Source of the DNA: an uncultured Bacteriovoracaceae bacterium
GTDB lineage: Bacteria; Bdellovibrionota; Bacteriovoracia; Bacteriovoracales; Bacteriovoracaceae
Direction: 5' to 3'
DNA length: 64,000 nucleotides
NCBI GenBank assembly: GCA_937931205.1
Contig: CALHBF010000009.1
Coordinates: 1-64,000 of the forward strand
The notes beneath the pieces were generated by a model, which did not search any database, had not been told where the DNA came from, and worked only from the letters and a program-made list of their open reading frames with translations. Positions 1-64,000 of this stretch are shown here, piece by piece. The position numbers were made by a program, and so were the translations under genes. Positions within the stretch are counted from its first letter, which is position 1, and each line of letters begins with the position of its first letter.

Positions 1-51
1 ATCACTAGTTGTAGAGAAAGGTAGATTGCCAACGTAAATTTTCTTACCCAT
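1..51 (-). CDS. RRM-type RNA-binding protein (N-terminus only)
   Basis: Only the first 17 codons are in the window. They read MGKKIYVGNLPFSTTSD, the RNP2 beta-strand start (IYVGNLPF) of a small RNA-recognition-motif protein of the cold-inducible bacterial/cyanobacterial Rbp type. These bind single-stranded RNA through an RRM fold. A perfect Shine-Dalgarno (AAGGAGG) lies 8-9 bases before the ATG. The rest of the gene lies outside the window, so length and C-terminal tail cannot be judged. Confidence 0.75.
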   Translation of the reverse strand, partial: MGKKIYVGNLPFSTTSD

Positions 52-279
52 TTTACTAACCTCCTTAAGGCCATTGGGGGTGATGTTTTAGAGAGGACCT
101 TCGAGGGAAAAACTCTTAAGGGGTCACTCGTTAACGAGGCATTTTTTATCTAAACTCGAATCAGCTGAATATTAAATTTTATCTTAAGAACTTAAGCAAA
201 ACTTAACGAAGAAGTATTTTCCCTCTATCACTTCATGCACTTAGAAAACATACTGTAAGAAATAACAAGGATGTGCAGT

Positions 280-1059
280 ATGAAAAGGATTTTCACTCTC
301 AGTCTTTTACTTTCTTCGTCTTTGGCGTGGTCGATTTCTTTCGTGAAAGTAAAAAACTTTAATTTCAATTACGCGAATGGATTAGGTATCGGTCAAGCAG
401 CATCATTTGATGTTGTAAAAAATCAATCTCAAATTAAAGTAACTAAAGTAGGTACTGACCTTGAATTCAGTTCTCCGCTTTTAGACGATAATATTGTTTG
501 GAAAGATGCTCCTGCAATGATTTTAGACTCAAAAGTCGATGTTAAAGGATTCAACCTTGATCTTGATAAGAAGGTGATTACCTCATTAACAAGTGCACTT
601 TTTACTTCTGACTCAAGAATGAGTTTGCAGGGCCTGACTGCTGATTGTTTAAGAAAAGCGGCAAGCGATGTTTTTGAAGAAGTTATCGCTGGATGCCTGA
701 GCGAAGGTAATTTAAAAGTTGCAAGCTTTGACTCTCAATCATTGAATGAGTTTGTTTCATTGATTGCTGATGAAATTGACTTAAAGAATGTGACTGTGAA
801 ATCACTGAATTTAAATGTAAAAAATAAAGCTTTCACCATGTCCCTTTCAACTAAAATTGGTGTGAATGGCACAATCAGGGCCCGTGGTACAACGGATGTG
901 GACTATCAGAATAAAAAAGCGGTTATTAAAGTCGATGAAGTTAAATTTGGTATCCTGAATATTACTTCTAAATTCTTCGCTGAAATTGAGAAAATGAAGA
1001 GTGAGAGTGTCGAAGTAAGACGTCCTTATATTTATCTCACTTATAAGAATAATAACTAA
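280..1059 (+). CDS. Secreted protein of unknown function
   Basis: No family was recognised. The product begins with a signal peptide (MKRIFTLSLLLSSSLAWS) and continues as an Asn/Lys/Val-rich, beta-type chain with many alternating hydrophobic stretches, consistent with an exported periplasmic or outer-membrane-associated protein of about 260 residues. Two cysteines near residues 122 and 138 could form a disulfide. The start at 280 is preferred over an ATG nine bases upstream because AAGGA at 267-271 has normal spacing only to 280. An imperfect hairpin follows at about 1069-1101 and may end transcription. Confidence 0.7.
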   Translation: MKRIFTLSLLLSSSLAWSISFVKVKNFNFNYANGLGIGQAASFDVVKNQSQIKVTKVGTDLEFSSPLLDDNIVWKDAPAMILDSKVDVKGFNLDLDKKVITSLTSALFTSDSRMSLQGLTADCLRKAASDVFEEVIAGCLSEGNLKVASFDSQSLNEFVSLIADEIDLKNVTVKSLNLNVKNKAFTMSLSTKIGVNGTIRARGTTDVDYQNKKAVIKVDEVKFGILNITSKFFAEIEKMKSESVEVRRPYIYLTYKNNN

Positions 1060-1119
1060 TCTTCTCTTAAGGGTCTGGTTGCGATTGTGGCCAGATCCTT
1101 TCCTGCTTAGGAGGCATTT

Positions 1120-1686
1120 GTGCCAAAGATTCTGGTAACAGGTTTTGAAGCTTTTGCAGGAAATCAGGTTAATCCTACTCAGGATTTAATCAATTCAATT
1201 GTTCACACCGAATCTTTACAGTCGCTGGTACTGCCAGTGAGTTTTGCGACAAGTTGGCCCAGCTTAGAAGAGAAAATTAAACAAATACGACCCGATTGGG
1301 TCATTAGTTTTGGTGTTGCCGCTAAAAGACAGAGCATTGATTTAGAGCGTGTTGCTTTAAATTTTATGGATGCAAGCATTATAGATAATGAAGGAAAGCT
1401 TATTAAAGAATCGGCGATTCATCCTGATTTGCCGGCATGTTTTATCAATGATCTGCCACTTAATGAATGGAAACAACTTTTGTCACCCACATATCCGGTG
1501 AGTGTATCCCTGAGCGCTGGAAGTTTTGTTTGTAATCATCTCTATTTTCATCTGTTAAATAATCGACAGAAGTATGAATATCGCACTCTTTTTATTCATA
1601 TCCCTTATGCTGATGAATCATTTCCTCAGCCAATGTTTGAAGAATTTCTCAAAACTTTTCTCGAGATATTGAATCGTCCTTGTTGA
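1120..1686 (+). CDS. pcp: Pyroglutamyl-peptidase I (pyrrolidone carboxyl peptidase)
   Basis: This cytosolic cysteine peptidase (family C15) removes N-terminal pyroglutamate from peptides. The N-terminus carries the family signature ILVTGFEAFAG..VNP. The catalytic residues are visible: Glu76 (in DLERVALN), Cys138 (in SAGSFVCNHLYF) and His160 (in FIHIPY). At 188 residues it is somewhat shorter than the usual ~200-215, mainly in loops. The start is GTG, chosen because the match to the family begins right at MPKILVTGF and GGAGG stands just upstream. It appears to be a single gene. Confidence 0.88.
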   Translation: MPKILVTGFEAFAGNQVNPTQDLINSIVHTESLQSLVLPVSFATSWPSLEEKIKQIRPDWVISFGVAAKRQSIDLERVALNFMDASIIDNEGKLIKESAIHPDLPACFINDLPLNEWKQLLSPTYPVSVSLSAGSFVCNHLYFHLLNNRQKYEYRTLFIHIPYADESFPQPMFEEFLKTFLEILNRPC

Positions 1687-1751
1687 GATTTGCTACGTCT
1701 TGAATATCTATCTTACTGCTAGAAAATGGATAGATACAATGGAGGTGCAAT

Positions 1752-2363
1752 GTGAATAAGGATATATCAAGTGTTGAAACGAAACGAAGCGGCATGGCGA
1801 AACCTCAGCTGCATCTTAAAGAGGAAATCATTCAAGAGTTTGGAACTCGCATTCCTGTTCCATTAGGACTTGATAATAAAACATGTGAAGAGAGTATCTC
1901 ATCTCTTAATCTTATTCTTGCCGACCTGATGGTGATTTACGATATGTACCGTAAGGCCCATTGGCAAACTTCTGGACAAACCTTCTATCAACTTCATCTT
2001 CTTTTTGAAAAACACTATGGAGAGTTGAGTGAAATTATTGATGAAGTTGCGGAGAGGATTCAAATTTTGGGAGGAGTAAGTATTTCTATGCCAAAAGATG
2101 TGATTCGCTTTAGCCGTATCGAGTCTCCTCCGAGTGGTCGAGAAAGTGTTCCTGTACAGTTATCACGTTTAGTTGAAGCGCATGAATTGATTTTAAAGGA
2201 AGCAAGAAAAGCTGCGTCCGAAGCTTCTGAAAATGAGGATGAAGGAACGAATGACTTGCTGGTTAGTGATGTTGTGCGGACGAATGAATTACAAACTTGG
2301 TTTATCTATGAGCACTTGGTAGCTCTCAAAACAAAAGATTCAATGCCCAATTCTAGACAATAA
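1752..2363 (+). CDS. dps: Dps-family ferritin-like DNA/iron protection protein
   Basis: Dps proteins form 12-subunit shells that oxidise and store iron with peroxide and protect DNA. The ferroxidase signature is clear: His70 in the KAHWQTSG motif, His82, and the DEVAERIQ helix with Asp97 and Glu101. The first ~45 residues are a basic, variable tail of the type that can bind DNA. The start is GTG with GGAGG upstream; the overlapping ATG at 1750 is followed directly by a stop. sodC follows after 13 bases, so the two probably form an oxidative-stress operon. An 8-bp inverted repeat (1705-1712 / 1729-1736) lies just upstream and could be an operator. Confidence 0.87.
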   Translation: MNKDISSVETKRSGMAKPQLHLKEEIIQEFGTRIPVPLGLDNKTCEESISSLNLILADLMVIYDMYRKAHWQTSGQTFYQLHLLFEKHYGELSEIIDEVAERIQILGGVSISMPKDVIRFSRIESPPSGRESVPVQLSRLVEAHELILKEARKAASEASENEDEGTNDLLVSDVVRTNELQTWFIYEHLVALKTKDSMPNSRQ

Positions 2364-2376
2364 ATAAGGGATAATC

Positions 2377-2898
2377 ATGAAAAAGATTTTATTTATGACT
2401 TTCATCTTAATGATGGCAAGTTGTTCTCATAAAGAGAAAAAAGAAAGTAAAACTGTTGTTTCGACGACCCAAGCTGAAGCTAAAATTGAAGGGAAAGCAG
2501 TAGGTGAAGCCAATTTTAGACCTACGGCCAAGGGAGTGATCGTTAATATTAAAGTTACTGGATTAAAACCAAACTCTATTCATGGAGTACATATTCATCA
2601 GAATGGTGTTTGCGATCTTCCAGCTTATAAAAAAGCAGGCGATCATTTTAATCCGGATGGGCATTCCCATGGAGGGCCGGCAGCAACGATTAAGCATGTG
2701 GGTGACCTTGGAAACTTAGTATCAAATCAGAAAGGAGTCGCAGAGAAAGAAATGCTGATGAATGATATTAAAGATGTGAATACCATCATGGATCGTTCAT
2801 TAATTATTCATGATAAAGCAGATGATTTAATGAGCCAGCCAGCAGGAAATTCAGGTGATAGAATCGCTTGTGGCGTTATCAAGGTAGATAATACCTGA
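2377..2898 (+). CDS. sodC: Cu/Zn superoxide dismutase lipoprotein
   Basis: Converts superoxide to peroxide in the periplasm. The N-terminus is a lipoprotein signal with the lipobox MASC, so the enzyme is membrane-anchored. Metal-binding landmarks are in order: GVHIHQNGVCD (copper histidines and the first disulfide cysteine), GDHFNPDGHSHGGP (bridging and zinc ligands), HVGDLGN, LIIHDKADD, and GNSGDRIACGVI with the conserved arginine and second cysteine. All expected ligands are present. It lies 13 bases behind dps. The stop at 2898 is followed by the TPP riboswitch region of the next gene. Confidence 0.92.
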   Translation: MKKILFMTFILMMASCSHKEKKESKTVVSTTQAEAKIEGKAVGEANFRPTAKGVIVNIKVTGLKPNSIHGVHIHQNGVCDLPAYKKAGDHFNPDGHSHGGPAATIKHVGDLGNLVSNQKGVAEKEMLMNDIKDVNTIMDRSLIIHDKADDLMSQPAGNSGDRIACGVIKVDNT

Positions 2899-2948
2899 GG
2901 CTTGCTTATTTGCTGAATAATAGGTACATCTAGTATTAATTACTAACC

Positions 2949-3027
2949 GCTAGGGGTGTCTCTCTTTTATGAGAGAGACTGAGAAAGTCCCTTTGAACCT
3001 GATAGAGATAATGCTCGCGCAGGGAAG
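2949..3027 (+). promoter_or_regulatory. TPP (THI-box) riboswitch
   Basis: Conserved THI-box blocks occur in order: CTAGGGGTG (2950-2958), a variable P3 hairpin GTCTCTC...GAGAGAGAC, CTGAGA (2979-2984), TTTGAACCTGAT (2992-3003), and GATAATGCTCGCGCAGGGAAG at the 3' side. The last block contains AGGGAAG (3021-3027), which also serves as the Shine-Dalgarno of the TonB receptor, so TPP binding should block translation. A flanking 12-nt complement (2919-2930 with 3033-3044) could extend the closing helix over the start codon. Confidence 0.93.
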
Positions 3028-3033
3028 CTTATG

Positions 3034-5019
3034 ATGTACCTATTTTTATTATTTTTCATTTCCCATACCCTTTATTCTCAAGATCAGCTTGAAGCCATTG
3101 ATGTTCAGAACTCGCACGTCTCTGAAGATTTTACGGGCATTGATGCCCTGAAAGCTCCTGTTTCTATTCAGTCTTTTGAGAGTAGAAAAATTCAAGAAAA
3201 TCGCCTGAAGACAATTAAAGACATCTCTATTTTAGATGCCTCGGTGACTGACAACTATAGTGGAAGCGGTTATTGGGACTCCCTCAATATTCGCGGTTTC
3301 AATGTTGATAACCGGCGAAATTATTTTCGAAATGGCCTGCGTATAAATGCTCAGACAGTAATCCCATTAGAGAATATGGAGTCGGTTGAAATTATCAAAG
3401 GGTTAGGTGCTTTTCAGACTTCTGGGACAAGTTCAGCAGGAAGTGTGAATCTCAAAACAAAAATAGCGGGAGAGAAACGAAGTCTTCGAGTTGAAGCTAC
3501 TGAGCGTGGCGGTTATTTGGCGCATTTAGATTTTGGTCAGAAAGCAAGTAAGCTGAAGTATCGTTTTAATTTGTTAAATGAGGAAATCAGAAGTGCCTTC
3601 AATAATAATGATGGAACAAGAAATGTGCTGGCAGGAGCTTTCTCTTATGAATTGAGTTCCACTTCAATGCTTGAATTTGAGCTTGAGTGGAGTGAGCGCA
3701 GTCAGACAAGTTTGGCGGCCCAAGGTTTCTGGGGGAATTCACTTCCTAGTCCTAATCGTCAGTTAAATTTGAATAATCAGTCTTGGGCAAAACCGGTTGA
3801 GTTTGAATCTCTCTTTTATTCGGCTAGATATTCTAAGGAACTTCCGAAAGACTGGTTTTTAACAGTGACTGCGGGAAGACAGAGATCAGCAACAGATGAT
3901 CGAATGAGTTATCCGTTCGGGTGCTCACGAGAGAGTTCATGGACTTCATTTTGTCAAAATGGTGATTTTGATGTTTATGATTACCGCAGCGAGAATGAAA
4001 GACGGACAATGGATTCGGCCAAAGTAAGTCTTACGAAGCGTATAGAAGGCGCTGTCTCCCAAGAGCTCTCGCTGAATGTCCGCTATTCTCAAATGAAAGA
4101 GAAGGCAGGGTTTCAGTCATATAATTTTGTTGGTGAAGGAAATCAAGCCGAGAGAAGGTTGCCATCAGATCCAAGGAAAACTGATCCTACACGAAATTTG
4201 AGAGAAAGTGATTTAGAGTTTTTTGTTGTTGATCAGCTTAAATATAAGAATTGGGGACTGTGGCTTGGAGGAAATTTTCAGGTCAGCAGTCGTAAAAGCA
4301 TTCTTAATGATGGGACTGAGAAAAGTACAGTTTATGAAAACTTCATTACTCCTTGGATTTCTCTCACTAGAAAGATTGATGATAGCATTTATTATTTGAG
4401 CTATTCCCAAGGAAAGGAAAGCTGGGTCACTCCCAGTAAGCCGACTTATCAGCAACCTGGAAAAGTTCTGCCTCAAGAAACAACACATCAGTATGAATTA
4501 GGTATTAAAAACAAAAACTTTTCGAGTGCTGTTTTTTATATGAAACGACCTAGACTCTTTGATGATTCACAATCGTTTAAACGTGATGGCTTTTATCAGC
4601 AGTACGGAGTTGAAGGGGCAGGGCACTTCAATTACTACAATTCTCATCATTCTTTGAGTGTGATGTATTTACAGGTAAAGCAATTGGCTTCTGGAGTGAA
4701 TGGTAATTATTCTCCTAATATTCCCGATCTGACTCTTCGATATTTAATGAGTCTTGACCTTCATCCTTTTTCAGTGGGAGTAAGGGGCCAGTACGAGGCG
4801 GCCCGCTTTGCCAGTTATGATAATCAGAACTCTATTCCGGATTGGATTAAGTGGGATATTTTCATTGAGAAGAAATGGAAAGATGTGAAGGGTAAGCTTT
4901 ATGTTGATAATGTTTTCCAAAAAAATTACTGGAGAGAGTCTCCTATTCAGTACGGCCACCACTACCTTTATCAAGGTGCAGGAAGAAGAGTAGGAATCCT
5001 TACAGAATGGACTTTCTAA
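3034..5019 (+). CDS. TonB-dependent outer-membrane receptor, predicted thiamin uptake
   Basis: A TonB-gated outer-membrane transporter of about 660 residues. It has a signal peptide ending near LYSQ, a plug domain (about residues 40-150, with LNIRGFNVDNRRNYFRNG and MESVEIIKGLGAF), and a long aromatic-rich barrel ending in a terminal Phe (GILTEWTF), the usual outer-membrane insertion signal. It belongs to the siderophore-receptor-like branch by plug sequence. Control by a TPP riboswitch argues that the substrate is thiamin or a precursor, as for the riboswitch-linked OMR1 receptors; this is inference. The second ATG (3034) is preferred over 3031 because AGGGAAG ends only three bases before the first. 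Confidence 0.85.
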   Translation: MYLFLLFFISHTLYSQDQLEAIDVQNSHVSEDFTGIDALKAPVSIQSFESRKIQENRLKTIKDISILDASVTDNYSGSGYWDSLNIRGFNVDNRRNYFRNGLRINAQTVIPLENMESVEIIKGLGAFQTSGTSSAGSVNLKTKIAGEKRSLRVEATERGGYLAHLDFGQKASKLKYRFNLLNEEIRSAFNNNDGTRNVLAGAFSYELSSTSMLEFELEWSERSQTSLAAQGFWGNSLPSPNRQLNLNNQSWAKPVEFESLFYSARYSKELPKDWFLTVTAGRQRSATDDRMSYPFGCSRESSWTSFCQNGDFDVYDYRSENERRTMDSAKVSLTKRIEGAVSQELSLNVRYSQMKEKAGFQSYNFVGEGNQAERRLPSDPRKTDPTRNLRESDLEFFVVDQLKYKNWGLWLGGNFQVSSRKSILNDGTEKSTVYENFITPWISLTRKIDDSIYYLSYSQGKESWVTPSKPTYQQPGKVLPQETTHQYELGIKNKNFSSAVFYMKRPRLFDDSQSFKRDGFYQQYGVEGAGHFNYYNSHHSLSVMYLQVKQLASGVNGNYSPNIPDLTLRYLMSLDLHPFSVGVRGQYEAARFASYDNQNSIPDWIKWDIFIEKKWKDVKGKLYVDNVFQKNYWRESPIQYGHHYLYQGAGRRVGILTEWTF

Positions 5020-5045
5020 AGGACTCCTAAACTTATTGTTGTTTG

Positions 5046-5306
5046 TTAATGCCTATGCGTAACAACCTTATGTCCTGTAGCTGCTCGATAAATGGCCAAG
5101 AGTACAACCGCCCCAAGAACTGAGGCAACGAGACCAGCAGCTTCATTCGTTGCATACCAACCTAGTTGTGTACCAATGAAGTTGGCAAGGAATGAACCTG
5201 CCACACCTAGAAGCATCGTAATAAAAATCCCACCAGGATCTTTTCCAGGCATTAAGAATTTAGCAATGGCCCCAGCAACGAGACCGATAATCAGAGACCA
5301 TACCAT
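5046..5306 (-). CDS. GlsB/YeaQ/YmgE-type small membrane protein
   Basis: A three-helix inner-membrane protein of 86 residues with the family's Gly-rich pattern (WSLIIGLVAGAIAKFLMPGKDPGG, then GVAGSFLANFIG and a third hydrophobic helix) and a His/Lys tail. The family is annotated as transglycosylase-associated or stress-response membrane protein, with no firm biochemical role. The start at MVWSL is set by AAGGAGGG seven bases upstream; an in-frame ATG 36 bases earlier lies upstream of that site. It stands alone, convergent with the TonB receptor. Confidence 0.85.
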   Translation of the reverse strand: MVWSLIIGLVAGAIAKFLMPGKDPGGIFITMLLGVAGSFLANFIGTQLGWYATNEAAGLVASVLGAVVLLAIYRAATGHKVVTHRH

Positions 5307-5385
5307 AATAACCCTCCTTGGTAGTTGTTCTTTAAAGAACAAACTACTAAGGAGAAGAGCAATGTTGATGCCAGTAAAAAATGTA

Positions 5386-5859
5386 TTATTTAGATAAGGA
5401 AATCTCGACGAAGAAGTTGCCCGCCGTGCTTGAGAATGGCACTACTATAATTGGACCTTGAGTGGCGCTCAGAAGACTATGATCTTTTCCGAAAATAACA
5501 GAAGGGAGGGCCATTTGAACGCCATAACCTTTCTCATTGAGAGATACCTTCGCCTGACCAAAAATCATATTAGTAATTTCTCCGGCCCCATCAAGAATAT
5601 CCTGAGTTAGATCGGTATAAGTTTCACCTAACATGCCTGACATAACATTTAGAAATGTTTGTCTCGGAAATGAAATAATGACTGAGCCATTAAAGCTAGT
5701 ACTGACAATACCAATCACTCCAGAAATATCCCCCAGTAATTTTTCACCTGGTTTTTTGAGATAAATCTTAGTCGCTTCAGCTGAAACACTGGCCTGTATT
5801 TTCAGAACCTGAAGTGTTGCTGCTAGAAATGGATTAATAAATTCGGTATCCAGTTTCAT
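5386..5859 (-). CDS. cheX: CheX-type chemotaxis phosphatase domain protein
   Basis: CheX dephosphorylates CheY-P. The protein shows the CheC/CheX fold pattern: a VSTSFNGSVIISFPRQTFLNVMSGML strand-helix followed by the catalytic helix DGAGEITNMIFGQAK, which contains the E..N pair used to attack the phosphoaspartate. The length (157 aa) fits CheX. It follows the CheY-like gene with a two-base gap, so the two are co-transcribed and very likely act as a receiver-phosphatase pair in motility or another two-component output. Confidence 0.82.
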   Translation of the reverse strand: MKLDTEFINPFLAATLQVLKIQASVSAEATKIYLKKPGEKLLGDISGVIGIVSTSFNGSVIISFPRQTFLNVMSGMLGETYTDLTQDILDGAGEITNMIFGQAKVSLNEKGYGVQMALPSVIFGKDHSLLSATQGPIIVVPFSSTAGNFFVEISLSK

Positions 5860-5861
5860 AA

Positions 5862-6257
5862 TTATGCCGCGTATTTTTTAGAAACACTTTGAAGTTTCGC
5901 TAGTAGTGCATCTTTACTAAAAGGTTTTACAACATATTGATCTACACCGGCCTGGATCGCTGCTGCTACCTGTGAGTGCTCAGCCTCTGCCGTAACAAGA
6001 ATGAAAGGAGTCTTTTTTAGCTTTTCATCGGTACGAACTTTCTTTAAGAGTTCCATTCCAGAGCAATTAGGCATGTTCCAATCTGAAATAACCAGCCCAT
6101 AAGGGGTTGGACTTTTTGTCAGGTGATCCCAAGCAATTTGTCCATCAGCAGCTTCGGTAATATCTGTAAAACCAAGATCTTTAAGGATCTTCGCTACAAT
6201 CTTTCTCATAGTAGACATGTCATCAACGACAAGGACTTTCGTTTTTGGGCTAAACAT
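5862..6257 (-). CDS. cheY: CheY-like single-domain response regulator
   Basis: A stand-alone receiver domain of 131 residues. The acidic pair VVDD is at the N-terminus, the phospho-acceptor Asp is in VISDWNMPNCSG, the switch Thr in ILVTAEAE, and the invariant Lys in VVKPF. CheY carries the signal from kinases to the flagellar motor; no output domain is fused here. The start at MFSPKTK is set by AGGAG eight bases upstream; a longer reading with ATG at 6284 has no ribosome site. It heads the two-gene unit with cheX. Confidence 0.88.
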   Translation of the reverse strand: MFSPKTKVLVVDDMSTMRKIVAKILKDLGFTDITEAADGQIAWDHLTKSPTPYGLVISDWNMPNCSGMELLKKVRTDEKLKKTPFILVTAEAEHSQVAAAIQAGVDQYVVKPFSKDALLAKLQSVSKKYAA

Positions 6258-6404
6258 ATGGACCACTCCTGTTGCTAGACTCATCGTCTAATAAAAATAA
6301 ATCTTTAGCTTATTTAAGCTTAGAGAAACAGGTCAGTTTTTGGGAAATCATGTAAGTTTTCCATAAGTTAGGATTTAAAAGTCGTTTTGGTGTAAAGAGA
6401 GGCC

Positions 6405-7544
6405 ATGAAAAAATCACTTTTAATCCTCTCAGTTTTAACTTTGAATACTTTGGCATGGGCCAGTGAGAATCCATTTATTGAAAGGGCCAAGAAGAAATAT
6501 CTGGAAGTGGATAAGAACTATTCCCTGGACTGCTTGTATGGAACTAATAGTAAGTTTCAAATCATCTATCCAACGAATGATACTAAAAAGACAGCAACGA
6601 CATTGGAGCGATCATTTAATATCGAGACTGATAAAAAAGTGATTCCGATGAAGTTCGTCTTGAGAAGAGATGGAAGAAATTATCAGTACGAGGTTACTTT
6701 CAATAATAAGACAACATCTGTTGGCGCACTCAAGCTTAGAGAGTTCCAGCTGAATCCAATTGCCGATGCTGCTCTTGCCAATGAGATCGATCTTCCACGT
6801 CTTAATTGCCAAGTGAATTTAGCTTATGAGCATCCGTACTATTTGACTGATGGTAACTATCACTTCAATGTGCATCCACATCTTCGTTATGACTGGATGA
6901 GAAAACTACAAGGCCCTACCGAAGCTTATCTTAATAATCCGCGCTATGAATCTCTCATTCTTTTAGAGACAACAAACTATCGTGGAAACTCTGTCAATCT
7001 AAACGACTTCTTTGATGGTGTTGATTACAGATTGAAACAAACAGAAATGGATTTAGTTCTTTCAAATGTACCGGAAGATGTTCCGTTGGTGGTCTCTCCT
7101 GCTGGAAATTCAGAGTATATCTTTGATGTCGATAAAGAATTGAATATCGTGTTTACTGGTGGGAATCATAACTACTGTATCTGGAATGCTACTCGCCATG
7201 TGATTTTGGGTCTTCTTCGTTCTAAATCAAATGCGGTTATTAACTTTAGATATGATTCGGCAGCAATAGTTGCTCAAAGAAAAGGGGTAGAGGGTCTAGG
7301 GCTTGATTTCCCTAAGAGTGATCACTCTCGCTCAAACTTACTTAAAGACTTGTTACAAAATAAATCGATTATCGATCGTTATCACCGTAACTGGTTGTGG
7401 TATTTTCAGAATACTCTAGGAACTCGTTATGTAGGTCAGTATAAGACTTACACCATTAACTATAAAGCTCCAGGTTGGGAAAAAACAGTGACAATGAATG
7501 GTAGTGGATCAAGAGATCTGGTAGTCAATATCACAATATTCTAA
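6405..7544 (+). CDS. Secreted protein of unknown function
   Basis: No family was recognised. It has a 19-residue signal peptide (MKKSLLILSVLTLNTLAWA), then about 360 residues with mixed alpha/beta character and stretches rich in Asn and aromatic residues (for example DGNYHFNVHPHLRYDW and NHNYCIWNATRHVILG). Cysteines are few: one near the N-terminus, one in the middle, one in the NHNYCIWN segment. It is a single gene ending at a strong bidirectional hairpin (7551-7570). Likely periplasmic or cell-surface. Confidence 0.7.
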   Translation: MKKSLLILSVLTLNTLAWASENPFIERAKKKYLEVDKNYSLDCLYGTNSKFQIIYPTNDTKKTATTLERSFNIETDKKVIPMKFVLRRDGRNYQYEVTFNNKTTSVGALKLREFQLNPIADAALANEIDLPRLNCQVNLAYEHPYYLTDGNYHFNVHPHLRYDWMRKLQGPTEAYLNNPRYESLILLETTNYRGNSVNLNDFFDGVDYRLKQTEMDLVLSNVPEDVPLVVSPAGNSEYIFDVDKELNIVFTGGNHNYCIWNATRHVILGLLRSKSNAVINFRYDSAAIVAQRKGVEGLGLDFPKSDHSRSNLLKDLLQNKSIIDRYHRNWLWYFQNTLGTRYVGQYKTYTINYKAPGWEKTVTMNGSGSRDLVVNITIF

Positions 7545-7548
7545 TAAA

Positions 7549-7575
7549 AAAAGGCTTCTTACGAAGCCTTTTTTT
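7549..7575. terminator. Bidirectional Rho-independent terminator
   Basis: An 8-bp stem AAGGCTTC / GAAGCCTT with loop TTAC is flanked by A-runs on the left and T-runs on the right. It serves the secreted-protein gene on the plus strand and the secreted paralogue pair on the minus strand. Confidence 0.88.
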
Positions 7576-7948
7576 ATTCACAAATAAGTTCTAACCAGCC
7601 ATTTGAAAGAGAAAGCAGATCGCTTGCCTCAATAGTATCGAGACCCACACACTCTTCTGTGTCGTCAACAATACATGAGAATGAAGTGTTCTTGCGTTCA
7701 TTCAGGACAATTACGGATTCATCAAACTCTGCAATTTCTTGAATCCCTTTTCTTAGTACAAAGTTCCCTTCCTCAATTAATGGAGCAAGGAAAACTCGAC
7801 CCATTTTCTTAATACCGCCATTGGGAGTAACAACAATATTTTTCTTAACATCGATTTTGCATGTTCCAGACTGTAGTGCCCCAAGCATGGTGGTCGCAAA
7901 AGAAGTCGATGTCACCATTGTTAGAACTAGTGCTGCAATAAATTTCAT
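7574..7948 (-). CDS. Small secreted protein, paralogue of its upstream neighbour
   Basis: Family unknown. It has a signal peptide (MKFIAALVLTMVTSTSFA) and a mature chain of about 106 residues with four cysteines (in SGTCKID, FSCIVDD, EECVG and the C-terminal LICE). It resembles the upstream gene product in order of features: NxxFxC, an acidic ...EC/ETC turn, ASDLLSLS/TKDIQKLS and a C-terminal hydrophobic-E-C end. The two are therefore a tandem duplication. The start is fixed by AAGGGGAAAG upstream of MKFIAA. The stop touches the shared terminator. Confidence 0.72.
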   Translation of the reverse strand: MKFIAALVLTMVTSTSFATTMLGALQSGTCKIDVKKNIVVTPNGGIKKMGRVFLAPLIEEGNFVLRKGIQEIAEFDESVIVLNERKNTSFSCIVDDTEECVGLDTIEASDLLSLSNGWLELICE

Positions 7949-7971
7949 TTTCTTTCCCCTTTGATAAGGTG

Positions 7972-8349
7972 TTATCTGCATTCCATCTTGAGAGCAGAGT
8001 CAGATAGTTTTTGAATATCTTTAGTCGCAATTTTAGAGATATCTTTCTTACATGTTTCATTTTCAATAATACAAAGGAAGACGAGGTTCTCATTTACATT
8101 GAGACCGATCGTTCCCTCTGTTGCATCAAGAACCTGATAGCTGGCTCCTGACTTAAGAGATAATTTTTTATTATGATAAAGAGAGAGTATTGAGATTTGG
8201 CCAATATCTTTTTCGAGTTCTTTCTTCGAAATAGAAACAGTCTTGTTCATCGTTATGACACAGTCTTTTGACTTAAGATCTTTGATAAGAGTTGAAGCCA
8301 AAGAAGAGATTGTCAGAGATGAAAGAATGAAAGCAAGAACGAGTTTCAT
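7972..8349 (-). CDS. Small secreted protein, tandem paralogue
   Basis: Family unknown. Signal peptide MKLVLAFILSSLTISSLAS, then about 105 residues with four cysteines (SKDCVIT, LCIIEN, ETCKK, MECR) placed like those of the gene 23 bases downstream. The Lys/Ile-rich, beta-strand-like body and the disulfide pattern suggest a small periplasmic or surface protein. Co-transcription with the downstream paralogue is likely from spacing and orientation. Confidence 0.72.
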   Translation of the reverse strand: MKLVLAFILSSLTISSLASTLIKDLKSKDCVITMNKTVSISKKELEKDIGQISILSLYHNKKLSLKSGASYQVLDATEGTIGLNVNENLVFLCIIENETCKKDISKIATKDIQKLSDSALKMECR

Positions 8350-8430
8350 ATAAACCTCAAAAGGAAGAATTGTTTTTTTGAAATTATGCAGGATTTAGAT
8401 GGTGAAAAGGTGGTTTTTGAAAAAAAGGAA

Positions 8431-8457
8431 GTAGCTGTCTATTTTTTAGACAGCTAC
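8431..8457 (-). terminator. Hairpin after the di-heme cytochrome gene
   Basis: A perfect 11-bp stem GTAGCTGTCTA / TAGACAGCTAC with a T5 loop lies just past the stop of the minus-strand cytochrome gene. On that strand it is followed by TTCC and then a run of eight T, so it probably acts as a terminator with a slightly displaced U-tract. Confidence 0.65.
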
Positions 8458-8466
8458 CGATAAGTG

Positions 8467-9858
8467 CTAGAGAACTTTCATGAATTCAACAAGATCGCTC
8501 TTCTCATCCTGAGAAAGTTTAGTCCCAAGGATCAAGTTAAAATATTCAACCGTGTCTTCCAGAGTCAGAAGTCGGCCATCATGAAGATAAGGAGGGGATT
8601 CCTTAATACCTCTCAGTGGAAATGTTTTAATAGGACCATCTGCTTTGGTAGTGCGACCGTTAATAGTCTGTTTATCAAAAAATCTTTCTGCTCGTAAGTC
8701 GTGCATCAGATTATCAGAGTAGAGGGATGTGTTGTGACATTGGAAGCATTGTCCTTTTCCGAAGAAAACTTCCTGTCCTCTTAACTCTGCCTCACTCGCC
8801 TTAGAGGGATCGAGTTTTCCATCGACAACATTTAGTTTTGGGGCAGGAGGGAAATCTAAGAGAGACTCAAATTCCGACATAAAGTGAACTTGGCTTCCTC
8901 TTTCGAGAACATTGACTCCCTTTTTAGTTGCAATAACAGGATCTCCATCAAAGTAAGCTGCTCTTTGCTCAAATTCTGTAAAGTCTTCGATTGTTTTCAA
9001 TGCTCTTTGTGAGCCAAAAAGTCTTTGTTGGTTTACTCCTCGAAGTGTAGGGGTATCAATTCGATTTCTAAACTCCTGAGGTCTGATATCTCCAACTAAG
9101 TGTGTTGCTGCATTAGTATGTCCATTAACGTGACATTCAAAGCAGGTAACACCCTGACTTGCTTCCACTGATCTACGATCATCTGTCGCATTAAATTGTT
9201 GTTGTGGAAAAGGAGTCACAAGAAGTCTGAGCCCTTCAAGTTGTTTGGGGTTAAGAATTCCATTGAAGAGTTCAAAGTAGTTTGCCAACGTCACAACCTT
9301 TCCTTGGGATACATCGCCCAGATCGGGTCTGGTAGTGAGAAAAATAGCTGGTGGGAACTCAGGAAGAAAGTGATCAGGAAGATCATATTCAAGATCATAT
9401 CTTGTAAGATCACGTTTATTCTGTTTCTTGATTTCATCAATATGAAACTGTGGAAATACCATTCCCCCTTCAGGGTGATTCGGGTGGGGCAAGGGAAGAA
9501 AGCCTTTGGGGAAAAGACCTTTTTTTCTGATCTCTTCCGGAGTCATTTCAGAGAGCTTTTCCCAAGTAACTCCCTTAGGGAGTTTAACACGAACTCCTGA
9601 TTGAATGGCCTTACCTCTGAACATCTTGCTATTGCTCTCTTTAGATGAGAGATCATACCGTTCCTCTAGTAATGCTTTTTGTCTTTTGGCGAGAGCAGGT
9701 TTTTCTTTACTCATTCTTTTAACAACTGAATCAAAACTCTCAGTTGAATCAACTTTTAAATAACTCGTCTTCCCTTTATCTTTGGCCATCACTGCATTAC
9801 TGAGAAGACTTAGGGCAAAAACAGGAAGGAAGAACCTTGTGAGATTTTCTTTTTTCAT
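8467..9858 (-). CDS. Di-heme cytochrome c peroxidase-like protein
   Basis: An exported c-type cytochrome of about 463 residues. After a signal peptide (FFLPVFALSLLSNAVMA) there are two CxxCH heme-binding motifs, CFECH near the middle (followed by VNGHTNAATHL) and CFQCH in the C-terminal third. The C-terminal block PLRGIKESPPYLHDGR is typical of the MauG / cytochrome c peroxidase superfamily. Relatives reduce peroxide or oxidise other substrates in the periplasm; the substrate here is unknown. The basic, Lys-rich first ~100 residues are an unusual extension. The start at MKKENL is set by AAAGGA upstream. Confidence 0.8.
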   Translation of the reverse strand: MKKENLTRFFLPVFALSLLSNAVMAKDKGKTSYLKVDSTESFDSVVKRMSKEKPALAKRQKALLEERYDLSSKESNSKMFRGKAIQSGVRVKLPKGVTWEKLSEMTPEEIRKKGLFPKGFLPLPHPNHPEGGMVFPQFHIDEIKKQNKRDLTRYDLEYDLPDHFLPEFPPAIFLTTRPDLGDVSQGKVVTLANYFELFNGILNPKQLEGLRLLVTPFPQQQFNATDDRRSVEASQGVTCFECHVNGHTNAATHLVGDIRPQEFRNRIDTPTLRGVNQQRLFGSQRALKTIEDFTEFEQRAAYFDGDPVIATKKGVNVLERGSQVHFMSEFESLLDFPPAPKLNVVDGKLDPSKASEAELRGQEVFFGKGQCFQCHNTSLYSDNLMHDLRAERFFDKQTINGRTTKADGPIKTFPLRGIKESPPYLHDGRLLTLEDTVEYFNLILGTKLSQDEKSDLVEFMKVL

Positions 9859-10051
9859 GGATTGGTCCTTTGTATTTCGTAACAAAAAATCAAACTCATT
9901 ATGTTGATGCGGAAGAAATCAAGTCAAAATAATGACCAATCTTTTAGGCGGAATTTAGATCAATGAAACAGCGAAGCAAGAGAAATTAACTTTTCATGAT
10001 CTCTCTATTAGTGATACGAATTTGGTATTCAATTTTAAGGGAGATTTTTGC

Positions 10052-11089
10052 ATGAAATTTTTGTTCGCAGTGACAGCTTTAGTTATCGGACAATCTGCAA
10101 TGGCGCAGACTTTCGACTACTCAAAGCGTTGGGGTCTAGGTGGTTCATTTGGTTACAATACTCCAATCTTCGGAAACATTATCAATGAAATGGCAGATGG
10201 AGATATTTCTTGGGGTGTTCACGGTCGTTACCACTTCAATCAGCAAGATGGTATCGAGCTTGGTCATTCTCGTTACGAGCTAAGCGATATTAACAATCTT
10301 GTAAAATCAACTGATGTTCTTTATTTCAGAAGATTAAATGCTACATCTCGTTTCACTCCGATTCTCGGGGCTGGAGCAGGGATCATCGAGATTTCTCGTT
10401 ATAATCCAGGCACTCCAAAGTTAGGTCTTAAAGCTCGTGCTGGTGCTGAATATGCAATCAATGAGTGTTTTTCTTTAGGCCTTAATGTTGATTACCAACA
10501 TGTGAATAAAATGTTGTTCGCAGCTAATCTTCCTACTCGTAATGCTCACCTTCTTTCTGCAAGAGTTGGTCTGACATATTACTTTGGTGGTGCTGATAAG
10601 AAATCAGAAGCTGCTCCGGTAGCGCCAGTTGCTGCAGCAAAGGTTGATAGAGATACAGATGGTGATGGCGTACTTGATAGCAAAGATAAGTGTCCTAGTA
10701 CTCCAAAAGGAACAACTGTTAATGCTTACGGATGTGCAGTTGAAGAAAAAGCAACTGTTAACATCGATGTGAAGTTTGACAGTGGAAAAAGCACTATCTC
10801 TTCTGAGTTCAATGATGACCTTAGTCACTTAGTTCAGTTCATGAAAGAGCACCCGAAAACTAAAATTGAAATTCAAGGACATACAGATAGCTCTGGTTCT
10901 AAGACTCTCAATAAAAATCTTTCAATCGCTCGTGCAAGTTCAGTGAAAGACTATCTTGTGAAGCGTCTTGGTGCAGATGCAAGCCGCCTAACTTCAAATG
11001 GTTATGGCGATGAAATGCCAGTAGCAGAAAATAACACTGCTGAAGGCAGGCAACAAAACAGACGTGTTGTTGCAGTAATTACTGAATAA
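10052..11089 (+). CDS. OmpA-family outer-membrane protein
   Basis: Links the outer membrane to peptidoglycan. The order is signal peptide (MKFLFAVTALVIGQSAMA), an N-terminal beta-barrel of about 170 residues, an Ala/Pro linker, a thrombospondin-3-like calcium repeat (DRDTDGDGVLDSKDKCP), and the C-terminal OmpA peptidoglycan-binding domain (KFDSGKSTI, IEIQGHTDSSGS, NLSIARASSVKDYL, RLTSNGYGDEMP, GRQQNRRV). The Asp and Arg that hold diaminopimelate are present in GHTDSSG and NRRV. AAGGGAG upstream sets the start. It is a single gene with its own terminator. Confidence 0.92.
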   Translation: MKFLFAVTALVIGQSAMAQTFDYSKRWGLGGSFGYNTPIFGNIINEMADGDISWGVHGRYHFNQQDGIELGHSRYELSDINNLVKSTDVLYFRRLNATSRFTPILGAGAGIIEISRYNPGTPKLGLKARAGAEYAINECFSLGLNVDYQHVNKMLFAANLPTRNAHLLSARVGLTYYFGGADKKSEAAPVAPVAAAKVDRDTDGDGVLDSKDKCPSTPKGTTVNAYGCAVEEKATVNIDVKFDSGKSTISSEFNDDLSHLVQFMKEHPKTKIEIQGHTDSSGSKTLNKNLSIARASSVKDYLVKRLGADASRLTSNGYGDEMPVAENNTAEGRQQNRRVVAVITE

Positions 11090-11100
11090 TTCGATTCTAC

Positions 11101-11135
11101 GGGGCCAGGAGCATTCTTGGCCCCTTTCTTTTTTT
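11101..11135 (+). terminator. Rho-independent terminator after the OmpA gene
   Basis: Stem GGGGCCA / TGGCCCC (with GGAGCATTCT between) followed by TTTCTTTTTTT. Confidence 0.85.
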
Positions 11136-11184
11136 CCCTTATTTCATTTATTTTGATATGGAGTATCCACCTTCTGGAGGATAT

Positions 11185-12828
11185 ATGAACAGACGCGAGT
11201 TCTTGCTTCGAACTTTTGGTGTTACTTCTCTTGTCTTAATTCCTAATTGGCTAAAGGCCAGTTCTCAATTTGCTGCAAAAAATTTAAAAAACTCTCAATT
11301 CATCGCAATCGCTCCGCTGGAGTTTCTAAAAGCTCTTCAAGGAAACTCAGAAGTAGAAGGTGATGTCCCTGATGATGCTCACGAAATTTTTTGGAATAGA
11401 GATGGTTATCTTGGCAAAAAAGGTGGAATCCCTGGAGTCACTGAACACTACGATGTGATTGTTGTGGGTGGTGGTATGGCAGGTCTTTCATCGGCCTATC
11501 AGCTTGCTGGAAAAAAAGTTCTGGTGATTGATGGGAATCCTCGTTTTGGTGGCAATTCCCGCTCGCAAGCTTGGGGAAACAATTATGTTTCTCAAGGAGC
11601 TGCCTATATCACTTTGCCGGAAGAAGGGGACGAAATTGATTCTTTCCTAGGATCTCTTGGGCTTAATAAAAGTTTTCGCCATACTACAGATAATGATGAG
11701 CCAGTAATCTTTCGTGGCAAAATTATGAAAGGATTCTGGAAGGGAGCTACTGATCCAGCTCGTGCACCAGAATTTATTCACTTTAAAGAAACCATGCTGG
11801 ATATTAATGAAAACTATTATCCGGAACTTCCTTGTTGGGATGATTCTCTTGAGACTCGAAAACTAGTTAATGATCTGGATAAGTTTAATTTTCTTTATTG
11901 GTTAAATTGGAAATTTCCAAATCTTCACCCTCACATTCTTGAATGGGTTCAGATGTATTGTTGGGCATCTTTTGGAACTGAGATTGATGAAATTTCAGCT
12001 GCTCAAGGATTAAACTTTTTGGCCTGTGACCTTGCCGGAAGTAAAGTTCTTCCAGGTGGAAATGGTCTTATCACTCACGCTGTCTTTGATTCTTTAAAAA
12101 AGAGATCAGGAGTTACTTTAGAGGCCAACTCATTTTGTGTTGATATTAGAGCTGAGGGTGGGAAGAGTGTTGTCTGTTACAAGACATCTTCAGGAAATTT
12201 AAAAACAGTTTCAGCTCCTCATTGTATTGTTGCCGCCCCTAAGTTTGTTTCTAAAAAAATTATTTCAACTCTATCGCAAGATCAATTCAAAGCGATGAAT
12301 GCTATGACCTACAGAGCTTACCTTGTAGGGAATATTATCCTAAAGAGAAGAATCCAGTCAGTCGGATACGATACATTTAACTTGAACGGACTAAGTGCTC
12401 GCAGGACGATGGATCATGTGACGAAGAGAGTGTATGCCGATGTGGTATGTGCCGATTGGGCCATGGGGGACAGAGGAGATAAATCTGCTCTAACGCTTTA
12501 CATGCCTCTACCTTACGATATGGCCCAGCAGTATCTCTTTGTACCAGGACTTTATGAAAAGTATCAGGATCGAGCTTATAGCGCGATTGAGCCATTTATG
12601 TCGGGACTAGGTCTTAATAGAGGGGATATTGAAGGAATGAGACTTGTGCGATACGGACATGCTCTTCCTGTAGCTGCTGTTAATGGTATTTCTTCAGGTA
12701 TATTTGAAAAGGCTTCTGCCTCAATTGATGGTTGCATTCACTTTGCGAACCAAGATAACTGGGGAAATCCGGCCTTTGAAACAAGTTTTGGATGTGCTCT
12801 TAGAGCAGTTGAAAAGGCCCTCAATTGA
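11185..12828 (+). CDS. Tat-exported FAD-dependent oxidoreductase (amine-oxidase/phytoene-desaturase-like)
   Basis: A flavoprotein of 547 residues that appears to be exported folded: the N-terminus MNRREFLLRTFGVTSLVLIPNW has a twin-arginine motif. An FAD-binding dinucleotide fold begins near residue 100 (YDVIVVGGGMAGLSSAYQLAGKKVLVIDGN) and is followed by FGGNSRSQ, the second FAD-contact motif of the amine oxidase / phytoene desaturase group. The C-terminal segment GCIHFANQDNWGNPAFETSFGCALRAVEKAL is the usual end of that fold. The substrate is not evident. GGAGG seven bases upstream sets the start. The stop lies inside the terminator hairpin. Confidence 0.82.
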   Translation: MNRREFLLRTFGVTSLVLIPNWLKASSQFAAKNLKNSQFIAIAPLEFLKALQGNSEVEGDVPDDAHEIFWNRDGYLGKKGGIPGVTEHYDVIVVGGGMAGLSSAYQLAGKKVLVIDGNPRFGGNSRSQAWGNNYVSQGAAYITLPEEGDEIDSFLGSLGLNKSFRHTTDNDEPVIFRGKIMKGFWKGATDPARAPEFIHFKETMLDINENYYPELPCWDDSLETRKLVNDLDKFNFLYWLNWKFPNLHPHILEWVQMYCWASFGTEIDEISAAQGLNFLACDLAGSKVLPGGNGLITHAVFDSLKKRSGVTLEANSFCVDIRAEGGKSVVCYKTSSGNLKTVSAPHCIVAAPKFVSKKIISTLSQDQFKAMNAMTYRAYLVGNIILKRRIQSVGYDTFNLNGLSARRTMDHVTKRVYADVVCADWAMGDRGDKSALTLYMPLPYDMAQQYLFVPGLYEKYQDRAYSAIEPFMSGLGLNRGDIEGMRLVRYGHALPVAAVNGISSGIFEKASASIDGCIHFANQDNWGNPAFETSFGCALRAVEKALN

Positions 12829-12843
12829 GGGCCTTCTTTTTTT
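12814..12843. terminator. Bidirectional terminator overlapping a stop codon
   Basis: An 11-bp perfect inverted repeat AAGGCCCTCAA / TTGAGGGCCTT followed by CTTTTTTT. It includes the TGA of the flavoprotein gene and abuts the end of the FKBP gene on the other strand. With no unpaired bases at its centre, the innermost pairs must open to form the loop. Confidence 0.85.
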
Positions 12844-13183
12844 AGTCTCTTGTTAGAACTTCAATGAGTTCAACATGGAAAATAAGATTTGAATTGGCCG
12901 GAATAATTCCGCCAACACTGCGATCGCCATAGGCCATATCTGCAGGAATACGAAGTGTTCTTTTCCCACCGACTTTCATGCCAATGATCCCTTGATCCCA
13001 ACCTTTAATCACTCGTCCTGAACCAATCACAAATTGAAAAGGACGGCCTCTATCAATTGATGAATCAAACTTAGTTCCGTTCTCAAGGAAGCCTTCATAG
13101 TGCATTGTTAAAAGTGCGCCTTTAACAGCTTCTTTGCCTTCTCCTGTGAGAGTATCAATCATTTCAAGTGCGGTGATGCTCAT
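12842..13183 (-). CDS. FKBP-type peptidyl-prolyl cis-trans isomerase
   Basis: A single FKBP domain of 113 residues catalysing proline isomerisation. The FKBP landmarks are in order: VTMHYEG-type strand (LLTMHYEGFLENGTKFDSS), RPFQFVIGSGRVIKGWDQGI, MKVGGKRTLRIPADMAYGDRS and IPANSNLIFHVELIEV. The active-site aromatic and Asp residues of the family are present. No signal peptide is seen, so it is cytosolic. It is the last gene of the minus-strand unit that starts at the cobalamin riboswitch, nine bases behind the DUF4430 gene. Confidence 0.92.
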   Translation of the reverse strand: MSITALEMIDTLTGEGKEAVKGALLTMHYEGFLENGTKFDSSIDRGRPFQFVIGSGRVIKGWDQGIIGMKVGGKRTLRIPADMAYGDRSVGGIIPANSNLIFHVELIEVLTRD

Positions 13184-13192
13184 AACTTCCTT

Positions 13193-13630
13193 TTACTTAC
13201 AAAACTGTGGGGATTTAACCTCGTAGGCCGGATTACACATTGAAATCCATCCTTTGTCATACCAAGCATACGCAAAAAACCACTCAATGTGATCCCCATC
13301 ATTCAAAATAATTTCATCTGCGTAAACATCTGGAATTTTGCCATTAACTTTATAACACCAACCGTAACTTCTCATTTGCGTGTCAGAGAGAACTTCCATC
13401 GCATCAAGTCCTACAGGAGTGTTAAAAATGGAATTCATTCCTCTCTCATTTCCTTGAAAAGGAATTCTGTTCTTTTGGAAATAATGAAGAGTGAAGTCTC
13501 CCACTGTTTCAAAATGATTTTGCCCTTCAATAGAAAGCAATGGCTTTTTAGAACAAGCTCCGACAACTTCAAGAGTTGCGGCCATTGAAGATATCGAAAA
13601 GAGAGATAAGAGAAGAAAAAGAATTTTCAT
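13193..13630 (-). CDS. Secreted DUF4430 (transcobalamin C-terminal-like) protein
   Basis: A small exported protein: signal peptide MKILFLLLSLFSISSMA and a mature chain of about 128 residues. The C-terminal half carries the DUF4430 pattern YGWCYKVNGKIPDVYADEIILNDGDHIEWFF. This is the fold that forms the C-terminal, corrinoid-covering domain of eukaryotic transcobalamin and intrinsic factor. Cysteines near the start, in WCYK and at the C-terminus could form disulfides. It lies 13 bases behind the thioesterase gene in a transcript headed by a cobalamin riboswitch, which suggests a role in binding or delivering a corrinoid outside the cytoplasm; this is inference. The domain assignment rests on motif reading only. 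Confidence 0.68.
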   Translation of the reverse strand: MKILFLLLSLFSISSMAATLEVVGACSKKPLLSIEGQNHFETVGDFTLHYFQKNRIPFQGNERGMNSIFNTPVGLDAMEVLSDTQMRSYGWCYKVNGKIPDVYADEIILNDGDHIEWFFAYAWYDKGWISMCNPAYEVKSPQFCK

Positions 13631-13643
13631 AAGGGCTCCAAAA

Positions 13644-14027
13644 TTATTTGACTGAAACTTTATTTTGAGTCACGAAAGTAAACTTGCCATGAAGAGCAAG
13701 AATCCTTTCATCCGTGTACATATCTTCGCGGTAAACATTTACTGCAACATCAAGACTAGTATTGCCGACTCTGGTCACTTTAGCATCTAGCTCAACGAGA
13801 CTGCCTGATGGAATTGGATATTTGAAGTTTACTTTATCACTGCTAACAGTGACCACTTTCTTGCGAGTAAAGCGTGTTGCTGCAATAAAGGCTACTTCAT
13901 CCATCCAAAGAAGTGCTACTCCACCAAAGAGAGTATCGTAATGATTGGTCTCTCCTGGGAAAACAGCTTTAACAACTTTAGTTTGGGCCTGATTGATCCT
14001 GGCAATGATTTCTGGATCTTGTGTCAT
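13644..14027 (-). CDS. Acyl-CoA thioesterase (hotdog fold)
   Basis: A 127-residue hotdog-domain protein of the YciA/BFIT acyl-CoA thioesterase group, which hydrolyses acyl-CoA to free acid and CoA. Visible motifs: VFPGETNHYDTLFGGVALLWMDEVAFIAATRF, with the catalytic Asn/Asp region and the helix of the hotdog fold, then VTVSSDKVNFKYPIPSGSLVELDAKV. GGAGG upstream sets the start at MTQDPE. It is the first gene after the cobalamin riboswitch on this strand. Why a thioesterase should be B12-controlled is not clear; a B12-dependent acyl-CoA pathway is one possibility. Confidence 0.82.
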   Translation of the reverse strand: MTQDPEIIARINQAQTKVVKAVFPGETNHYDTLFGGVALLWMDEVAFIAATRFTRKKVVTVSSDKVNFKYPIPSGSLVELDAKVTRVGNTSLDVAVNVYREDMYTDERILALHGKFTFVTQNKVSVK

Positions 14028-14044
14028 AAAATTCCTCCGCGGGA

Positions 14045-14131
14045 TAGGGTTGAATGCCAAACGAGGGATCGGACTTTACCGTTGCGGGACAGTGCTGGAT
14101 TCTCACCAGACTTCACCTAGAGTGGCTATAT
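14045..14131 (-). promoter_or_regulatory. Cobalamin riboswitch (short form)
   Basis: Read on the minus strand, the leader contains the cobalamin-aptamer core: AGGTGAAGTCTGGTGAGAA, then TCCAGCACTGTCCCGCAACG and GTAAAGTCC. These match the conserved GGTG..AATCC...CTGTCCCGCAACxGT box. The element is short (about 90 nt), closer to the compact class-II/variant forms than the ~200-nt classical form. CCCTC (around 14065-14069) can pair with the GGAGG ribosome site of the thioesterase gene, which would suit translational control. A candidate promoter lies upstream (-35 TTTCAA at 14167-14162, 17-base spacer, -10 TAATAT at 14144-14139); its -35 is poor. Confidence 0.83.
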
Positions 14132-14212
14132 GGGCGGGATATTAGTGCAATAAAATTCAATTTGAAAGCCTTTTATCTGTGGTATGAATTCTTTAATCAA
14201 TGGAGAGGGGTT

Positions 14213-14953
14213 ATGGAAAATAACATGAATATTGAAGAACGCTATATGGCCATGAAATCAGAGATTTCAGCATTGGCAGTAAAGTCTGGACGCTCCCCTG
14301 AGGCTGTTCAGTTAATGTTAGTTAGCAAGACTGTTCCTGTGGAAAGGATGCTTAAAACTATTGAATTAGGACATAAGCTATATGGAGAGAATAAGGTTCA
14401 AGAACTTAGCGAAAAAGCTCCTGCCTTAGCAGATAAAAATATTGATTTCCATTTTATCGGTCACCTTCAGTCAAACAAGGTGAAAAGGTGTTTAGAGCTG
14501 GCCTCAATGATTCATTCTGTTGATCGAATGTCTCTTGCTTTAGAGTTAAATCAGCAGTTACTGAAAACTCATTCAACGATGGATATTCTTATTCAGGTTA
14601 ATACCTCACAGGAAGAGAGTAAATTTGGTGTTCATCCTGATGAAGCCCTTCACTTAGTTGAGTCTGTTGCCAAATTAAGTCAACTTCATATTAAGGGCCT
14701 GATGACTCTTGCTAAATTCTCAAGCAATGAGGACGAAGTGAGGCCTTGTTTTCAATTGCTTAAAAGACTATCAGATGAATTGAAAGCAAAGAACATTCCT
14801 GGAGTCGAGATGAGAGAGTTATCTATGGGAATGTCTTCTGATTATCGAATTGCCATTGAAGAGGGAGCAACTATCGTGAGAGTTGGGACTGCTATCTTTG
14901 GGAAAAGAGATACCCCGGACTCATATTATTGGCCGGAAGATAAATCAATTTAA
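14213..14953 (+). CDS. yggS: YggS/PROSC family PLP-binding protein
   Basis: A PLP homeostasis protein with an alanine-racemase-like barrel of about 246 residues; it binds PLP but has no known catalytic activity. The PLP lysine is in LMLVSKTVPVE. Family motifs follow: LYGENKVQEL, FHFIGHLQSNKVK, IHSVDR, ILIQVNTSQEESKFGV, IKGLMTLAKF, LSMGMSSDYRIAIEEGATIVRVGTAIFG. GGAGAGGGG upstream of MENNMNI sets the start; in-frame ATGs further upstream lie inside the riboswitch region. It is divergent from the riboswitch transcript and overlaps the XRE-S24 gene tail to tail by nine bases. Confidence 0.92.
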   Translation: MENNMNIEERYMAMKSEISALAVKSGRSPEAVQLMLVSKTVPVERMLKTIELGHKLYGENKVQELSEKAPALADKNIDFHFIGHLQSNKVKRCLELASMIHSVDRMSLALELNQQLLKTHSTMDILIQVNTSQEESKFGVHPDEALHLVESVAKLSQLHIKGLMTLAKFSSNEDEVRPCFQLLKRLSDELKAKNIPGVEMRELSMGMSSDYRIAIEEGATIVRVGTAIFGKRDTPDSYYWPEDKSI

Positions 14954-15592
14954 AAGGCGAGTGATTCCTGTTATGACACCACAGAAAATGAACTTTATAT
15001 CTTCTGTAATAAGAAGATCTTTAAAATTTGAATTTTCTGGAAGAAGCTGAATCCCTTTAGAAGTCTTAAAATATCTTTTTACAGTAAACTCTTCATTAAT
15101 CTGAGCGAGAATAATAGAACCATTTTTGGGCTTCAATTCTCTATTAACAACTAGAATATCTCCATCTGAAATGAGTGGATTCATTGAGTCCCCAGAAGCC
15201 TTAATAAAAAAAGTGTCCTTTGGTTTTTTTATCATTAATTCATCTAAGGAGAGTTCTTTCTCGATAAGAAAATCTTGCCCAATGGGTGTGCCACAAGAAA
15301 CCGAAGTTCCAAAGAGTATAGGGTGACTTTGAGTTTTCTTAGCTTTTTGAGGCACGGGATTCAATTCAAATTGCTGGGCCCTTACAAGTAACTGTGAAGG
15401 TGATTGTCCAAGAGAGGCTGCAAGCTTTACAAGAGTAGAGATCGTCGGGATTTTTACTGATCTCTCAAGCATTGAAATATAAGTTCGGTCGAGTCCGCTT
15501 TCAAGGGCGAGCTCCTCTTGGCTTAGTCCTGCCATCAAACGAGCTTCCTTGAGAACCTTGCCAAAATGAAGAGAGATATCGGTTTTCGCCAT
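14945..15592 (-). CDS. XRE-family repressor with LexA-like S24 autocleavage domain
   Basis: A 215-residue repressor. The N-terminal XRE helix-turn-helix (about residues 10-70: GLSQEELALESGLDRTYISMLERSVKIPTISTLVKLAASLG) is followed by an S24 peptidase domain with a Cys100-Gly101 cleavage site (SVSCGTP), nucleophile Ser136 (ASGDSMNPLI) and Lys172 (EEFTVKRY). All parts for RecA-stimulated self-cleavage are present, so DNA damage could relieve repression. It resembles phage and SOS-type regulators, but no phage genes adjoin. The upstream region carries a dense set of inverted repeats that are probable operators and also cover the promoter of the divergent outer-membrane gene. Confidence 0.88.
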   Translation of the reverse strand: MAKTDISLHFGKVLKEARLMAGLSQEELALESGLDRTYISMLERSVKIPTISTLVKLAASLGQSPSQLLVRAQQFELNPVPQKAKKTQSHPILFGTSVSCGTPIGQDFLIEKELSLDELMIKKPKDTFFIKASGDSMNPLISDGDILVVNRELKPKNGSIILAQINEEFTVKRYFKTSKGIQLLPENSNFKDLLITEDIKFIFCGVITGITRLLN

Positions 15593-15595
15593 GAG

Positions 15596-15690
15596 TTAAT
15601 CATCTGTGACATGATGATTAAAGGTCTACGGACTATAGTCTACAAAATTTAGTTGCATAAAATTCGGCTTTTTGTAGACTTTAATCTACA
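15596..15690. promoter_or_regulatory. Probable operator cluster of the XRE-S24 regulator
   Basis: The divergent control region holds a 9-bp inverted repeat TTAATCATC / GATGATTAA (15596-15604 / 15613-15621) next to the regulator start. It also holds repeated GTCTAC half-sites: GTCTAC at 15624 and 15638, GTAGAC at 15674, TCTACA at 15685. AGTCTACAAA (15637-15646) and TTTGTAGACT (15671-15680) form a 10-bp inverted pair, and TGTAGA/TCTACA (15673-15678 / 15685-15690) form another. Such spacing fits several dimer sites over two divergent promoters. Confidence 0.6.
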
Positions 15691-15709
15691 TGACATGGAG
15701 GTCTTGGAA

Positions 15710-16738
15710 ATGCTTAAAATCGCTGTCGGGGTGCTGTTGTCACTCATGTCTTCTCTTACTATCGCTCAAGCTGACACTTACATGCTTAATGATGAACAAG
15801 GTTGTTATGTTAAAGAGTATGTGAATAAAAAGTTTATCGATGTTCCTTATGAACAATTTCAAAACCGTAAGCTTCGAGTCACTCCTCACAAAAAGAATGA
15901 AAGTTTCATGTTGTTTAAGGCCGATAATCGCTTTTACACAACTCTAAAACGATGTTTGAAAGATGCGAGTATTGAGGCAATTGATGAGCAGGATTTTAGT
16001 GGTGTCGCAGAGAGTGAGGCTGCGGTAAAGCAGCCGGAGATCTCTAATAATAAAAATGATATGAGAAAAAAAGTAACATCAGAAGAGGATAAAAAGTTTT
16101 ATGTAGAATTGGATATTGGTTCTTTCTCTATTGCAGATAAGAACCCGGCTTATCCTGATTATAAAAAACTTGAAGATTACACTCTCAATGGACAACCTGT
16201 TCTTGTTAAGAAAATTCATAAAACTGATTATGATAGTAAGACGATGATTTCCATAGGAGGGGGGCGCAAGGTTTCAAATACGAGCTATGCGGGATTCAAG
16301 TTTAAGTATTACCAAGGTAGGAAAGAAGACATTGTTGATATCACTGCAGGAGGGGTTCCAGAAAGATTAACAGCAAAGTTAAAGGATCAATTTTTAAGTT
16401 TTCTCGTTGGTGGGAGGATGATCTTCTTAGAAAATTCTCAATTAAGACCATATGTAGGACTCTATGCAGGGCCAAGCATTATCACAGTAAAAAATGAAGA
16501 CGATAAGTATCAGTCTCTAAGCGTATCAGCACAATTAGAGCTTGGAGTAGAATATTTAATTAGAAAAAATCTTTCTTTAGCAGCAACTTATTCCTATGAA
16601 TATCTAGGTCAAAGAAAGTTCAAAGAGTTAGATAAAAACAAGAATGGCACAGAGTTTGAAACGGGTGAAAGCTTTAAGTCTAAAATGGACTACTCAAACA
16701 GCGCATTCCTAGTAGGAGCAAAGTTCTATTTTAACTAA
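15710..16738 (+). CDS. Probable outer-membrane beta-barrel protein
   Basis: Family not identified. It has a signal peptide (MLKIAVGVLLSLMSSLTIAQA), an N-terminal globular part with two cysteines (GCYVKEY and LKRCLKD), a charged linker near residues 115-130, and a C-terminal half of about 210 residues with alternating aromatic strands (FKFKYYQGR, LGVEYLIRKNLSLAATYSYEYLG) ending in Asn after KFYF. That pattern fits an eight-strand barrel of the OmpX/OmpW-like type. GGAGG eight bases upstream sets the start. It is divergent from the S24 repressor and shares its operator region, so it may be damage- or stress-controlled. Confidence 0.7.
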   Translation: MLKIAVGVLLSLMSSLTIAQADTYMLNDEQGCYVKEYVNKKFIDVPYEQFQNRKLRVTPHKKNESFMLFKADNRFYTTLKRCLKDASIEAIDEQDFSGVAESEAAVKQPEISNNKNDMRKKVTSEEDKKFYVELDIGSFSIADKNPAYPDYKKLEDYTLNGQPVLVKKIHKTDYDSKTMISIGGGRKVSNTSYAGFKFKYYQGRKEDIVDITAGGVPERLTAKLKDQFLSFLVGGRMIFLENSQLRPYVGLYAGPSIITVKNEDDKYQSLSVSAQLELGVEYLIRKNLSLAATYSYEYLGQRKFKELDKNKNGTEFETGESFKSKMDYSNSAFLVGAKFYFN

Positions 16739-16748
16739 ATTCGAGCGC

Positions 16749-16771
16749 AGGCCTTCTTTTGAAGAAGGCCT
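16749..16771. terminator. Intergenic hairpin, probable terminator
   Basis: A perfect 10-bp stem AGGCCTTCTT / AAGAAGGCCT with a 3-base loop sits between convergent genes. The T-tract is broken (ACTTCTTCTT on the plus strand), so efficiency is uncertain. Confidence 0.55.
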
Positions 16772-17438
16772 ACTTCTTCTTACCAGTTAAAGCACTGTAC
16801 TCATCACTCACCAAAAAATTCAACATCTCTTCTGGGTTCGTAAGATCGGGCCAAGAGTAGACATAAAGATCACGAGGAACATTATAGTTTCTCAAAGCGT
16901 ATGATCCGTAACAAGCAGAAAGGACAAATTGATAAACATTGCTTGCACGGTTTTTGAAGATATCAGTTGGAATGGCATTAGAATCAAAATCATAGAAGCG
17001 TCTTTCATTTCCATGTGATGAATAAACAACAACTGAAGATGTTCGAGAAGCAAGTGCCTCAGCAAGATCAGCTGATATAGCTCTCGTATTCATGACCACG
17101 CGAAATTTCTGATTGGAGAGGTAATTCATCATTCTCCACATACCTTTGTATTCAGTTTCTGTGATCCCTTGATCTTTGGCCTCTGAACCTACTCCCCAAA
17201 GAATGACGTAGTCACCATTGCTGTAGCGATTACTTTTATTTGAGCTTTTGTCTGATGATACTTTTTCAAAAGCAAAGGTAGATGTTCGAGAAATATAGCG
17301 GCTTTCTTCAAAGTGTTTCTTAAGAAGAGAGATTCCTGCTTTCTCACCTTGATCCTTGAATTGAATGACCTCAATATCCTTGAATGATGCGTGGGCTTGG
17401 CCCATCACAAAAAGAGACATGATAAGGTATTTGATCAT
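16770..17438 (-). CDS. Secreted caspase-like (clan CD) protein, putative
   Basis: A 222-residue exported protein with signal peptide MIKYLIMSLFVMGQAHA. It shows the two hallmarks of clan CD peptidases (caspase, clostripain, gingipain fold): a hydrophobic strand ending in His-Gly (VVVYSSHG, His142) and a second hydrophobic strand ending in Ala-Cys (FVLSACYGS, Cys176). The spacing of 34 residues is within the range seen in that clan. Substrate specificity cannot be read. It may be an active cysteine protease or a fold relative. No partner gene is nearby; the neighbours are a barrel protein and a Rossmann oxidoreductase. Confidence 0.55.
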   Translation of the reverse strand: MIKYLIMSLFVMGQAHASFKDIEVIQFKDQGEKAGISLLKKHFEESRYISRTSTFAFEKVSSDKSSNKSNRYSNGDYVILWGVGSEAKDQGITETEYKGMWRMMNYLSNQKFRVVMNTRAISADLAEALASRTSSVVVYSSHGNERRFYDFDSNAIPTDIFKNRASNVYQFVLSACYGSYALRNYNVPRDLYVYSWPDLTNPEEMLNFLVSDEYSALTGKKK

Positions 17439-17539
17439 CGTAATTCCTTTGGAAGAGGCGAATTTCTAGATGATGTACTTTATAAAAGCCTTTTTTAACA
17501 GAAGGAGTATAATATTTTCATAAGCTTGAAGGAGGATTT

Positions 17540-18187
17540 ATGGACTTATTATGTATTGGATCAACAGGACTAGTAGGAAGTCATGTTCTTAACCTGGCCT
17601 TGAAAGATCCAAGAGTAAGCAAAATCACAGTCCTATCTCGTCGTGAAGTTCCTCAAGATGATCCTAAATTAAAGGTAGAAATTGTCGATTTTGATCACCT
17701 TCCTTCGGAAGCGTCTTGGTGGAAAGCCGATGCCGTTATTTGCACTCTGGGAACAACAATCAAAGTCGCTGGTTCAAAAGAAGCTTTTAGAAGAGTTGAT
17801 CTCGAGTATCCACTACAGGTGGCCAAAATGGCCCGTGATCATGGAACGGGAACTTATGTTCTCAACTCGGCAATGGGAGCTGATTCTCATTCAAACTTCT
17901 TTTACAATCAAGTGAAGGGAGAGTTGGAGGATCGACTAAGCTCAATGAACTTCAAGTCTTTAACTCTTGTTCGTCCAGGCCTTATTGGCGGAGAGAGGAC
18001 AGATGTTCGTTTAGGTGAAGAGATGGCCAAAAGTGTAATGAAAGTCCTTGAGCCAATTTTGCCAAAGTCTTTACGAATCAATCAGCCTGCTCAAATTGCT
18101 AAGGCCATCCTAGAAGCGGCCCTCGCTCAAGAGAAGGGAGTTAAGATTATTTCATCTAAAGAGCTACTTGGTTCAGGTACTCTTTAA
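17540..18187 (+). CDS. NAD(P)-binding Rossmann protein (HTATIP2/YbjT-like)
   Basis: An atypical short-chain dehydrogenase-like protein of 215 residues. The N-terminal dinucleotide motif is GSTGLVGSHVLNLAL; a basic patch (VLSRREVP) after the second strand suggests NADP. VICTLGTT, LNSAMGAD and YNQVKGELED (with a Y..xK pair) follow, then LVRPGLIGGERTD, typical of the TIP30/HTATIP2 group. The substrate is unknown. AAGGAGG upstream gives a firm start. Its last 32 bases overlap the end of the convergent hydrolase gene. Confidence 0.82.
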   Translation: MDLLCIGSTGLVGSHVLNLALKDPRVSKITVLSRREVPQDDPKLKVEIVDFDHLPSEASWWKADAVICTLGTTIKVAGSKEAFRRVDLEYPLQVAKMARDHGTGTYVLNSAMGADSHSNFFYNQVKGELEDRLSSMNFKSLTLVRPGLIGGERTDVRLGEEMAKSVMKVLEPILPKSLRINQPAQIAKAILEAALAQEKGVKIISSKELLGSGTL

Positions 18188-18827
18188 AAACATCAGCAAG
18201 TTCATTCTTAAAATTTGAGTTGTTAAGTATTTTGCTTCTGACAGCAGGACTCATTTCAACTTGAACGCCTTTCTTCTGACATCTGTTAATAGGATTTTTA
18301 GCAGATGTACCGTTGAGTGGAGGGCAACAAAGTTCACAGCTAATAAGTTCAGGGAAATTTTTATTAAGAGCTTCTACAAGCTTTTTCCTTTCCTTCTCAT
18401 TGCCGCCGCCGACACAAAAATCTCCTTCATACCCCCCGAATCCATGAAGGCCCAAGCAAAAATCTTTTTCTGGAATGAGTGACATCAACTTTGGTTCATC
18501 AAACCTTGTGCTGGTAATATGAAGGCTTGATGAAGTGAGAGATCTCTCATCCATCTGACCGGGTTTAAGAGCATCAAAACTATAAAAATCAAATTGTTCA
18601 TTTGTTATGGCGCGACCTAACTCGCTTGTTCCTGGTTCAATGTAGCCGCCGTGAAAAGCCGTTACCAGAATAGGCGAAGGATTTTCCTTGTGTGAAATAA
18701 GGTAATCAATGCCCTCTATGTTTTTCTCGGCCATCTCAGTGAAGCTCTGATAATGATCTTGAGATCCAGGGGCCGGAAAGTCATGGGCCAAGAGATTAAG
18801 CGAGAATAAAATAAGAAAAATAATCAT
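18156..18827 (-). CDS. Poly-gamma-glutamate hydrolase family protein, secreted
   Basis: Relatives (phage PghP and the DUF867 group) are zinc carboxypeptidase-like enzymes that cut poly-gamma-glutamate. A signal peptide (MIIFLILFSLNLLAHD) precedes the core. Zinc-site motifs are visible: VTAFHGGYIEPGTSEL near residue 60, FCLGLHGFGGYEG, and the C-terminal VQVEMSPAVR with the catalytic Glu-type residue. Six cysteines, several in CELCCPP, suggest disulfides. The start overlaps the hutD stop as ATGA, so it is the third gene of the trypsin-hutD-hydrolase operon. Confidence 0.8.
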   Translation of the reverse strand: MIIFLILFSLNLLAHDFPAPGSQDHYQSFTEMAEKNIEGIDYLISHKENPSPILVTAFHGGYIEPGTSELGRAITNEQFDFYSFDALKPGQMDERSLTSSSLHITSTRFDEPKLMSLIPEKDFCLGLHGFGGYEGDFCVGGGNEKERKKLVEALNKNFPELISCELCCPPLNGTSAKNPINRCQKKGVQVEMSPAVRSKILNNSNFKNELADVFKEYLNQVAL

Positions 18828-19348
18828 AGATGTTTACTCGATAATTTTACAATGTAGGCCAATTGTTCAGGGCCATCATGAGTATATTGTTCATGAAGAG
18901 GAAGTTGATGAAGCTTTTCTTCTCTAGGGAGATAGACAAAAAGCATCTGAGTATCACTAACTATTTTTTCTTCGTTCTTAATATTCTTGATTTCAAGTTC
19001 AGATGTGCCAAAACGTCTATCAGTCATGATATTGAAGTCTGTGCATGCCCCATCAATAAGTTCACAGTGAATGGTCTCTTCTCCAGCAAAGGTAATTGGA
19101 GTTAGCGGTGTGGACATGGTGAGGTCAAAATCAGAAAACTTGAGTTTAAATCCATTCCCTGAAATAAGAAAAAGAATGCGCTCAATATTTGGAAAAATAG
19201 AAAAGGGTCCTTCCTGTTTGACATCAGCACTGGATAAACGAAAAAGAATCTCATCTTGAGGACTTCTTAAGCAAAATAGTTCAAGAGTTGTTCCTCCTCC
19301 ATTCTTCCAGGGCATTAGTTTAAAGTCTTCGTGGTTAAAAGTTTTCAT
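18824..19348 (-). CDS. hutD: HutD/Ves family cupin protein
   Basis: A cytosolic double-stranded beta-helix protein of 174 residues. The family's hallmark MPWKNGGGTTLELF is near the N-terminus, followed by FRLSSADVKQEGPFSIFPNIERILFLISG. HutD is linked to histidine utilisation or cold response in other bacteria but has no settled enzymatic role. Here there are no hut genes nearby. The start at MKTFNH overlaps the trypsin stop as ATGA; a longer start two codons upstream is possible. It also overlaps the next gene as ATGA. Confidence 0.88.
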   Translation of the reverse strand: MKTFNHEDFKLMPWKNGGGTTLELFCLRSPQDEILFRLSSADVKQEGPFSIFPNIERILFLISGNGFKLKFSDFDLTMSTPLTPITFAGEETIHCELIDGACTDFNIMTDRRFGTSELEIKNIKNEEKIVSDTQMLFVYLPREEKLHQLPLHEQYTHDGPEQLAYIVKLSSKHL

Positions 19349-20502
19349 AGGCATTGCTCAGAGGTTTTTTCCTGAATAATCTTATTTCCTTTCGCTGCAA
19401 AGTCGCAGAACGATTTCATTTTTTCTTCTTTTTCACAGCGCAAGAAGCATTCAGAAGTCATTTGTTCAACATCTTTTAAGTGGGATGCCATCTTTTGGCA
19501 TTTTAGATTGATATAGAAATCAAAGGTAATTTCATTTTCATAGATATCAAGAATACTTTCGATGCTTTCTTGGCATGAAAGTTGACGTGCAGTTGCTTGT
19601 ACTTGTCTTAGATCTCTATTGTTCAATTTCTTTTCGATAAGAGGTAATTTATTAATTTTCTCTTTAATCCAAGATAGGTAGGGTGCAACGAGAGTGACTT
19701 TGGAAATATATTCACAATCAAATTCTTCGTGGCTTGTCAGATACTTTGCTCCGACAGCTGTATTTAGTCCTAATAAGTAATGCTGGCCTCTCAGTTCAAA
19801 TGTTGTAGGTCCACCAGAATCACCAGGGCAAAGTCCACCATCAAACTGATTTAGCATTATCACCTGATCAATACTTTGATTTTTTATTTGTACTAATTCC
19901 TTCGTTTCAAGAGAGATGACTTTGTTTCCATCTTGATCAATCCCGTAATGCTCTACATAGTTCCGAGTTTTTTCCATGGCAAAGGACTCAAAAAGACTAG
20001 TTTTGTCTTTTTGGTTATAAGTACTGAATCCACTGACATGAATGAGAAGTTTATCTTGAGAGATTCCTTGATTGCTTACTAATGAAATAGGTTTGAGATC
20101 CGGGTGAACATCTTGATCGAGAAGGATCAGACCGATATCTTCATCATCGCTGAGATACTTTTCATGGATATAAAACTTTTTGGATTTATAGAGGTACTTA
20201 TTGTTTTCAAGTTTTGTGTTAACCATAGGGCCAAAGGCCACATATACATCTTGCTCATTCTTTTCATAAAGGCAGTGTGCTGCAGTAACTATGACATTCT
20301 TACTGATCAGGCTCCCAGTACAGAAGGCATCGTGATGATCTTTTCTGACACTCATCAAAGCGACAGTCGATTGTTTAAGATTGGAAGTGGAATCAGGTCG
20401 AATTGTCAGACCATTTATAACCTTATTCCCTTTACTCCAAGCCGTATGCAAGGGAGCAAGAAGAAGGGCAGACAAGAATAGGATTGATAATGAACTCCCC
20501 AC
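19345..20502 (-). CDS. Secreted trypsin-like serine protease
   Basis: A chymotrypsin-fold (S1) protease with a signal peptide (LSILFLSALLLAPLHTAWS). Triad: His76 in VTAAHC, Asp122 in SDDEDIGLILL, Ser229 in GDSGGP. The mature domain begins near KVINGLTI; this is not the usual IVGG activation end, so zymogen processing is unclear. A C-terminal extension of about 100 residues after the protease domain holds six cysteines, perhaps a disulfide-rich inhibitory or binding module. The start is GTG with AAAAAGG upstream. It heads an operon with hutD and the poly-gamma-glutamate hydrolase. Confidence 0.88.
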   Translation of the reverse strand: MGSSLSILFLSALLLAPLHTAWSKGNKVINGLTIRPDSTSNLKQSTVALMSVRKDHHDAFCTGSLISKNVIVTAAHCLYEKNEQDVYVAFGPMVNTKLENNKYLYKSKKFYIHEKYLSDDEDIGLILLDQDVHPDLKPISLVSNQGISQDKLLIHVSGFSTYNQKDKTSLFESFAMEKTRNYVEHYGIDQDGNKVISLETKELVQIKNQSIDQVIMLNQFDGGLCPGDSGGPTTFELRGQHYLLGLNTAVGAKYLTSHEEFDCEYISKVTLVAPYLSWIKEKINKLPLIEKKLNNRDLRQVQATARQLSCQESIESILDIYENEITFDFYINLKCQKMASHLKDVEQMTSECFLRCEKEEKMKSFCDFAAKGNKIIQEKTSEQCL

Positions 20503-20579
20503 AGCTAACCTTTTTTAAGCGAATGATATATTCTACTTAATATGAGGGGCACTGTGGGAGTAAGAGAAGACTTTTCAGA

Positions 20580-20598
20580 GTGTCTAAAAAATAGACAC
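20580..20598 (-). terminator. Hairpin at the end of the porin gene
   Basis: A 7-bp stem GTGTCTA / TAGACAC with an A5 loop on the plus strand abuts the porin stop codon. It resembles the 8431-8457 hairpin. No strong U-tract follows on the minus strand, so it may be only partly active or may mark the RNA 3' end. Confidence 0.45.
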
Positions 20599-21788
20599 TA
20601 GATTCCGACTTCTAATTGAAGGCGGTATGTCCAATATTGATGTCCTGGAGCGTGAAGACGGGAGTCTTCTGTATAGGACAAGTCACTTTGAACTTTTAAA
20701 GTATGCTCATTGATATATTTACTTATCCCAACCGTATATTGTTTCGTATCATTGGCAAATTTTCTGATTTCTCGATCTCCCCAGACTTTGGTGAAACGAG
20801 CAGCAACTTCATAGTTATTTTCAAAGATATAGCTCGCCTGAGTGTTAAATCCCTGACCTTTGAAAATAACAATGGGTTTTGTTGGATCGACATCAGTGAA
20901 AACAGGGTCTTCACTCCAGCGTTTTCCGTACTCAGACGACCATGCGAACCCACGATATTTAAAAAGAAAGTCAGCAAAAAAACTTTCAAGATCTCGAGTA
21001 AGTCCTTCTGTTTCATACTGGGTTCCAAGCTGACCGCTTGGTCTTGTTGCTTTTTTATTATTAGAATAGGCCGTACCGATTGAAATCTTCGGAGTTAACT
21101 CTCGGGCCAGATCTCCTTCGAGGAAATCTCCGCCATCTTTAAAGCTACCAAGAGGGAGCCATTCCATACGTGCAGTATAGGCAAGACCTGAATCTTTATT
21201 ATTAGTAGATCTTCCTTCACCATTAGAGATGGCAAGTTTGATCCATAAAGGCATTTCATTACCTTGCTTGTGATTCAAAAAGGCACCAGTATCTCGGTCA
21301 ATGTTGAAGGTTGAGTTAAGAAGAGAGCGGTCAACAAATTGCTGACTGCCCGAAGAGATAAGTCGTTGGCGGTTACCAGGCAGTTTAGTCTGACCATACC
21401 AAATAGTTGTATTGTCACTTAGCTTCCATCCGACGGCGGCATCTCTTAGAACGTTAGGATACTCAGTTCTGTCATAGTCAAAGTCCCCACGAGTGAAGGC
21501 AAGCTGAATACGGTAAAGTAATCTTGGATCAAGGATATGCCCGTCTAAACGAAGACGAGTACGACGAACTTCAAAATTCACTTCATCCGGAGCAAGCTTT
21601 TCGGTGCTTTCAGTCTGATAAGTGAATCGATTCTGCATTCGAAAGCGAAAGTGGGCGCTAAACTTTGCAGGATCATATTTGTACTGAATCCCGTCTCTAA
21701 ATTCTAAAAGAGTATCTCCAGTATCAAGCTCTTGAGCTTGAACACTAGTTACAGTAATGAGAAGAAGAGTCGTTAAAAGTAAGCGCAT
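20598..21788 (-). CDS. Phosphate-selective porin O/P-like outer-membrane channel
   Basis: A 396-residue outer-membrane porin with signal peptide MRLLLTTLLLITVTSVQA. It has the OprO/OprP-family layout: an early strand GIQYKYDPAKFSAHFRFRMQNRF, the EVRRTRLRLDGHILDPRLLYRIQLAF hallmark, then SDNTTIWYGQTKLPGNRQRLISSG, and a string of amphipathic strands to the C-terminal YWTYRLQLEVGI. Family members pass phosphate or other anions; specificity here cannot be told. It appears to be a single gene between two terminators. Confidence 0.85.
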   Translation of the reverse strand: MRLLLTTLLLITVTSVQAQELDTGDTLLEFRDGIQYKYDPAKFSAHFRFRMQNRFTYQTESTEKLAPDEVNFEVRRTRLRLDGHILDPRLLYRIQLAFTRGDFDYDRTEYPNVLRDAAVGWKLSDNTTIWYGQTKLPGNRQRLISSGSQQFVDRSLLNSTFNIDRDTGAFLNHKQGNEMPLWIKLAISNGEGRSTNNKDSGLAYTARMEWLPLGSFKDGGDFLEGDLARELTPKISIGTAYSNNKKATRPSGQLGTQYETEGLTRDLESFFADFLFKYRGFAWSSEYGKRWSEDPVFTDVDPTKPIVIFKGQGFNTQASYIFENNYEVAARFTKVWGDREIRKFANDTKQYTVGISKYINEHTLKVQSDLSYTEDSRLHAPGHQYWTYRLQLEVGI

Positions 21789-21853
21789 TATTAATCCTCG
21801 TAAAAAGATACTAATGGCTATTTTACTTATTAAACTTGAGTTTTAAAAGAAAA

Positions 21854-21874
21854 AGCCTCGTATATTACGAGGCT
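21854..21874 (-). terminator. Rho-independent terminator of the RluA-SDR unit
   Basis: A 9-bp perfect stem AGCCTCGTA / TACGAGGCT with loop TAT; on the minus strand it is followed by TTTTTC. It lies ten bases past the stop of the SDR gene. Confidence 0.82.
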
Positions 21875-21883
21875 GTAATGATC

Positions 21884-23434
21884 TTACCATTCAATAGGGA
21901 AATAATCTTTTAAGAATTTACCGCTCCAGTGTTTACCAGTGTTAATTCCATCAAAAATGGGATCGATAACACGTGCTGCACCATCCACAATATCTAGCGG
22001 CGGTTGAAAATCATGAAGTTGTTGTTTTTTAGCAGATAGTTCAGCTGGATCTTCATCTGTAACCCAACCAGTATCTACAGCGTTAATAAAGATTCCATCT
22101 TTAGCAAATTGAGTCGCTGCTGTGTGGGTCATCATGTTAAGAGCAGCTTTGGCCATGTTGGTGTGAGGATGGCGATCTTCTTTATAGAAGCGGTGAAACT
22201 TACCTTCCATAGCACTGACATTCACAATATGTTTTTTACCAGTGAAATCTTTTTTCATGAGGTGTGAGAGTTCGTTGATAAGAACAAATGGTGCAACAGC
22301 GTTGACCAGTTGAACTTCTAGCATCTCAACAGTGTGAATTTCACCCATGCGCTGACGCCAGCTATTTGTTTTACGAAGATCCACTTGCTGAAGATCTGCA
22401 TCAAGTTTTCCTACAGGGAAAACTTCTTCGGCCACTAGTGAGCCATCAAAGCTGTAGGGGATCTGTGAAAGTTTTGCCGAAGCACGAAGACCAATACCCG
22501 GAGCTTTATCAGACCAAGCTACTGGAACGTTTTTGTTGTAACCAAGATCAACGTCTTGCAGCTTGTTTACACATTGTTGGAATTCACCAAGCAGAAGAGC
22601 TGCCTCACTTGGAATATCATTCATGCCCTTTAATTCATTCTCCATTAAGTGAGAATAGAACCCTGCCGGACGACGAACAGTTTGAGCTGCATTGTTAATG
22701 AGAATATCAAGACGATGGTATTTCGACTCGATATAGCGGCAGAAAATTTCTACACTTGGAGTATGACGAAGATCGAGTCCATAAACTTTAAGACGATCTT
22801 TCCATACATGGTAATCAGCTTCTTTAGCATAACGAATGGCTGAATCTACTGGGAAGCGAGTTGTTGCAATAACCGTTGCCCCTGCACGAAGAAGCATCAG
22901 GGTAGAGTAATAACCAATCTTCAAACGAGAACCAGTGATGAGAGCTACTTGTCCTGTGAGGTCTGCTGTTTGAAAACGTTTTCCGTAGTTGAAGTCCGCA
23001 CACTTCGGGCACATTGTATCGTAGAAGTGATGGACCTTAGTGAATTTCTCACGGCACACATAACAATCGTGAGGAGTATTATAGTGCTTATCTTCTTCGG
23101 CCTCTACTTCATCATTAGTTTTCGCATACTCAATTTGAGTTGGTGCTGTGAAAACAGGAAGGTCACGAAGGCTGCGGATTCCTGTGAGATTGCGAGCGGA
23201 TCGATTCTCTTCTTTTTCTTTTTGGCGACGAAGTTTTTTTACATCTTTGTCACGTTTGCGCGCTTCTTCACGATCTGGTCGTGAGATGCTTCCACAAGCC
23301 TTAAAGACTGTAATGCGATCTTCATTGGATAAAAGGGTAAGCTGTTCTGTTTTATCAGAAAAACTTTTAAGGACTTTGAGGAAAGTTTCCACTTCCTCAG
23401 GGCTATATTCAAATTCAATTCTAGAGTCACTCAT
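21884..23434 (-). CDS. SDR-family oxidoreductase with N-terminal zinc-ribbon-like insert
   Basis: A 516-residue protein. The N-terminal ~110 residues are charged and helical. Next comes CYVCREKF...DTMCPKC (about residues 120-140), a four-cysteine knuckle, then a Rossmann dehydrogenase domain ([34 protein letters not shown], then [14 protein letters not shown]). The usual catalytic YxxxK is replaced by TNMAK in [13 protein letters not shown], so the active-site Tyr is missing although the Lys stays. Substrate unknown. The start at MSDSRIE lies 28 bases after the RluA stop and lacks a good ribosome site, suggesting translational coupling. Confidence 0.78.
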
Positions 23435-23462
23435 GGCGGGGTATTTATCATTTTCCCCTCGC

Positions 23463-24533
23463 TTAAGCAAAGAACTCTTTGACCTTCGCTTCAATGAGTT
23501 TTTCGACATCTGAGCGCTTAAGTCCTAGTTTTTCCTCAATCCACACTGCTAAATCCTCGGGTAAGGGAGCAATGAAGTGGGTATAACTGGTACTTGGGTA
23601 AGTTAGTTTTAAGGCTGTGGCATGAAGGGCATGGCGAGGAATTTGTAATAGTTCGTGATCGGCATCAGTGGCTTCATGGTCTTTAAAGCGCATAAAAACA
23701 CCAGGGTCACCATTGTAGAGTTTTTCTCCCAAGAGAGGATAGCCATTAACGGCTGCATGAACACGGATCTGATGCTGGCGACCAGTTACCGGGAAGGCCA
23801 TGGCAAGAACCATGTCATTTTTCTCAAGCAACAATTCAAAATGTGTTTCAGATTCTTTGCCATCACTTGAATTTTCATCCCAAACAGACATCAGTCCTGC
23901 TGGGATTTTTCCTTCTTCGCGATCCATTCTTTGTTTGGCCGTGAATGGAAAGGCAAGGGCTCCTTCTTTTTTATGAGCAATGAAAAAATAGCATTTTCTC
24001 ACTTTATCATTTTCAAAAAGATAGGAAACTTTTTGAGCAACTTTGGGATTCTTTCCCAGCATTAATAGGCCGGATGTCTCTCGATCAATTCGATGAATAG
24101 AGTGAATGGTTTTTTTATACATTGTTTCAAAAAAAACGGTAGCGCAGTAAAAGAGATTCTTTCCTGCGGGATGCGTAATCATGAAAGGAGGCTTATTACA
24201 AACGATCAGTTCATCATCTTCAAAAACTACTCCTGGTTTTTGATCACGAGGAATGGCCTTCCCCATCCAGAATTCATCTTCAATCATGCCATCGTTATGA
24301 GTCGTGATCGTTACTTTTTCAAGATAATGAACTTTCACACTTGGTTTGTGTGGAGGTGTTCTGCCAGAAATTTCAACTTCACCTTTTTCAATTTTCTTTT
24401 TGAGATATTGGCGCGACAGCGTTGGCATACATTTCTGAACAAACTGATCAAGACGCCATCCTTCCTCGGCTTCAGTTACCGGATAGGTCACGACGTATTT
24501 TTCAGTGGTGAAGGATTTCTGGATCTCGCTCAT
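23463..24533 (-). CDS. RluA-family pseudouridine synthase (copy 1)
   Basis: Isomerises uridine to pseudouridine in RNA. An N-terminal S4 RNA-binding domain (about residues 25-75: [28 protein letters not shown]) precedes the catalytic domain. The catalytic Asp150 is in [14 protein letters not shown], and [28 protein letters not shown] forms the other active-site wall. The RNA target cannot be read. It lies upstream of, and probably with, the SDR gene. A close paralogue of the same length lies at 59702-60781. A large inverted repeat stands between its start and the divergent gpx gene. Confidence 0.9.
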
Positions 24534-24557
24534 AGCATCAATATAGCCCGAATTGCC

Positions 24558-24596
24558 TTAAAAGCCAAAAGGTACGGCATACCTTTTGGCTTTTAA
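24558..24596. repeat. 17-bp perfect inverted repeat in a divergent promoter region
   Basis: Left arm TTAAAAGCCAAAAGGTA (24558-24574), loop CGGCA, right arm 24580-24596. The A/T flanks make it look like a bidirectional terminator, yet it lies between two gene starts (rluA-like on minus, gpx on plus), not between gene ends. It could be an attenuator in a long leader, a barrier between divergent transcripts, or a leftover of an earlier arrangement. Confidence 0.7.
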
Positions 24597-24652
24597 ATTG
24601 TCTCCTTCATTAGTCAGAGTTAATCTTTACTCATCTAACAAGGAGATTCTCT

Positions 24653-25207
24653 ATGACAAGTTCGGTTAAGAATATTTCAGTAAAAGACATTCAAGGAAAA
24701 GACGTTAACCTTTCAAGTTTTGAAGGTAAGGTTCTCCTTATTGTTAACGTTGCTTCTCAATGTGGACTGACTCCGCAGTATGAAGGTCTCGAGAATATTT
24801 ATAAAACCTATAAGTCACAAGGTTTAGAAGTTCTTGGTTTCCCAGCTAATGAATTCCTTGCTCAAGAACCTGGAACAAATGAAGAAATTGCAGCTTTCTG
24901 TCGTGGTAATTTCGGTGTGGATTTTCCAATGTTCTCAAAGATTGTTGTTAAGGGTGAAGGACAGCATCCACTTTACAAACTTCTGACGACAGCTATTCCT
25001 AAAGCTCAGGAGCTTCCTGGTGGTACTCTAAAAGCAAGATTGAAAGAGAAGGGATTATTAACAGGATCAGCGAATGATATCGCTTGGAACTTTGAAAAGT
25101 TCTTAATTGATCGTCATGGAAATATTGTTAATCGCTTTTCTCCAGATGTGACTCCTGAGGATGCCATGATTAAAACTGCGATTGAAACAGAATTAAATAA
25201 GAAATAA
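24653..25207 (+). CDS. Glutathione peroxidase-family thiol peroxidase
   Basis: Reduces peroxides with glutathione or thioredoxin. The catalytic Cys37 sits in NVASQCGLTPQYEGLE. Gln71 is in LAQEPG, and a Trp-Asn pair in IAWNFEKFLIDRHG completes the family tetrad. The usual FPCNQF motif reads FPANEF. It is a cysteine, not selenocysteine, enzyme. No signal peptide is seen, so it is cytosolic. AAGGAG upstream gives a sure start. The beta-lactamase gene begins two bases past its stop. Confidence 0.92.
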   Translation: MTSSVKNISVKDIQGKDVNLSSFEGKVLLIVNVASQCGLTPQYEGLENIYKTYKSQGLEVLGFPANEFLAQEPGTNEEIAAFCRGNFGVDFPMFSKIVVKGEGQHPLYKLLTTAIPKAQELPGGTLKARLKEKGLLTGSANDIAWNFEKFLIDRHGNIVNRFSPDVTPEDAMIKTAIETELNKK

Positions 25208-25209
25208 AA

Positions 25210-25959
25210 ATGAAGTTATTTATTCTTTTTCTTTTTATCTGCACTCAGTCCATTGCGAGCAGTTGTTTTATTGTTAAAGAAAATGAAAAGATCATAAAAG
25301 AAGAGGGGGAGTGCCACAAGGCATTTGCCCCCAATTCGACTTTTAAAATTCCTCTCGCTCTCATGGGATTTGATTCAGGCATTCTCAAGAGTGAAGATTC
25401 TCCCGTTATTCCTTTCAAAAAAGAGTACCAGCACAGAATTAATGTGTGTAAAGGTGATCATAATCCTAAAGAGTGGATGAGAGATAGTTGCGTTTGGTTT
25501 TCTCAAGTTCTCACGAAAGAATTGGGCTTAAAAAAATTCAAGGCCTATGTCGAGAATTTCAATTATGGGAATAAAGATGTTTTCGGAAGTGAAGCTCTTC
25601 AAAATTCATGGTTAGAAAATTCTTTAAAGATAACTCCAGTAGAGCAAGTTGCTTTCCTTCAAGGGATGTTGAATAAAAAATATACTCTTAGCGAAAAAGC
25701 TTACACACTCACCAATAAAATTCTTTATCAACAAGAGCTCGCTGGCGGTTGGAAGCTTTATGGCAAGACCGGGAATGGTACGTATCGTCCTGATCTTCAG
25801 CAAGGTTGGTTTGTTGGTTGGATTGAAAAAAATGGGCGTCAGCTCGTTTTTGCTCATCATATTGCTGATGAAACCAAGCAAGAGGTATTTGCAAGCTTTC
25901 GCTCAAAGAGTGAAGCAATAAATAAACTCTGGTATGTGATCAGCGATCTTCAAAAATAA
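25210..25959 (+). CDS. Class D (OXA-type) beta-lactamase
   Basis: A periplasmic serine hydrolase of 249 residues with signal peptide MKLFILFLFICTQSIAS. All class D motifs are present: Ser43-Thr-Phe-Lys46 (STFK, with the carboxylated Lys), Ser93-Cys-Val95, the Tyr119-Gly-Asn121 box, and Lys186-Thr-Gly188, plus the omega-region Trp in SWLENSL. It should hydrolyse beta-lactams or be a close relative. The start lies two bases after the gpx stop without a clear Shine-Dalgarno, so translation is probably coupled to gpx. Chromosomal housekeeping-type surroundings suggest an intrinsic gene rather than a recent resistance cassette. Confidence 0.9.
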   Translation: MKLFILFLFICTQSIASSCFIVKENEKIIKEEGECHKAFAPNSTFKIPLALMGFDSGILKSEDSPVIPFKKEYQHRINVCKGDHNPKEWMRDSCVWFSQVLTKELGLKKFKAYVENFNYGNKDVFGSEALQNSWLENSLKITPVEQVAFLQGMLNKKYTLSEKAYTLTNKILYQQELAGGWKLYGKTGNGTYRPDLQQGWFVGWIEKNGRQLVFAHHIADETKQEVFASFRSKSEAINKLWYVISDLQK

Positions 25960-25960
25960 A

Positions 25961-26416
25961 CTATTGGCCCGGATGACAAATAATTCCCGGGCCCATTTCA
26001 CTATTCATGTAGCGAAAGTATGTCCCACGAAATTCCCCATCCTTGTCATTCACAAAAATTTGCCCGTAATAATTTCCTGAAAAGTTTCCTGCGATAAATT
26101 GTGGATGAAGCTGGATATAAACGGCATCCGAAGATTGGCCTCTCATATCCGGACCCGGTGGATGAGTTTCAGGAATAAAAAGAACACGTTCTCTTACATA
26201 TTTCTTTACGAGTTTTCTGTGCTCAATGGTAACTGTCGCCCATATCTCTGCAAAACGGGTAAACGGTCTAGAGGGATAGATATCTCTCGGGAAAATAACC
26301 TCAATGATGGCATCTTCTTTTGTCGGGGTGCAGACCAGCTTTTTGAAGGGAGTCTCTGCTCCAAAAGCTTTTGGAGTAATAGCGAGAACAAAAAGGAAGA
26401 AGAGATAGTGTTTCAT
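25961..26416 (-). CDS. Small secreted protein of unknown function
   Basis: No family was recognised. Signal peptide MKHYLFFLFVLAITPKAFG, then about 130 residues with beta-strand character (AVYIQLHPQFIAGNFSGNYYGQIFVND) and two cysteines (LVCTPTK near the N-terminus and the C-terminal IICHPGQ) that could close the fold with a disulfide. It is convergent with the beta-lactamase gene one base away. Likely periplasmic. Confidence 0.68.
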   Translation of the reverse strand: MKHYLFFLFVLAITPKAFGAETPFKKLVCTPTKEDAIIEVIFPRDIYPSRPFTRFAEIWATVTIEHRKLVKKYVRERVLFIPETHPPGPDMRGQSSDAVYIQLHPQFIAGNFSGNYYGQIFVNDKDGEFRGTYFRYMNSEMGPGIICHPGQ

Positions 26417-26465
26417 ATGTCAAACACTATGAAAATGAGAGAGGAAAATCTACAAAAATTTTAAA

Positions 26466-27212
26466 CTATTTTGCGATTTGTTTTAATTTCTTCAGTTGGC
26501 CATCAAGTTGATCGAGGGCAGCTTTCAGATCACCATAGGCCTTTGTTGAATCGACAAGATAGCTCTTAGCATTCTGCAATTGAACAGGATCTTGCTGTTG
26601 ATTGGTAGAAGACATGGCCTGAACAACTGGAAAGAGATCAGTTATAGCAATTTGAATGGATTGCCTTGCTTGAGCTATTTCTTGCCACAAAATTTCATGT
26701 GAAGATTTGACTTTGATTTCAGCAAAAGAGTTCGCAGAGTGCTCATTCGCTAGTGCAGTTAATCTTTGTGAAGCTTTGTCTGCCAGTTCTATCAAAGCTT
26801 TATTGGCAGCTTCATCAATTGAATTAGGTTTAACATCAACAATACAAAGTGCGCCGACAACTTCATTATCAATTTTGAGTGGGTAACCGCAATAAGCACG
26901 AATGCCGTACATCTTGATTAAAAGTTGAGGGAGAGTGGGCTCTTTTGTAGCATCTTGAATCTTAAGAGGCTTATTTGTTTTCACTACGTATTGGCAGAAT
27001 GATAGGCAACTATCAGTTGATCGATAGGCCGCTAGATCTCCATCAAGACCGACAAAAGCGCGATAGTGTTGAGTGCGATGAAGAATAAGGTTAATGATGG
27101 CAACAGGATAACCAGAAATACTTGAAGCAGCAGTCACAATTTCTTGTAACTTTTTATCCATATTTTGTGAAAGGACTTTGCCTTTCATGACTTCAAGACG
27201 TTTTGCTTCCAT
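26466..27212 (-). CDS. GAF-domain protein
   Basis: A cytosolic sensor-like protein of 248 residues. The GAF domain spans about residues 20-165: GYPVAIINLILHRTQHYRAFVGLD, STDSCLSFCQYVVKTNKPLKIQDA, AYCGYPLKIDNEVVGALCIVD. This variant is common ahead of kinases or diguanylate cyclases; here no output domain follows, only a C-terminal helical region with a coiled-coil-like end (LKAALDQLDGQLKKLKQ). The ligand is unknown. The start at MEAKRLEV is set by AAGG with eight-base spacing; GTG/ATG codons upstream overlap that site. Confidence 0.8.
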   Translation of the reverse strand: MEAKRLEVMKGKVLSQNMDKKLQEIVTAASSISGYPVAIINLILHRTQHYRAFVGLDGDLAAYRSTDSCLSFCQYVVKTNKPLKIQDATKEPTLPQLLIKMYGIRAYCGYPLKIDNEVVGALCIVDVKPNSIDEAANKALIELADKASQRLTALANEHSANSFAEIKVKSSHEILWQEIAQARQSIQIAITDLFPVVQAMSSTNQQQDPVQLQNAKSYLVDSTKAYGDLKAALDQLDGQLKKLKQIAK

Positions 27213-27276
27213 GAACATCACCTTAATTAAAAATTAATCATGTTCATTTTAATGCTATTTGAGATTTAAAGGAAGA

Positions 27277-27307
27277 TTGGACGAAGAAAGAAATTTTCTT
27301 CGTCCAA
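27277..27307 (-). terminator. 13-bp hairpin after the aminotransferase gene
   Basis: Perfect stem TTGGACGAAGAAA / TTTCTTCGTCCAA with a 5-base loop, eight bases past the aminotransferase stop. The strand lacks a long U-run after it, so termination strength is uncertain, but placement fits. Confidence 0.6.
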
Positions 27308-27314
27308 AGAGAGC

Positions 27315-28511
27315 TTATAAGCTTGAGTTTTTTACTTGGATTCGATCAAATTCAGCAAGAGCTTCTTGAGTATTCAGGGTAACACCATAGTGTTTGTAAC
27401 CAGCACCAAGAACTTCGAGAAGAAGGCGTACGTTTTGTGGACGACACTGCTCACCCATTTGACCAACGCGGAAAATATCAAGGCCAAAAGCACCAGAGAT
27501 TTCTACGCCGTGATTTTTAATAAGATAAGGAATAAGTTCTTTTACAGGAACGTTATTCTTATTTTTAATCGCAAGTACTGAGTTAAGGCGATATTCCGCC
27601 GGAGTATGAAGTTCAAAGCCCATCACTTCTAAACAGAGTTGAAGATTTTTAGAACTTGTCATGTGTCTTTCAAGTCTCTGCTCTAAACCTTCTTCAGTAA
27701 TCAGTCTAAGAGCTTCATAAAGAGCGAGAACACCTGGAACCGGAGCTGTGTAGTGATATTCTCCAAGATTCCAGAATTTGTAAGCACGGCGAGGATCAAG
27801 ACACCAGTGAGGCATTCTCACTTCACGGTTATTAACAAATTCATATGTCTCTTCAGAGAAGGCAATAAGAGAAACACCAGAGATAGATGAAAAGCCTTTC
27901 TGTCCACCGACAACAGCAATATCTATTCCCCAGTTATCAACTTCGAAAGTCATTGTTGAGATAGTACAAACACCATCAACAATCACTTTTAGTCCCATGC
28001 TCTTAGCGAGTTTTACAATCTCTGGAAGTTCAATGTTTTTTACTCCACAAGAAGTTTCACCTTGAACAAGAGTAAGAACATCATATTTTTGAGCTTCAAG
28101 AGCTTTCTTCACTTGTTCAACACGGAATGGTCTTCCGTCTTCAGTAAGTTCTGTTACCTCAGCGCCAACTCCACGAGCAAGATCACCGAAGCGGCCTGAG
28201 AAAGTTCCCATGTTTAGAACGAGAGCTTTACGTCCTGGCCATAGAAGAGAAGTTACGGCCATTTCCATCGCCGCAGATGAAGGACCAGAAATTCCGAAAA
28301 TCTTAGTTGTTGAAGTTTGAAAAACATAGCGAGACATATCCTGAATGCCAGTCGCAACCTTTCTCATTGTTTCGCCTAAGTGGCTGATCACAATGCCATT
28401 TGCTCTTGCTACTTCAGGTGGAATAGGAACTGGTCCTGCGCCCATAAGTAGGGGAAGCTTTTGAGGAATAATATCAGTAAGAGGGACAATAGTTGGTTTT
28501 AATGTGTTCAT
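27315..28511 (-). CDS. Class V aminotransferase (alanine-glyoxylate / serine-pyruvate type)
   Basis: A PLP enzyme of 398 residues. The family's opening LLMGAGPVPIPPEV, the phosphate-binding ISGPSSAAMEMAV, the PLP-stacking/aspartate strand VIVDGVCTISTMTFEVDNWGIDIAVVGGQKGF with the Schiff-base Lys, and RVGQMGEQCRPQNVRLLLEVLG at the C-terminus are all present. It transfers amino groups between alanine or serine and glyoxylate or pyruvate; the exact pair is not readable. Start MNTLKP is chosen for CAAGGGCC upstream; a 34-residue longer reading exists but does not look like a signal peptide. Confidence 0.87.
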   Translation of the reverse strand: MNTLKPTIVPLTDIIPQKLPLLMGAGPVPIPPEVARANGIVISHLGETMRKVATGIQDMSRYVFQTSTTKIFGISGPSSAAMEMAVTSLLWPGRKALVLNMGTFSGRFGDLARGVGAEVTELTEDGRPFRVEQVKKALEAQKYDVLTLVQGETSCGVKNIELPEIVKLAKSMGLKVIVDGVCTISTMTFEVDNWGIDIAVVGGQKGFSSISGVSLIAFSEETYEFVNNREVRMPHWCLDPRRAYKFWNLGEYHYTAPVPGVLALYEALRLITEEGLEQRLERHMTSSKNLQLCLEVMGFELHTPAEYRLNSVLAIKNKNNVPVKELIPYLIKNHGVEISGAFGLDIFRVGQMGEQCRPQNVRLLLEVLGAGYKHYGVTLNTQEALAEFDRIQVKNSSL

Positions 28512-28780
28512 AGGCCCTTGAGTATAACTCCAAACGAACGAGTTGGTGAATCCAAAAAATGAAGAGATGGCTGAAAGAGAAATCTTCTTAAGTTTTAGCA
28601 TGTTAGCTTGCAACAGAGTAAAAATCCATTCCTACACGAGGATCAACACCAGGATCAACTCGCACCAGAAGGCTGTAGTCAATTTGGCGCTAAATACCCT
28701 TAATGATCCCAGATACTTAACAAAATCTCAGGCACGGAATTTGCGAATGAGTGCTCAGGCTTGGTTCAGGAGGAATCAGA

Positions 28781-29533
28781 ATGAAATCGTTTTTAATACT
28801 GTTCACGTTATTTGTAGCTGTTTCTTGTGGGAAAAATGGGGAGGATGGAAGTAATGGGATTGATGGGACAACATTTGCTCCACTTAATCCGGTTATTAGT
28901 AGTTTTGATTTAAAAGATATTGAGCCAGGACTTGCTTGTGCAGATGGCGGAGTATCTATTGTGATTTTCCAAGATTCGAATATGGATGGTATCCACCAAG
29001 ATGATGAGCTTATTACGAAAACCAAATCAATCTGTCATGGATCGAATGCCAGCATTACACTTGAGAGTGTCGCTGCAAGTTCGACATGTCCTAGTGGTGG
29101 AGTTGTTATTTCAAGTTCTACAGCTTCGGGAATAGTGGTCTGTAATGGGATTAATGGACTGAATGGATTAAATGGAGCGAACGGTACTGATGGAAAAGAT
29201 GGGATTGATGGGACAAATGGTTCTGATGGAAAAGATGGAGTTGATGGAACTAATGGGTCAGATGGTAAGGACGGAATAAACGGAACCAATGGTAAAGATG
29301 GTGTGAATGGAACTTCAGGCACAAACGGATCATCTGTTATTCCAGTGAAGTTTTGTCAAACAGACAATAGTGCCTTCCCTGAGTATGGATTATTGATCGG
29401 CGGAGAGTTATTCGCAGTATACTGGGACCCTAAAACCGGCTCTGCTAAAAAAGAGCAGGCATTCTTAACAAAACTGGATAAAGGTAAGTATCAGAGTACA
29501 GGAGGAAATAACTGTCTCTTCGAAGTAAAATAA
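28781..29533 (+). CDS. Collagen-like repeat lipoprotein
   Basis: A surface lipoprotein (lipobox VAVSCGKN) of 250 residues. After a short GEDGSNGIDG stretch comes a globular part with CADGG and NMDGIHQDDELI calcium-type turns. Next is a collagen-like block of about 21 Gly-X-Y triplets (NGLNGLNGANGTDGKDG...), in which a 12-residue unit built on GTNGSDGKDGVD is repeated about four times. A C-terminal domain with two cysteines follows. Such Gly-Asn/Asp-Gly repeats form trimeric stalks in bacterial surface proteins. The repeat also exists at DNA level and could change length by slippage. GGAGG upstream sets the start. Confidence 0.82.
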   Translation: MKSFLILFTLFVAVSCGKNGEDGSNGIDGTTFAPLNPVISSFDLKDIEPGLACADGGVSIVIFQDSNMDGIHQDDELITKTKSICHGSNASITLESVAASSTCPSGGVVISSSTASGIVVCNGINGLNGLNGANGTDGKDGIDGTNGSDGKDGVDGTNGSDGKDGINGTNGKDGVNGTSGTNGSSVIPVKFCQTDNSAFPEYGLLIGGELFAVYWDPKTGSAKKEQAFLTKLDKGKYQSTGGNNCLFEVK

Positions 29534-29535
29534 GG

Positions 29536-29562
29536 AAGAGGGGGAAACCCCTCTTTTTTTTG
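29536..29562 (+). terminator. Rho-independent terminator with GAAA loop
   Basis: 8-bp stem AAGAGGGG / CCCCTCTT closed by a GAAA tetraloop and followed by TTTTTT, directly after the collagen-like gene. Confidence 0.9.
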
Positions 29563-29621
29563 TCCTTCTTATTAATAACTATGATATGAGTACCTTCAAT
29601 TCAACCGAATGAAGGAAAAGT

Positions 29622-30230
29622 ATGGAAAAGCCATTCTCACCAGCTTGTGAACGTAACTCAGATCCAATTTTAGAAGTTTTAGAAGAAGTGATTCTTCCAT
29701 CGGATAGAAGACTTTTAGAAATAGGGTCAGGTACAGGACAACATGCTGTTTACTTAGCTCCTCACTTTCCTGCACTTGAATGGTATCCAACTGATCTTTC
29801 CGATAAATTAGCAGGAATGAAATTATGGTTTCAAGAAGCTAAAATTCAAAATATTCAAATGCCAACAAGACTTGATGTTGCTCGCGATGATTTCCCAAAA
29901 CTAAAATTTGATATTGTTTTCACGGCTAATACATTTCACATTATGCATTGGAAAGATTGCAAATCTCTCATGAAGCTTATGGGTAAGCGATTACGCGAAA
30001 ATTCTCGTGTCGTAATTTATGGACCATTTAAATATAATGAAGAATTTACATCAGAGAGCAATGCAGAGTTTGATAAAAATTTGAAAGCAAGAGATCCGTT
30101 GAGTGGGGTCAGAGCTTTTGAAGATGTGAATAATAATATGGCTAAGAATGGCTTTGAGATTGTCGCAGATTATGAAATGCCTGCGAACAATAGAATGCTT
30201 GTTTTTAACCGTTTGAAATTTTCTCCATAA
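29622..30230 (+). CDS. DUF938-family SAM-dependent methyltransferase
   Basis: A class I methyltransferase of 202 residues. The DUF938 opening FSPACERNSDPILEVL is followed by the SAM motif LLEIGSGTGQHAVYLAPHFP, acidic WYPTDLSDK, and VFTANTFHIMHWKDCKSLM, then VVIYGPFKYNEEFTSESNAEFDKNLKARDP, the family's signature. The substrate is unknown. Its end overlaps the convergent DUF72 gene by 26 bases. Confidence 0.88.
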   Translation: MEKPFSPACERNSDPILEVLEEVILPSDRRLLEIGSGTGQHAVYLAPHFPALEWYPTDLSDKLAGMKLWFQEAKIQNIQMPTRLDVARDDFPKLKFDIVFTANTFHIMHWKDCKSLMKLMGKRLRENSRVVIYGPFKYNEEFTSESNAEFDKNLKARDPLSGVRAFEDVNNNMAKNGFEIVADYEMPANNRMLVFNRLKFSP

Positions 30231-31062
30231 GTTTCATGGCATCAAATGGTGCTCTTACTTTGGCATCATTATCAAAATAGATGTACACATCTCTTGTTTC
30301 TTTTTTAGGTATCAGTTCACTGATAGTTAGTTTGTCATCAGGCTCAATGCCTTGATGCCATCTCATCACTCTTCGCTTCCACAAGTTAAGTGAATTATCG
30401 TCATAACCACTGACATAAAGTTCACTTTCCCCATGGAGACGAATGTAAATGAAATTATTCGTTACATCCTCCATATAGGGGTAGCGTCCAGCCGAATCGG
30501 CAAAAACTAAAGTTACTCCATAATCTTTGAGAAGTTCTATAAACCAAGGATTAAGAAAGCTGTTGTTTCTTATTTCGATGGCATGTTTCATGGGGAGATC
30601 AGCTCCCTTGAAAAATGTTCGTTCACGAGGAAGATTAGTTTTTTTTGCTAATTTAGAGGCTTCTTTATGATCCTTGGGAAGTAGTTTGAAAAAGTTTTCT
30701 AATTTATCTGGTTCAAAAGAGAAACTTGGTGGGAATTGCCAAAGTATAGGCCCAAGTTTTTCTTTAAGGGTCAATATCCCTGATGCAAAAAAATTGGCCA
30801 TTGGAATCTGAGGATTTTCTAATCTATCAAAATGAGTAATATAGCGATTGGCTTTCACACTAAAAATAAAAGCATCAGGTGTTGATTCAAACCAACGTGA
30901 ATAGCTTTTAGGTGATTGAAGAGAATAGAATGTACCATTAATTTCAATGGAGGATACTTTTTGAGAGGCATAGATAAGTTCTTTAGAGTGAGCGAGTTTA
31001 TGAGGATAAAAAGTCCCTCTCCAGCCATCATAGGTCCAACCAGAAATTCCGATTCTGATCAT
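30205..31062 (-). CDS. DUF72 (YecE-like) protein
   Basis: A TIM-barrel-type protein of 285 residues with the DUF72 landmarks: RIGISGWTYDGWRGTFYP at the N-terminus, EINGTFYSLQSPKSYSRWFESTPDAFIFSVKANRYITH, ILWQFPPSF, HAIEIRNNSFL, and YIRLHGESELYVSGYDDNSL. The family is widespread but its activity has not been settled. It follows the alcohol dehydrogenase gene after 11 bases, so the two are probably co-transcribed. Confidence 0.9.
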   Translation of the reverse strand: MIRIGISGWTYDGWRGTFYPHKLAHSKELIYASQKVSSIEINGTFYSLQSPKSYSRWFESTPDAFIFSVKANRYITHFDRLENPQIPMANFFASGILTLKEKLGPILWQFPPSFSFEPDKLENFFKLLPKDHKEASKLAKKTNLPRERTFFKGADLPMKHAIEIRNNSFLNPWFIELLKDYGVTLVFADSAGRYPYMEDVTNNFIYIRLHGESELYVSGYDDNSLNLWKRRVMRWHQGIEPDDKLTISELIPKKETRDVYIYFDNDAKVRAPFDAMKLMEKISNG

Positions 31063-31073
31063 GGTTAAAGCCT

Positions 31074-32162
31074 TTAATTCATACGAAGAATAGGTTTAAT
31101 CGTTTTACCAGTTTTGGAATCCTCAAAGGCTTTTTCAATATCTTTGAAATCATAAAACCCAATAAGTTTATCAAAGGGAAATTTACCTGCTTTATAGTAT
31201 TCAATAAGTTTAGGAATAAAAACTCGAGGAACTGAATCACCTTCAATCACGCCAATCATTGATTTTCCTTCGGCCATAAGATCATTATGGATATCAAGAC
31301 TCATTTCAGGAGTGACTCCTACAATGGCAACCGTTCCGAGTGGTTTGAGGGCATTCAAACTTTGTTTAACTACTTTGGGAACACCTGTCGTCTCTACGGC
31401 ATACATCACGCCCCCAGAAGTGAGTTTTTTGATTTCTTCTACAACATCGGTCTTGCTACCATTAAAAACATGTGTCGCGCCTAAAGAGCGAGCTAGCTCT
31501 AAGCGAGAATCATGTACATCGACGGCGATGATGTTTTGACAACCAACAATTTTAGCCGCCATGATTGCGGAGAGTCCGACAGCCCCACATCCATAGACTG
31601 CGATACTTGTTCCAAATTCTGGTTGCAGGCGATTCAGAACTGTTCCTGCTCCGGTTTGGATACCGCAACCCAGAGGACCTAGGATTTTGAGATCAACAGA
31701 GTTATCAACCTTAACTGCATTTCGTTGATTTACTATCGCAAAATTTCCAAAAGAAGATTGTCCAAAAAAGTTGGAAAGATCTTTACCATCAAGATGAAGT
31801 CTAGAGGTTCCATCTTCCATCTTCCCGCCAAAGTTGAGTTCATTAAATGTCGAGCAAACAGTAGGGTGTCCACTTAGACAATTATTACATTTTCCACAAT
31901 GAGCAAAAGACATGACTACATGGTCTCCCACTTGAAAGTCTTTTACCCCTGCTCCAATCTCCTCAACAATTCCTGCTCCCTCATGACCAAAAATCGCAGG
32001 ATAAGGAGTAAGGGCCAGATCTCTGGCAACTGCATCAGTATGACAAACTCCAGTGGCAACAATTTTGATTTTAAGTTCATTCGCCGCTGGCTTATCGAGT
32101 TGCACCTCATGAAAAACAAAGTGTTCTCCTTGAGCTGGAGTTATGGCTGCATTTATTTTCAT
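31074..32162 (-). CDS. Zinc-dependent alcohol dehydrogenase (aryl-alcohol type)
   Basis: A medium-chain dehydrogenase of 362 residues. The catalytic zinc ligands are in GVCHTDAVARD and FGHEGAGIVEEIG. The structural zinc is held by CGKCNNCLSGHPTVC. The NAD fold is YGCGAVGLSAIMAAKIVG with Asp in IIAVDVHDSRLELA, pointing to NAD rather than NADP. The sequence resembles aryl-alcohol / benzyl-alcohol dehydrogenases, which interconvert alcohol and aldehyde. AAGGAG upstream sets the start. It is the first gene of a pair with the DUF72 gene. Confidence 0.9.
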   Translation of the reverse strand: MKINAAITPAQGEHFVFHEVQLDKPAANELKIKIVATGVCHTDAVARDLALTPYPAIFGHEGAGIVEEIGAGVKDFQVGDHVVMSFAHCGKCNNCLSGHPTVCSTFNELNFGGKMEDGTSRLHLDGKDLSNFFGQSSFGNFAIVNQRNAVKVDNSVDLKILGPLGCGIQTGAGTVLNRLQPEFGTSIAVYGCGAVGLSAIMAAKIVGCQNIIAVDVHDSRLELARSLGATHVFNGSKTDVVEEIKKLTSGGVMYAVETTGVPKVVKQSLNALKPLGTVAIVGVTPEMSLDIHNDLMAEGKSMIGVIEGDSVPRVFIPKLIEYYKAGKFPFDKLIGFYDFKDIEKAFEDSKTGKTIKPILRMN

Positions 32163-32316
32163 ATGCGTCTCCTTGATAAAGAGAAACTAACATGAAAAAA
32201 AAGTGAACTCAGGGGGCAGAGTATCTTGAGTTATACAGAAAGATTTCTTTCCGTGAAATCACGAGGAATCATTTTTGCAATGAAAATATCTATGAACTTA
32301 AAGCAAGGAGACAGAT

Positions 32317-32694
32317 ATGTTAGATCAAGCGAATGCAATCCCTACTATAGGAGTGAAGAATCTAGAGGCTGCAAAAAGTTTTTACCAAAACAAATTAGGC
32401 TTAAATCCTATTGGGGAAGAAAATGATTATGTTCAATTGTATAAAGCTGGGAATAGTACGATTGAGGTATATAAAAGTGAGTTTGCAGGTACAAATAAAG
32501 CGACAGCTATGACCTGGGCCCTTGGAGATAACTTTCAGAAAGAAGTAAAAAATCTTACGGATAAGGGAATCAAGTTTGAACATTATGATTTACCTGAAAC
32601 CAAACTTGAGGGTGACGTTCACGTGATGGATGGCTTCAAGGCGGCATGGTTCAAAGACCCTGACGGTAATATCCTCTGTATTCATGATCATTAA
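32317..32694 (+). CDS. VOC-superfamily (glyoxalase/bleomycin-resistance-like) protein
   Basis: A 125-residue vicinal-oxygen-chelate domain. It has the NLEAAKSFYQNKLGLNPIG opening, a central ALGDNFQKEVKNLTDKGIKFEHYD, and the closing strand AAWFKDPDGNILCIHDH typical of the fold. Metal ligands are uncertain: the usual N-terminal His is Thr (IPTIGVKN). Members act as glyoxalases, dioxygenases or antibiotic-binding proteins; function here is not evident. AAGGAG upstream sets the start; a terminator follows within ten bases. Confidence 0.85.
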   Translation: MLDQANAIPTIGVKNLEAAKSFYQNKLGLNPIGEENDYVQLYKAGNSTIEVYKSEFAGTNKATAMTWALGDNFQKEVKNLTDKGIKFEHYDLPETKLEGDVHVMDGFKAAWFKDPDGNILCIHDH

Positions 32695-32701
32695 TATAAC
32701 C

Positions 32702-32729
32702 AGGGCTTGCTATTCGCAGGCCCTTTTTT
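32702..32729 (+). terminator. Rho-independent terminator after the VOC gene
   Basis: 9-bp stem AGGGCTTGC / GCAGGCCCT with one T-G pair and a short loop, then TTTTTT. Confidence 0.82.
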
Positions 32730-32790
32730 CAGTAAAAACCACGGCATAGATGAATGTATACGTTTTGCTTCGTTTTATATATGATGAGGT

Positions 32791-33009
32791 ATGGGAATTG
32801 TAAAAGTATCTGACGAAATACACACACAACTTAGAATTGCTTCTAAGGCACTCGACCGTTCACTTAATTCACAGGCCGAACACTGGTTAAAAATCGGAAT
32901 GCTTAGTGAGCTTTATCGAGATAAATCATATGAAGAATTAAGGAATATTCTTTTTCAATATGATGATTTATCGATTGAGAAAATTTTGAAGAAGGTCAAA
33001 AAGAAATGA
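32791..33009 (+). CDS. ParD-like antitoxin-family protein
   Basis: A 72-residue protein of the ParD-like family: GIVKVSDEIHTQLRIASKALDRSLNSQAEHWLKIGMLSELY, a ribbon-helix-helix-type DNA-binding segment, then a helical Lys-rich tail. Such proteins are usually found directly ahead of a type I methionine aminopeptidase, as here, with an ATGA overlap of stop and start. GAGG stands only one base before the ATG, too close for a normal Shine-Dalgarno, and TATATATGAT just upstream looks like a -10, so a very short or absent leader is possible. Its role is unproven; autoregulation of the pair is likely by analogy. Confidence 0.78.
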   Translation: MGIVKVSDEIHTQLRIASKALDRSLNSQAEHWLKIGMLSELYRDKSYEELRNILFQYDDLSIEKILKKVKKK

Positions 33010-33791
33010 TTCATTATAAAACTGAGCAAGAAATTATTCTGTATCGAGATACTGGTAAAATTGCTGCTGAAATTTTAAGTATTCTTAAAGAGCATGTCAG
33101 AACAGGCGTCAATACCTATGACATCGCAAAATTCGCTGAGGATTTGATTGTTAATAAATACAAGGCGATTCCCTCCTCCATAGGACAATACGATTTTAAA
33201 TTTGCGCTTAATAGCTCGATTAATGATGTCATTTGTCATGGAGTCCCCAATAAAGAAGATGTGCTCAAAGATGGAGATATTATCAATCTTGATCTAACGG
33301 TTAAGAAGAATGGCTTTATTGCAGACACTTCTCGTATGTATCACGTAGGAAAAATTTCTGAAGAGGCGAGACGTCTCTGTAAAGTCACATACGAATGTCT
33401 TTGGAAGGGGATTGAGCAAGTAAGGCCAGGCAATCGTGTTGGGGATATCGGTTTTGCTGTCGCTAGGCATGCTATGAAAAATGATTTCACTGTGGTTCGT
33501 GAATATTGTGGCCATGGAATTGGTCATAAAATGCATGAGGATCCACAGATTGCTCATTTTGGAAACAAAGGTAAGGGCGAGCTTCTTAGAAAGGGAATGA
33601 CCTTTACGATTGAGCCTATGATTAATCAAGGATCGAGACAGATCAAGCATCTTGCTGACGATTGGACTGTCGTAACAAAAGACGGAAAGCTTTCTGCTCA
33701 GTGGGAGCATACTGTTCTGGTCACTGATAAAGGGTATGAGATTTTAACTTTGAGAGAAGAAGAATCACAAGAATTTGATAACTGGTTTTAA
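33006..33791 (+). CDS. map: Type I methionine aminopeptidase
   Basis: Removes initiator methionine from nascent proteins. All five metal ligands are visible: Asp96 (NLDLTV), Asp107 (IADTSR), His170 (YCGHGIGHKMHEDPQI), Glu203 (FTIEPMI) and Glu234 (QWEHTVLVT); His79 (CHGVPN) completes the active site. The length of 261 is normal. The gene is coupled by ATGA overlap to the ParD-like gene. It may be a second, specialised copy beside a housekeeping map next to ribosomal protein genes elsewhere; the window does not show that. Confidence 0.93.
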   Translation: MIHYKTEQEIILYRDTGKIAAEILSILKEHVRTGVNTYDIAKFAEDLIVNKYKAIPSSIGQYDFKFALNSSINDVICHGVPNKEDVLKDGDIINLDLTVKKNGFIADTSRMYHVGKISEEARRLCKVTYECLWKGIEQVRPGNRVGDIGFAVARHAMKNDFTVVREYCGHGIGHKMHEDPQIAHFGNKGKGELLRKGMTFTIEPMINQGSRQIKHLADDWTVVTKDGKLSAQWEHTVLVTDKGYEILTLREEESQEFDNWF

Positions 33792-33843
33792 CTTTGATAC
33801 AGGCCACCCTCGTAAGAGTGACCTGACTTAAAATGTTATTATC

Positions 33844-34149
33844 TTAAGGCTTTTTGTTTTTCATTTTATTAAGTTTCATCTCGTCTTCTTTGAGCCTTTT
33901 TTCTTCATTAGTAATATCTTTTTTCTCTTTACTGATGCGAGCTTCCTCTTTTTGGATGGATTCCATATCCATTTGACTTCTATCTTTTTCTAGTTTGCTT
34001 TCTTCTTCACGCAATTTTGTTTGATCCATTCCAAGTTGTTCCTTGTCTTTGGTAATTCTAGCTTCTTCTTTCTGAATATCTTCCTGGTACATGGTATTAG
34101 CAAAAGCTACAGATGAAATAAGAAAAGCACATACATAGATAAATTTCAT
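33844..34149 (-). CDS. Small secreted coiled-coil protein with internal repeat
   Basis: Signal peptide MKFIYVCAFLISSVAFA, then an 84-residue chain that is almost wholly charged (Lys/Glu/Asp) and helical. It has a tandem repeat: IQKEEARITKDKEQ near the start and IQKEEARISKEKKD about 40 residues later, each followed by a K-L-EED-type heptad pattern. It should form a long coiled coil in the periplasm, perhaps a small spacer or outer-membrane-linked rod like Lpp, though no lipobox is seen. AGAGGTG upstream sets the start. Confidence 0.72.
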   Translation of the reverse strand: MKFIYVCAFLISSVAFANTMYQEDIQKEEARITKDKEQLGMDQTKLREEESKLEKDRSQMDMESIQKEEARISKEKKDITNEEKRLKEDEMKLNKMKNKKP

Positions 34150-34397
34150 AAACACCTCTTTGTTATGTTTAAGCTCCATTTTAAGAGGAGCATTTTGTAA
34201 AAAAAGGCACATTGCAATTTTAGAGAATTGGTTGATTCACAATTGGGATCTAGGAAATCCAAGCCTTATTGAGATATTGCGAAGAAAAATTAATTGACCA
34301 GATTTCAGCGAGTTTTTTTGTACAGTTATTTTCAGCAAAGAGTCTTTAACTTCAAGGAGTAACATTTCAAAATAGCAAGGTAACAAGGAGTATAATT

Positions 34398-34949
34398 ATG
34401 CAGATTAATCCAGTATTGAATGACCTCCGATGGGGAAGAGCAGGTCTCATTGCTGCCGGCATAGTTCTTACATTCTTAGGGATGATGTCTATTCTAGGGG
34501 CTGTAGGTACTACGTTGATTTCTGTTTTTGTAGTAGGAGTGCTTCTCATCTTTTCATCTCTACTTCAGTTTACCTTTGCTTTTACTTCGGGAAGGTGGAG
34601 CGGATTTGCTCTTCATGTTGTTCTCTCAATCTTTTATGGATTGCTGGGAGTTTATCTCATGCAGAATCCTCTCTTAGGGGAAATGGCCCTTACATTTGCT
34701 CTCGGATTTTTCTTTATCGCCAGTGGGATTCTAAGAATTGTGACTTCAGCGACAATGAGGTTTGCCCAGTGGGGCTGGGCATGCTTTAGTGGTGTCATCA
34801 CAACTTTAATGGGGATATACACGATCTTTTATTTGCAGCAACTTAGTATGTATCTTTTAGGGACCTTAATTGGACTGGATTTTATGTTCTTAGGTTTTTA
34901 CTTGATGGCGACGGGATTTACTTTAAAAGGTTTGATCAATCGAAATTGA
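34398..34949 (+). CDS. HdeD-family (DUF308) membrane protein
   Basis: An inner-membrane protein of 183 residues with six hydrophobic helices of the HdeD / DUF308 pattern (RAGLIAAGIVLTFLGMMSIL, GVLLIFSSLLQF, HVVLSIFYGLLGVYLMQNPLLG, FALGFFFIASGILRI, WACFSGVITTLMGIYTIF, LIGLDFMFLGFYLMATG). HdeD is associated with acid resistance in E. coli; the mechanism is unknown. AAGGAG upstream gives the start. DoxX and pentapeptide genes follow on the same strand. Confidence 0.85.
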   Translation: MQINPVLNDLRWGRAGLIAAGIVLTFLGMMSILGAVGTTLISVFVVGVLLIFSSLLQFTFAFTSGRWSGFALHVVLSIFYGLLGVYLMQNPLLGEMALTFALGFFFIASGILRIVTSATMRFAQWGWACFSGVITTLMGIYTIFYLQQLSMYLLGTLIGLDFMFLGFYLMATGFTLKGLINRN

Positions 34950-34980
34950 GTAATAATTTTTAGCTAAATAATGTTACCTT

Positions 34981-35385
34981 ATGAGAATGAAAAAAATTAC
35001 ATTATTATTTTTGAGATTTGCTTTATCCGCCTCTTACCTTTCGGCCGTTGCCGATCGATTTGGACTTTGGGGTGCACCTGGTACAGAAGGTGTCTTTTGG
35101 GGTGATTTTCAGAATTTCAGTAGCTATACGCAGACTCTGAATCCATTTCTGCCAGAGTTTTTCATCATGCCTCTGTCTTGGTTTGTTACGATATTAGAAA
35201 TCCTTTTAGGAGTGCTTCTGATTTTCAATATCAAGCCTCGTGTGGTTGGTTACGCAAGTGCTGGAACGCTTGCACTTTTTGCAATCGCTATGATTGTTAG
35301 TTTAGGTATCAAGGCACCTTTGGATTATTCTGTCCTGACTGCATGTGCGGCCAGTCTTGTGATTGCTAATTCAGAGTCGGTATGA
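34981..35385 (+). CDS. DoxX-family membrane protein
   Basis: A 134-residue inner-membrane protein with four predicted helices and the DoxX pattern (LLFLRFALSASYLSAVADRFGLWG, FIMPLSWFVTILEILLGVLLIFN, VVGYASAGTLALFAIAMIVS, then LTACAASLVIA). The family is linked to redox or quinone partners but is poorly defined. The stop overlaps the start of the pentapeptide gene as ATGA, so they are translated together. The start is either of two nearby ATGs (34981 or 34987). Confidence 0.83.
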   Translation: MRMKKITLLFLRFALSASYLSAVADRFGLWGAPGTEGVFWGDFQNFSSYTQTLNPFLPEFFIMPLSWFVTILEILLGVLLIFNIKPRVVGYASAGTLALFAIAMIVSLGIKAPLDYSVLTACAASLVIANSESV

Positions 35386-35960
35386 GTTTCGAAATTAAGA
35401 AAGAATATATCGGCCAAACTATTGAGGATCTTGATTTCGATTCCCGAATTTTAGCGGGTGTCGTCTTTGAAGATTGTGTATTCAAAAATTGTAATTTCAA
35501 AGATTGTAATCTTTCTACTAGTCGAATGATCGACTGCAAATTTCATTCATGTGATCTAAGTAATATCAGTGTTGTGAGTGGAAGCTTCAGAGGCTTGGAG
35601 TTTCATTCTTGTAAATTAATAGGGATTCAGTGGAGCACTACTAAGAGCTTTGGAAGTGTGTCATTTCATCAATCAAATCTTGCATATTCCAGTTTTATAG
35701 GACTCAAGATCAAAAAAACGACATTTGAAGAATGTAATTTAAGAGAAACCGATTTCTCTGATGCTGATTTATCAGAGAGCGAATTTGAAGGTTCTGATTT
35801 ATTAGGATCTTTTTTTAGTGAAACCGTTCTGCTCAAGACCAATTTCACTGGAGCAGAGAATTTTGAAATTGATCCTACTAAAAACTTAATTAAGGGTGCT
35901 AAGTTTTCAGTGAATGGGGCCCTAAGTTTGTTGAATAAGTTTGGGGTAATTGTTTCATAA
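35382..35960 (+). CDS. Pentapeptide-repeat protein
   Basis: A 192-residue right-handed quadrilateral beta-helix. Repeats of the A(D/N)LxX type run through most of the chain (CVFKNCNFKDCNLSTS, LRETDFSDADLSESEFEGSDL), with a break near residues 60-100. Qnr/McbG relatives of this size mimic DNA and protect gyrase, but many pentapeptide proteins have other or unknown roles, and no Qnr-specific feature can be claimed. It is translationally coupled to DoxX. Confidence 0.87.
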   Translation: MSFEIKKEYIGQTIEDLDFDSRILAGVVFEDCVFKNCNFKDCNLSTSRMIDCKFHSCDLSNISVVSGSFRGLEFHSCKLIGIQWSTTKSFGSVSFHQSNLAYSSFIGLKIKKTTFEECNLRETDFSDADLSESEFEGSDLLGSFFSETVLLKTNFTGAENFEIDPTKNLIKGAKFSVNGALSLLNKFGVIVS

Positions 35961-35983
35961 GAGTGTAAGTAAAGGATAAGTTT

Positions 35984-36430
35984 ATGAAAAATTTTAGACC
36001 AATTGAGTTCTCAACCTATATCCATAAATCACGTTCTGATATTTTTAAATCTCTTATTTCTATGGAAGGATGGAATGGTTGTTTTACAACGGGTGCATCG
36101 ATTGATCTGTCTTCAAAAGTTATTCACTTTCGTTGGCAAAATTTAGGGCCTGATAAAATCAATGCAGAAACAATAGGAAGGGATTTAGATTTCGAAGAGG
36201 ATAAGCTACTAAGCTTTTCATGGCACCATGAAAGCTTACCTGGACCAACAAGAGTAAGTTTTGAAATAGCTGATAAGGGCGAAGGTTCAATTGTAACAGT
36301 TAAGGATGAAGGCTATCCTCAGACTGAGAAAGGGGAGTTTATGTACATGGACTGCTCCGCTGGGTGGGCAGAATTTTTGACTCTATTGAAAGTCTATCTT
36401 GAGACTGGGTATCGTTACAAAAATTGGTAA
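35984..36430 (+). CDS. SRPBCC-superfamily (AHSA1-like) protein
   Basis: A 148-residue START-like fold protein. The opening STYIHKSRSDIFKSLISMEGWNGCF, central IHFRWQNLGPD, LLSFSWHHESLPGPTRVSFEIADKGEGSIVTVKDEGY and C-terminal helix CSAGWAEFLTLLKVYLETG match the AHSA1/polyketide-cyclase-like layout, which forms a hydrophobic ligand cavity. No substrate can be named. AAGGA upstream sets the start. It follows the pentapeptide gene on the same strand after 23 bases. Confidence 0.8.
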   Translation: MKNFRPIEFSTYIHKSRSDIFKSLISMEGWNGCFTTGASIDLSSKVIHFRWQNLGPDKINAETIGRDLDFEEDKLLSFSWHHESLPGPTRVSFEIADKGEGSIVTVKDEGYPQTEKGEFMYMDCSAGWAEFLTLLKVYLETGYRYKNW

Positions 36431-36447
36431 GTAATAGACCCAAATAT

Positions 36448-36906
36448 TTATAGCTCCATCTTTAGAATAGGAAATGGCCTACCTTCATCATCGAGTTCAG
36501 TTCTCTCAAAAACTTTAAATCCCATTTTTTCATAAAAAACTTTTGCCTGATTATTATCTTCATTAACATCTACAAAAAGTTTATCGTGAAGCGATACGGC
36601 ATGCTGAATAAGAAACTTCCCTGCACCCTTTCCGAAATACTGAGGATGAATGAATAGAGAATCTATTTTATTTTCAGTCATTCCCATAAAGCCGAAGAGG
36701 TTATTAAAATGATCTGTCACTACGAAAAAAGTTGCATTGGCTAAATACTCTTTAACCTGGATTCCAATTGATAAAATATCATCTTGAGATAAAAAATGGT
36801 GAGTGGCCTTAACAGCTCCTTCCCATATTTCGAACATCATATCGAGATCTGTTGATTGATTTTGGCGTAATAAAAATTTGCTCAATTTAATCCCTTGGTC
36901 GTTCAA
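36448..36906 (-). CDS. GNAT-family N-acetyltransferase
   Basis: A 152-residue acetyltransferase. The acetyl-CoA loop is FIHPQYFGKGAGKFLIQHAV (Q/R-x-x-G-x-G/A type), preceded by TDHFNNLFGFMGMTENKIDSLF and followed by LFVDVNEDNNQAKVFYEKMGFKVFERTE. The substrate is unknown. The only start that keeps the N-terminal strand is a TTG at 36906 with a weak AAGA upstream; the true start is uncertain. Confidence 0.82.
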   Translation of the reverse strand: MNDQGIKLSKFLLRQNQSTDLDMMFEIWEGAVKATHHFLSQDDILSIGIQVKEYLANATFFVVTDHFNNLFGFMGMTENKIDSLFIHPQYFGKGAGKFLIQHAVSLHDKLFVDVNEDNNQAKVFYEKMGFKVFERTELDDEGRPFPILKMEL

Positions 36907-37104
36907 ATCTTCAAAGAGCTGAAGATTTGAAATGAATTCCCTTTATTAGCGAGATATTATTTCATTGTCTAATACCGAGGGCAAGAATGATAAACAGTAA
37001 ATGTATAAGAATAGATTCTCAGCACCAACAAAAGAAATCGGATATAGAAAGTGTGTTCTCGAAACAATCGCTGTTAGTTTTGGTCCGAATCTGAAAGGAG
37101 TCAT

Positions 37105-37350
37105 GTGCCATTTAATCAAAAAGAGAAAAAACTTCTGCTTGAAACAGCCTATGTTGGCCCTAAAGTTATTGAGCGTCTTGAAGAGATCGGTATTGATAAC
37201 TTTAAAAAGCTGAGTCAAACATCTGTGGAAGCAATAACTTCAATCGTTTCTCAAATGTTGGGTAGTACTTGTTGGAAAAATAGTCCTCAATCCAAGCGTG
37301 CTATCAGTAACGCCATTGAAACGGCCCGCAGAGAAGTGAGTAAATCTTAA
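37105..37350 (+). CDS. Small helix-hairpin-helix protein
   Basis: An 81-residue protein. The segment YVGPKVIERLEEIGIDNFKKLSQTSVEAITS has the helix-hairpin-helix pattern (GPKVxxRLxxIGI) found in the Cdd1-like 'pathogenicity locus' family and in DNA-binding HhH domains; the rest is helical with one Cys. The start is GTG, four bases after AAAGGAG. It is followed by a terminator. DNA binding is likely by family, function unknown. Confidence 0.72.
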   Translation: MPFNQKEKKLLLETAYVGPKVIERLEEIGIDNFKKLSQTSVEAITSIVSQMLGSTCWKNSPQSKRAISNAIETARREVSKS

Positions 37351-37373
37351 CCTGTCATAGTTTAGGAAATAAA

Positions 37374-37402
37374 AAAAGCCCCGTGGGTTAAACGGGGCTT
37401 TT
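37374..37402. terminator. Bidirectional Rho-independent terminator
   Basis: 11-bp stem AAAAGCCCCGT / ACGGGGCTTTT with loop GGGTTAA. It ends the HhH gene; on the minus strand it also stands 38 bases past the 37441-37499 repeat, the same arrangement as the terminator next to the tRNA fragment at 39651. Confidence 0.85.
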
Positions 37403-37440
37403 AGTATAATTCACTCATTGCTGAGATCGTTATGAATTTA

Positions 37441-37499
37441 ATGGGGTGGCGTTCGATCCTGTAGACAAACGTTTACACGATACCATTTTTGCCACGGCC
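37441..37499. repeat. 59-bp dispersed repeat, copy A
   Basis: Matches 39844-39902 at 50 of 59 positions without gaps. It starts ATGGGGTGGC and ends TTTTTGCCACGGCC, so GTGGC and GCCAC can pair as a closing helix. The centre contains the conserved GTAGACAAACGTTTACA-like part with palindrome AAACGTTT. On the minus strand it ends in GCCACCCCAT and is followed by a terminator, like a tRNA 3' end. Nature unknown. Confidence 0.7.
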
Positions 37500-37524
37500 A
37501 ATTTGACTTGCTAGTACCGTTATA

Positions 37525-38109
37525 TCAGTCCCTTAAGTAGGGCTTGAGCATGATTTCAAAATGCATCTTTAGATGTAGCTCAATACTTTTTTCATCCAAA
37601 AACGCAAATTGAAATATCGCACCTTGCACTAAAGCCTCTAGTGTCTTTGATAGAAGCTTTGGATCAATTTCTTCGGACAATTCTCCGCTTTTTATTGCTT
37701 GCACTAACAAGTCATGAAAGATCCTGCGAGTATTTTCAAAATAGTTCGCTACTTTCTTTCTTGAGTGAGGTGAGCAAGCTTCTGTACCAAGAAAAATGGC
37801 GTGTTCACCTAATCTTCTCGAATTTACACTGAGAGCAATCATTTGTAGAAAATCAAAAATTCCTTTTAATCCAAACAACTTTTTAAAAGCGTCTGACTCG
37901 ATCTGCCCAAGGTTCTGATCCCATTTTTGATTCCTGGCCAGAAGTGCGAGTGTCTTTTTGTTTTTGAATCTTTTTACTAGGGCAGCTGGCGATAGTTTTA
38001 CTGCTCTTCCTACTTGCTCAAAAGTAAATGAAGTAAAGCCTTCACGTGCTATGACATCAAATGCAATCGCCAATACCTCAGAATCACTTTGTTTTTTCGT
38101 TCTGCTCAT
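37525..38109 (-). CDS. TetR-family transcriptional regulator
   Basis: A 194-residue regulator. The N-terminal helix-turn-helix is at about residues 10-55 (VLAIAFDVIAREGFTSFTFEQVGRAVKLSPAALVKRFKNKKTLALLA); the C-terminal domain is helical and ligand-binding, effector unknown. It is divergent from a dienelactone hydrolase gene with an 18-bp near-palindrome between them, so it probably represses that gene and itself. No clear ribosome site precedes the ATG. Confidence 0.87.
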   Translation of the reverse strand: MSRTKKQSDSEVLAIAFDVIAREGFTSFTFEQVGRAVKLSPAALVKRFKNKKTLALLARNQKWDQNLGQIESDAFKKLFGLKGIFDFLQMIALSVNSRRLGEHAIFLGTEACSPHSRKKVANYFENTRRIFHDLLVQAIKSGELSEEIDPKLLSKTLEALVQGAIFQFAFLDEKSIELHLKMHFEIMLKPYLRD

Positions 38110-38118
38110 TTTTTTAAT

Positions 38119-38136
38119 AGTAAATAGCTATTCACT
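38119..38136. promoter_or_regulatory. Probable TetR operator
   Basis: The 18-bp near-perfect palindrome AGTAAATAGCTATTCACT lies between the divergent tetR and hydrolase genes. Only one symmetric pair of positions (A/C) deviates. Confidence 0.6.
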
Positions 38137-38162
38137 TATAATCAATCCATAAGGAGGAAATT

Positions 38163-38876
38163 ATGAGCAAATTTGAATACACCGATGGAGAAACGACTTT
38201 TGAAGGTTATTTAGCGCTTAATGGAGATAATTTTTCTAAACGTCCCTGTGTTATGGTTGGCCACGCTTGGAGTGGTCCAGATGACTACTTTAATCAAATA
38301 GCAGAATCTCTATCAAAGAGGGGATTTATTGGTCTGGCCATAGATGTTTATGGGAAGGGTGTTCGAGGCAAGATTGATGGTGATAACTCTCATCTAATGA
38401 ACCCACTTATTGAAAATCGTGATTTACTTCGGAAGAGACTGCTCGCCTCCTTTAAAGCTGCTAAAGAGCATTCATTGGTGCTTTCGGATAAGATTGCAAT
38501 TATGGGGCATTGCTTTGGTGGCTTATGTGCCTTAGATCTTGCTAGGGCCAACCCTGAAGGCCTTCGAGGTGCTATAAGTATTCATGGACTTCTGAGCAAT
38601 CCTAAAATCGATATTCGGCCAAGGATTGATTCTAGTGTCTTAGTGCTGCATGGATGGGAAGACCCTATGGTTAAAGCCGCTGAGATGTTGAGCTTTGCAG
38701 ATGAGATGACTACTGCAAATGCTGACTGGCAAATTCATTGCTATGGCCATGCAAAGCATGCATTCTCTTTTGTTGGCGCTGATATTCCTGACTTGGGAAT
38801 TAAGTATGATAAGAATGCTCATCGAAGATCTGAGAAGTCAGCTTTTGATTTTCTTAATGAGATTTTTAATTTATGA
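38163..38876 (+). CDS. Dienelactone hydrolase-family protein
   Basis: An alpha/beta hydrolase of 237 residues. The triad is Cys117 (GHCFGG), Asp167 (HGWEDPM) and His199 (GHAKHAF), with the Cys nucleophile typical of this family. The N-terminal oxyanion strand is VMVGHAWSGPDDY. The substrate is unknown; relatives open lactone or ester bonds. AAGGAGG upstream gives a firm start. It is likely controlled by the divergent TetR protein. Confidence 0.9.
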   Translation: MSKFEYTDGETTFEGYLALNGDNFSKRPCVMVGHAWSGPDDYFNQIAESLSKRGFIGLAIDVYGKGVRGKIDGDNSHLMNPLIENRDLLRKRLLASFKAAKEHSLVLSDKIAIMGHCFGGLCALDLARANPEGLRGAISIHGLLSNPKIDIRPRIDSSVLVLHGWEDPMVKAAEMLSFADEMTTANADWQIHCYGHAKHAFSFVGADIPDLGIKYDKNAHRRSEKSAFDFLNEIFNL

Positions 38877-38917
38877 ACCTAAGGGCTGCTTTGATGGATG
38901 TGTTCCAAGCTAATGGA

Positions 38918-39460
38918 TTAGCTTTGGAACCTGTTGCCAATCTCATTTTCTAATAACGAAAATAAGTCGAGACTAATAAATCTGCCATTTTTGATTTCAC
39001 AATCTCTCTTAGTTCCTTCAAATTGGAAACCTGATGCTTCTAAAACTCTCTTTGAACTACTATTCTCAGACTCGACTTCAGCTTCAATTCGATGAAGCTT
39101 CATCTCTTGAAAGCCAAACGCGATCATAGCAGGTAAAGCCTCTTTGATGACTCCCTTCTTCCAGTATTCAGGCATTAACCAAAACCCAATTTCAGCTTTG
39201 CGATGTGCTTGCTGCCAATAATTAAAGCCTATCGCTCCAATAAATTGAGAATTATCTTTAAATGTTATTGCTCTCCACCGGCCAGTATTTTCTTGTTCGA
39301 TTTGAAGATACCAATCAATTTGCTTTTGAGTTTCTTCAATAGTTGAAAAGGAGACTCCATAATATGGGATTACCTCAGGATGAGAGAGACCTTTAAAAAC
39401 ATTTTCAAGATCGCTTTGTGTAAATCTTCGGAGAGCGTAATTATTAGTTAGTATGTTCAT
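38918..39460 (-). CDS. GNAT acetyltransferase (RimJ/RimL-like)
   Basis: A 180-residue acetyltransferase of the ribosomal-protein-alanine type. Visible: YALRRFTQSDLENVFKGLSHPEV at the N-terminus, WRAITFKDNSQFIGAIGFN, AEIGFWLMPEYWKKGVIKEALPAMIAFGF with the acetyl-CoA loop, and LHRIEAEVESENSSSKRVLEASGFQFEGTKRD. The substrate may be a protein N-terminus or a small molecule. It is the last ordinary chromosomal gene before the island's left end. Confidence 0.87.
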   Translation of the reverse strand: MNILTNNYALRRFTQSDLENVFKGLSHPEVIPYYGVSFSTIEETQKQIDWYLQIEQENTGRWRAITFKDNSQFIGAIGFNYWQQAHRKAEIGFWLMPEYWKKGVIKEALPAMIAFGFQEMKLHRIEAEVESENSSSKRVLEASGFQFEGTKRDCEIKNGRFISLDLFSLLENEIGNRFQS

Positions 39461-39575
39461 AAATTGTATTTTAGTTCATTCAGGTTTGATTGGCGAATTT
39501 GAATCTTGTCGAGCAGTGCTTGTAATGGTTTGTGTGTTTCAGGTTGTCGTCGGTTTATTATTTTACCGTCTCAGA

Positions 39576-39614
39576 AATACTAAAGCCCTGTTTAACCCAC
39601 AGGGCTTTAGTATT
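39576..39614. terminator. 16-bp hairpin terminator beside the tRNA fragment
   Basis: Perfect stem AATACTAAAGCCCTGT with its complement around loop TTAACCC. It is A/T-flanked on both sides. Read on the minus strand it follows the tRNA-His 3' fragment by about 36 bases, so it may be the original terminator of that tRNA gene. Its loop is the reverse complement of the loop at 37385-37391. Confidence 0.85.
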
Positions 39615-39650
39615 TTTCACTCATAGTTGAGATTGAAACTGAATTTAAAA

Positions 39651-39671
39651 ATGGGGTGACCGACGGGGCTC
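39651..39671 (-). repeat. tRNA-His 3'-end fragment, putative island attachment site
   Basis: 21 bases identical except one to 58759-58779, the 3' end of the intact tRNA-His gene including the encoded CCA (minus strand GAGCCCCGTCGGTCACCCCA). It has the same orientation as the intact gene, as expected for the displaced tRNA end after integration at a tRNA gene. Confidence 0.68.
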
Positions 39672-39795
39672 TCGCTCTGATCACTCACATCACGTTCGTG
39701 ATCTTCGCTCCCGCCTTCGCTGACTTTCGTTCGCTTCACGCTTACTCAGCAGGCCTGGGCCTGCCGGCAGCTGCGGTTCTCGCCCACAACTATCG
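39660..39795. other. GC-rich structured patch
   Basis: A stretch clearly richer in G+C than its surroundings, with TTCGC/TTCGT repeats (CTTCGCTCCCGCCTTCGCTG...), the hairpin ATCACG-TT-CGTGAT (39689-39702), GCAGGCC-TG-GGCCTGC (39749-39764) and palindrome CTGCCGGCAG (39761-39770). No protein is likely. It lies between two terminators and could be a structured RNA on the minus strand or a recombination relic. Confidence 0.5.
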
Positions 39796-39802
39796 CCCAA
39801 AA

Positions 39803-39844
39803 TTAAAAAGCCCATTGAACATAAATGCTCAACGGGCTTTTTAA
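39803..39844. terminator. Hairpin terminator between the GC-rich patch and repeat B
   Basis: Stem TTAAAAAGCCC / GGGCTTTTTAA extended by TTGA / TCAA across a single A-C mismatch. The A/T arms give a U-tract in either direction. Confidence 0.75.
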
Positions 39845-39902
39845 TGGGGTGGCAGTCGATCCTCTAGACAAACGTTTACAAAATGTAGTTTTTGCCACGG
39901 CC
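39844..39902. repeat. 59-bp dispersed repeat, copy B
   Basis: Same length as copy A at 37441-37499 with nine differences, clustered at positions 11-12, 21, 38-39 and 42-45. Both keep ATGGGGTGGC at one end, the block TAGACAAACGTTTACA in the middle, and TTTTTGCCACGGCC at the other end. In B the closing pairs GTGGCA/TGCCAC are all Watson-Crick. Confidence 0.7.
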
Positions 39903-40067
39903 TAAGAGCTTGATAAAGTTAGTAAAACAAGCACCAGAGATGGGAATTATTCGGACGGAAACTTATGATGTTTTAGCTCAATTGGCGCGGCGCTAAGGGG
40001 CTTAACTGGAATTGAGGAGGCACATGAAGACTTTGTTATCATCATGTGCTTTGGGTTAGATCTGTCA

Positions 40068-41516
40068 TTAATGAGTTATTGATTTAGCTGACGTTTCAAT
40101 CGTCTTTCCTGCTTTCACTTGAGGAATAAGATTTTTTGGTAAGCGTGGCATGGCTCCAAGAACTTCTTCTTCGTCAACGTCGAGATCATCAACGATAGAT
40201 TCGTGAGACATGTTGAGAAAATGATTCTTAAGAACTGCGAAGGAGAGAGCTGCGCTAAAATTTCTACGCTCATCCGGACTTGCCTCTGAATTTTTTAATG
40301 CAGTATCTGCAACAGCTCTGGCCACGATAAGCTTGCTTTCTATATTTCTAATGTCGGTGATCAGGTGATAGGTTTTAGCGAATACTGATTTCAGTGTTCC
40401 AAATCCATACGTGAAAATAAACCCAAATAGAACGCCTGCCGCACTTCTAATAGAAACAATCGCCCAAAGTTTTTGCGTTGAATCCACTGTCATAATTTGG
40501 TGAATACTATCTTCGTAAAAACCGAGAACAAATCTGGCAAGAAATCCTAAGCCAACGGCTAGGACTAGCATAATAACTACATTTAGTGCGATATTCTTGT
40601 TGGTTTCCTTCTTATGGTCAGCAAGAGTCTCATTATAGAAGCTTTTCTTTTGAAGAAGCTCTTGGAGTAATTTGTTTTCTTCACGCGCAATTTGTTTCGT
40701 CGTTTCAAGCTCAGCTTTCTTATCTGAAATTTGAGACTCCAGTTCGGTATTCGATTTTATGTTTTGGTCTTTTTTCTCGGTGAGGCTTGCCACAGAGAGT
40801 GTTAGCTTCTCCACCTCTGAAGATTTCTTCTTTATTTCCGCTTCTTTATCTTTTAGAGTTCCTTCAGATGTTTTTATTTGCGTGGCAAGTTCAGTAAGTT
40901 TTTGCTGGGAGGCTTGTTCTTTTTGGGGAATTGCATCTTCTCGCGCTTTGACTGTGGTTTCACGTTTTGCAAGAGCTGCGTTTGCACTATCAATTCTAGC
41001 TTTTTCATTCTTGGCCAATTCTTTAATTTTATTCTCAATACTAAAAAAAGAATCAGAAGCAGACTCTAAAGCATCAAAGCCTTCTTTGTCCCATCCGCGT
41101 ATGTTTACTGACTTTAGTTTCACTTTTGAGAAAAGACCAAACCCCTTGTGCTTGTATGAAAGTTTTATCTTCTTGATGAATTGTGAGAGATCAAAGTGAA
41201 GGATATTCTTATCGCTGTCATCAACTTCACCTTGTATTTCAGTCCAGCTACCATCTAAGTTTTGAGTTTCTACTTTAAAATGGTTAGGTTTAAGCTCTTC
41301 TCCACCAGAAATAGAGATGCGGTGAGCGAGGTAGGCTTTCTTTAGTGAATATTCTGCATCGAACTCGCCAATCTTTATTTCAGCACCTTCTTTTTCAGCA
41401 AGATTAATCCAATCTTTCTTTTTGTTGTGGAAAAAGCTTAGCGTGATGGGTGACTCGGGTGGTTTCTGAACTGTTGCGAGTTCTTGAGTTAAAGCTTCAA
41501 TTGTCTGTGTGGTCAT
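40068..41516 (-). CDS. Membrane-anchored coiled-coil protein of unknown function
   Basis: No family was recognised. The first ~150 residues look like a soluble beta-rich domain (PITLSFFHNKKKDWINLAEKEGAEIKIGEFDAEY). A long Glu/Lys/Ala coiled coil follows (about residues 155-300). Two transmembrane segments come next (NVVIMLVLAVGLGFLARFVLGF near 310 and AAGVLFGFIFTYGFGTL near 355), and then a helical cytosolic tail. This layout fits a structural or signalling membrane protein. AGGAGAG upstream sets the start. It is the leftmost island gene. Confidence 0.72.
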   Translation of the reverse strand: MTTQTIEALTQELATVQKPPESPITLSFFHNKKKDWINLAEKEGAEIKIGEFDAEYSLKKAYLAHRISISGGEELKPNHFKVETQNLDGSWTEIQGEVDDSDKNILHFDLSQFIKKIKLSYKHKGFGLFSKVKLKSVNIRGWDKEGFDALESASDSFFSIENKIKELAKNEKARIDSANAALAKRETTVKAREDAIPQKEQASQQKLTELATQIKTSEGTLKDKEAEIKKKSSEVEKLTLSVASLTEKKDQNIKSNTELESQISDKKAELETTKQIAREENKLLQELLQKKSFYNETLADHKKETNKNIALNVVIMLVLAVGLGFLARFVLGFYEDSIHQIMTVDSTQKLWAIVSIRSAAGVLFGFIFTYGFGTLKSVFAKTYHLITDIRNIESKLIVARAVADTALKNSEASPDERRNFSAALSFAVLKNHFLNMSHESIVDDLDVDEEEVLGAMPRLPKNLIPQVKAGKTIETSAKSITH

Positions 41517-41800
41517 AATCTCTCCTAATAGTTAGCTCCCGACCGTGGGAAACCGTTATGTGTGTAGAAATAGGATTTCGGCCCAGTCAAGAAATGGCAA
41601 GTCGAATCCTGGAAAAATCTAGGAGATTTGCGTCAGATTCTGGGATAGCTTTGGCCAACGCAGGCCAAGGCCATTAAATATACTAGAAAGGCCTTTACAG
41701 GCCGTAAGAAAATTTGAGAACATTTTTCTGAGATTTTCTTTCTGAATAATGACTTTTGATCTGTGAAATGTCATAAATTTGACCCACCAAGGAGGCTGGT

Positions 41801-42154
41801 ATGGCAATGGAGCAATTACAAATAAATGAAGGTAGATGGGCCGTCAATCGTACCAAGAATGTGGAGGCTTTACGTAATATCTGGAGTAAACACCCAAACA
41901 GAGTTGAAGTACTTGTTGATCCAAAACTTGGCGATGAAAAATTAGTAATACTAAAAAAGGATTATCTGGATTCTTTGATTTCTAATTATAAAGAACTTCA
42001 TCAAGCGAAAAATAGCAAAACGTCTCATACAGATACTCTTTTCCAAACGATAGATTTGTTGTCTGATTTAGCAGAAAAAGATTCTCCTAAAGAAACGCTA
42101 AACAAGGTCATATCTGTACTGGCTTCTCTTCGTAATAATTTTGCACACAGTTAA
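41801..42154 (+). CDS. Small protein of unknown function
   Basis: A 117-residue soluble protein. After the N-terminus come VLVDPKLGDEKLVILKKDYLDSLISNYKELHQ and a helical C-terminus. The segment KLVILKKDYLDSLI is loosely like the Phd/YefM antitoxin core (strand then DYxxL helix), but the resemblance is short. No toxin gene adjoins. AAGGAGG upstream gives a firm start, and a strong terminator follows. Confidence 0.65.
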   Translation: MAMEQLQINEGRWAVNRTKNVEALRNIWSKHPNRVEVLVDPKLGDEKLVILKKDYLDSLISNYKELHQAKNSKTSHTDTLFQTIDLLSDLAEKDSPKETLNKVISVLASLRNNFAHS

Positions 42155-42185
42155 TAGTTAGATAGACACAGACAATGAAGTGACG

Positions 42186-42219
42186 AAGTTAGGGGCTGTT
42201 ATGGCCCCTAACTTTTTTA
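42186..42219. terminator. Bidirectional terminator between convergent genes
   Basis: 11-bp perfect stem AAGTTAGGGGC / GCCCCTAACTT with a 7-base loop, then TTTT. Confidence 0.88.
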
Positions 42220-42235
42220 AAGATGATAAGTTGAT

Positions 42236-43090
42236 TTAATAATTTAGAATCAAAAGCTCTGCCACATCACGCTCTTGTGATTTGAGGTTGATCTCTCTTC
42301 GAGCACTAATAGGAACCATTCGATAGTACTTATAGAGATCTTTAATGAATGGAGTATCACTGTTACTCAAAGCCCACTTCACTCCGCGATTTGTTAGTTC
42401 GTTACAGAGGCTAGCAAGGCGAACTTGATCTTGTTCTCTGAATTGGCCAGAAGTGTATCGATTGAAGTCGGAATAACCACCAAGCTTGAAGTAAGGTGGA
42501 TCAAAATAAACAAAGTCTTGATCTGTGACGCCCAAAAGGGCCTGTTCGAAATCACCTGTAAGGATTGTTGTATCCTGAAGGGCCTGTGAAGCAGCTTCTA
42601 AATTTCCAGCATCGTAGTAACGTCTGTCGTATGCACCGTATGGTACGTTAAATCCGCCTTTTTGATTAACACGAAAGAGACCTCTAAAGCACGTCTTGTT
42701 CAGGTAGATGAAATGAGCAGCTTTTGTCGTAAGATCAAGTTTGGAGTGCGAGATATTTCTTACTGAAAGAAAATGTTCCTTCGTATTCGGCAAAGTGTCC
42801 AATATGTTGGCTACACCTTTCCAGTCGTCGCGAATTGCTTTGTAAGTATCAATTAGCCATTCATTTTGATCAGAGATAGTAGCTAGTCTATGGTTAAGAC
42901 TAAAGAAGACTGCACCACCACCAATGAACGGCTCCACGAACCTTTCGAACTTCGAAGGGAAGTGGGGGAGCAACTGAGAAAGCAAAGCTTGCTTTCCACC
43001 TGCCCATTTAATAAATGGAGTCGCTTGAGCAGTCTGAGGGAAAAGCAGTCCTGCTGATACGACACTTGTCTCAATCTGAGTTGTGTTCAT
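42236..43090 (-). CDS. DNA adenine methyltransferase (Dam/D12 class)
   Basis: An N6-adenine DNA methylase of about 284 residues. The D12-class motifs are PFIKWAGGKQALLSQLLPHFP (motif X), FVEPFIGGGAVFFSL (SAM motif I), ISDQNEWLIDTYKAIRD, TCFRGLFRVNQKGGFNVPYG, and catalytic VYFDPPYFKLGGYSDFNRYTSGQF (motif IV, DPPY). The family often methylates GATC; the site here cannot be told. The ATG at 43090 is used; an in-frame TTG lies six codons upstream. It is divergent from a probable restriction endonuclease, a classical R-M arrangement. Confidence 0.88.
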   Translation of the reverse strand: MNTTQIETSVVSAGLLFPQTAQATPFIKWAGGKQALLSQLLPHFPSKFERFVEPFIGGGAVFFSLNHRLATISDQNEWLIDTYKAIRDDWKGVANILDTLPNTKEHFLSVRNISHSKLDLTTKAAHFIYLNKTCFRGLFRVNQKGGFNVPYGAYDRRYYDAGNLEAASQALQDTTILTGDFEQALLGVTDQDFVYFDPPYFKLGGYSDFNRYTSGQFREQDQVRLASLCNELTNRGVKWALSNSDTPFIKDLYKYYRMVPISARREINLKSQERDVAELLILNY

Positions 43091-43208
43091 CAGCTCAGAG
43101 AATAACAACCCCCCGATATTACTGTCAATATTTGGATCTTACCTGGCACTATTTAGTTCAATTTTGAAACCTGCACTCAATAAAGGTGATTGTCTGTTGA
43201 TAATCTCT

Positions 43209-44063
43209 ATGAAATTTGAGTTACTTAAAACTTCAAAAATTTCAAGGTTTGTAGGTTTGAAAGATTCATTTTCATTAGACAAATGGCGTTCTATCGGATG
43301 GAAAGATCCCTTCTGGGAAATAGTTCGATTTTATTGTTCCCTTCGGGGGAACGAGCAGAAAGAATTTTTAGCTGATCTGAAAACGAAGAAAGGCGCAGAT
43401 TCTAAGTGGTGGAGTCTACTTGCACTTAACGATAGCGTCGCTGAAGATATTGTTTCATACATTAATGAAAGAAGCCGCCTACAAACTTATGCCCTTCAAT
43501 GTCTCAGGACAGAAGAAGAAGCCCAGAATTTTTGTACAAAATCAGAAGTGGAGTGGAAAGTTACAAAAACAAAAAGTAAAGATCACCACCAGTCGTCTAA
43601 GGCCCTTATTGCCACAGTTTCTTCTATCGCGGAATTGGTATGCGGAAAGCATAAGGTTACACTTGACCCTAACCCACAAAGAAGATGTGTTTGGTATATT
43701 GATAATAAACTTCACATTACCGCACGTAATCTTGATGGTGCTATCCCGGCCCTAAAGGACCCATTCATAGTTTGGGAGATCAAAGAGTATTGGGGGAAAA
43801 CAAAAGGTGGCAGCAAAATGAGTGATGCTGTTTATGAATGTCACCTTGTTGGCCGAGAGATTAGAGATTACGAAGAACGATCCGGACATAAAATTTCACA
43901 TATTGTTTTTCTGGACGGGAAAGAACAATGGAATGCGAGAAAATCTGATCTCGCAAGATTTATCGATCTCCATAACCAAGGTTTAATTGACTATCTCTTT
44001 ATCGGGAAAACGATTGAAACGGAGTGGAAAGCAACGCTTGAGCAATTGCTCAAAAAGAAGTAG
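43209..44063 (+). CDS. Putative type II restriction endonuclease
   Basis: A 284-residue protein with no secure family by eye. The segment PFIVWEIKEYWGKTKGGSKMSDAVYECHLVGRE looks like a PD-(D/E)xK nuclease core (hydrophobic strand, then E-x-K), with LDPNPQRRCVWYIDNKLHI upstream as a possible acidic partner strand. Its position divergent from an adenine methylase, 118 bases between ATGs, supports a restriction-modification pair. The start at MKFELLKTS is the best of several; an upstream ATG at 43083 overlaps the methylase gene and gives a less convincing N-terminus. Confidence 0.6.
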   Translation: MKFELLKTSKISRFVGLKDSFSLDKWRSIGWKDPFWEIVRFYCSLRGNEQKEFLADLKTKKGADSKWWSLLALNDSVAEDIVSYINERSRLQTYALQCLRTEEEAQNFCTKSEVEWKVTKTKSKDHHQSSKALIATVSSIAELVCGKHKVTLDPNPQRRCVWYIDNKLHITARNLDGAIPALKDPFIVWEIKEYWGKTKGGSKMSDAVYECHLVGREIRDYEERSGHKISHIVFLDGKEQWNARKSDLARFIDLHNQGLIDYLFIGKTIETEWKATLEQLLKKK

Positions 44064-44271
44064 TGATTCAAAAGATTCTGAGAGTGTAGTAAATCAAGAA
44101 GTGCTATTCCTGCAAAGAAGATCGGTTGATTTTTCTTAAATTATGAACCAGATAAAGAATAGGGTCGTCATAAACCGTGATCTTCCTGAAAAGAAGCCTT
44201 CGAACTATCTTTTTTTCCCATATCGGAATTTCCGCAATTAGATTACCTCAACTTTAACAGGGGAGTAATCT

Positions 44272-44784
44272 GTGAGCACGACGAGAATAATTGCCTTATC
44301 TATGGAAAAATTTGAACAAAAGCTAAGCGTTGCTTTAGGTGATAAAGAGTTGGCAAAGAGTATGTTGAAGGTTTACGAGCAGTACTTATACTGCCTGGGT
44401 ATTTTGGATGGCGATTGGAGTGAGTACTTTCAAACAGAAGAAGCCTTTCATGATTTTATTAAAAAATATCACTTTGAAGAAATGAAAGACAGTGAAGTGG
44501 TGGATTTCATCCTTCGAGAAAATCTTGATGACATTTTTTTTCACGAATTAAGAGTTAATCATGAAATCCATGATATCTTTATGAATGAGGAAGCTGAATT
44601 CTATGTTGATTGCGGATTATTTATTAGGAGTGGAGAAAAATTTCAAGTCAATAATTCAAAGGAGGATATTGGTATCATGTTCTTCAATCTGAATCAAAAA
44701 GCTTCACCCATTCACCCTTTTGTTAAATCCTATTTTGTAGTTAAGCCGCACGATAATATTCCTTTATCGTGCTTTAGCTCTTAA
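44272..44784 (+). CDS. Unknown acidic protein
   Basis: A 170-residue acidic soluble protein with alternating helical segments (EKFEQKLSVALGDKELAKSMLKVYEQYLYCLG; EAFHDFIKKYHFEEMKDSEVVDFILREN). The middle part, ELAKSMLKVYEQYL...SEVVDFILRENLDDIFFHELRV, resembles in layout the helix-turn-helix-like module of other small island proteins. Start is GTG with GGGGAG upstream. It overlaps the convergent gene by 21 bases. Confidence 0.65.
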   Translation: MSTTRIIALSMEKFEQKLSVALGDKELAKSMLKVYEQYLYCLGILDGDWSEYFQTEEAFHDFIKKYHFEEMKDSEVVDFILRENLDDIFFHELRVNHEIHDIFMNEEAEFYVDCGLFIRSGEKFQVNNSKEDIGIMFFNLNQKASPIHPFVKSYFVVKPHDNIPLSCFSS

Positions 44785-45513
44785 GCAAAGCTTATCCATG
44801 AATGAAGATCTTCTATAATCGTAGATAAGGGATCTATAGATATAGAACTCAGCACCACCTTCAAGCTTCAGAAATAGCTCTTCCAGATGTTCATCAAGCT
44901 GGGTTGATGAACACCCCAAGAAGTCTTCCATTTGTTGAAGCGTAATCGTTTTGTGGTCCCCGAATTTAGAAACACAGTCGAGGAGTGCGTTCAATTTTTC
45001 TTTCAGGCTAGTACACTTGAGTGATTTGAGATTGAACTCCAGGATTCGACTTAGTTCGATATCTGACATTTTTAATGGGTGGCGTGCCTTGTCTCTTACC
45101 CACTGTCTCAATTCATACTCATCAAAAAGGACACCTCTAAATTCTGCTATTGTTTGAGGGTAGAATTGGAATCTAGCGAAATAATCTCTTATTGTGTGGT
45201 AAGAAGCATTACTCCTTGTCATGAGACTTACGAGAGACTGATGGTCAGATATTAAATCAAGATTATGGTTCATTGCATTTCTAAAGCTTTTACTTAGGTA
45301 GCTAGGAGAGAAGATCATGTTGAGAATGTTTTCCAATTCAATCTCCTGAACCCCTAGATATTCTTGAATGAGAGAGAGCTTTATAATTTTTTGAGATGTC
45401 CAAAGTAATTCGAACATGTGAATTACTTGTGCCGTAGTACTATGATAGGTCGACTCCTTCATTGATTTCATGAACTCTTGGAATTCATCCTTCGGCATTA
45501 CTTTCATCCTCAT
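44764..45513 (-). CDS. Unknown helical protein
   Basis: A 249-residue soluble, helix-rich protein with two segments of winged-helix appearance: TAQVIHMFELLWTSQKIIKLSLIQEYLGVQEIELENIL (about residues 28-65) and ALLDCVSKFGDHKTITLQQMEDFLGCSSTQLDEHLEELF (about 185-225). The shared order (helix, then a polar turn, then L..(Y/F)LG and a second helix) suggests an internal duplication of one DNA-binding-type module. The recombinase gene lies ten bases upstream on the same strand. Confidence 0.65.
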   Translation of the reverse strand: MRMKVMPKDEFQEFMKSMKESTYHSTTAQVIHMFELLWTSQKIIKLSLIQEYLGVQEIELENILNMIFSPSYLSKSFRNAMNHNLDLISDHQSLVSLMTRSNASYHTIRDYFARFQFYPQTIAEFRGVLFDEYELRQWVRDKARHPLKMSDIELSRILEFNLKSLKCTSLKEKLNALLDCVSKFGDHKTITLQQMEDFLGCSSTQLDEHLEELFLKLEGGAEFYIYRSLIYDYRRSSFMDKLCLRAKAR

Positions 45514-45523
45514 AAGAATCCCC

Positions 45524-46354
45524 CTATAGTATTTTTCCTAATTCAGAATCGTAATATTTGCCCTCAAATTTCAATTTCCCTTTCTTATAAATTGGGTTGT
45601 TTAATATGCGCTTAATTGTTCGTGGATAAAATGAGCCGTTTCTTTTCGACTTAATTCCGCGCTCATTCAGAAATTTACTAATTGCGTAGGGACTGAACCC
45701 TTTTTTCTTTAAGAGAAAGATCATTCTTACCAGTTTTAGCTCCTCAGGTTGTATTTCAAGCCGACCTTTATAGGATTTTAGACCCATGCTAAGACCACCA
45801 CCTGCGTAGCCTCCAGATTCGGCTTTGTTCTTTCGAGAAAGGCGTAACCGGTTCACCAAGACTAATCTTTCATATGATGCAATCGCATCAGTTAAACTAT
45901 TCAATAAAAATGCCGAAGGATCGTTCTCGTCATAGATGCTATAGGATAGTTGATTAACGGAGCGAATATCCAAACCCAATTTAGATAGCCCCCTCTTTAC
46001 GAGCAAGCAGCTTTCTCTGCACCGGAACATCCGGCTCAAGTCATATACAACTATCTTCTTAATCCCCTTGCTTTCGCAGTCGGCTAACATTTGAAAGTAT
46101 TTTTCTCTTTCAGCAAATTTCCCCACAGTTCCAGATACAATATCTGTGTAATGGTCATATATGATATATTGATTTCTTTTGCAGTATTCAATCACATGAG
46201 AACGTTGAACATCTAACCCCACACCCGATTCTTGCTTATCTGTACTAACTCTTAGATAGGAAACCACATACTCTCGATCTTGAAGTGGGACATTCTTTTT
46301 AGGGCTATCTTGGAATCCTGATTTGTAAATTGAGATATCATCCATATATGTCAA
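45524..46354 (-). CDS. Serine recombinase (resolvase-type, short)
   Basis: A 276-residue serine recombinase. The catalytic Ser37 is in YLRVSTDKQESGVGLDVQR. The resolvase domain continues through KKIVVYDLSRMFRCRES (conserved DRLxR-like helix) to AIASYERLVLVNRLRLSRKNKAESGGYAGGG. A truncated 'recombinase' domain (PEELKLVRMIFLLKKKGFSPYAISKFLNERGIKSKRNGSFYPRTIKRILNNPIYKG) ends the protein; the zinc-ribbon and coiled-coil parts of large integrases are absent. It may serve as resolvase or invertase, or as a shortened integrase. Confidence 0.87.
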   Translation of the reverse strand: MTYMDDISIYKSGFQDSPKKNVPLQDREYVVSYLRVSTDKQESGVGLDVQRSHVIEYCKRNQYIIYDHYTDIVSGTVGKFAEREKYFQMLADCESKGIKKIVVYDLSRMFRCRESCLLVKRGLSKLGLDIRSVNQLSYSIYDENDPSAFLLNSLTDAIASYERLVLVNRLRLSRKNKAESGGYAGGGLSMGLKSYKGRLEIQPEELKLVRMIFLLKKKGFSPYAISKFLNERGIKSKRNGSFYPRTIKRILNNPIYKKGKLKFEGKYYDSELGKIL

Positions 46355-46397
46355 AATCCTTTTCTCCCGAATGAGAGAGTTTCTTAAAGGCTATTTC

Positions 46398-46556
46398 TCA
46401 AGTTGTTTTCATTCCGAGGCGACGAAGCCTACGGCAAAGGTGAGTGCAGGGTTTACAAAGGTCGATTATCTGATGTGTGCTAGAAGGAGGAAACCATCTG
46501 TCATCCCCGCAAATTCTACATGTAACTTTGATTGTATGCTTTTGAGGGTCTAGCAT
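46398..46556 (-). CDS. Small zinc-knuckle protein
   Basis: A protein of about 52 residues with two CxxC knuckles (VTCRICGDDRW and DLCKPCTHLCRRLRR), a likely zinc ribbon, ending in a basic helix that could bind DNA or RNA. The start at MLDPQK follows GGTGG with seven bases spacing; a GTG 14 codons upstream (46598) is an alternative. It lies between the recombinase and a protein of unknown function, all on the minus strand. Confidence 0.6.
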   Translation of the reverse strand: MLDPQKHTIKVTCRICGDDRWFPPSSTHQIIDLCKPCTHLCRRLRRLGMKTT

Positions 46557-46633
46557 CTCAGTACCACCGAGATAATTTTTTTGGACGATTTTCTTCACAA
46601 AGGCTCTCTTGTAAGGAAAGCCTTTATTTTACA

Positions 46634-47314
46634 TTACTTCGATATATTTTTAGAATTAGGATGCTTTTTAATATATTTCCGTCCAATCTCCATTGCTTCT
46701 TTGATTCTTGATTTCGGAATTTTAAAGTCTGCAGTGACGGGTATATCATTTTCTTCAAGCAGGAACGAAAAGAGTTGTGCTCGATCTCGGTTACTATCGT
46801 CGGTTTGTGTATAAAACTCCATCTGGCTCTTCACGTTCGAACGCTCTGCAATCCATAGTAAAAGCTCAGGGTTTCCTTTTGACAATATTTCGAAAGGAGT
46901 TCTTAGTTGGTCTTGATCCAGTAGCCCCCAATTGAAATCTAATTTGACATCTACGATAAGGGTACACCAAGTAATGATTATATTTTCATTCCCGCCCATG
47001 CACGCCCAGTAGAAAATCTGGTTCGCTAGGTCAGAGCCATTGAGAACTTGGAATTTATCTGCTGGGATCTTCATGATACTATCTTGGAAAAGCTTCTCCT
47101 TTCCAAGTAGTGCCATTAGGCCTAGTGGACATATCCCACATGATATTGGGACGTTTGGGTTCACGTATAAAGGATCAAAATCATCTGAATTTGGGTCCAT
47201 GTTTACATCGAAAATTGAGTTCTTTGAAAACTGGGATTTAAATAGAGTATAAGGATTGCTTACAGCTCTTTCAATTCGTTGTCTTATAGGTACTTTCTTC
47301 GCGGATGTTTCCAT
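46634..47314 (-). CDS. Unknown protein
   Basis: A 226-residue soluble protein. The middle region (SCGICPLGLMALLGKEKLFQDSIMKIPADKFQVLNG, WACMGGNENIIITWCTLIVDVKLDFNWGLLDQDQLRTPFEILSKGNPELLLWI) has helix-loop-helix steps and an 'N..TPFEILSKGNPELLLWI' that resemble ankyrin-type units, but no full repeat is certain. No other family is evident. GGAGAG upstream sets the start. Confidence 0.62.
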   Translation of the reverse strand: METSAKKVPIRQRIERAVSNPYTLFKSQFSKNSIFDVNMDPNSDDFDPLYVNPNVPISCGICPLGLMALLGKEKLFQDSIMKIPADKFQVLNGSDLANQIFYWACMGGNENIIITWCTLIVDVKLDFNWGLLDQDQLRTPFEILSKGNPELLLWIAERSNVKSQMEFYTQTDDSNRDRAQLFSFLLEENDIPVTADFKIPKSRIKEAMEIGRKYIKKHPNSKNISK

Positions 47315-47358
47315 GTGCTCTCCAGAGTTACTTAAAAATAACTTTGAAGGGCCAGGAA

Positions 47359-48660
47359 CTATTCTCCGTAGATAGCACCACTTATAGGTTCTCGGGTTTG
47401 TGAAAGATCGTGGTAGAAATCCCAGATTTTTTTAATTGGAATATGAAGGCTAATTGATTCTAAATCTTTTGACATCTCTAGTGGGATAATAATGTCCATG
47501 TCATACCCGCCCAAAAAGTCTTTCAGGGTAGTTTGCCTTTTTACAATTTTGAATTGGACACCAGTAGATGTTTTTCCAGCGATATAAATTTCAGGAACAT
47601 GGGGACGAACTGGTTCTCCGCCTTTTGACATGCGAGAGAGTCTTCCTAATAGACTGTGCAAAAGCTCTCCTGGGTAGGATAGTGTTGGATTTAATACGGT
47701 CACTTTACCTGAACCATATCGAATCTCGATGGCTAATCCATTCTTGTAATTTTTGGTAAATGGAAGATCTTTGATATATTGCTTTGATACACTTGAAACT
47801 TTAAGAGTCGTAAGATAGGAACCTTCAGTCCACTGTTGTGGTTTGGCCGATCCAGTTGAGAAAATTCCACTTATATGATCTGAGAGGCCAAGATATTCAT
47901 AACAGGGAAGGGTTCCTGATAAATCTTCATCGTGAAGAATTTCTTTGTATTGAGAGCAATAAGAAGTGCTCCCTTTGTCTTTAACAGAAAGTGGAACCTT
48001 AAACCGAACAAAGCCTAAAGGCGTCTCTTTTTGAATGACAGGTTTGCCCAATGTGAGTTCGTAGGATGAGATTGTTTTTAGATCAACTGTTAGTAATTCT
48101 TCCCACGGATTTGAATTGTACTTTTGTTGAATTTTTAAAGCAGTCTCGTAAACGTTGCTTGCTTTAATCTCGTCGTCAGTGAGTTCAATTTTCTTGCTTG
48201 CACTTTTGATGTCAAAGTTATGTGCGTTTCTAGATATATCAACTCCGCAATTAGAAATTGCCACAGACAGGTTGTTTAGCTTGTCCGGAGATACTGCCCT
48301 TATAAAATTGATCCTCTCGCGTACGAGAGAGCAAGAGTTTTTCTCCTCCGAAAGCTTGTTTGTAGTTATAAAGCATGAATCTTGGGCCAATTGGTAAAGA
48401 GATTTAAAACGTCCATGGTAGTAAGCTTGTTCTTTAACGGCCTCTAGATCTCTGAGCGCCTTAAATGAGTTTCCAGCTTTTAAATCTGATTCTGCAACAC
48501 CAATTACACTAAGAAGATTTTCATATCTTTCAACTTCACACTCATTGGCGTCACAGAGTCTACTGACTCGAACATCCTTTTCCTTTTGCATGTTAAACCT
48601 GGCACATGAAAGACAAAGTGCAATCAGGGAAATCTGTGCTGCGAATGAACTTCTATTCAT
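47359..48660 (-). CDS. Lipoprotein of unknown function
   Basis: A 433-residue exported protein with lipobox LSCA (signal SFAAQISLIALCLSC). The mature chain holds eight further cysteines, several paired closely (LCDANEC, SCSL, NCGVD), so disulfides are likely. No domain was recognised. The start codon overlaps the end of the next upstream gene (ATGAATAG), so translation is coupled. It is the third of three consecutive lipoprotein genes downstream of the island XRE regulator. Confidence 0.7.
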   Translation of the reverse strand: MNRSSFAAQISLIALCLSCARFNMQKEKDVRVSRLCDANECEVERYENLLSVIGVAESDLKAGNSFKALRDLEAVKEQAYYHGRFKSLYQLAQDSCFITTNKLSEEKNSCSLVRERINFIRAVSPDKLNNLSVAISNCGVDISRNAHNFDIKSASKKIELTDDEIKASNVYETALKIQQKYNSNPWEELLTVDLKTISSYELTLGKPVIQKETPLGFVRFKVPLSVKDKGSTSYCSQYKEILHDEDLSGTLPCYEYLGLSDHISGIFSTGSAKPQQWTEGSYLTTLKVSSVSKQYIKDLPFTKNYKNGLAIEIRYGSGKVTVLNPTLSYPGELLHSLLGRLSRMSKGGEPVRPHVPEIYIAGKTSTGVQFKIVKRQTTLKDFLGGYDMDIIIPLEMSKDLESISLHIPIKKIWDFYHDLSQTREPISGAIYGE

Positions 48661-49249
48661 AGAATTTGAAGTTGTTTACTTGGAAATCCTTGTTGGTTTT
48701 GCCTTCTGTCGCCACATCAATCTTTCTGAGACGACAGTCTAAGAAATTTGTTTCGTATTTTTTCTTTGGTGAGTTATAGCAGTCTGCCGTAACTGTTACA
48801 AAAGCATCCCCGGATTCCCAGATTGCCCAGGTATTGTCCTTTCCGGCATCGAAATTATGCCCATATGCTCTGTCGTGATATAGGTAAGTTGGTGCAGGGT
48901 CATCTTTTGAAAAGTGCTCTTTAACAAGGGGGTTATCATTGATTCCATTGCACTTACCAGCGAAGGCGATATTCACCCAAGTAACTTTTCCGCTGTTGAA
49001 ATCAGCTTTTGTATTTATCCCATGCCATAGGCAGTTATCAATTTTCTTTCGTTGCCCATAATAAAAGTCACAATTTGGAGGTGTGTTGCATGTTCGTTTA
49101 TCGACTTCAAAATCACCAAACTTTTTGATCATTTCTTCAAATGGCTCACCGAACTTAAGATCAGATACAACTTTAGGGGAGCCTCCCTTACATGAGATAA
49201 ATAGGAGGCTCAGGGCCATAAGCAGAAACAGATGTATAATTTTTTTCAT
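48653..49249 (-). CDS. Lipoprotein of unknown function
   Basis: A 198-residue lipoprotein (signal MKKIIHLFLLMALSLLFISC, lipobox FISC). The mature part has KFGEPFEEMIKKFGDFEVDKRTCNTPPNCDFYYGQ and further paired cysteines (NCLW, KCNG, DCYN, DCRL). The opening resembles small lipoproteins of the BamE/OmlA-like 'G.....v...LG.P' type, but this is weak. GAGAG upstream sets the start. Downstream it is coupled to the 433-residue lipoprotein gene. Confidence 0.68.
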   Translation of the reverse strand: MKKIIHLFLLMALSLLFISCKGGSPKVVSDLKFGEPFEEMIKKFGDFEVDKRTCNTPPNCDFYYGQRKKIDNCLWHGINTKADFNSGKVTWVNIAFAGKCNGINDNPLVKEHFSKDDPAPTYLYHDRAYGHNFDAGKDNTWAIWESGDAFVTVTADCYNSPKKKYETNFLDCRLRKIDVATEGKTNKDFQVNNFKFYE

Positions 49250-49293
49250 TTTATCTCTCTTGGTTCTTATCTAGGAATTCTCATTGTGACATT

Positions 49294-49923
49294 CTATTTT
49301 GTTGGTGAGCATTCCCATATTAGGCCGCCATTTGTCGATTTTTGATTGCAACCATTAAATCCTCTTACATCTATCATGTACTGGACGTTGTCCATTTTAA
49401 GGGCCATGAGGCCATTGTTCGCACAATATGTTTCCACTAAGCTTTCCATCCTAATATCAAACCCTAGCCTTCCTCCCAGTTTTACAAAATACTGTTTTTT
49501 TGGATCGCTATAATCGAGAAAGCTACAGTCGTTTAGCAATTTATCGCCGTACTGACCAAAGATTGAATCACTTCTGGGCCCGTACTGCTCTTTAGATTTA
49601 ACAAATCGAGGAAATGAAATTGGGGAACCAAGAGTTTCTTGGCCGTCTACTTTATGCGAGGTCTTCGTGATTTCCTTGTCTCCAATGACGTACGTTTCTA
49701 ATGTCTTTGTATTCAGATTTTTGTAATCTTTTAAAATCCACACTTGCTCGGGGGTAGTCTTCTGGACTGACACATCAACTTTGATGAAATCATCTGGATT
49801 TCTGTAGTTAATGAGATTGTAACTGGTCGTGTCTTTGGGAAATGCATAGAGTCTGTAGTCAATTGGCTTCTCAAAACAGGAGGTGAGTGACAATAACATA
49901 CAAGCGATAAGAATTAGCTTCAT
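49294..49923 (-). CDS. Lipoprotein of unknown function
   Basis: A 209-residue lipoprotein (signal MKLILIACMLLSLTSC, lipobox LTSC). No domain recognised; four cysteines in the mature chain (LNDCSFLD, YCANNG, NGCNQK, WECSPTK) suggest two disulfides. AGGA upstream sets the start. It lies 22 bases behind the XRE gene and 44 bases ahead of the next lipoprotein, making a likely four-gene unit: regulator plus three lipoproteins. Confidence 0.68.
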   Translation of the reverse strand: MKLILIACMLLSLTSCFEKPIDYRLYAFPKDTTSYNLINYRNPDDFIKVDVSVQKTTPEQVWILKDYKNLNTKTLETYVIGDKEITKTSHKVDGQETLGSPISFPRFVKSKEQYGPRSDSIFGQYGDKLLNDCSFLDYSDPKKQYFVKLGGRLGFDIRMESLVETYCANNGLMALKMDNVQYMIDVRGFNGCNQKSTNGGLIWECSPTK

Positions 49924-49945
49924 AGTTTATCCTGGTATTTGAGGT

Positions 49946-50236
49946 TTATTTAGGAGTGACCTTCTCGATAGTCAGCTTGTAAAGTCCCGTGTGTACCGTG
50001 GCGCTATCAAGTAAATCTGCAAGTTCTGGCTGTTTTGTTTTTCTACCGAATGCCAATTCTTCAATTGAAACTTTTAGATAGCTTGCGACTCGATCAAGTT
50101 GTTCTAGGTTGGGTGAAGCGGACGTTCCTTTGACCCACCCTATGAGCGTAGTACGAGGCACAGATGTAGCTTTTGCCAATTCAGAAAGGGTAATTTCCTT
50201 TAACTTGAGTATCTCCTCAAGGTTCTTACCAAGCAT
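49946..50236 (-). CDS. XRE-family helix-turn-helix regulator
   Basis: A 96-residue Cro/CI-type regulator: LEEILKLKEITLSELAKATSVPRTTLIGWVKGTSASPNLEQLDRVASYLKVSIEELAFG is a complete five-helix HTH domain; the ~30-residue tail may mediate dimer formation. AGGAG upstream gives a firm start. It heads the lipoprotein genes and is divergent from a plus-strand run of island genes, with a 348-base control region carrying a strong inverted repeat, so it is a natural candidate for the island's main switch. Confidence 0.85.
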   Translation of the reverse strand: MLGKNLEEILKLKEITLSELAKATSVPRTTLIGWVKGTSASPNLEQLDRVASYLKVSIEELAFGRKTKQPELADLLDSATVHTGLYKLTIEKVTPK

Positions 50237-50584
50237 ATATTTCTCCTGTCGTTTGGACAGTATTCGGGATTTGGGTATAGAGACTTAAACTTTGTACGAG
50301 ATTCCGACAGGTGACTGGCTACCTTGTCGACATCTCGCTATCCAGTGTCGAGTTATCGTCACAGAGGCTTAGTCGATTATTTAGTTATCAATTTCGAACC
50401 GTAATCCTAATGATCAAGCGATGATAAAATTTCGATTTCAATTTTATCATCGAAGTCAATATTTCAGGAATTATGAATCCCACATTTATCTGAATTCTGA
50501 ATAGAAGCATTGAGCTTGTCTTTTAAGCATAAAACTGAAGCACATATGGCTTGATAGCAACTCAACATTAATTGGAGGTTGGAT
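50237..50584. promoter_or_regulatory. Divergent control region of the island (348 bases, no gene)
   Basis: It separates the minus-strand XRE/lipoprotein unit from the plus-strand unit that leads to the Rep-like and integrase genes. The chief feature is a 13-bp inverted repeat CGATGATAAAATT / AATTTTATCATCG (50419-50452, 8-base gap). TGTCGA-type sequences recur in the left half (CTTGTCGACATC, CAGTGTCGAGTT). It could carry operators, both promoters, or an origin. Confidence 0.55.
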
Positions 50585-51070
50585 ATGAAAAAATTGTTGT
50601 CTTACGAAATGATGCTAGAAATGAAGAATCCAGAGGTTGAGAATGTGCTAAGGCCCGGAGCTCTGATCGCTATTTTTAGTCTTGCACAAGGGGATAATGT
50701 GATTCAAGACGAGATCCCGGAGAAACGAATATTGAAAGCTATATGGCTAGTAGCGATTTGTTTTCCAAAATGCTGCGTGACGATCAAAGATCTGGCAGCG
50801 GCAATTTTTGTAGATCCCCTAAGAGTTCGTGATGTAATTGATCGTGAATTCCTTGAGTCCAACTCAAAATTAGTCGCGGAGACGAAGATTGAGATTGAGA
50901 AATACTTAAATGAGGCTTCGATTATCATTAGAAAAATTGAAAGAAGAGGTTTCCTTCATCTTGATCAAGTCGGCGAAATTCGTACTACCTTTCTTGATGT
51001 ATTGAATCCTGATGAGTGGATCAGTCTTGAATGGCCAATGGTAATTAGAGAAGAAGCAATCGAACCCTAA
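50585..51070 (+). CDS. Small island protein with HTH-like module (1)
   Basis: A 161-residue soluble, helical protein of unknown family. The segment ILKAIWLVAICFPKCCVTIKDLAAAIFVDPLRVRDVIDREFLE (about residues 48-90) has the same layout as the next gene's product: KA-(helix)-C-(L/V)-x-x-DL(A/S)-x-I-(turn)-V-I-x-E. This would fit a helix-turn-helix. Both continue with a long helix. GGAGG six bases upstream of the ATG gives the start. First gene of the plus-strand run. Confidence 0.66.
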   Translation: MKKLLSYEMMLEMKNPEVENVLRPGALIAIFSLAQGDNVIQDEIPEKRILKAIWLVAICFPKCCVTIKDLAAAIFVDPLRVRDVIDREFLESNSKLVAETKIEIEKYLNEASIIIRKIERRGFLHLDQVGEIRTTFLDVLNPDEWISLEWPMVIREEAIEP

Positions 51071-51204
51071 CTTCCATCTATTCCAAGCAGGGCAGCTTTT
51101 GTGGGCTGCCCTGACAAAAAGAAATCAATCTCTTTTCTATTCATAATAAATTTAAAAATTTCATCTAGTATCTAACCATCATCAACAAAACATAGGAGAA
51201 CGTG

Positions 51205-51708
51205 ATGAAGGGGTTTAATTTTTCCAGCAACGGTCGAACATTAGAAGTATTTTTGCCAGCCGGTCTCAGTAGTATCTTCCCAGCCGAACTCAGAAAACTA
51301 ATGAATTCTGGAAGTAGCTTTGATCGAGTAGTGAAAGCTTTGGCAATTTTTAGCTTCCAAACAAATCAAGAGTGCTTATTCCTTGCTGACCTATCTAGAA
51401 TCCTGGGAATGAGGGGGGATGTGATTGCGCAAGTGATCCGAGAAGAAATCCCGCAGAGAAAATCTGAAGTGATGTCACACTTAAGTGAAATCTGTTGTGA
51501 ACTTGTGGAGATGAATAAGTACGTCATGGATGAGAGCGAGCAGCAAGATTATTTGTCTCCCGATCTACCAGATCAGGCGTATGTGTTTTTTTACAATAGA
51601 CTTATTAGTCATATCGTCGAGTTTCAACTTGAAGTTGAATACAGCATCCTAAATCGAGATTCTGAGGTGCGGATTACTGCAAATCATCTTAATAGCAGCG
51701 AGGCCTAA
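51205..51708 (+). CDS. Small island protein with HTH-like module (2)
   Basis: A 167-residue protein of unknown family, apparent distant paralogue of the preceding gene: VVKALAIFSFQTNQECLFLADLSRILGMRGDVIAQVIREEIPQRK lines up with its module, followed by a long helical stretch. An N-terminal strand region (FSSNGRTLEVFLPAGLSS) is extra. AGGAG upstream favours ATG 51205 over GTG 51202. The next gene starts three bases after its stop. Confidence 0.66.
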   Translation: MKGFNFSSNGRTLEVFLPAGLSSIFPAELRKLMNSGSSFDRVVKALAIFSFQTNQECLFLADLSRILGMRGDVIAQVIREEIPQRKSEVMSHLSEICCELVEMNKYVMDESEQQDYLSPDLPDQAYVFFYNRLISHIVEFQLEVEYSILNRDSEVRITANHLNSSEA

Positions 51709-51711
51709 TGT

Positions 51712-52188
51712 ATGAATACGAGACTAGTAATCGAAAGCGAAAATCCATACTTTAAAGTTATGTACAGCGATGCATTCAATGCATTAGTGAGTCGGACGAT
51801 GCGAAGATATGTTCATAAACTACCAAGCGACCTGAGATATTGGGCCGTAGTGTCCATACTTCACATTTTAAATCTTGAGGCGAAAGTTTTGAGCAAGGAT
51901 ATTTTAAAGACGTTTCATGCGAAACGATCAGAGAGATTAGCAATTGCTCCAGACGATATTCTTTCTCTTAGACAGAATTATCAAAAGATATATCTCGAAG
52001 TTCTAAGTATTCTTACTTTTTCGAAAGCGCCCTCAAGCAAGTTATATAAGGCTTACAAAAACCGGCTAAAGCGGTTAGACCCAGAGGAGTTCAATCATTT
52101 TGTTAACTCTGTCTTGGGAACAGTGGCTGAACAGGAAGCAAAAAAAGTGAGTATCGTTTCGTCCGTTAAAAAATCTACATCTAATTGA
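51712..52188 (+). CDS. Small island protein with HTH-like module (3)
   Basis: A 158-residue basic protein of unknown family. DLRYWAVVSILHILNLEAKVLSKDILKTFHAKRSERLAIAPDDIL resembles in layout the modules of the two preceding genes (helix, K-V-L-S-K-D-I-L turn-helix). The C-terminus is rich in Lys and Ser. It starts three bases after the preceding stop, so the two are coupled. Function unknown. Confidence 0.63.
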   Translation: MNTRLVIESENPYFKVMYSDAFNALVSRTMRRYVHKLPSDLRYWAVVSILHILNLEAKVLSKDILKTFHAKRSERLAIAPDDILSLRQNYQKIYLEVLSILTFSKAPSSKLYKAYKNRLKRLDPEEFNHFVNSVLGTVAEQEAKKVSIVSSVKKSTSN

Positions 52189-52291
52189 TTATTCATTATG
52201 GCTATGGATGGCTTTTTACGTCTTACAAAAAGGGGGGGTAACGTCAAAAGGTCCCCCTGCTTTAGCTACTTCTGGGCACCAACATTGGCGG

Positions 52292-52798
52292 TCACATTTT
52301 ATTATTCAACTTCAAAACGATCTTCTTCTTTTCAGGTGTGAAGCCAATCATAAATCCTTTAGGTGTTGTGTGGGGTTTATCAGTCTGATTAGCAGGGTGA
52401 TCATCAATTGGCTGGACAGACTCGTCTAGCTCCCTAAATTGGGTACCAAGCTCGAAGTAGGAGGTGGTGGGCCCTTTAGATTCTGGCTCATATCGACCGA
52501 TCCGCTTTATTCCGCGTAGTCCTTCATCACGTTCTCTCCTAGAGGCTTCCTCGTCATCCATTAAATAGAGAACAAGCTCAATAGCCTTACCGGAGTTGTC
52601 ATTACGACGAAGGGGAACAAAGCATGTATATCGATGTGATCCTTCAACGATCTCCATAATAATCTTTGGAACACTTAAGCGTCCTTTGGGGCTAACTTTT
52701 AGAAAATGGACCTTCTTTCCCTTGGGCAGAGTCCGAACGGACTTGTCGCCCATGATAATTAAACCCTCAGCTTTTAGCTTCTCTAGATCATCACTCAT
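52292..52798 (-). CDS. Unknown protein
   Basis: A 168-residue soluble protein with an N-terminal beta-rich half (KVHFLKVSPKGRLSVPKIIMEIVEGSHRYTCFVPLRRNDNSGKAIELVLYLMDDE) and a polar, probably disordered C-terminal half. The KGRLSVPKIIMEIV segment recalls SpoVT/AbrB-type swapped-hairpin strands only faintly. It is the one minus-strand gene within the plus-strand run. GGAG upstream sets the start. Confidence 0.62.
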   Translation of the reverse strand: MSDDLEKLKAEGLIIMGDKSVRTLPKGKKVHFLKVSPKGRLSVPKIIMEIVEGSHRYTCFVPLRRNDNSGKAIELVLYLMDDEEASRRERDEGLRGIKRIGRYEPESKGPTTSYFELGTQFRELDESVQPIDDHPANQTDKPHTTPKGFMIGFTPEKKKIVLKLNNKM

Positions 52799-52957
52799 CC
52801 CTGGGCTCCTTTTACATAACTAGTATATCACAATAGATCCTTCCGCTTAAGTCATAAGTAATTTCAATGCATTGATTCGGTGCGTTGACATTTTCCCAGC
52901 ATAGTGTACTATCACTTCTGTCACTGCAATCACTTGGCACCCAAAAAAGGAGAAGCT

Positions 52958-53374
52958 ATGAAACTGACTCTCATCAACCAAATTCGAGCACGACTGTCAG
53001 ACCTAAGTAGAAAAGGCAAGGTAACCTCATATGGATTCCTTGCTCGCATCTACGGAATCTCAACAAGGGCCTTAGCAAGTATTCTTGAACGCCACCTACT
53101 AGATTTATGCCATGTCGTCGTGGGGCGGGAGGGTTCTGTCTATGTGCTCTCGGCTAATTCTGAGATCTGTAAGTATCAGCTTAAAAAACTCACGATACCA
53201 ATTCAACCATTGAGTTCAATCGAAGATGAATTAACCCTTAAGAAAATTCTCAAACGAGTAGCAAAAAATTCTTGGACACTTTCTGATCTTAGAATTGTTC
53301 CAACGCAATTCGTTTGTGAGGAAGAGCTGCGAACATTCTTTTTCATTCTGGTCGAAAATGGAGCTAAGTTATGA
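52958..53374 (+). CDS. Small winged-helix-like island protein
   Basis: A 138-residue protein of unknown family. The first 65 residues (INQIRARLSDLSRKGKVTSYGFLARIYGISTRALASILERHLLDLCHVVVGREGSVYVLS) have a winged-helix look: two helices, a recognition-type helix, then a beta hairpin. The second half may repeat the pattern (ELTLKKILKRVAKNSWTLSDLRIVPTQFVCEEELRTFFFIL). AAGGAG sets the start. The stop overlaps the next start as ATGA. Confidence 0.66.
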   Translation: MKLTLINQIRARLSDLSRKGKVTSYGFLARIYGISTRALASILERHLLDLCHVVVGREGSVYVLSANSEICKYQLKKLTIPIQPLSSIEDELTLKKILKRVAKNSWTLSDLRIVPTQFVCEEELRTFFFILVENGAKL

Positions 53375-54144
53375 ATCCTTCATTTTCCCCAAACTTACTC
53401 AAGCTCGCTTACTTGGGAGGGATTAAAAAATGTGCTTTCTATAATGCCCCGTTCTGGGAAGAAAATGAAAATCCAATGGTCGCAATTCGCCAGACCGATA
53501 AGGTTTTGCAGTCCCTTGTGATCGCAAGAAGAAGTGGTGGTAACGGCTACGTCCAGATTCCCAAAAAAGAACTTCGCGAAGAATTGAATGATCTTCGATT
53601 TAGAGTGATGGGCATTCCAACTTATAGAACTCCTGCTTCTACAAAAAACTCGGGCGGCATCTCAAGAGAACACATCTTTCAAGAGGCGCTGATTCCGGAT
53701 TTGACTTTCAGGCTTACTTGGAAAAATGACTCTGAAAAGCTCTTTGTGCGAGGTCACTTCATTGGTCGGAATTACGAGCTAGTGACCTACCCAATACATT
53801 CCGAGATAGCACAACGATTAATCGACATTTTCTCCGACCGGAAATCATACGCGATTCTTTATGCAAAGAAGTTGGACTACTTGCACCAGAAGATGGAGAT
53901 GAAAAAAAAGGAGAAGCTTTGGGATTCAAAAAAAGATAAAGCTCCGGAGTTCTCAATGACTGACCTTAAAAGAGACATCGCTAACAAGGTCGATGCAATT
54001 AATCAAAAGATCGTACGGATAGTTAGTGAGCACCTTTATCTCCAAGGTATTCCAGAAAATGGTGCCTGGGCCTACAAGTTCAATACTAAGGGTGACGTTA
54101 AAGTGGGGGTTGGAACTCATGTTGTAATTAAAAAAGAAGGATGA
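53371..54144 (+). CDS. Unknown protein coupled to the winged-helix-like gene
   Basis: A 257-residue soluble protein, basic, with mixed strands in the first 170 residues (PDLTFRLTWKNDSEKLFVRGHFIGRNYELVTYPIHSEIAQRLIDIF) and a charged coiled-coil-like helix near residues 175-215. No family recognised. The ATGA overlap with the previous gene shows tight co-expression, so the two products may work together, for example as DNA-binding and partner subunits of a replication or maintenance system. Confidence 0.64.
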   Translation: MNPSFSPNLLKLAYLGGIKKCAFYNAPFWEENENPMVAIRQTDKVLQSLVIARRSGGNGYVQIPKKELREELNDLRFRVMGIPTYRTPASTKNSGGISREHIFQEALIPDLTFRLTWKNDSEKLFVRGHFIGRNYELVTYPIHSEIAQRLIDIFSDRKSYAILYAKKLDYLHQKMEMKKKEKLWDSKKDKAPEFSMTDLKRDIANKVDAINQKIVRIVSEHLYLQGIPENGAWAYKFNTKGDVKVGVGTHVVIKKEG

Positions 54145-54215
54145 TGGGTTCTTGCCTGCTTCATAAATATGACATTTTGATACTTCAGGAGCTCATTACA
54201 CTATAAGGAGTAAGT

Positions 54216-54533
54216 ATGAAAAAAATTTGTGATTACCTGTCGCCTGATCAGATTGAAGAGATGAAGGATTTTTCCATTTCGGAAAAGTTAGCTGCTACTT
54301 TGAAGTTCATCAACTACATTGATCCAGATGCGCGCTTTAGCTGCAAGGATGTTTCTCTGTTTTTGGGGATTAATCCTCAGGGATTGCATTCTATTTCAAG
54401 AGCAATTCGTAAAATAGATCAAGGTTTTCCGATTGAGATGATTCTCAAGGTTAATCGCAACTCATCCGCCAAAATCCGTGAGTTTAATAGGGAAAAGGTC
54501 AATAGCTTAAGCGAAAGCTGGAAAAGTAACTAA
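54216..54533 (+). CDS. Small island protein with HTH-like module (4)
   Basis: A 105-residue protein: EKLAATLKFINYIDPDARFSCKDVSLFLGINPQGLHSISRAIRKIDQGFP has the same helix / C-x-D-(L/V) helix / LG-turn / helix order as the proteins at 50585 and 51205. It is the smallest member and is nearly all module, with a basic C-terminal tail (NRNSSAKIREFNREKV). AAGGAG sets the start. It lies directly ahead of the Rep-like gene, a position typical of replication regulators. Confidence 0.65.
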   Translation: MKKICDYLSPDQIEEMKDFSISEKLAATLKFINYIDPDARFSCKDVSLFLGINPQGLHSISRAIRKIDQGFPIEMILKVNRNSSAKIREFNREKVNSLSESWKSN

Positions 54534-54595
54534 GAATCGTTCTTTCATCAATCAGACAGTCAACCTCTGGGTACTAGGAAGTACCTGGAGGTAAA

Positions 54596-55594
54596 ATGGA
54601 AATTCATGGAAAGTTTGTTGATTCGTTAACCTTAAGGGCTTATCCAAAGGATACGCAAAAGTATAAGGCCTTTGTAGATAGCTTAATAACGAACATGTTT
54701 GGATCATCGAGAAGTTGCGACGTAGACTTTCTAGGTGAGATTTTTAAAGGGCATTTCAATTTTGGTGAGAAGGATGGGAGGCCCATTAAACTTAAGAAAG
54801 ATGGCTGTTTGATACTGGGGTTTACGAAAGGGGTGCCCAAACAAAAAGCTCCAATTGGTTGCCAAATAATCCAACCCTCAATTTGGAAGAGTCCCTATCA
54901 AACCCTAAGTAAAATAAAAAAAGACCTAGAAATACACGTTGGCAAACTTCATTTAGAAGTAGAAAGAATCGATCTTGCTCTCCATTTTAGCGGATGGAGT
55001 ATAGATGAGAATTTCTACAATTCCATTCAGACACTGACACCTAATATATCGTCTTATAGAAAAGGAACTATTTACTCATCAATTGCCGTCGGCACACTTC
55101 ATGGAGCAATACCTTTTATGAGGCTCTATAACAAAACAAAGTATTTACGTGAAAATCCTTCTAAGCCATCACCAGCTTCTATTTATAGTAGAAAACCCAT
55201 ATTTGGCCAAGATGTTTGGAATTTAGAAATGTCTTTTAACTCCAATGTACTCAAAAAAGGATTTGGCATTTCCACTCCTGATGAAGTTTTTGATGCGATC
55301 CCAAGCTTGTGGGCGTATGCGACCAAAGATTTTGTTTATGTGTCTAATACTGAAAGCAATCAAGAAGCTCATCCTATGTGGTCAAAGTTGTCTGAAGCTT
55401 ATAGTGATCTGTCTGTTGATTACTTCAAGCGGAAGTCGAGATCAAAAAGTGATCCTAGTTTTGATTATAGAAATGATCAGTTCGTTAAGAGTGCTAAGTC
55501 TCTTGCCGATATTTTGGGGTTGAATTGGCAAGATTTATTATCGTCAAAATATTCAGAAATCTTAGTCGCAAGGAAGGTTCAAAAGAAAGACTGA
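54596..55594 (+). CDS. Putative replication initiation (Rep-like) protein
   Basis: A 332-residue protein that resembles rolling-circle / phage-type replication initiators of the Rep_trans sort in its order of parts: a strand region with VERIDLALHFSGWSI, a glycine-rich stretch SIAVGTLHGAIPFMRLYNKTKYLRENP (compare the R-x-Y-x-K motif of these proteins), and WNLEMSFNSNVLKKG. A nicking tyrosine cannot be assigned with confidence. If right, the island can replicate as a circle after excision. GGAGG upstream sets the start; a terminator follows. Confidence 0.48.
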   Translation: MEIHGKFVDSLTLRAYPKDTQKYKAFVDSLITNMFGSSRSCDVDFLGEIFKGHFNFGEKDGRPIKLKKDGCLILGFTKGVPKQKAPIGCQIIQPSIWKSPYQTLSKIKKDLEIHVGKLHLEVERIDLALHFSGWSIDENFYNSIQTLTPNISSYRKGTIYSSIAVGTLHGAIPFMRLYNKTKYLRENPSKPSPASIYSRKPIFGQDVWNLEMSFNSNVLKKGFGISTPDEVFDAIPSLWAYATKDFVYVSNTESNQEAHPMWSKLSEAYSDLSVDYFKRKSRSKSDPSFDYRNDQFVKSAKSLADILGLNWQDLLSSKYSEILVARKVQKKD

Positions 55595-55944
55595 GCTTTT
55601 CTTTCATAACTACCATCTGAGCATTATGAGTAATAAATATGAGTTCGTCATAACCATGGCGAATGAGAGGTTTACCGGGCAGGGGGGGAAGGCATGCAGA
55701 GAACTCTACCCTCCCTGCTTTTTACAATTAACAGGTTGGTTCCGGGGTTGCGAATTGAGGCTTGTACAAGCCTTTCTGTTTTATTCTCTTGCTTCAATTC
55801 CGATATAAGTAAAAATCCTTATACCAGAAAGAACGAGCCACTGTTTCTTAGCTTATCCGTAATTGATTTGTGCCGACATAATTCACCCATCAGACATGGC
55901 AATTACGAGTCGTGTTTTGCTAACTGACTATGGGGCATGATTTT
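55595..55944. other. 350-base region without a clear gene
   Basis: It contains the terminator at 55679-55723. Short reading frames through it lack ribosome sites and family features. The right part (55745-55930) may hold the promoter of the integrase unit, but no convincing -35/-10 pair was found. Confidence 0.5.
55679..55723 (+). terminator. Rho-independent terminator after the Rep-like gene
   Basis: 10-bp stem GCAGGGGGGG / CCCTCCCTGC (one G-T pair) with a 20-base loop, then TTTTT. Confidence 0.7.
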
Positions 55945-56115
55945 ATGAAAAACCAAAATGGTAAAGGAGGTGATACTGATCCTACGCCGATTGGTAATCA
56001 ATTTCGTATTGTTATTTCAGGCATGCCTGATGTGAGAAAAATCTTAGAGGAAATGGAAATTGATTTGTCATTGAATGCTGAGGCAAATATAGATGAAAGA
56101 ACAAAGTCCACTTAA
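55945..56115 (+). CDS. Small protein ahead of the integrase
   Basis: A 56-residue acidic protein (MKNQNGKGGDTDPTPIGNQF, then RIVISGMPDVRKILEEMEIDLSLN). Its last 23 bases overlap the integrase start, so it may couple integrase translation. A GGGG run upstream is a weak ribosome site; an in-frame ATG at 55930 is possible. No family recognised. Small genes in this position sometimes encode directionality factors, but nothing in the sequence proves it. Confidence 0.5.
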   Translation: MKNQNGKGGDTDPTPIGNQFRIVISGMPDVRKILEEMEIDLSLNAEANIDERTKST

Positions 56116-58072
56116 CATTCCACCCGATGAGTCCAGCAAGATCGGCGCATCTTATAGCCGAGTAAGTGCAGACGGAGAAACTCTGTCGCTTTATCAACAA
56201 CCTCACATAAACAGAGATTGGATGGCTTCCATATCGAAGAGGATGGGCCAAAGTTACATCATCAAGTACGATCTCAAAGAACCAGAGGGAACTAGCGGGA
56301 AGCACGACCAGCGTCCAGAGTACCTTACACTGATTCGACTTATCAAATCCAAGAAGATTCAATTTGTAGTAGTTAAAGGCTTGGATCGACTTGGCCGTAA
56401 GCTCCGCTACTTCACAGAGTTCATAGACATTTGCGCAGAGTACGGTGTTGAGCTTTATATCAATGGTATGGATGCCGATCTGAGTACTCCGCAAGGAAAA
56501 CTGCTTTTGCATATGCTTGGCGCGGTTGCTGAGATGGAAAGAGAGTCGATCATATATAGGAGTAAGTCTTCAATTCGTTCAGCGATGAAGACGATGGGGA
56601 AAATACATGGTGGGTGCATTACCCTGGGATATGAGTTAGATAAATCGCTTCCGTGTGGAAGAAGAATAGTAGAGCATGAGGCAGATGATGTTCGAATAGT
56701 TTGTGATTTATTGATTAAGCTTCGATCTTATAAAGAAACTTGTCGAAAGTTGTCTGAGCTTGGGATCAAAACTAAAACAGGTAAATATTTCAACAAAGAA
56801 TCAATTAAGAGGTTGCTTTCAAACCCAATTCTGGTTGGGAAGTTGAGAATACCAGAAACAAATGAATTAATAGCAATTCCTACACAGATTTTGAATGAAG
56901 AAGAATTTGGTAAAGCCCAGACGGTCATTAAAGAACTTAGCACTCAGTTTGGATTTAGAAATAAAGATAGAAAGCGTATTTATCCTTTAACCGGACTTCT
57001 GTACACCAAGACAGAAAATCTCTTCAAAGGAACTTCTGGAAATGGCAAGAATGGAGATCGCTACAATTACTATAGATCCACAGAAGATAACCTGAGTTAT
57101 AGATGCGAAGAGATAGAAGCTTCTGTAGTAGACTCTCTTTTCTATCTAATTAAGCATTCAGGTTTAGAAAAGTATCGTTTCGAATTAAGCAAATCAAAAT
57201 CAAATGAACGAACTCAGCTATCCAGAAAGATTGTACTTCTTGAGCAGGATCTTAGGATCATTTCTTCTAAGATCTCTAAAGGAACTGATACAATAATGAG
57301 CTTAGATAATATTGACTCCCAGGTTTTGCACGAGCTGCAAAGCAGAATCAAAGTTCTCGTTGATGAACGATGTCTAAAAGAGCAAGAGTTGTTGAAAATG
57401 AAAGACGATCTTGAAAATCATACTGATCATAACTACGGAATCAACTCTTTGGAAAACTTTCTAAATTCAAATATTGCTTTCTACAAAGATACTAAGAACT
57501 TACCCCAGTTGAGAGGGTTCTTTAGACGGCTGATCAGCAAAGTTGTGGTGGATCATGAAGTAAAAGAAATAAAAATTTTTTGGAACATAGAAGCCACTCA
57601 AGAAGAAATCCGTCTTCCTTTAGAACGTGAACTTACTTGTACAAGCCGAGGACTCGGCTCATCAAATCCGGTAGAAGTTTTAATGAGAGATAAGCTTGAG
57701 CATCTATCAGTCATCGAGAAAAAAACAGGATCGCAGATTTCAAAAGAATTAGGGGTTAGTCGAGCCACAGTGATTAAATATCAGAAGCGATTTGGACTTC
57801 AGGCGAGAACAACAGGTAAAAATGTAAGGCGCAAAAGAGGTGTTTCTTATGGGACAAAGATTTCTTCTAATGGCAAGATGACCAAGATTACAAATGAATC
57901 AAATGTCATTGAAGCGATGAGGATTTGGAGAGGCAAAGGCAAAAGCTTTAGAGAAATTGCGAATCTTCTAAACGATCAAAAGGTTCCTACTAAGACAGGT
58001 AAAGGGCCTTGGCACGGTAAGACTGTTCACCAAATTTTAAGCGCAGTTGACACTAAACAAATTATTCAATAA
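56093..58072 (+). CDS. Large serine recombinase (island integrase)
   Basis: A 659-residue serine integrase. Catalytic Ser25 is in SYSRVSADGET; the resolvase domain continues with KGLDRLGRKLRYFTEFIDIC and AEMERESIIYRSKSSI. The recombinase domain (about residues 165-290: HGGCITLGYELD, VCDLLIKLRSYKETCRKLSELGIKTKTGKYFNKESIKRLLSNPILVGKL) is followed by the place of the zinc ribbon (YPLTGLLYTKTENLFKG...YNYYRS), where the usual cysteines are gone. A coiled coil follows near 370-430. The C-terminus adds two HTH-like parts (GSQISKELGVSRATVIKYQKRFG and SFREIANLLNDQKVPTKTGKGPWHGKTVHQIL). It lies near tRNA-His and is the likely island integrase. Confidence 0.9.
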   Translation: MKEQSPLNIPPDESSKIGASYSRVSADGETLSLYQQPHINRDWMASISKRMGQSYIIKYDLKEPEGTSGKHDQRPEYLTLIRLIKSKKIQFVVVKGLDRLGRKLRYFTEFIDICAEYGVELYINGMDADLSTPQGKLLLHMLGAVAEMERESIIYRSKSSIRSAMKTMGKIHGGCITLGYELDKSLPCGRRIVEHEADDVRIVCDLLIKLRSYKETCRKLSELGIKTKTGKYFNKESIKRLLSNPILVGKLRIPETNELIAIPTQILNEEEFGKAQTVIKELSTQFGFRNKDRKRIYPLTGLLYTKTENLFKGTSGNGKNGDRYNYYRSTEDNLSYRCEEIEASVVDSLFYLIKHSGLEKYRFELSKSKSNERTQLSRKIVLLEQDLRIISSKISKGTDTIMSLDNIDSQVLHELQSRIKVLVDERCLKEQELLKMKDDLENHTDHNYGINSLENFLNSNIAFYKDTKNLPQLRGFFRRLISKVVVDHEVKEIKIFWNIEATQEEIRLPLERELTCTSRGLGSSNPVEVLMRDKLEHLSVIEKKTGSQISKELGVSRATVIKYQKRFGLQARTTGKNVRRKRGVSYGTKISSNGKMTKITNESNVIEAMRIWRGKGKSFREIANLLNDQKVPTKTGKGPWHGKTVHQILSAVDTKQIIQ

Positions 58073-58205
58073 CCTGTGAGTGGTTATTGAAATTTCCAGC
58101 CGCCCGCAATCACGGTGAAAATTTCTTGTTTTTCTCCAAAAATACAACAACTTTTGGGACTTCTTAATGCGGGCAAAGACAAAAAGTCCATAAAGGGTTG
58201 CTAGT

Positions 58206-58667
58206 ATGTCGCATTCTATTCCTACGCCGGAAAATCTCAAAGAGAAGGCAAAAGTCCTCAGGAAAGTTCTCAAAGAAAAGCATGGTTCAGACATTTCTCA
58301 CAGTCATTGCATGGAAATGATTTCACAGATCTTTGGTTTCAAAGATTGGAACACAGCTTCTGCCTCCCTGAAGCCGAATGTGGATACCAAAATCTACCCA
58401 ATGAAGATTGGAACTGTTAGCGATTTGAAGAAGGCTCTTGCACCTTATGATGATTCAGCATCAGTACATGCTGATTACGAGTTCAGGTTGGGAGACTTTT
58501 TAGATGGAATAGATCCAATGGAAGAGCCAGACTATGTGAGGCTCCAAGAGTTTTCGATGAAGATGGAAAGCTTTGGAGATGACCTAGCTATTTTCAAACT
58601 TGTCTTGGAAGATGAAAGCACTGGAACTGACGGCGTGCAGTTTAGTCTTGGAATCGGATTGAAATAA
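58206..58667 (+). CDS. Glyoxalase-related small protein
   Basis: A 153-residue protein whose first half, LKEKAKVLRKVLKEKHGSDISHSHCMEMISQIFGFKDWNTASA, matches the N-terminal motif (AxxLRxxL...ISHSxxLExxAxxxGFxDWNxxxA) of the 'glyoxalase-related protein' family often found on mobile DNA. The second half is acidic and unrecognised. It is the last island gene before tRNA-His. AAGGG upstream sets the start. Confidence 0.72.
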   Translation: MSHSIPTPENLKEKAKVLRKVLKEKHGSDISHSHCMEMISQIFGFKDWNTASASLKPNVDTKIYPMKIGTVSDLKKALAPYDDSASVHADYEFRLGDFLDGIDPMEEPDYVRLQEFSMKMESFGDDLAIFKLVLEDESTGTDGVQFSLGIGLK

Positions 58668-58674
58668 CTTCAAA

Positions 58675-58705
58675 TAAAAAAGCCTCCGCAAAGGGAGGCT
58701 TTTTT
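58675..58705. terminator. Bidirectional terminator between the island and tRNA-His
   Basis: 12-bp stem AAAAAAGCCTCC / GGAGGCTTTTTT with a 6- to 7-base loop. It ends the 58206 gene and, on the minus strand, the tRNA-His transcript about 54 bases past its 3' end. Confidence 0.9.
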
Positions 58706-58759
58706 AAAGAATCAAAAATCTCAAATCCCATCTGTAAACCTTTTGTCCAAAGGATAAGA

Positions 58760-58836
58760 TGGGGTGACCGATGGGGCTCGAACCCACGACAACCAGAATC
58801 ACAATCTGGCGCTCTACCAACTGAACTACGGTCACC
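58760..58836 (-). tRNA. tRNA-His (anticodon GTG)
   Basis: A complete cloverleaf on the minus strand: extra 5' G(-1) of tRNA-His, acceptor GTGACCG / CGGTCAC, D-arm GTTC...GAGC, anticodon arm CCAGA-TTGTGAT-TCTGG with anticodon GTG, T-arm GTGGG-TTCGAGC-CCCAT, discriminator C pairing with G(-1), and encoded CCA. Its 3' end (58759-58779) is repeated at 39651-39671. The CCA end faces the island. Confidence 0.97.
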
Positions 58837-59007
58837 GCTGATATGAGGATCCAATTTAAATGAGGTAGGGCCCTAAAGTCAATGGCCGAAATGGAGGTTT
58901 TTTGTGTTTTCTAGGGGGAGTGAGTCTGTTTTGCGTTAATTTCCGGCCCTTCCTGGCCCAAAACGAGTATAGTTAAAGGGATATTGGTTAATTTATAGGA
59001 TAAGTGA

Positions 59008-59718
59008 ATGATCTTTTTTTCTGATTTTGATGGAACCCTAACTCTTGATGGGAAGCTGACTCGCGAATTTTTTGAAATCCTTGATGTTATAGAAAGACGT
59101 GGGGACGAATTGATTATCGTTTCAGGGCGCTCATTGTCTTGGGGACACTTCTTTCTTACTCATTTCCCGCTTCATTACTGCATTATGGAAGGTGGCGGAG
59201 TTGTTGTTTATCGTGATGAAGCTGGTCTTATTCAAGAGAAGAATCTAGTCAGTGATGCTGAGATTAAACGACTTGAGGATTTTACTAATAAACTAGCAAT
59301 GAATCATCCGGATATTCCTCTTTCAAAAGATTCATTTGGCAGACGTACAGATCGCGCCATGGAATATCATGATATGACTGAGGCTCAATTGAAGGTTGCT
59401 GTAGATTTGATGACCAAAGAAAAGATCAATTTCTCTAAATCAAATGTGCATATTAATTTTTGGTGCGGAGAAATTTCAAAATATTTAGGTGTGACAAAAT
59501 TTATTAAAGAGTTTCGTCCTGAAATCACTGAGAGTAATAGCTTCTTCTTTGGAGATGCTCCTAATGATGAGAGTATGTTTGAACTTTTTCATAACTCAGT
59601 AGGAGTGAGTAACATTCAACACTGTCTTGATCGTCTCAATCATAAACCTCGTATTATTCTTGAGGGAGATGAAAATATCGGTGCAAAAGGTGTCTTGAAT
59701 TTTATTTGTTCTCTTTAA
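59008..59718 (+). CDS. HAD-superfamily phosphatase (IIB type)
   Basis: A 236-residue phosphohydrolase. Motif I is FSDFDGTLT (nucleophile Asp and acid Asp), motif II IIVSGRS, motif III Lys in the KYLGVTKFI region, motif IV FFFGDAPNDESMFE. A mid-domain cap (about 80-165) places it with Cof/mannosyl-phosphoglycerate-phosphatase-like members. The substrate is unknown, probably a sugar phosphate. AGGA eight bases upstream sets the start. It overlaps the RluA-type gene tail to tail by 17 bases. Confidence 0.88.
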   Translation: MIFFSDFDGTLTLDGKLTREFFEILDVIERRGDELIIVSGRSLSWGHFFLTHFPLHYCIMEGGGVVVYRDEAGLIQEKNLVSDAEIKRLEDFTNKLAMNHPDIPLSKDSFGRRTDRAMEYHDMTEAQLKVAVDLMTKEKINFSKSNVHINFWCGEISKYLGVTKFIKEFRPEITESNSFFFGDAPNDESMFELFHNSVGVSNIQHCLDRLNHKPRIILEGDENIGAKGVLNFICSL

Positions 59719-60781
59719 ATTTCTCTTCGACGATCATTCGAACTTTATTCTCGAGCACTTCTAAATCAATGCGATGTTTTTCAACTAACCAATCCCCAAG
59801 ATCTTTGGGGATTGGTGAAACAAAATGAGTATAAGCATCTGTGGGATAGGTGAGTTTCAGTGCCACTGCATGAAGGGCCTGTCGTGGTATTTCCATTAAC
59901 TCATGATCAGCTAGAGTGGGATTGCCATCTTTAAAACGCATGAAGATAGATGAATCCCCATTGTAGAGTTTATCACCTAAAAGAGGATAGCCGTGAGCGG
60001 AGGCATGAACACGAATTTGGTGCTGGCGTCCTGTCACAGGAAAGGCAAGAGCGATAACATAAGTACCTAAATCCATCACTTCTTCAAAATGAGTTTGAGC
60101 TTCTTTTCCAAGCTCGGAATCCTTGCTCCACCAACTGATAATGCCTTGAGGAATGCGGTTTTCATCTCGATCCATTCGTTCTCGGGCCGTGAAAGGAAAA
60201 GGAGTTGTGACCTCATTCTTTTTACTGATGAAGAGATAACATTTTCGGATCAGATCTTTTTCAAACAGATTGATAATTTTTTCAGCAGTTCGAGGATTCT
60301 TTGCGAGCAAGAGAAGGCCGGTAGTCTCACGATCAATCCGATGAATGGTGTGAATCGGTTTATTAAAACGAGTTTCATACCAAACAGTAGCGCAATAAAA
60401 GAGATTCTTTCCAGCAGGGTGGGTGAGCATAAACGGTGGTTTATTGATCACCATGAGAAACTCATCCTCATAGATAATACCTGGCTCTTCATCTTTGGGA
60501 ACTGGCGAGCCATGCCAGTGCTCATCATCAGTAATGCTGTCGTTATGAGTGGTGATGATGACCATTTCTTTGGCGTGAACTTTAACACTTGGTTTATGAG
60601 GAGGTTTGCGACCAACAATCTCAACTTCACCTTTCTCAATTTTAGATTTGAGATATTGCCGTGAAAGATTGGGGACACAGAATTGAACGAACTGATCTAA
60701 GCGCCACCCCTCATGACTGTGTTCAACGGAGTAGGTGGCGACATATTTATCGGCGCTAAAGACTTTGGATATTTCACTCAT
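59702..60781 (-). CDS. RluA-family pseudouridine synthase (copy 2)
   Basis: A 359-residue synthase, close paralogue of the 23463-24533 gene. Shared blocks include [56 protein letters not shown] and HRIDRET.GLL with catalytic Asp150 in the same place. An S4 domain precedes the catalytic domain. Its start overlaps the prkA stop as ATGA, so the two are co-translated. Why a kinase and an RNA modifier are joined is not known. Confidence 0.9.
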   Translation of the reverse strand: MSEISKVFSADKYVATYSVEHSHEGWRLDQFVQFCVPNLSRQYLKSKIEKGEVEIVGRKPPHKPSVKVHAKEMVIITTHNDSITDDEHWHGSPVPKDEEPGIIYEDEFLMVINKPPFMLTHPAGKNLFYCATVWYETRFNKPIHTIHRIDRETTGLLLLAKNPRTAEKIINLFEKDLIRKCYLFISKKNEVTTPFPFTARERMDRDENRIPQGIISWWSKDSELGKEAQTHFEEVMDLGTYVIALAFPVTGRQHQIRVHASAHGYPLLGDKLYNGDSSIFMRFKDGNPTLADHELMEIPRQALHAVALKLTYPTDAYTHFVSPIPKDLGDWLVEKHRIDLEVLENKVRMIVEEKFKENK

Positions 60782-62970
60782 GCGCGAGTGTCATATCTCA
60801 TTTTCAACAAATATTGAAGTGAAGTAATCGCACCATCTTCTGAATAGCGATACTTCTTAGTTAAGTTCCCTAGAAGTGAATTAATTTGAGTTCTTGAATC
60901 CTGAGTAATCCCACTCGATTTCCCTTCACGTTTCTCAGCAAGATATAACATGAGGTTGCTTGAAATCTTGGAGATCACTTTCTTCTGCTCATTTCTAAAA
61001 CTTTCTTGAAGCAGATTCACGAGATCTTCAAAAATCACAGCGTATCTAATCGGTTTACCTGGGTTATCTAGAGCATAAGCACCTAGGCGAGCAATAAGAT
61101 TGGATCTGAAGTTCTCAGGAGATTCATTGATAAAGACATTAGATTCAAATTCAGAAATAAAATAAGAATCTGGTGCTTCGAATTTTCCAGTAACCGTGTT
61201 TTTAACTTTCTCACCCTTAATCATGGCATTGATTGAAAGGATATATTTTGCAATATAGTCTTCATATGAACGATCATCCACAAGACCAAGTGAATCCCTG
61301 ACTTCTGAATCAAGCAGATCTAGGCAGTGTGATTCAATAAGATCACAGAATGCAAACGGATCATGGTAAGCCCCTTGAGGTGCAATATTCAAGAAATCGT
61401 ACTCGTCTTTCTTTTCAGATAAAGCACGAAGAGCTTCTAGAGCATCAACGAAAGTAACATGTTTGTTTGTGTAGGCCAGGTCATAAATAATCTGCTTGAG
61501 GTCACGCGGGGATATACCAAACTTCCCTTCGTAGACAGCATCATTGTCATATTCATTGAAAACATCGCGAATATGAGCACGCATAATCTGTTTAGTCTCA
61601 GAATCAAGTTTATCAGGAAGAATTCTTTCAGCGTAATACAGAGCTTTTTCCAGTGGGTTAAAGTTTTGAACAACTTGCCCGAGCTGGGTAATATTGAAAT
61701 TCTGAGCACTACTTGCACGCATACGAGTCATCACTGCCCATAGGCATAGAGAATCGAGAGTATGAGGCTCAAAGTTAGAAACATCTTTAATCTGATTTAC
61801 TTGTTCATCATAGATCTTCGCTTCTTCTTTGTAGTTCATTAGGTATGGAACCTTAATGAAGTGAAAGCGCCCTTTAAATGAATTGAAGTCAGGATGTTGT
61901 CTGAATGCCTGAAAATGGATTTCATTAGATGAACCGATAAAGAAAATATCCAGTTCAGTAAGAATCCCATGAAGATTAATCGTCTTAGACTCCATCGTCA
62001 TCAGAAGATATTTAAATGTATCAAGGGGACGCTTCAGAAGGTCTGAGAATTCCAGAATCCCACGATTGGCCAGAACCACTTCTCCAGAAAGTGAGAACAA
62101 GTTTAGTGACTGAAGAGAAGGTGGAAGAGAGGCAAGGCGACGATCCATTGTGATCTGCTGCATATGAGCATCAACATGTAATTGCGGCTCAATTGTCGTT
62201 GCACTGCTTGAGTAACGGCGATTGATATGAAGGCGCTCTACGCGAATATGCTTGAAAACTTCCTGATAATCACCTTTATAACTCTTTAGAAGAGCATCAA
62301 AGATCATTCTGTTTCTGTTTGAAAGATCTCCGTTGTAGAGATAAGACTTCTTCACCGATTCAAGTTTATTAAGATCATTTTTAAACGCATCTTCGATCAT
62401 CTTCTGGCGAGCTTTGATAGGAATAAGAAGGATCGGATGATCTTTGAGTTCTGAGTTGATAATGGCCGAAATATCCTTATCTTCCAGATAAGCATAAGTA
62501 TCGTGCTTCTCGCCAGATTTTCCAGAAAGACCTAAAGAGCCTTTTGTGAATTGATCAATGGGGAAGATCCAATTAAAAGTGAAGAGAGAGCCTTCATCAG
62601 TTTGAGAATAGTCTTCTGCTGCTAACATAATCTTTTTAACGAGAGAAGATTTCGCGGAACCATTTGGACCGATAAGAAGAATAAACTTGTTATTATATCC
62701 TTCCTCTACGAAGTTTTGAAGGAAGTTATAGATTCTTTTCTGAACTCGACGTTGTCCATGAACGGCCGGAGCTTGAGCATGTTCTTTCGTGAAGAGTTGA
62801 AAACTGCCGTCTTCGTTTCTTCCGAAATAATCAAACATCTCTTTTAAATAAATACCTGAAGTACGAAGTTCCTTGTGGGGAAGTTTTCCAAACAGTCTCA
62901 TGTACTCATCAAAGCTCATGAGTGAGTGGTTACGGCCTTCTTCTTTATTTACTTCTTCCATCCAATTCAT
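60778..62970 (-). CDS. prkA: PrkA-family serine protein kinase / AAA protein
   Basis: A 730-residue PrkA protein, longer than the usual ~640. The N-terminal PrkA AAA domain includes the Walker A at residues 101-109 (GPNGSAKSS) and FNWIFPIDQ; the middle has LFSLSGEVVLANRGILEFSDLLKRPLDTFKYLLMTME and IHFQAFRQHPDFNSFKGRFHFIKVPYLMNYKEE; the C-terminal kinase-like domain follows. PrkA acts in stress and stationary-phase signalling and often neighbours yeaH and spoVR; here it is joined instead to an RluA-type synthase. It is divergent from the next gene with only 13 bases between the chosen starts. Confidence 0.9.
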   Translation of the reverse strand: MNWMEEVNKEEGRNHSLMSFDEYMRLFGKLPHKELRTSGIYLKEMFDYFGRNEDGSFQLFTKEHAQAPAVHGQRRVQKRIYNFLQNFVEEGYNNKFILLIGPNGSAKSSLVKKIMLAAEDYSQTDEGSLFTFNWIFPIDQFTKGSLGLSGKSGEKHDTYAYLEDKDISAIINSELKDHPILLIPIKARQKMIEDAFKNDLNKLESVKKSYLYNGDLSNRNRMIFDALLKSYKGDYQEVFKHIRVERLHINRRYSSSATTIEPQLHVDAHMQQITMDRRLASLPPSLQSLNLFSLSGEVVLANRGILEFSDLLKRPLDTFKYLLMTMESKTINLHGILTELDIFFIGSSNEIHFQAFRQHPDFNSFKGRFHFIKVPYLMNYKEEAKIYDEQVNQIKDVSNFEPHTLDSLCLWAVMTRMRASSAQNFNITQLGQVVQNFNPLEKALYYAERILPDKLDSETKQIMRAHIRDVFNEYDNDAVYEGKFGISPRDLKQIIYDLAYTNKHVTFVDALEALRALSEKKDEYDFLNIAPQGAYHDPFAFCDLIESHCLDLLDSEVRDSLGLVDDRSYEDYIAKYILSINAMIKGEKVKNTVTGKFEAPDSYFISEFESNVFINESPENFRSNLIARLGAYALDNPGKPIRYAVIFEDLVNLLQESFRNEQKKVISKISSNLMLYLAEKREGKSSGITQDSRTQINSLLGNLTKKYRYSEDGAITSLQYLLKMRYDTRA

Positions 62971-62983
62971 ATAACCTGATCCT

Positions 62984-64000
62984 GTGAAAAGAGATTCTAG
63001 TGATTTAAGTATATCAAAGATTTACATCTTCTTGTTGATTGTTGGCATTGCTGGCACATTTTTACTGCTTATTTATCCTCGTCTTAATCTACGAGTGGCC
63101 ACCTCACCCGACAATAGCGACTTAATTAATCAGGCTTTGCGTGAGAGCGTTCCGCTTATCAAGAGTGTTTGGCTGAATCCTGTCAGTCATGTGGACTCAA
63201 CTAAATGTGCACTTCCTAAAAATGTTGGAACGGCCTATTTGGAATGCAATCCTGAAGGATGGCAGTGTGTATGGGACAATATTGATCAGGTAAAGTTAGT
63301 GCTGGGTGGAAATACTTATCACATCAAGGCAAGTAGAGAGCTGGAGTTTGTAAAACGACAGGTGCAAGGGGTTCAGCAGATCACTGGGTATCTTGGTGAG
63401 ATTGAAATTGTAGAGCTGAACAAAAAACAAAAGATCTTTTTATCTCGTACCTGTCATGAGGTTTATCTTCCGGAGAGAACTTATGCTTATGGTGAAGTGA
63501 AAGATTTAAGAGACCCAGGAATTCTTTGGGATAATGCTGGTAGAAAATTGTTCATCGATAAGTTCTATGTTTCTGAGCGAGAAGTTGTTGAGTGGAGAAA
63601 TTATTTGGGTCAAAATAGCGAAACAAAAAATCCTTGGAAGCCTGCTAAACTTAAAAAGAGCGAGCAAGAAGATTTTTGCCAATTTCATGGTAAGAATGTT
63701 TTGATGGCACATTTCTTTGATGCAACCCAGATGACTCCATTGGATCAAAAAATGAAATTTCCTGATCTGGTGATTCGCCCTGATACTCCTTGGCAAAGAG
63801 ATTATAATCGTACTTTCTTGAGTGAAAGTAAAAATCCTGATTACCGACTGAATCCTCGTGATTGTAGTTTGGCCGAAGTGAAAGGATGCTCTGAAAGTTT
63901 CTTTATGACTGATTCGGTTTCATGGTCAGGAGTTGCTTTTGGTTTAGGTTTTGAAGAAGAGAGATTTTATAATCCGATTGATGCCGATTTAGATCTTAAA
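62984..64000 (+). CDS. Membrane-anchored FGE-sulfatase-like protein (partial)
   Basis: An open frame of 339 codons that runs off the window. A GTG start (MKRDSSDLSISK) precedes a single membrane anchor (IYIFLLIVGIAGTFLLLIYPRL). The outer part has several cysteines. After residue ~180, KLFIDKFYVSEREVVEWRNYLG resembles the opening of formylglycine-generating-enzyme-sulfatase (SUMF1-like) domains, with DFCQFHGKNVLMAHFFDATQMTP as the next part. In many bacterial relatives this fold has other roles. No good ribosome site is seen, so the start is uncertain; the domain call is tentative because the C-terminal half is missing. Confidence 0.55.
   Translation, partial: MKRDSSDLSISKIYIFLLIVGIAGTFLLLIYPRLNLRVATSPDNSDLINQALRESVPLIKSVWLNPVSHVDSTKCALPKNVGTAYLECNPEGWQCVWDNIDQVKLVLGGNTYHIKASRELEFVKRQVQGVQQITGYLGEIEIVELNKKQKIFLSRTCHEVYLPERTYAYGEVKDLRDPGILWDNAGRKLFIDKFYVSEREVVEWRNYLGQNSETKNPWKPAKLKKSEQEDFCQFHGKNVLMAHFFDATQMTPLDQKMKFPDLVIRPDTPWQRDYNRTFLSESKNPDYRLNPRDCSLAEVKGCSESFFMTDSVSWSGVAFGLGFEEERFYNPIDADLDLK

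What the first reader, a model, noticed from the sequence alone, without database searches (positions are those of the whole stretch)
12842..14167. Cobalamin riboswitch heads an operon with a secreted transcobalamin-like protein
Seen: a compact cobalamin-aptamer core on the minus strand (CCCGCAACG and GGTGAGAATCC boxes) directly ahead of a thioesterase gene, then, 13 and 9 bases apart, a signal-peptide DUF4430 protein and an FKBP isomerase. Known: DUF4430 is the fold of the C-terminal domain of transcobalamin and intrinsic factor. Inference: the secreted protein captures or hands over a corrinoid outside the cytoplasm and is made when B12 is scarce. No btu genes are beside it, so it may be a stand-alone accessory.
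Basis: partly seen in the sequence, partly recalled or inferred. Interest (0 to 1): 0.75.

Follow-up and report, generated by a model that had tools for sequence, protein, structure and literature searches.

The report
B12 riboswitch controlling an acyl-CoA thioesterase
A vitamin B12-sensing RNA switch appears to control a small enzyme that splits acyl-CoA compounds, and the same pairing recurs in two bacterial phyla, often beside B12-free replacement enzymes, which suggests an overlooked safety valve for times when B12 runs short; the secreted transcobalamin-like protein that drew attention looks like a rare passenger.

Summary
A compact cobalamin riboswitch lies at 14134-14031(-) before a 4HBT thioesterase, a DUF4430 protein and an FKBP. 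It scores 35.0 bits against Rfam AdoCbl-II (cut-off 36.5), and 79.3 bits (E 8e-17) with a model built without it. The interpretation shifts: the conserved partner is the thioesterase, not DUF4430. In 129 family genomes, 23 of 25 close thioesterase orthologs have a cobalamin riboswitch within about 450 bases upstream; only 2 of 28 DUF4430 homologs lie near one. Of 80 named relatives, 25 of 44 Bacteroidota loci have one upstream, 10 with B12-independent MetE between; none of 32 Shewanella/Pseudomonas-type loci does. The ribosome site lies in a covarying hairpin facing the C-rich loop, so B12 should block translation. Best reading: a B12-repressed thioesterase that frees CoA and relieves propionyl-/methylmalonyl-CoA build-up when AdoCbl-dependent mutases stall. 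Mutase genes occur in 25/25 and 23/23 carriers tested, PrpD (2-methylcitrate route) in 0/25 and 0/23; base rates make this weak support. The substrate is untested. Nine literature searches showed no report of the pairing. Corrinoid binding by DUF4430 is unsupported, not excluded.

The parts
14056..14134 (-). Cobalamin aptamer core (AdoCbl-II-like, compact)
   Evidence: RF01689 35.0 bits, E 1e-6; held-out model R2 79.3 bits over 14031-14128
14084..14089 (-). C-rich loop UCCCGC (L5), proposed partner of the platform loop
   Evidence: same six bases in 35 of 35 aligned riboswitches, which a script had picked by patterns that include this stretch; C-rich-loop pseudoknot is the usual AdoCbl mechanism (PMC2258182, passage); the name L5 is recalled
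14033..14044 (-). Expression platform hairpin (P13, name recalled): UCC-[CGCGGA]-GGA; loop and 3' arm hold the ribosome-binding site GGAGG (14038-14034)
   Evidence: closing pair UA 21 / AU 7 / CG 1 / UG 1 / unpaired 5 of 35; rows were chosen by the platform pattern, so the loop itself is no independent evidence
13644..14027 (-). 4HBT hotdog acyl-CoA thioesterase (127 aa), first gene behind the riboswitch
   Evidence: Pfam 4HBT 68.2 bits; profile of 25 orthologs hits solved proteins 2gvh, 2eis, ACOT12 and cytosolic acyl-CoA hydrolases
13193..13630 (-). DUF4430 protein with signal-peptide-like start, 145 aa; second gene, probably a passenger
   Evidence: Pfam PF14478 37.9 bits; four invariant Cys in 24 aligned homologs
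12842..13183 (-). FKBP-type peptidyl-prolyl isomerase, 113 aa; third gene
   Evidence: Pfam FKBP_C 120.4 bits
12814..12835 (.). Palindromic terminator-like hairpin between the operon and the convergent gene
   Evidence: 9-pair stem, 6 G-C; listed for the + strand, the minus-strand tail has four T

Best explanation
A translational OFF riboswitch for cobalamin controls an acyl-CoA thioesterase. When B12 is plentiful the bound aptamer docks its C-rich loop on the platform hairpin loop and hides the ribosome site; when B12 is scarce the thioesterase is made. It then hydrolyses the acyl-CoAs that back up behind idle AdoCbl-dependent mutases (propionyl-, methylmalonyl- or isobutyryl-CoA), releasing CoA and an excretable acid. 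Shown here: the riboswitch, its conserved pairing with the thioesterase in two phyla, co-operonic MetE, class I RNR and uptake-type genes, mutase genes in the carriers. Inferred: direction of switching, substrate, physiological role. DUF4430 and FKBP are lineage-specific riders on the transcript.
For: 23 of 25 orthologs (>=55% identity, 129 family genomes) have a cobalamin-clan match within about 450 bases upstream, 10 of the 25 over the Rfam cut-off. The genome's TonB receptor (BtuB-type) leader has the same platform. Of 80 GTDB loci, a cobalamin riboswitch lies upstream and sense in 25 of 44 Bacteroidota and 2 of 3 Bdellovibrionota; all 25 hits of model R1 at E < 0.05 are upstream and sense; of the 10 of these also given to Rfam, 8 pass its cut-off. 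MetE lies upstream in 14 Bacteroidota loci, 10 with the riboswitch in view. Riboswitch-NrdB-NrdA-thioesterase in L221 (riboswitch by R1 only), riboswitch-TonB receptor-thioesterase in L214, riboswitch-DUF6580-CWC-BtuF-like-thioesterase in L256. Relatives put nrdGD (3 of 40 mapped riboswitches) and BtuB-type receptors (25 of 40) behind such switches. Mutase in 25/25 and 23/23 carriers; PrpD in 0/25 and 0/23; CobS in 5 of 129, not in the window's genome. N28 and D43, catalytic-type residues (role recalled), invariant in 25. Negative control: 5 paralog and 8 mutase loci, 0 R1 hits.
Against: Mutase is present in 123 of 129 family genomes and PrpD in only 8, so neither separates carriers from non-carriers. 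104 of 129 family genomes (many incomplete) show no ortholog at that identity. Shewanella/Pseudomonas-type homologs at 57-65% identity show no riboswitch (0 of 32; R1 on all, Rfam on 27), and 13 of 44 Bacteroidota loci show neither riboswitch nor MetE/RNR upstream. Orthologs L159 and L160 lack it. In L164 and L168 it lies about 300-430 bases off; the platform pattern was found in 18 of the 23 leaders. One covariation measure, further pair types, is no better than shuffles (172 of 500). The best NCBIfam model (YciA) is far below its cut-off (37 of 162 bits), so the substrate is open.
Confidence: 0.55

Rival explanations
1. The operon serves B12 capture: the secreted DUF4430 protein binds a corrinoid, and the thioesterase is incidental.
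For: Pfam DUF4430 match; DUF4430 forms the C-terminal part of transcobalamins (PMC4350170, passage); the order thioesterase-DUF4430 also occurs in G015, with a 4-base overlap.
Against: 2 of 28 homologs near a riboswitch against 23 of 25 thioesterases; no PDB transcobalamin hit; in 7 same-genus loci DUF4430 follows a DsbA-like gene instead (Pfam run on one member).
Confidence: 0.12
2. The thioesterase is a step of an alternative B12-independent route (a beta-oxidation-like propionate shunt, or something next to methionine or DNA-precursor synthesis), not a simple CoA relief valve.
For: Shared operons with MetE and class I RNR, themselves stand-ins for B12 enzymes; isozymes are a known class of cobalamin-regulated genes (PMC3766115, passage).
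Against: In the Bdellovibrionota genomes it is the first gene and the genes behind it vary; the three that I ran in Pfam were a metallophosphatase-type, an acetyltransferase and one without a family. I did not search for shunt genes.
Confidence: 0.2
3. The enzyme acts in B12 handling itself (uptake or remodelling of corrinoids), being regulated with receptor and BtuF-like genes.
For: A TonB receptor and a BtuF-like gene share its operon in L214 and L256 (both below NCBIfam cut-offs).
Against: Profile and family are those of acyl-CoA hydrolases; no thioester step in B12 salvage is known to me.
Confidence: 0.08
4. The pairing is neutral drift: a riboswitch copied from a receptor gene landed before a housekeeping thioesterase.
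For: In the window's genome the receptor and thioesterase leaders share the platform.
Against: Two phyla, different aptamer sizes, several operon layouts; the label is clustered on the tree, 14 changes against 34.7 in shuffles, though shared descent alone would do that.
Confidence: 0.05

Closest known systems
Cobalamin riboswitch, compact AdoCbl-II type (RF01689; clan mate RF00174)
   Same: Core boxes, P4, P6, C-rich loop, ribosome site in the platform hairpin
   Different: Just under the Rfam cut-off; heads a thioesterase rather than synthesis, transport or isozyme genes; ligand preference (Ado-, Me- or hydroxocobalamin) untested
Cobalamin-repressed B12-independent isozymes (metE, nrdAB, nrdDG)
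   Same: Same kind of switch, often same operon
   Different: A thioesterase does not replace a B12 enzyme; it would deal with its backed-up substrates (inference)
Acyl-CoA hydrolases of the 4HBT hotdog family (PDB 2gvh, 2eis, ACOT12, ACOT7, YciA type)
   Same: Profile matches, E 4e-64 for 2gvh, 8e-42 for 2eis, 1e-24 for ACOT12; Pfam 4HBT
   Different: A distinct ~130-residue single-domain subfamily; NCBIfam YciA model 37 bits against cut-off 162
Transcobalamin / intrinsic factor C-terminal domain (DUF4430)
   Same: Pfam match over 38 residues
   Different: No second domain, no PDB profile similarity, rarely tied to a B12 switch
B12-deficiency propionate responses in animals (PMC9418907, seen as search listing only; nematode shunt recalled)
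   Same: Acyl-CoA disposal when the mutase lacks B12
   Different: Different genes and control; analogy only

Membership tests
Cobalamin riboswitch | Covariance-model score at or above the Rfam gathering score | tested here: not met
   35.0 of 36.5 bits RF01689; RF00174 23.9 of 31.5. Leaders of 10 of the 25 orthologs do reach a cut-off
Cobalamin riboswitch | Homology to riboswitches of B12-related genes, judged by a held-out model | tested here: met
   R2: 79.3 bits, E 7.8e-17; its 23 training leaders include 6 of BtuB-type receptors
Cobalamin riboswitch | Conserved helices supported by compensatory changes | tested here: met
   P4, P6, P13 in 35 leaders: 96.2% of cells paired, 47 cells changed on both sides, 0 of 500 shuffles as high, slid partners at most 15; further pair types not above shuffles (172 of 500)
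Cobalamin riboswitch | Binds a cobalamin and changes expression | not testable with these tools
   needs in-line probing and a reporter
4HBT acyl-CoA thioesterase | Hotdog-family profile match over curated cut-off | tested here: met
   68.2 against 20.6 bits; PDB acyl-CoA hydrolases
4HBT acyl-CoA thioesterase | Hydrolysis of an acyl-CoA | not testable with these tools
   needs an enzyme assay
Transcobalamin-type corrinoid binder | DUF4430 domain | tested here: met
   37.9 against 23.8 bits, residues 82-119 of 145; 9 of 24 homologs match at E 0.01
Transcobalamin-type corrinoid binder | Transcobalamin C-terminal fold | tested here: inconclusive
   single-sequence model pLDDT 34.5; no PDB profile hit
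Transcobalamin-type corrinoid binder | Conserved genetic link to a B12 switch | tested here: not met
   2 of 28 homologs

The most novel reading that the evidence does not exclude
Cobalamin regulons contain a fifth functional class beside B12 synthesis, B12 transport, cobalt transport and isozymes: a dedicated acyl-CoA thioesterase that vents the CoA esters trapped behind AdoCbl-dependent mutases. It is found in Bacteroidota and Bdellovibrionota behind riboswitches of different architecture.
Probability: 0.45. Interest if true: 0.75.

Novelty: new variant of a known kind. Interest (0 to 1): 0.6.

Why it matters
How bacteria that take up rather than make B12 cope when their acyl-CoA mutases go idle is, to my knowledge, little studied. 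A B12-repressed thioesterase would be a direct answer, testable in ordinary laboratory Bacteroidota (Pedobacter, Chryseobacterium, Spirosoma relatives), and gives a substrate hypothesis for an unnamed 4HBT subfamily. It also moves the focus from the secreted DUF4430 protein to the first gene.

Tried and rejected
DUF4430 as the point of the operon: dropped. Mutase or PrpD co-occurrence as a discriminating test failed: mutase is near universal and PrpD rare in the family. MFE folding gives no signal. Sigma-70 promoter scan: none found, 3.6 expected in shuffles. A first tree missed 42 of 80 named loci through a too narrow motif and was replaced; that one has 118 columns for 105 rows and resolves few deep forks, so one origin versus several cannot be told, and its six 'B12op' rows (MetE or RNR upstream, no riboswitch in view) were counted as linked. 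Exact pairing of the C-rich loop with the platform loop: GNGG to CCGC fits when N is C or U, but N is A in 18 of 35 and G in 3, so the contact is not settled.

Rows dropped before counts: alignment A3 uses 35 of 39 regex-selected riboswitches (two near-copies, L096 and L103, and two odd rows, L109 and L166, left out). Leaders without the platform pattern or the expected P3-P4 pattern were skipped by the script. Model R1 misses some large aptamers that Rfam finds (L214, L234, L258), so R1 negatives are weaker than Rfam negatives. Mutase and PrpD in Bacteroidota were checked in 23 of the 25 riboswitch-bearing loci's genomes (not L225, L235).

Full report
What is there. On the minus strand a compact cobalamin aptamer (14134-14056) is followed by a ribosome site and a 4HBT thioesterase (13644-14027), a DUF4430 protein with a signal-peptide-like start (13193-13630) and an FKBP (12842-13183), 13 and 9 bases apart. 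Pfam confirms all three proteins. The aptamer falls just short of the Rfam cut-off (35.0 of 36.5 bits; nothing at gathering level), but a model trained on 23 other leaders, without the window, its nearest relative and the genome's second riboswitch, finds it at 79.3 bits with E 7.8e-17. The window's organism is inferred to be a Bacteriovoracaceae-like member of Bdellovibrionota, because the top named thioesterase relative (L202, 68% identity) bears that name.

The same genome has a second cobalamin riboswitch (G000 C5 277746-277873, 41.9 bits, over cut-off) heading a TonB receptor with the same platform ATCCCGCGGAGGA. I call this receptor cluster BtuB-type because its member in L099 has NCBIfam TonB-B12 as best match, though at half the cut-off. 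Among relatives, of 40 mapped riboswitches 25 have a receptor of this cluster as first gene downstream (some followed by BtuF/D/C-like genes, labels below NCBIfam cut-offs), 5 the thioesterase (a sixth as second ORF), 3 nrdG-nrdD, and the other 6 something else or nothing in view.

Which gene is the switch for? In 129 genomes of the family, 25 hold an ortholog of the thioesterase at 55% identity or more; the next homologs are at 40% or less. Loci of 20 of the 25 were scanned with Rfam: 18 have a cobalamin-clan match at E 0.05 or better, 7 over cut-off. The other five (window, G008, G015, G003, G011) were matched, three over cut-off. That makes 23 of 25; L159 and L160 have none. Most leaders abut the gene; in L164 and L168 about 300-430 bases intervene. 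Next genes vary: DUF4430 follows in the window and G015, an FKBP in the window and G075 (first two following ORFs). Conversely, of 28 DUF4430 homologs in 26 of 58 relatives only the window's and G015's lie near a riboswitch (Rfam on 27 loci and on the window; model R1 on 48 loci including 20 wider ones).

Beyond the family. Model R1 plus Rfam put a cobalamin riboswitch upstream and sense in 25 of 44 Bacteroidota and 2 of 3 Bdellovibrionota loci; among 33 Pseudomonadota only 1 has it, a record titled Glaciecola amylolytica whose protein groups with Flavobacteriales. R1 was run on all 80, Rfam at gathering level on 60, including every Bacteroidota locus without an R1 hit and 27 of the 32 other Pseudomonadota. 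All 25 R1 hits at E < 0.05 lie upstream and sense; 10 of these were also given to Rfam and 8 passed its cut-off (not L202, L221). Between riboswitch and thioesterase lie MetE (10 loci with the riboswitch in view: L217, L224, L225, L231, L233, L234, L240, L254, L258, L281; in four more, L204, L207, L238 and L242, MetE begins within about 230 bases of the end of the DNA held and no riboswitch is seen), class I RNR subunits (L221), a TonB receptor (L214), DUF6580-CWC-BtuF-like genes (L256), or a small Cys_rich_CWC protein. Ten of the 11 riboswitch-bearing Bacteroidota loci given to Rfam match the large RF00174 model at 38 to 117 bits, and six Bacteroidota leaders printed lack the compact platform, so the two phyla appear to have paired the same enzyme with different riboswitch forms (inference).

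How it likely works. In 35 aligned leaders (17 thioesterase, 18 other, chosen by the platform pattern, which was found in 18 of the 23 thioesterase leaders) the C-rich loop is the same, and a hairpin of three pairs holds the ribosome site; its closing pair changes between U-A (21), A-U (7) and C-G (1), with one U-G and five unpaired. Four of five covariation measures exceed all 500 shuffles; further pair types do not (172 of 500). Known AdoCbl switches use a ligand-dependent pseudoknot of a C-rich loop with sequences outside the core (PMC2258182, passage). So B12 should repress translation (inference).

What the enzyme does is inferred. Its profile hits acyl-CoA hydrolases. AdoCbl-dependent mutase genes occur in 25 of 25 family carriers (123 of 129 overall) and 23 of 23 Bacteroidota carriers tested (23 of 25 given). 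PrpD of the 2-methylcitrate route is found in 0 of 25 (8 of 129 overall) and 0 of 23. CobS is found in 5 of 129 and not in the window's 86%-complete genome, so these bacteria seem to rely on uptake. This fits a relief valve for acyl-CoA trapped behind idle mutases but does not prove it, since base rates are high or low throughout.

Literature. Nine searches listed no paper that I could see to tie a cobalamin riboswitch to a thioesterase; most listed papers were seen as listings only. Passages of PMC3766115, PMC9723704, PMC2258182, PMC4350170, PMC3953431, PMC8620254 and PMC4465626 were read. PMC3766115 names four classes of cobalamin-regulated genes and holds no 'thioesterase' in its main text; its supplements, and subscription papers such as the classic B12 regulon surveys, were not seen. 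Earlier notice in such a table is possible.

Noticed in passing
window 2942-3042 (+): A TPP riboswitch (66.8 bits) leads a receptor-like ORF (3031-5019; the listed start overlaps the aptamer end), perhaps a thiamine-related TonB importer (not run in Pfam).
   Followed up: no
L167 782-1017 and L173 1286-1486: In two relatives the riboswitch's ribosome site precedes a 7-codon ORF, and the thioesterase starts roughly 60-95 bases after its stop: a possible coupled leader peptide.
   Followed up: no
L226 2767-3369: A Saprospiraceae ORF joins a cysteine-rich N-terminus, by eye like the CWC proteins, to the thioesterase (BLAST with two CWC proteins at 1e-8 did not list it). Elsewhere small CWC proteins are operon neighbours.
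   Followed up: partly
L094, L104, L114: Cobalamin riboswitches lead nrdG-nrdD (anaerobic RNR; L094 NrdD matches TIGR02827 RNR_anaer_Bdell at 954 bits) in relatives.
   Followed up: partly
L136, L138, L139, L141, L145, L147, L149: In these same-genus loci DUF4430 follows a DsbA-like gene and, in six of the seven, directly precedes a ~541-residue protein whose L149 member has no Pfam match; four invariant Cys in DUF4430 hint at disulfide chemistry.
   Followed up: no
L241: The record titled Glaciecola amylolytica carries a riboswitch-CWC-thioesterase locus whose protein groups with Flavobacteriales: transfer, contamination or misnaming.
   Followed up: no
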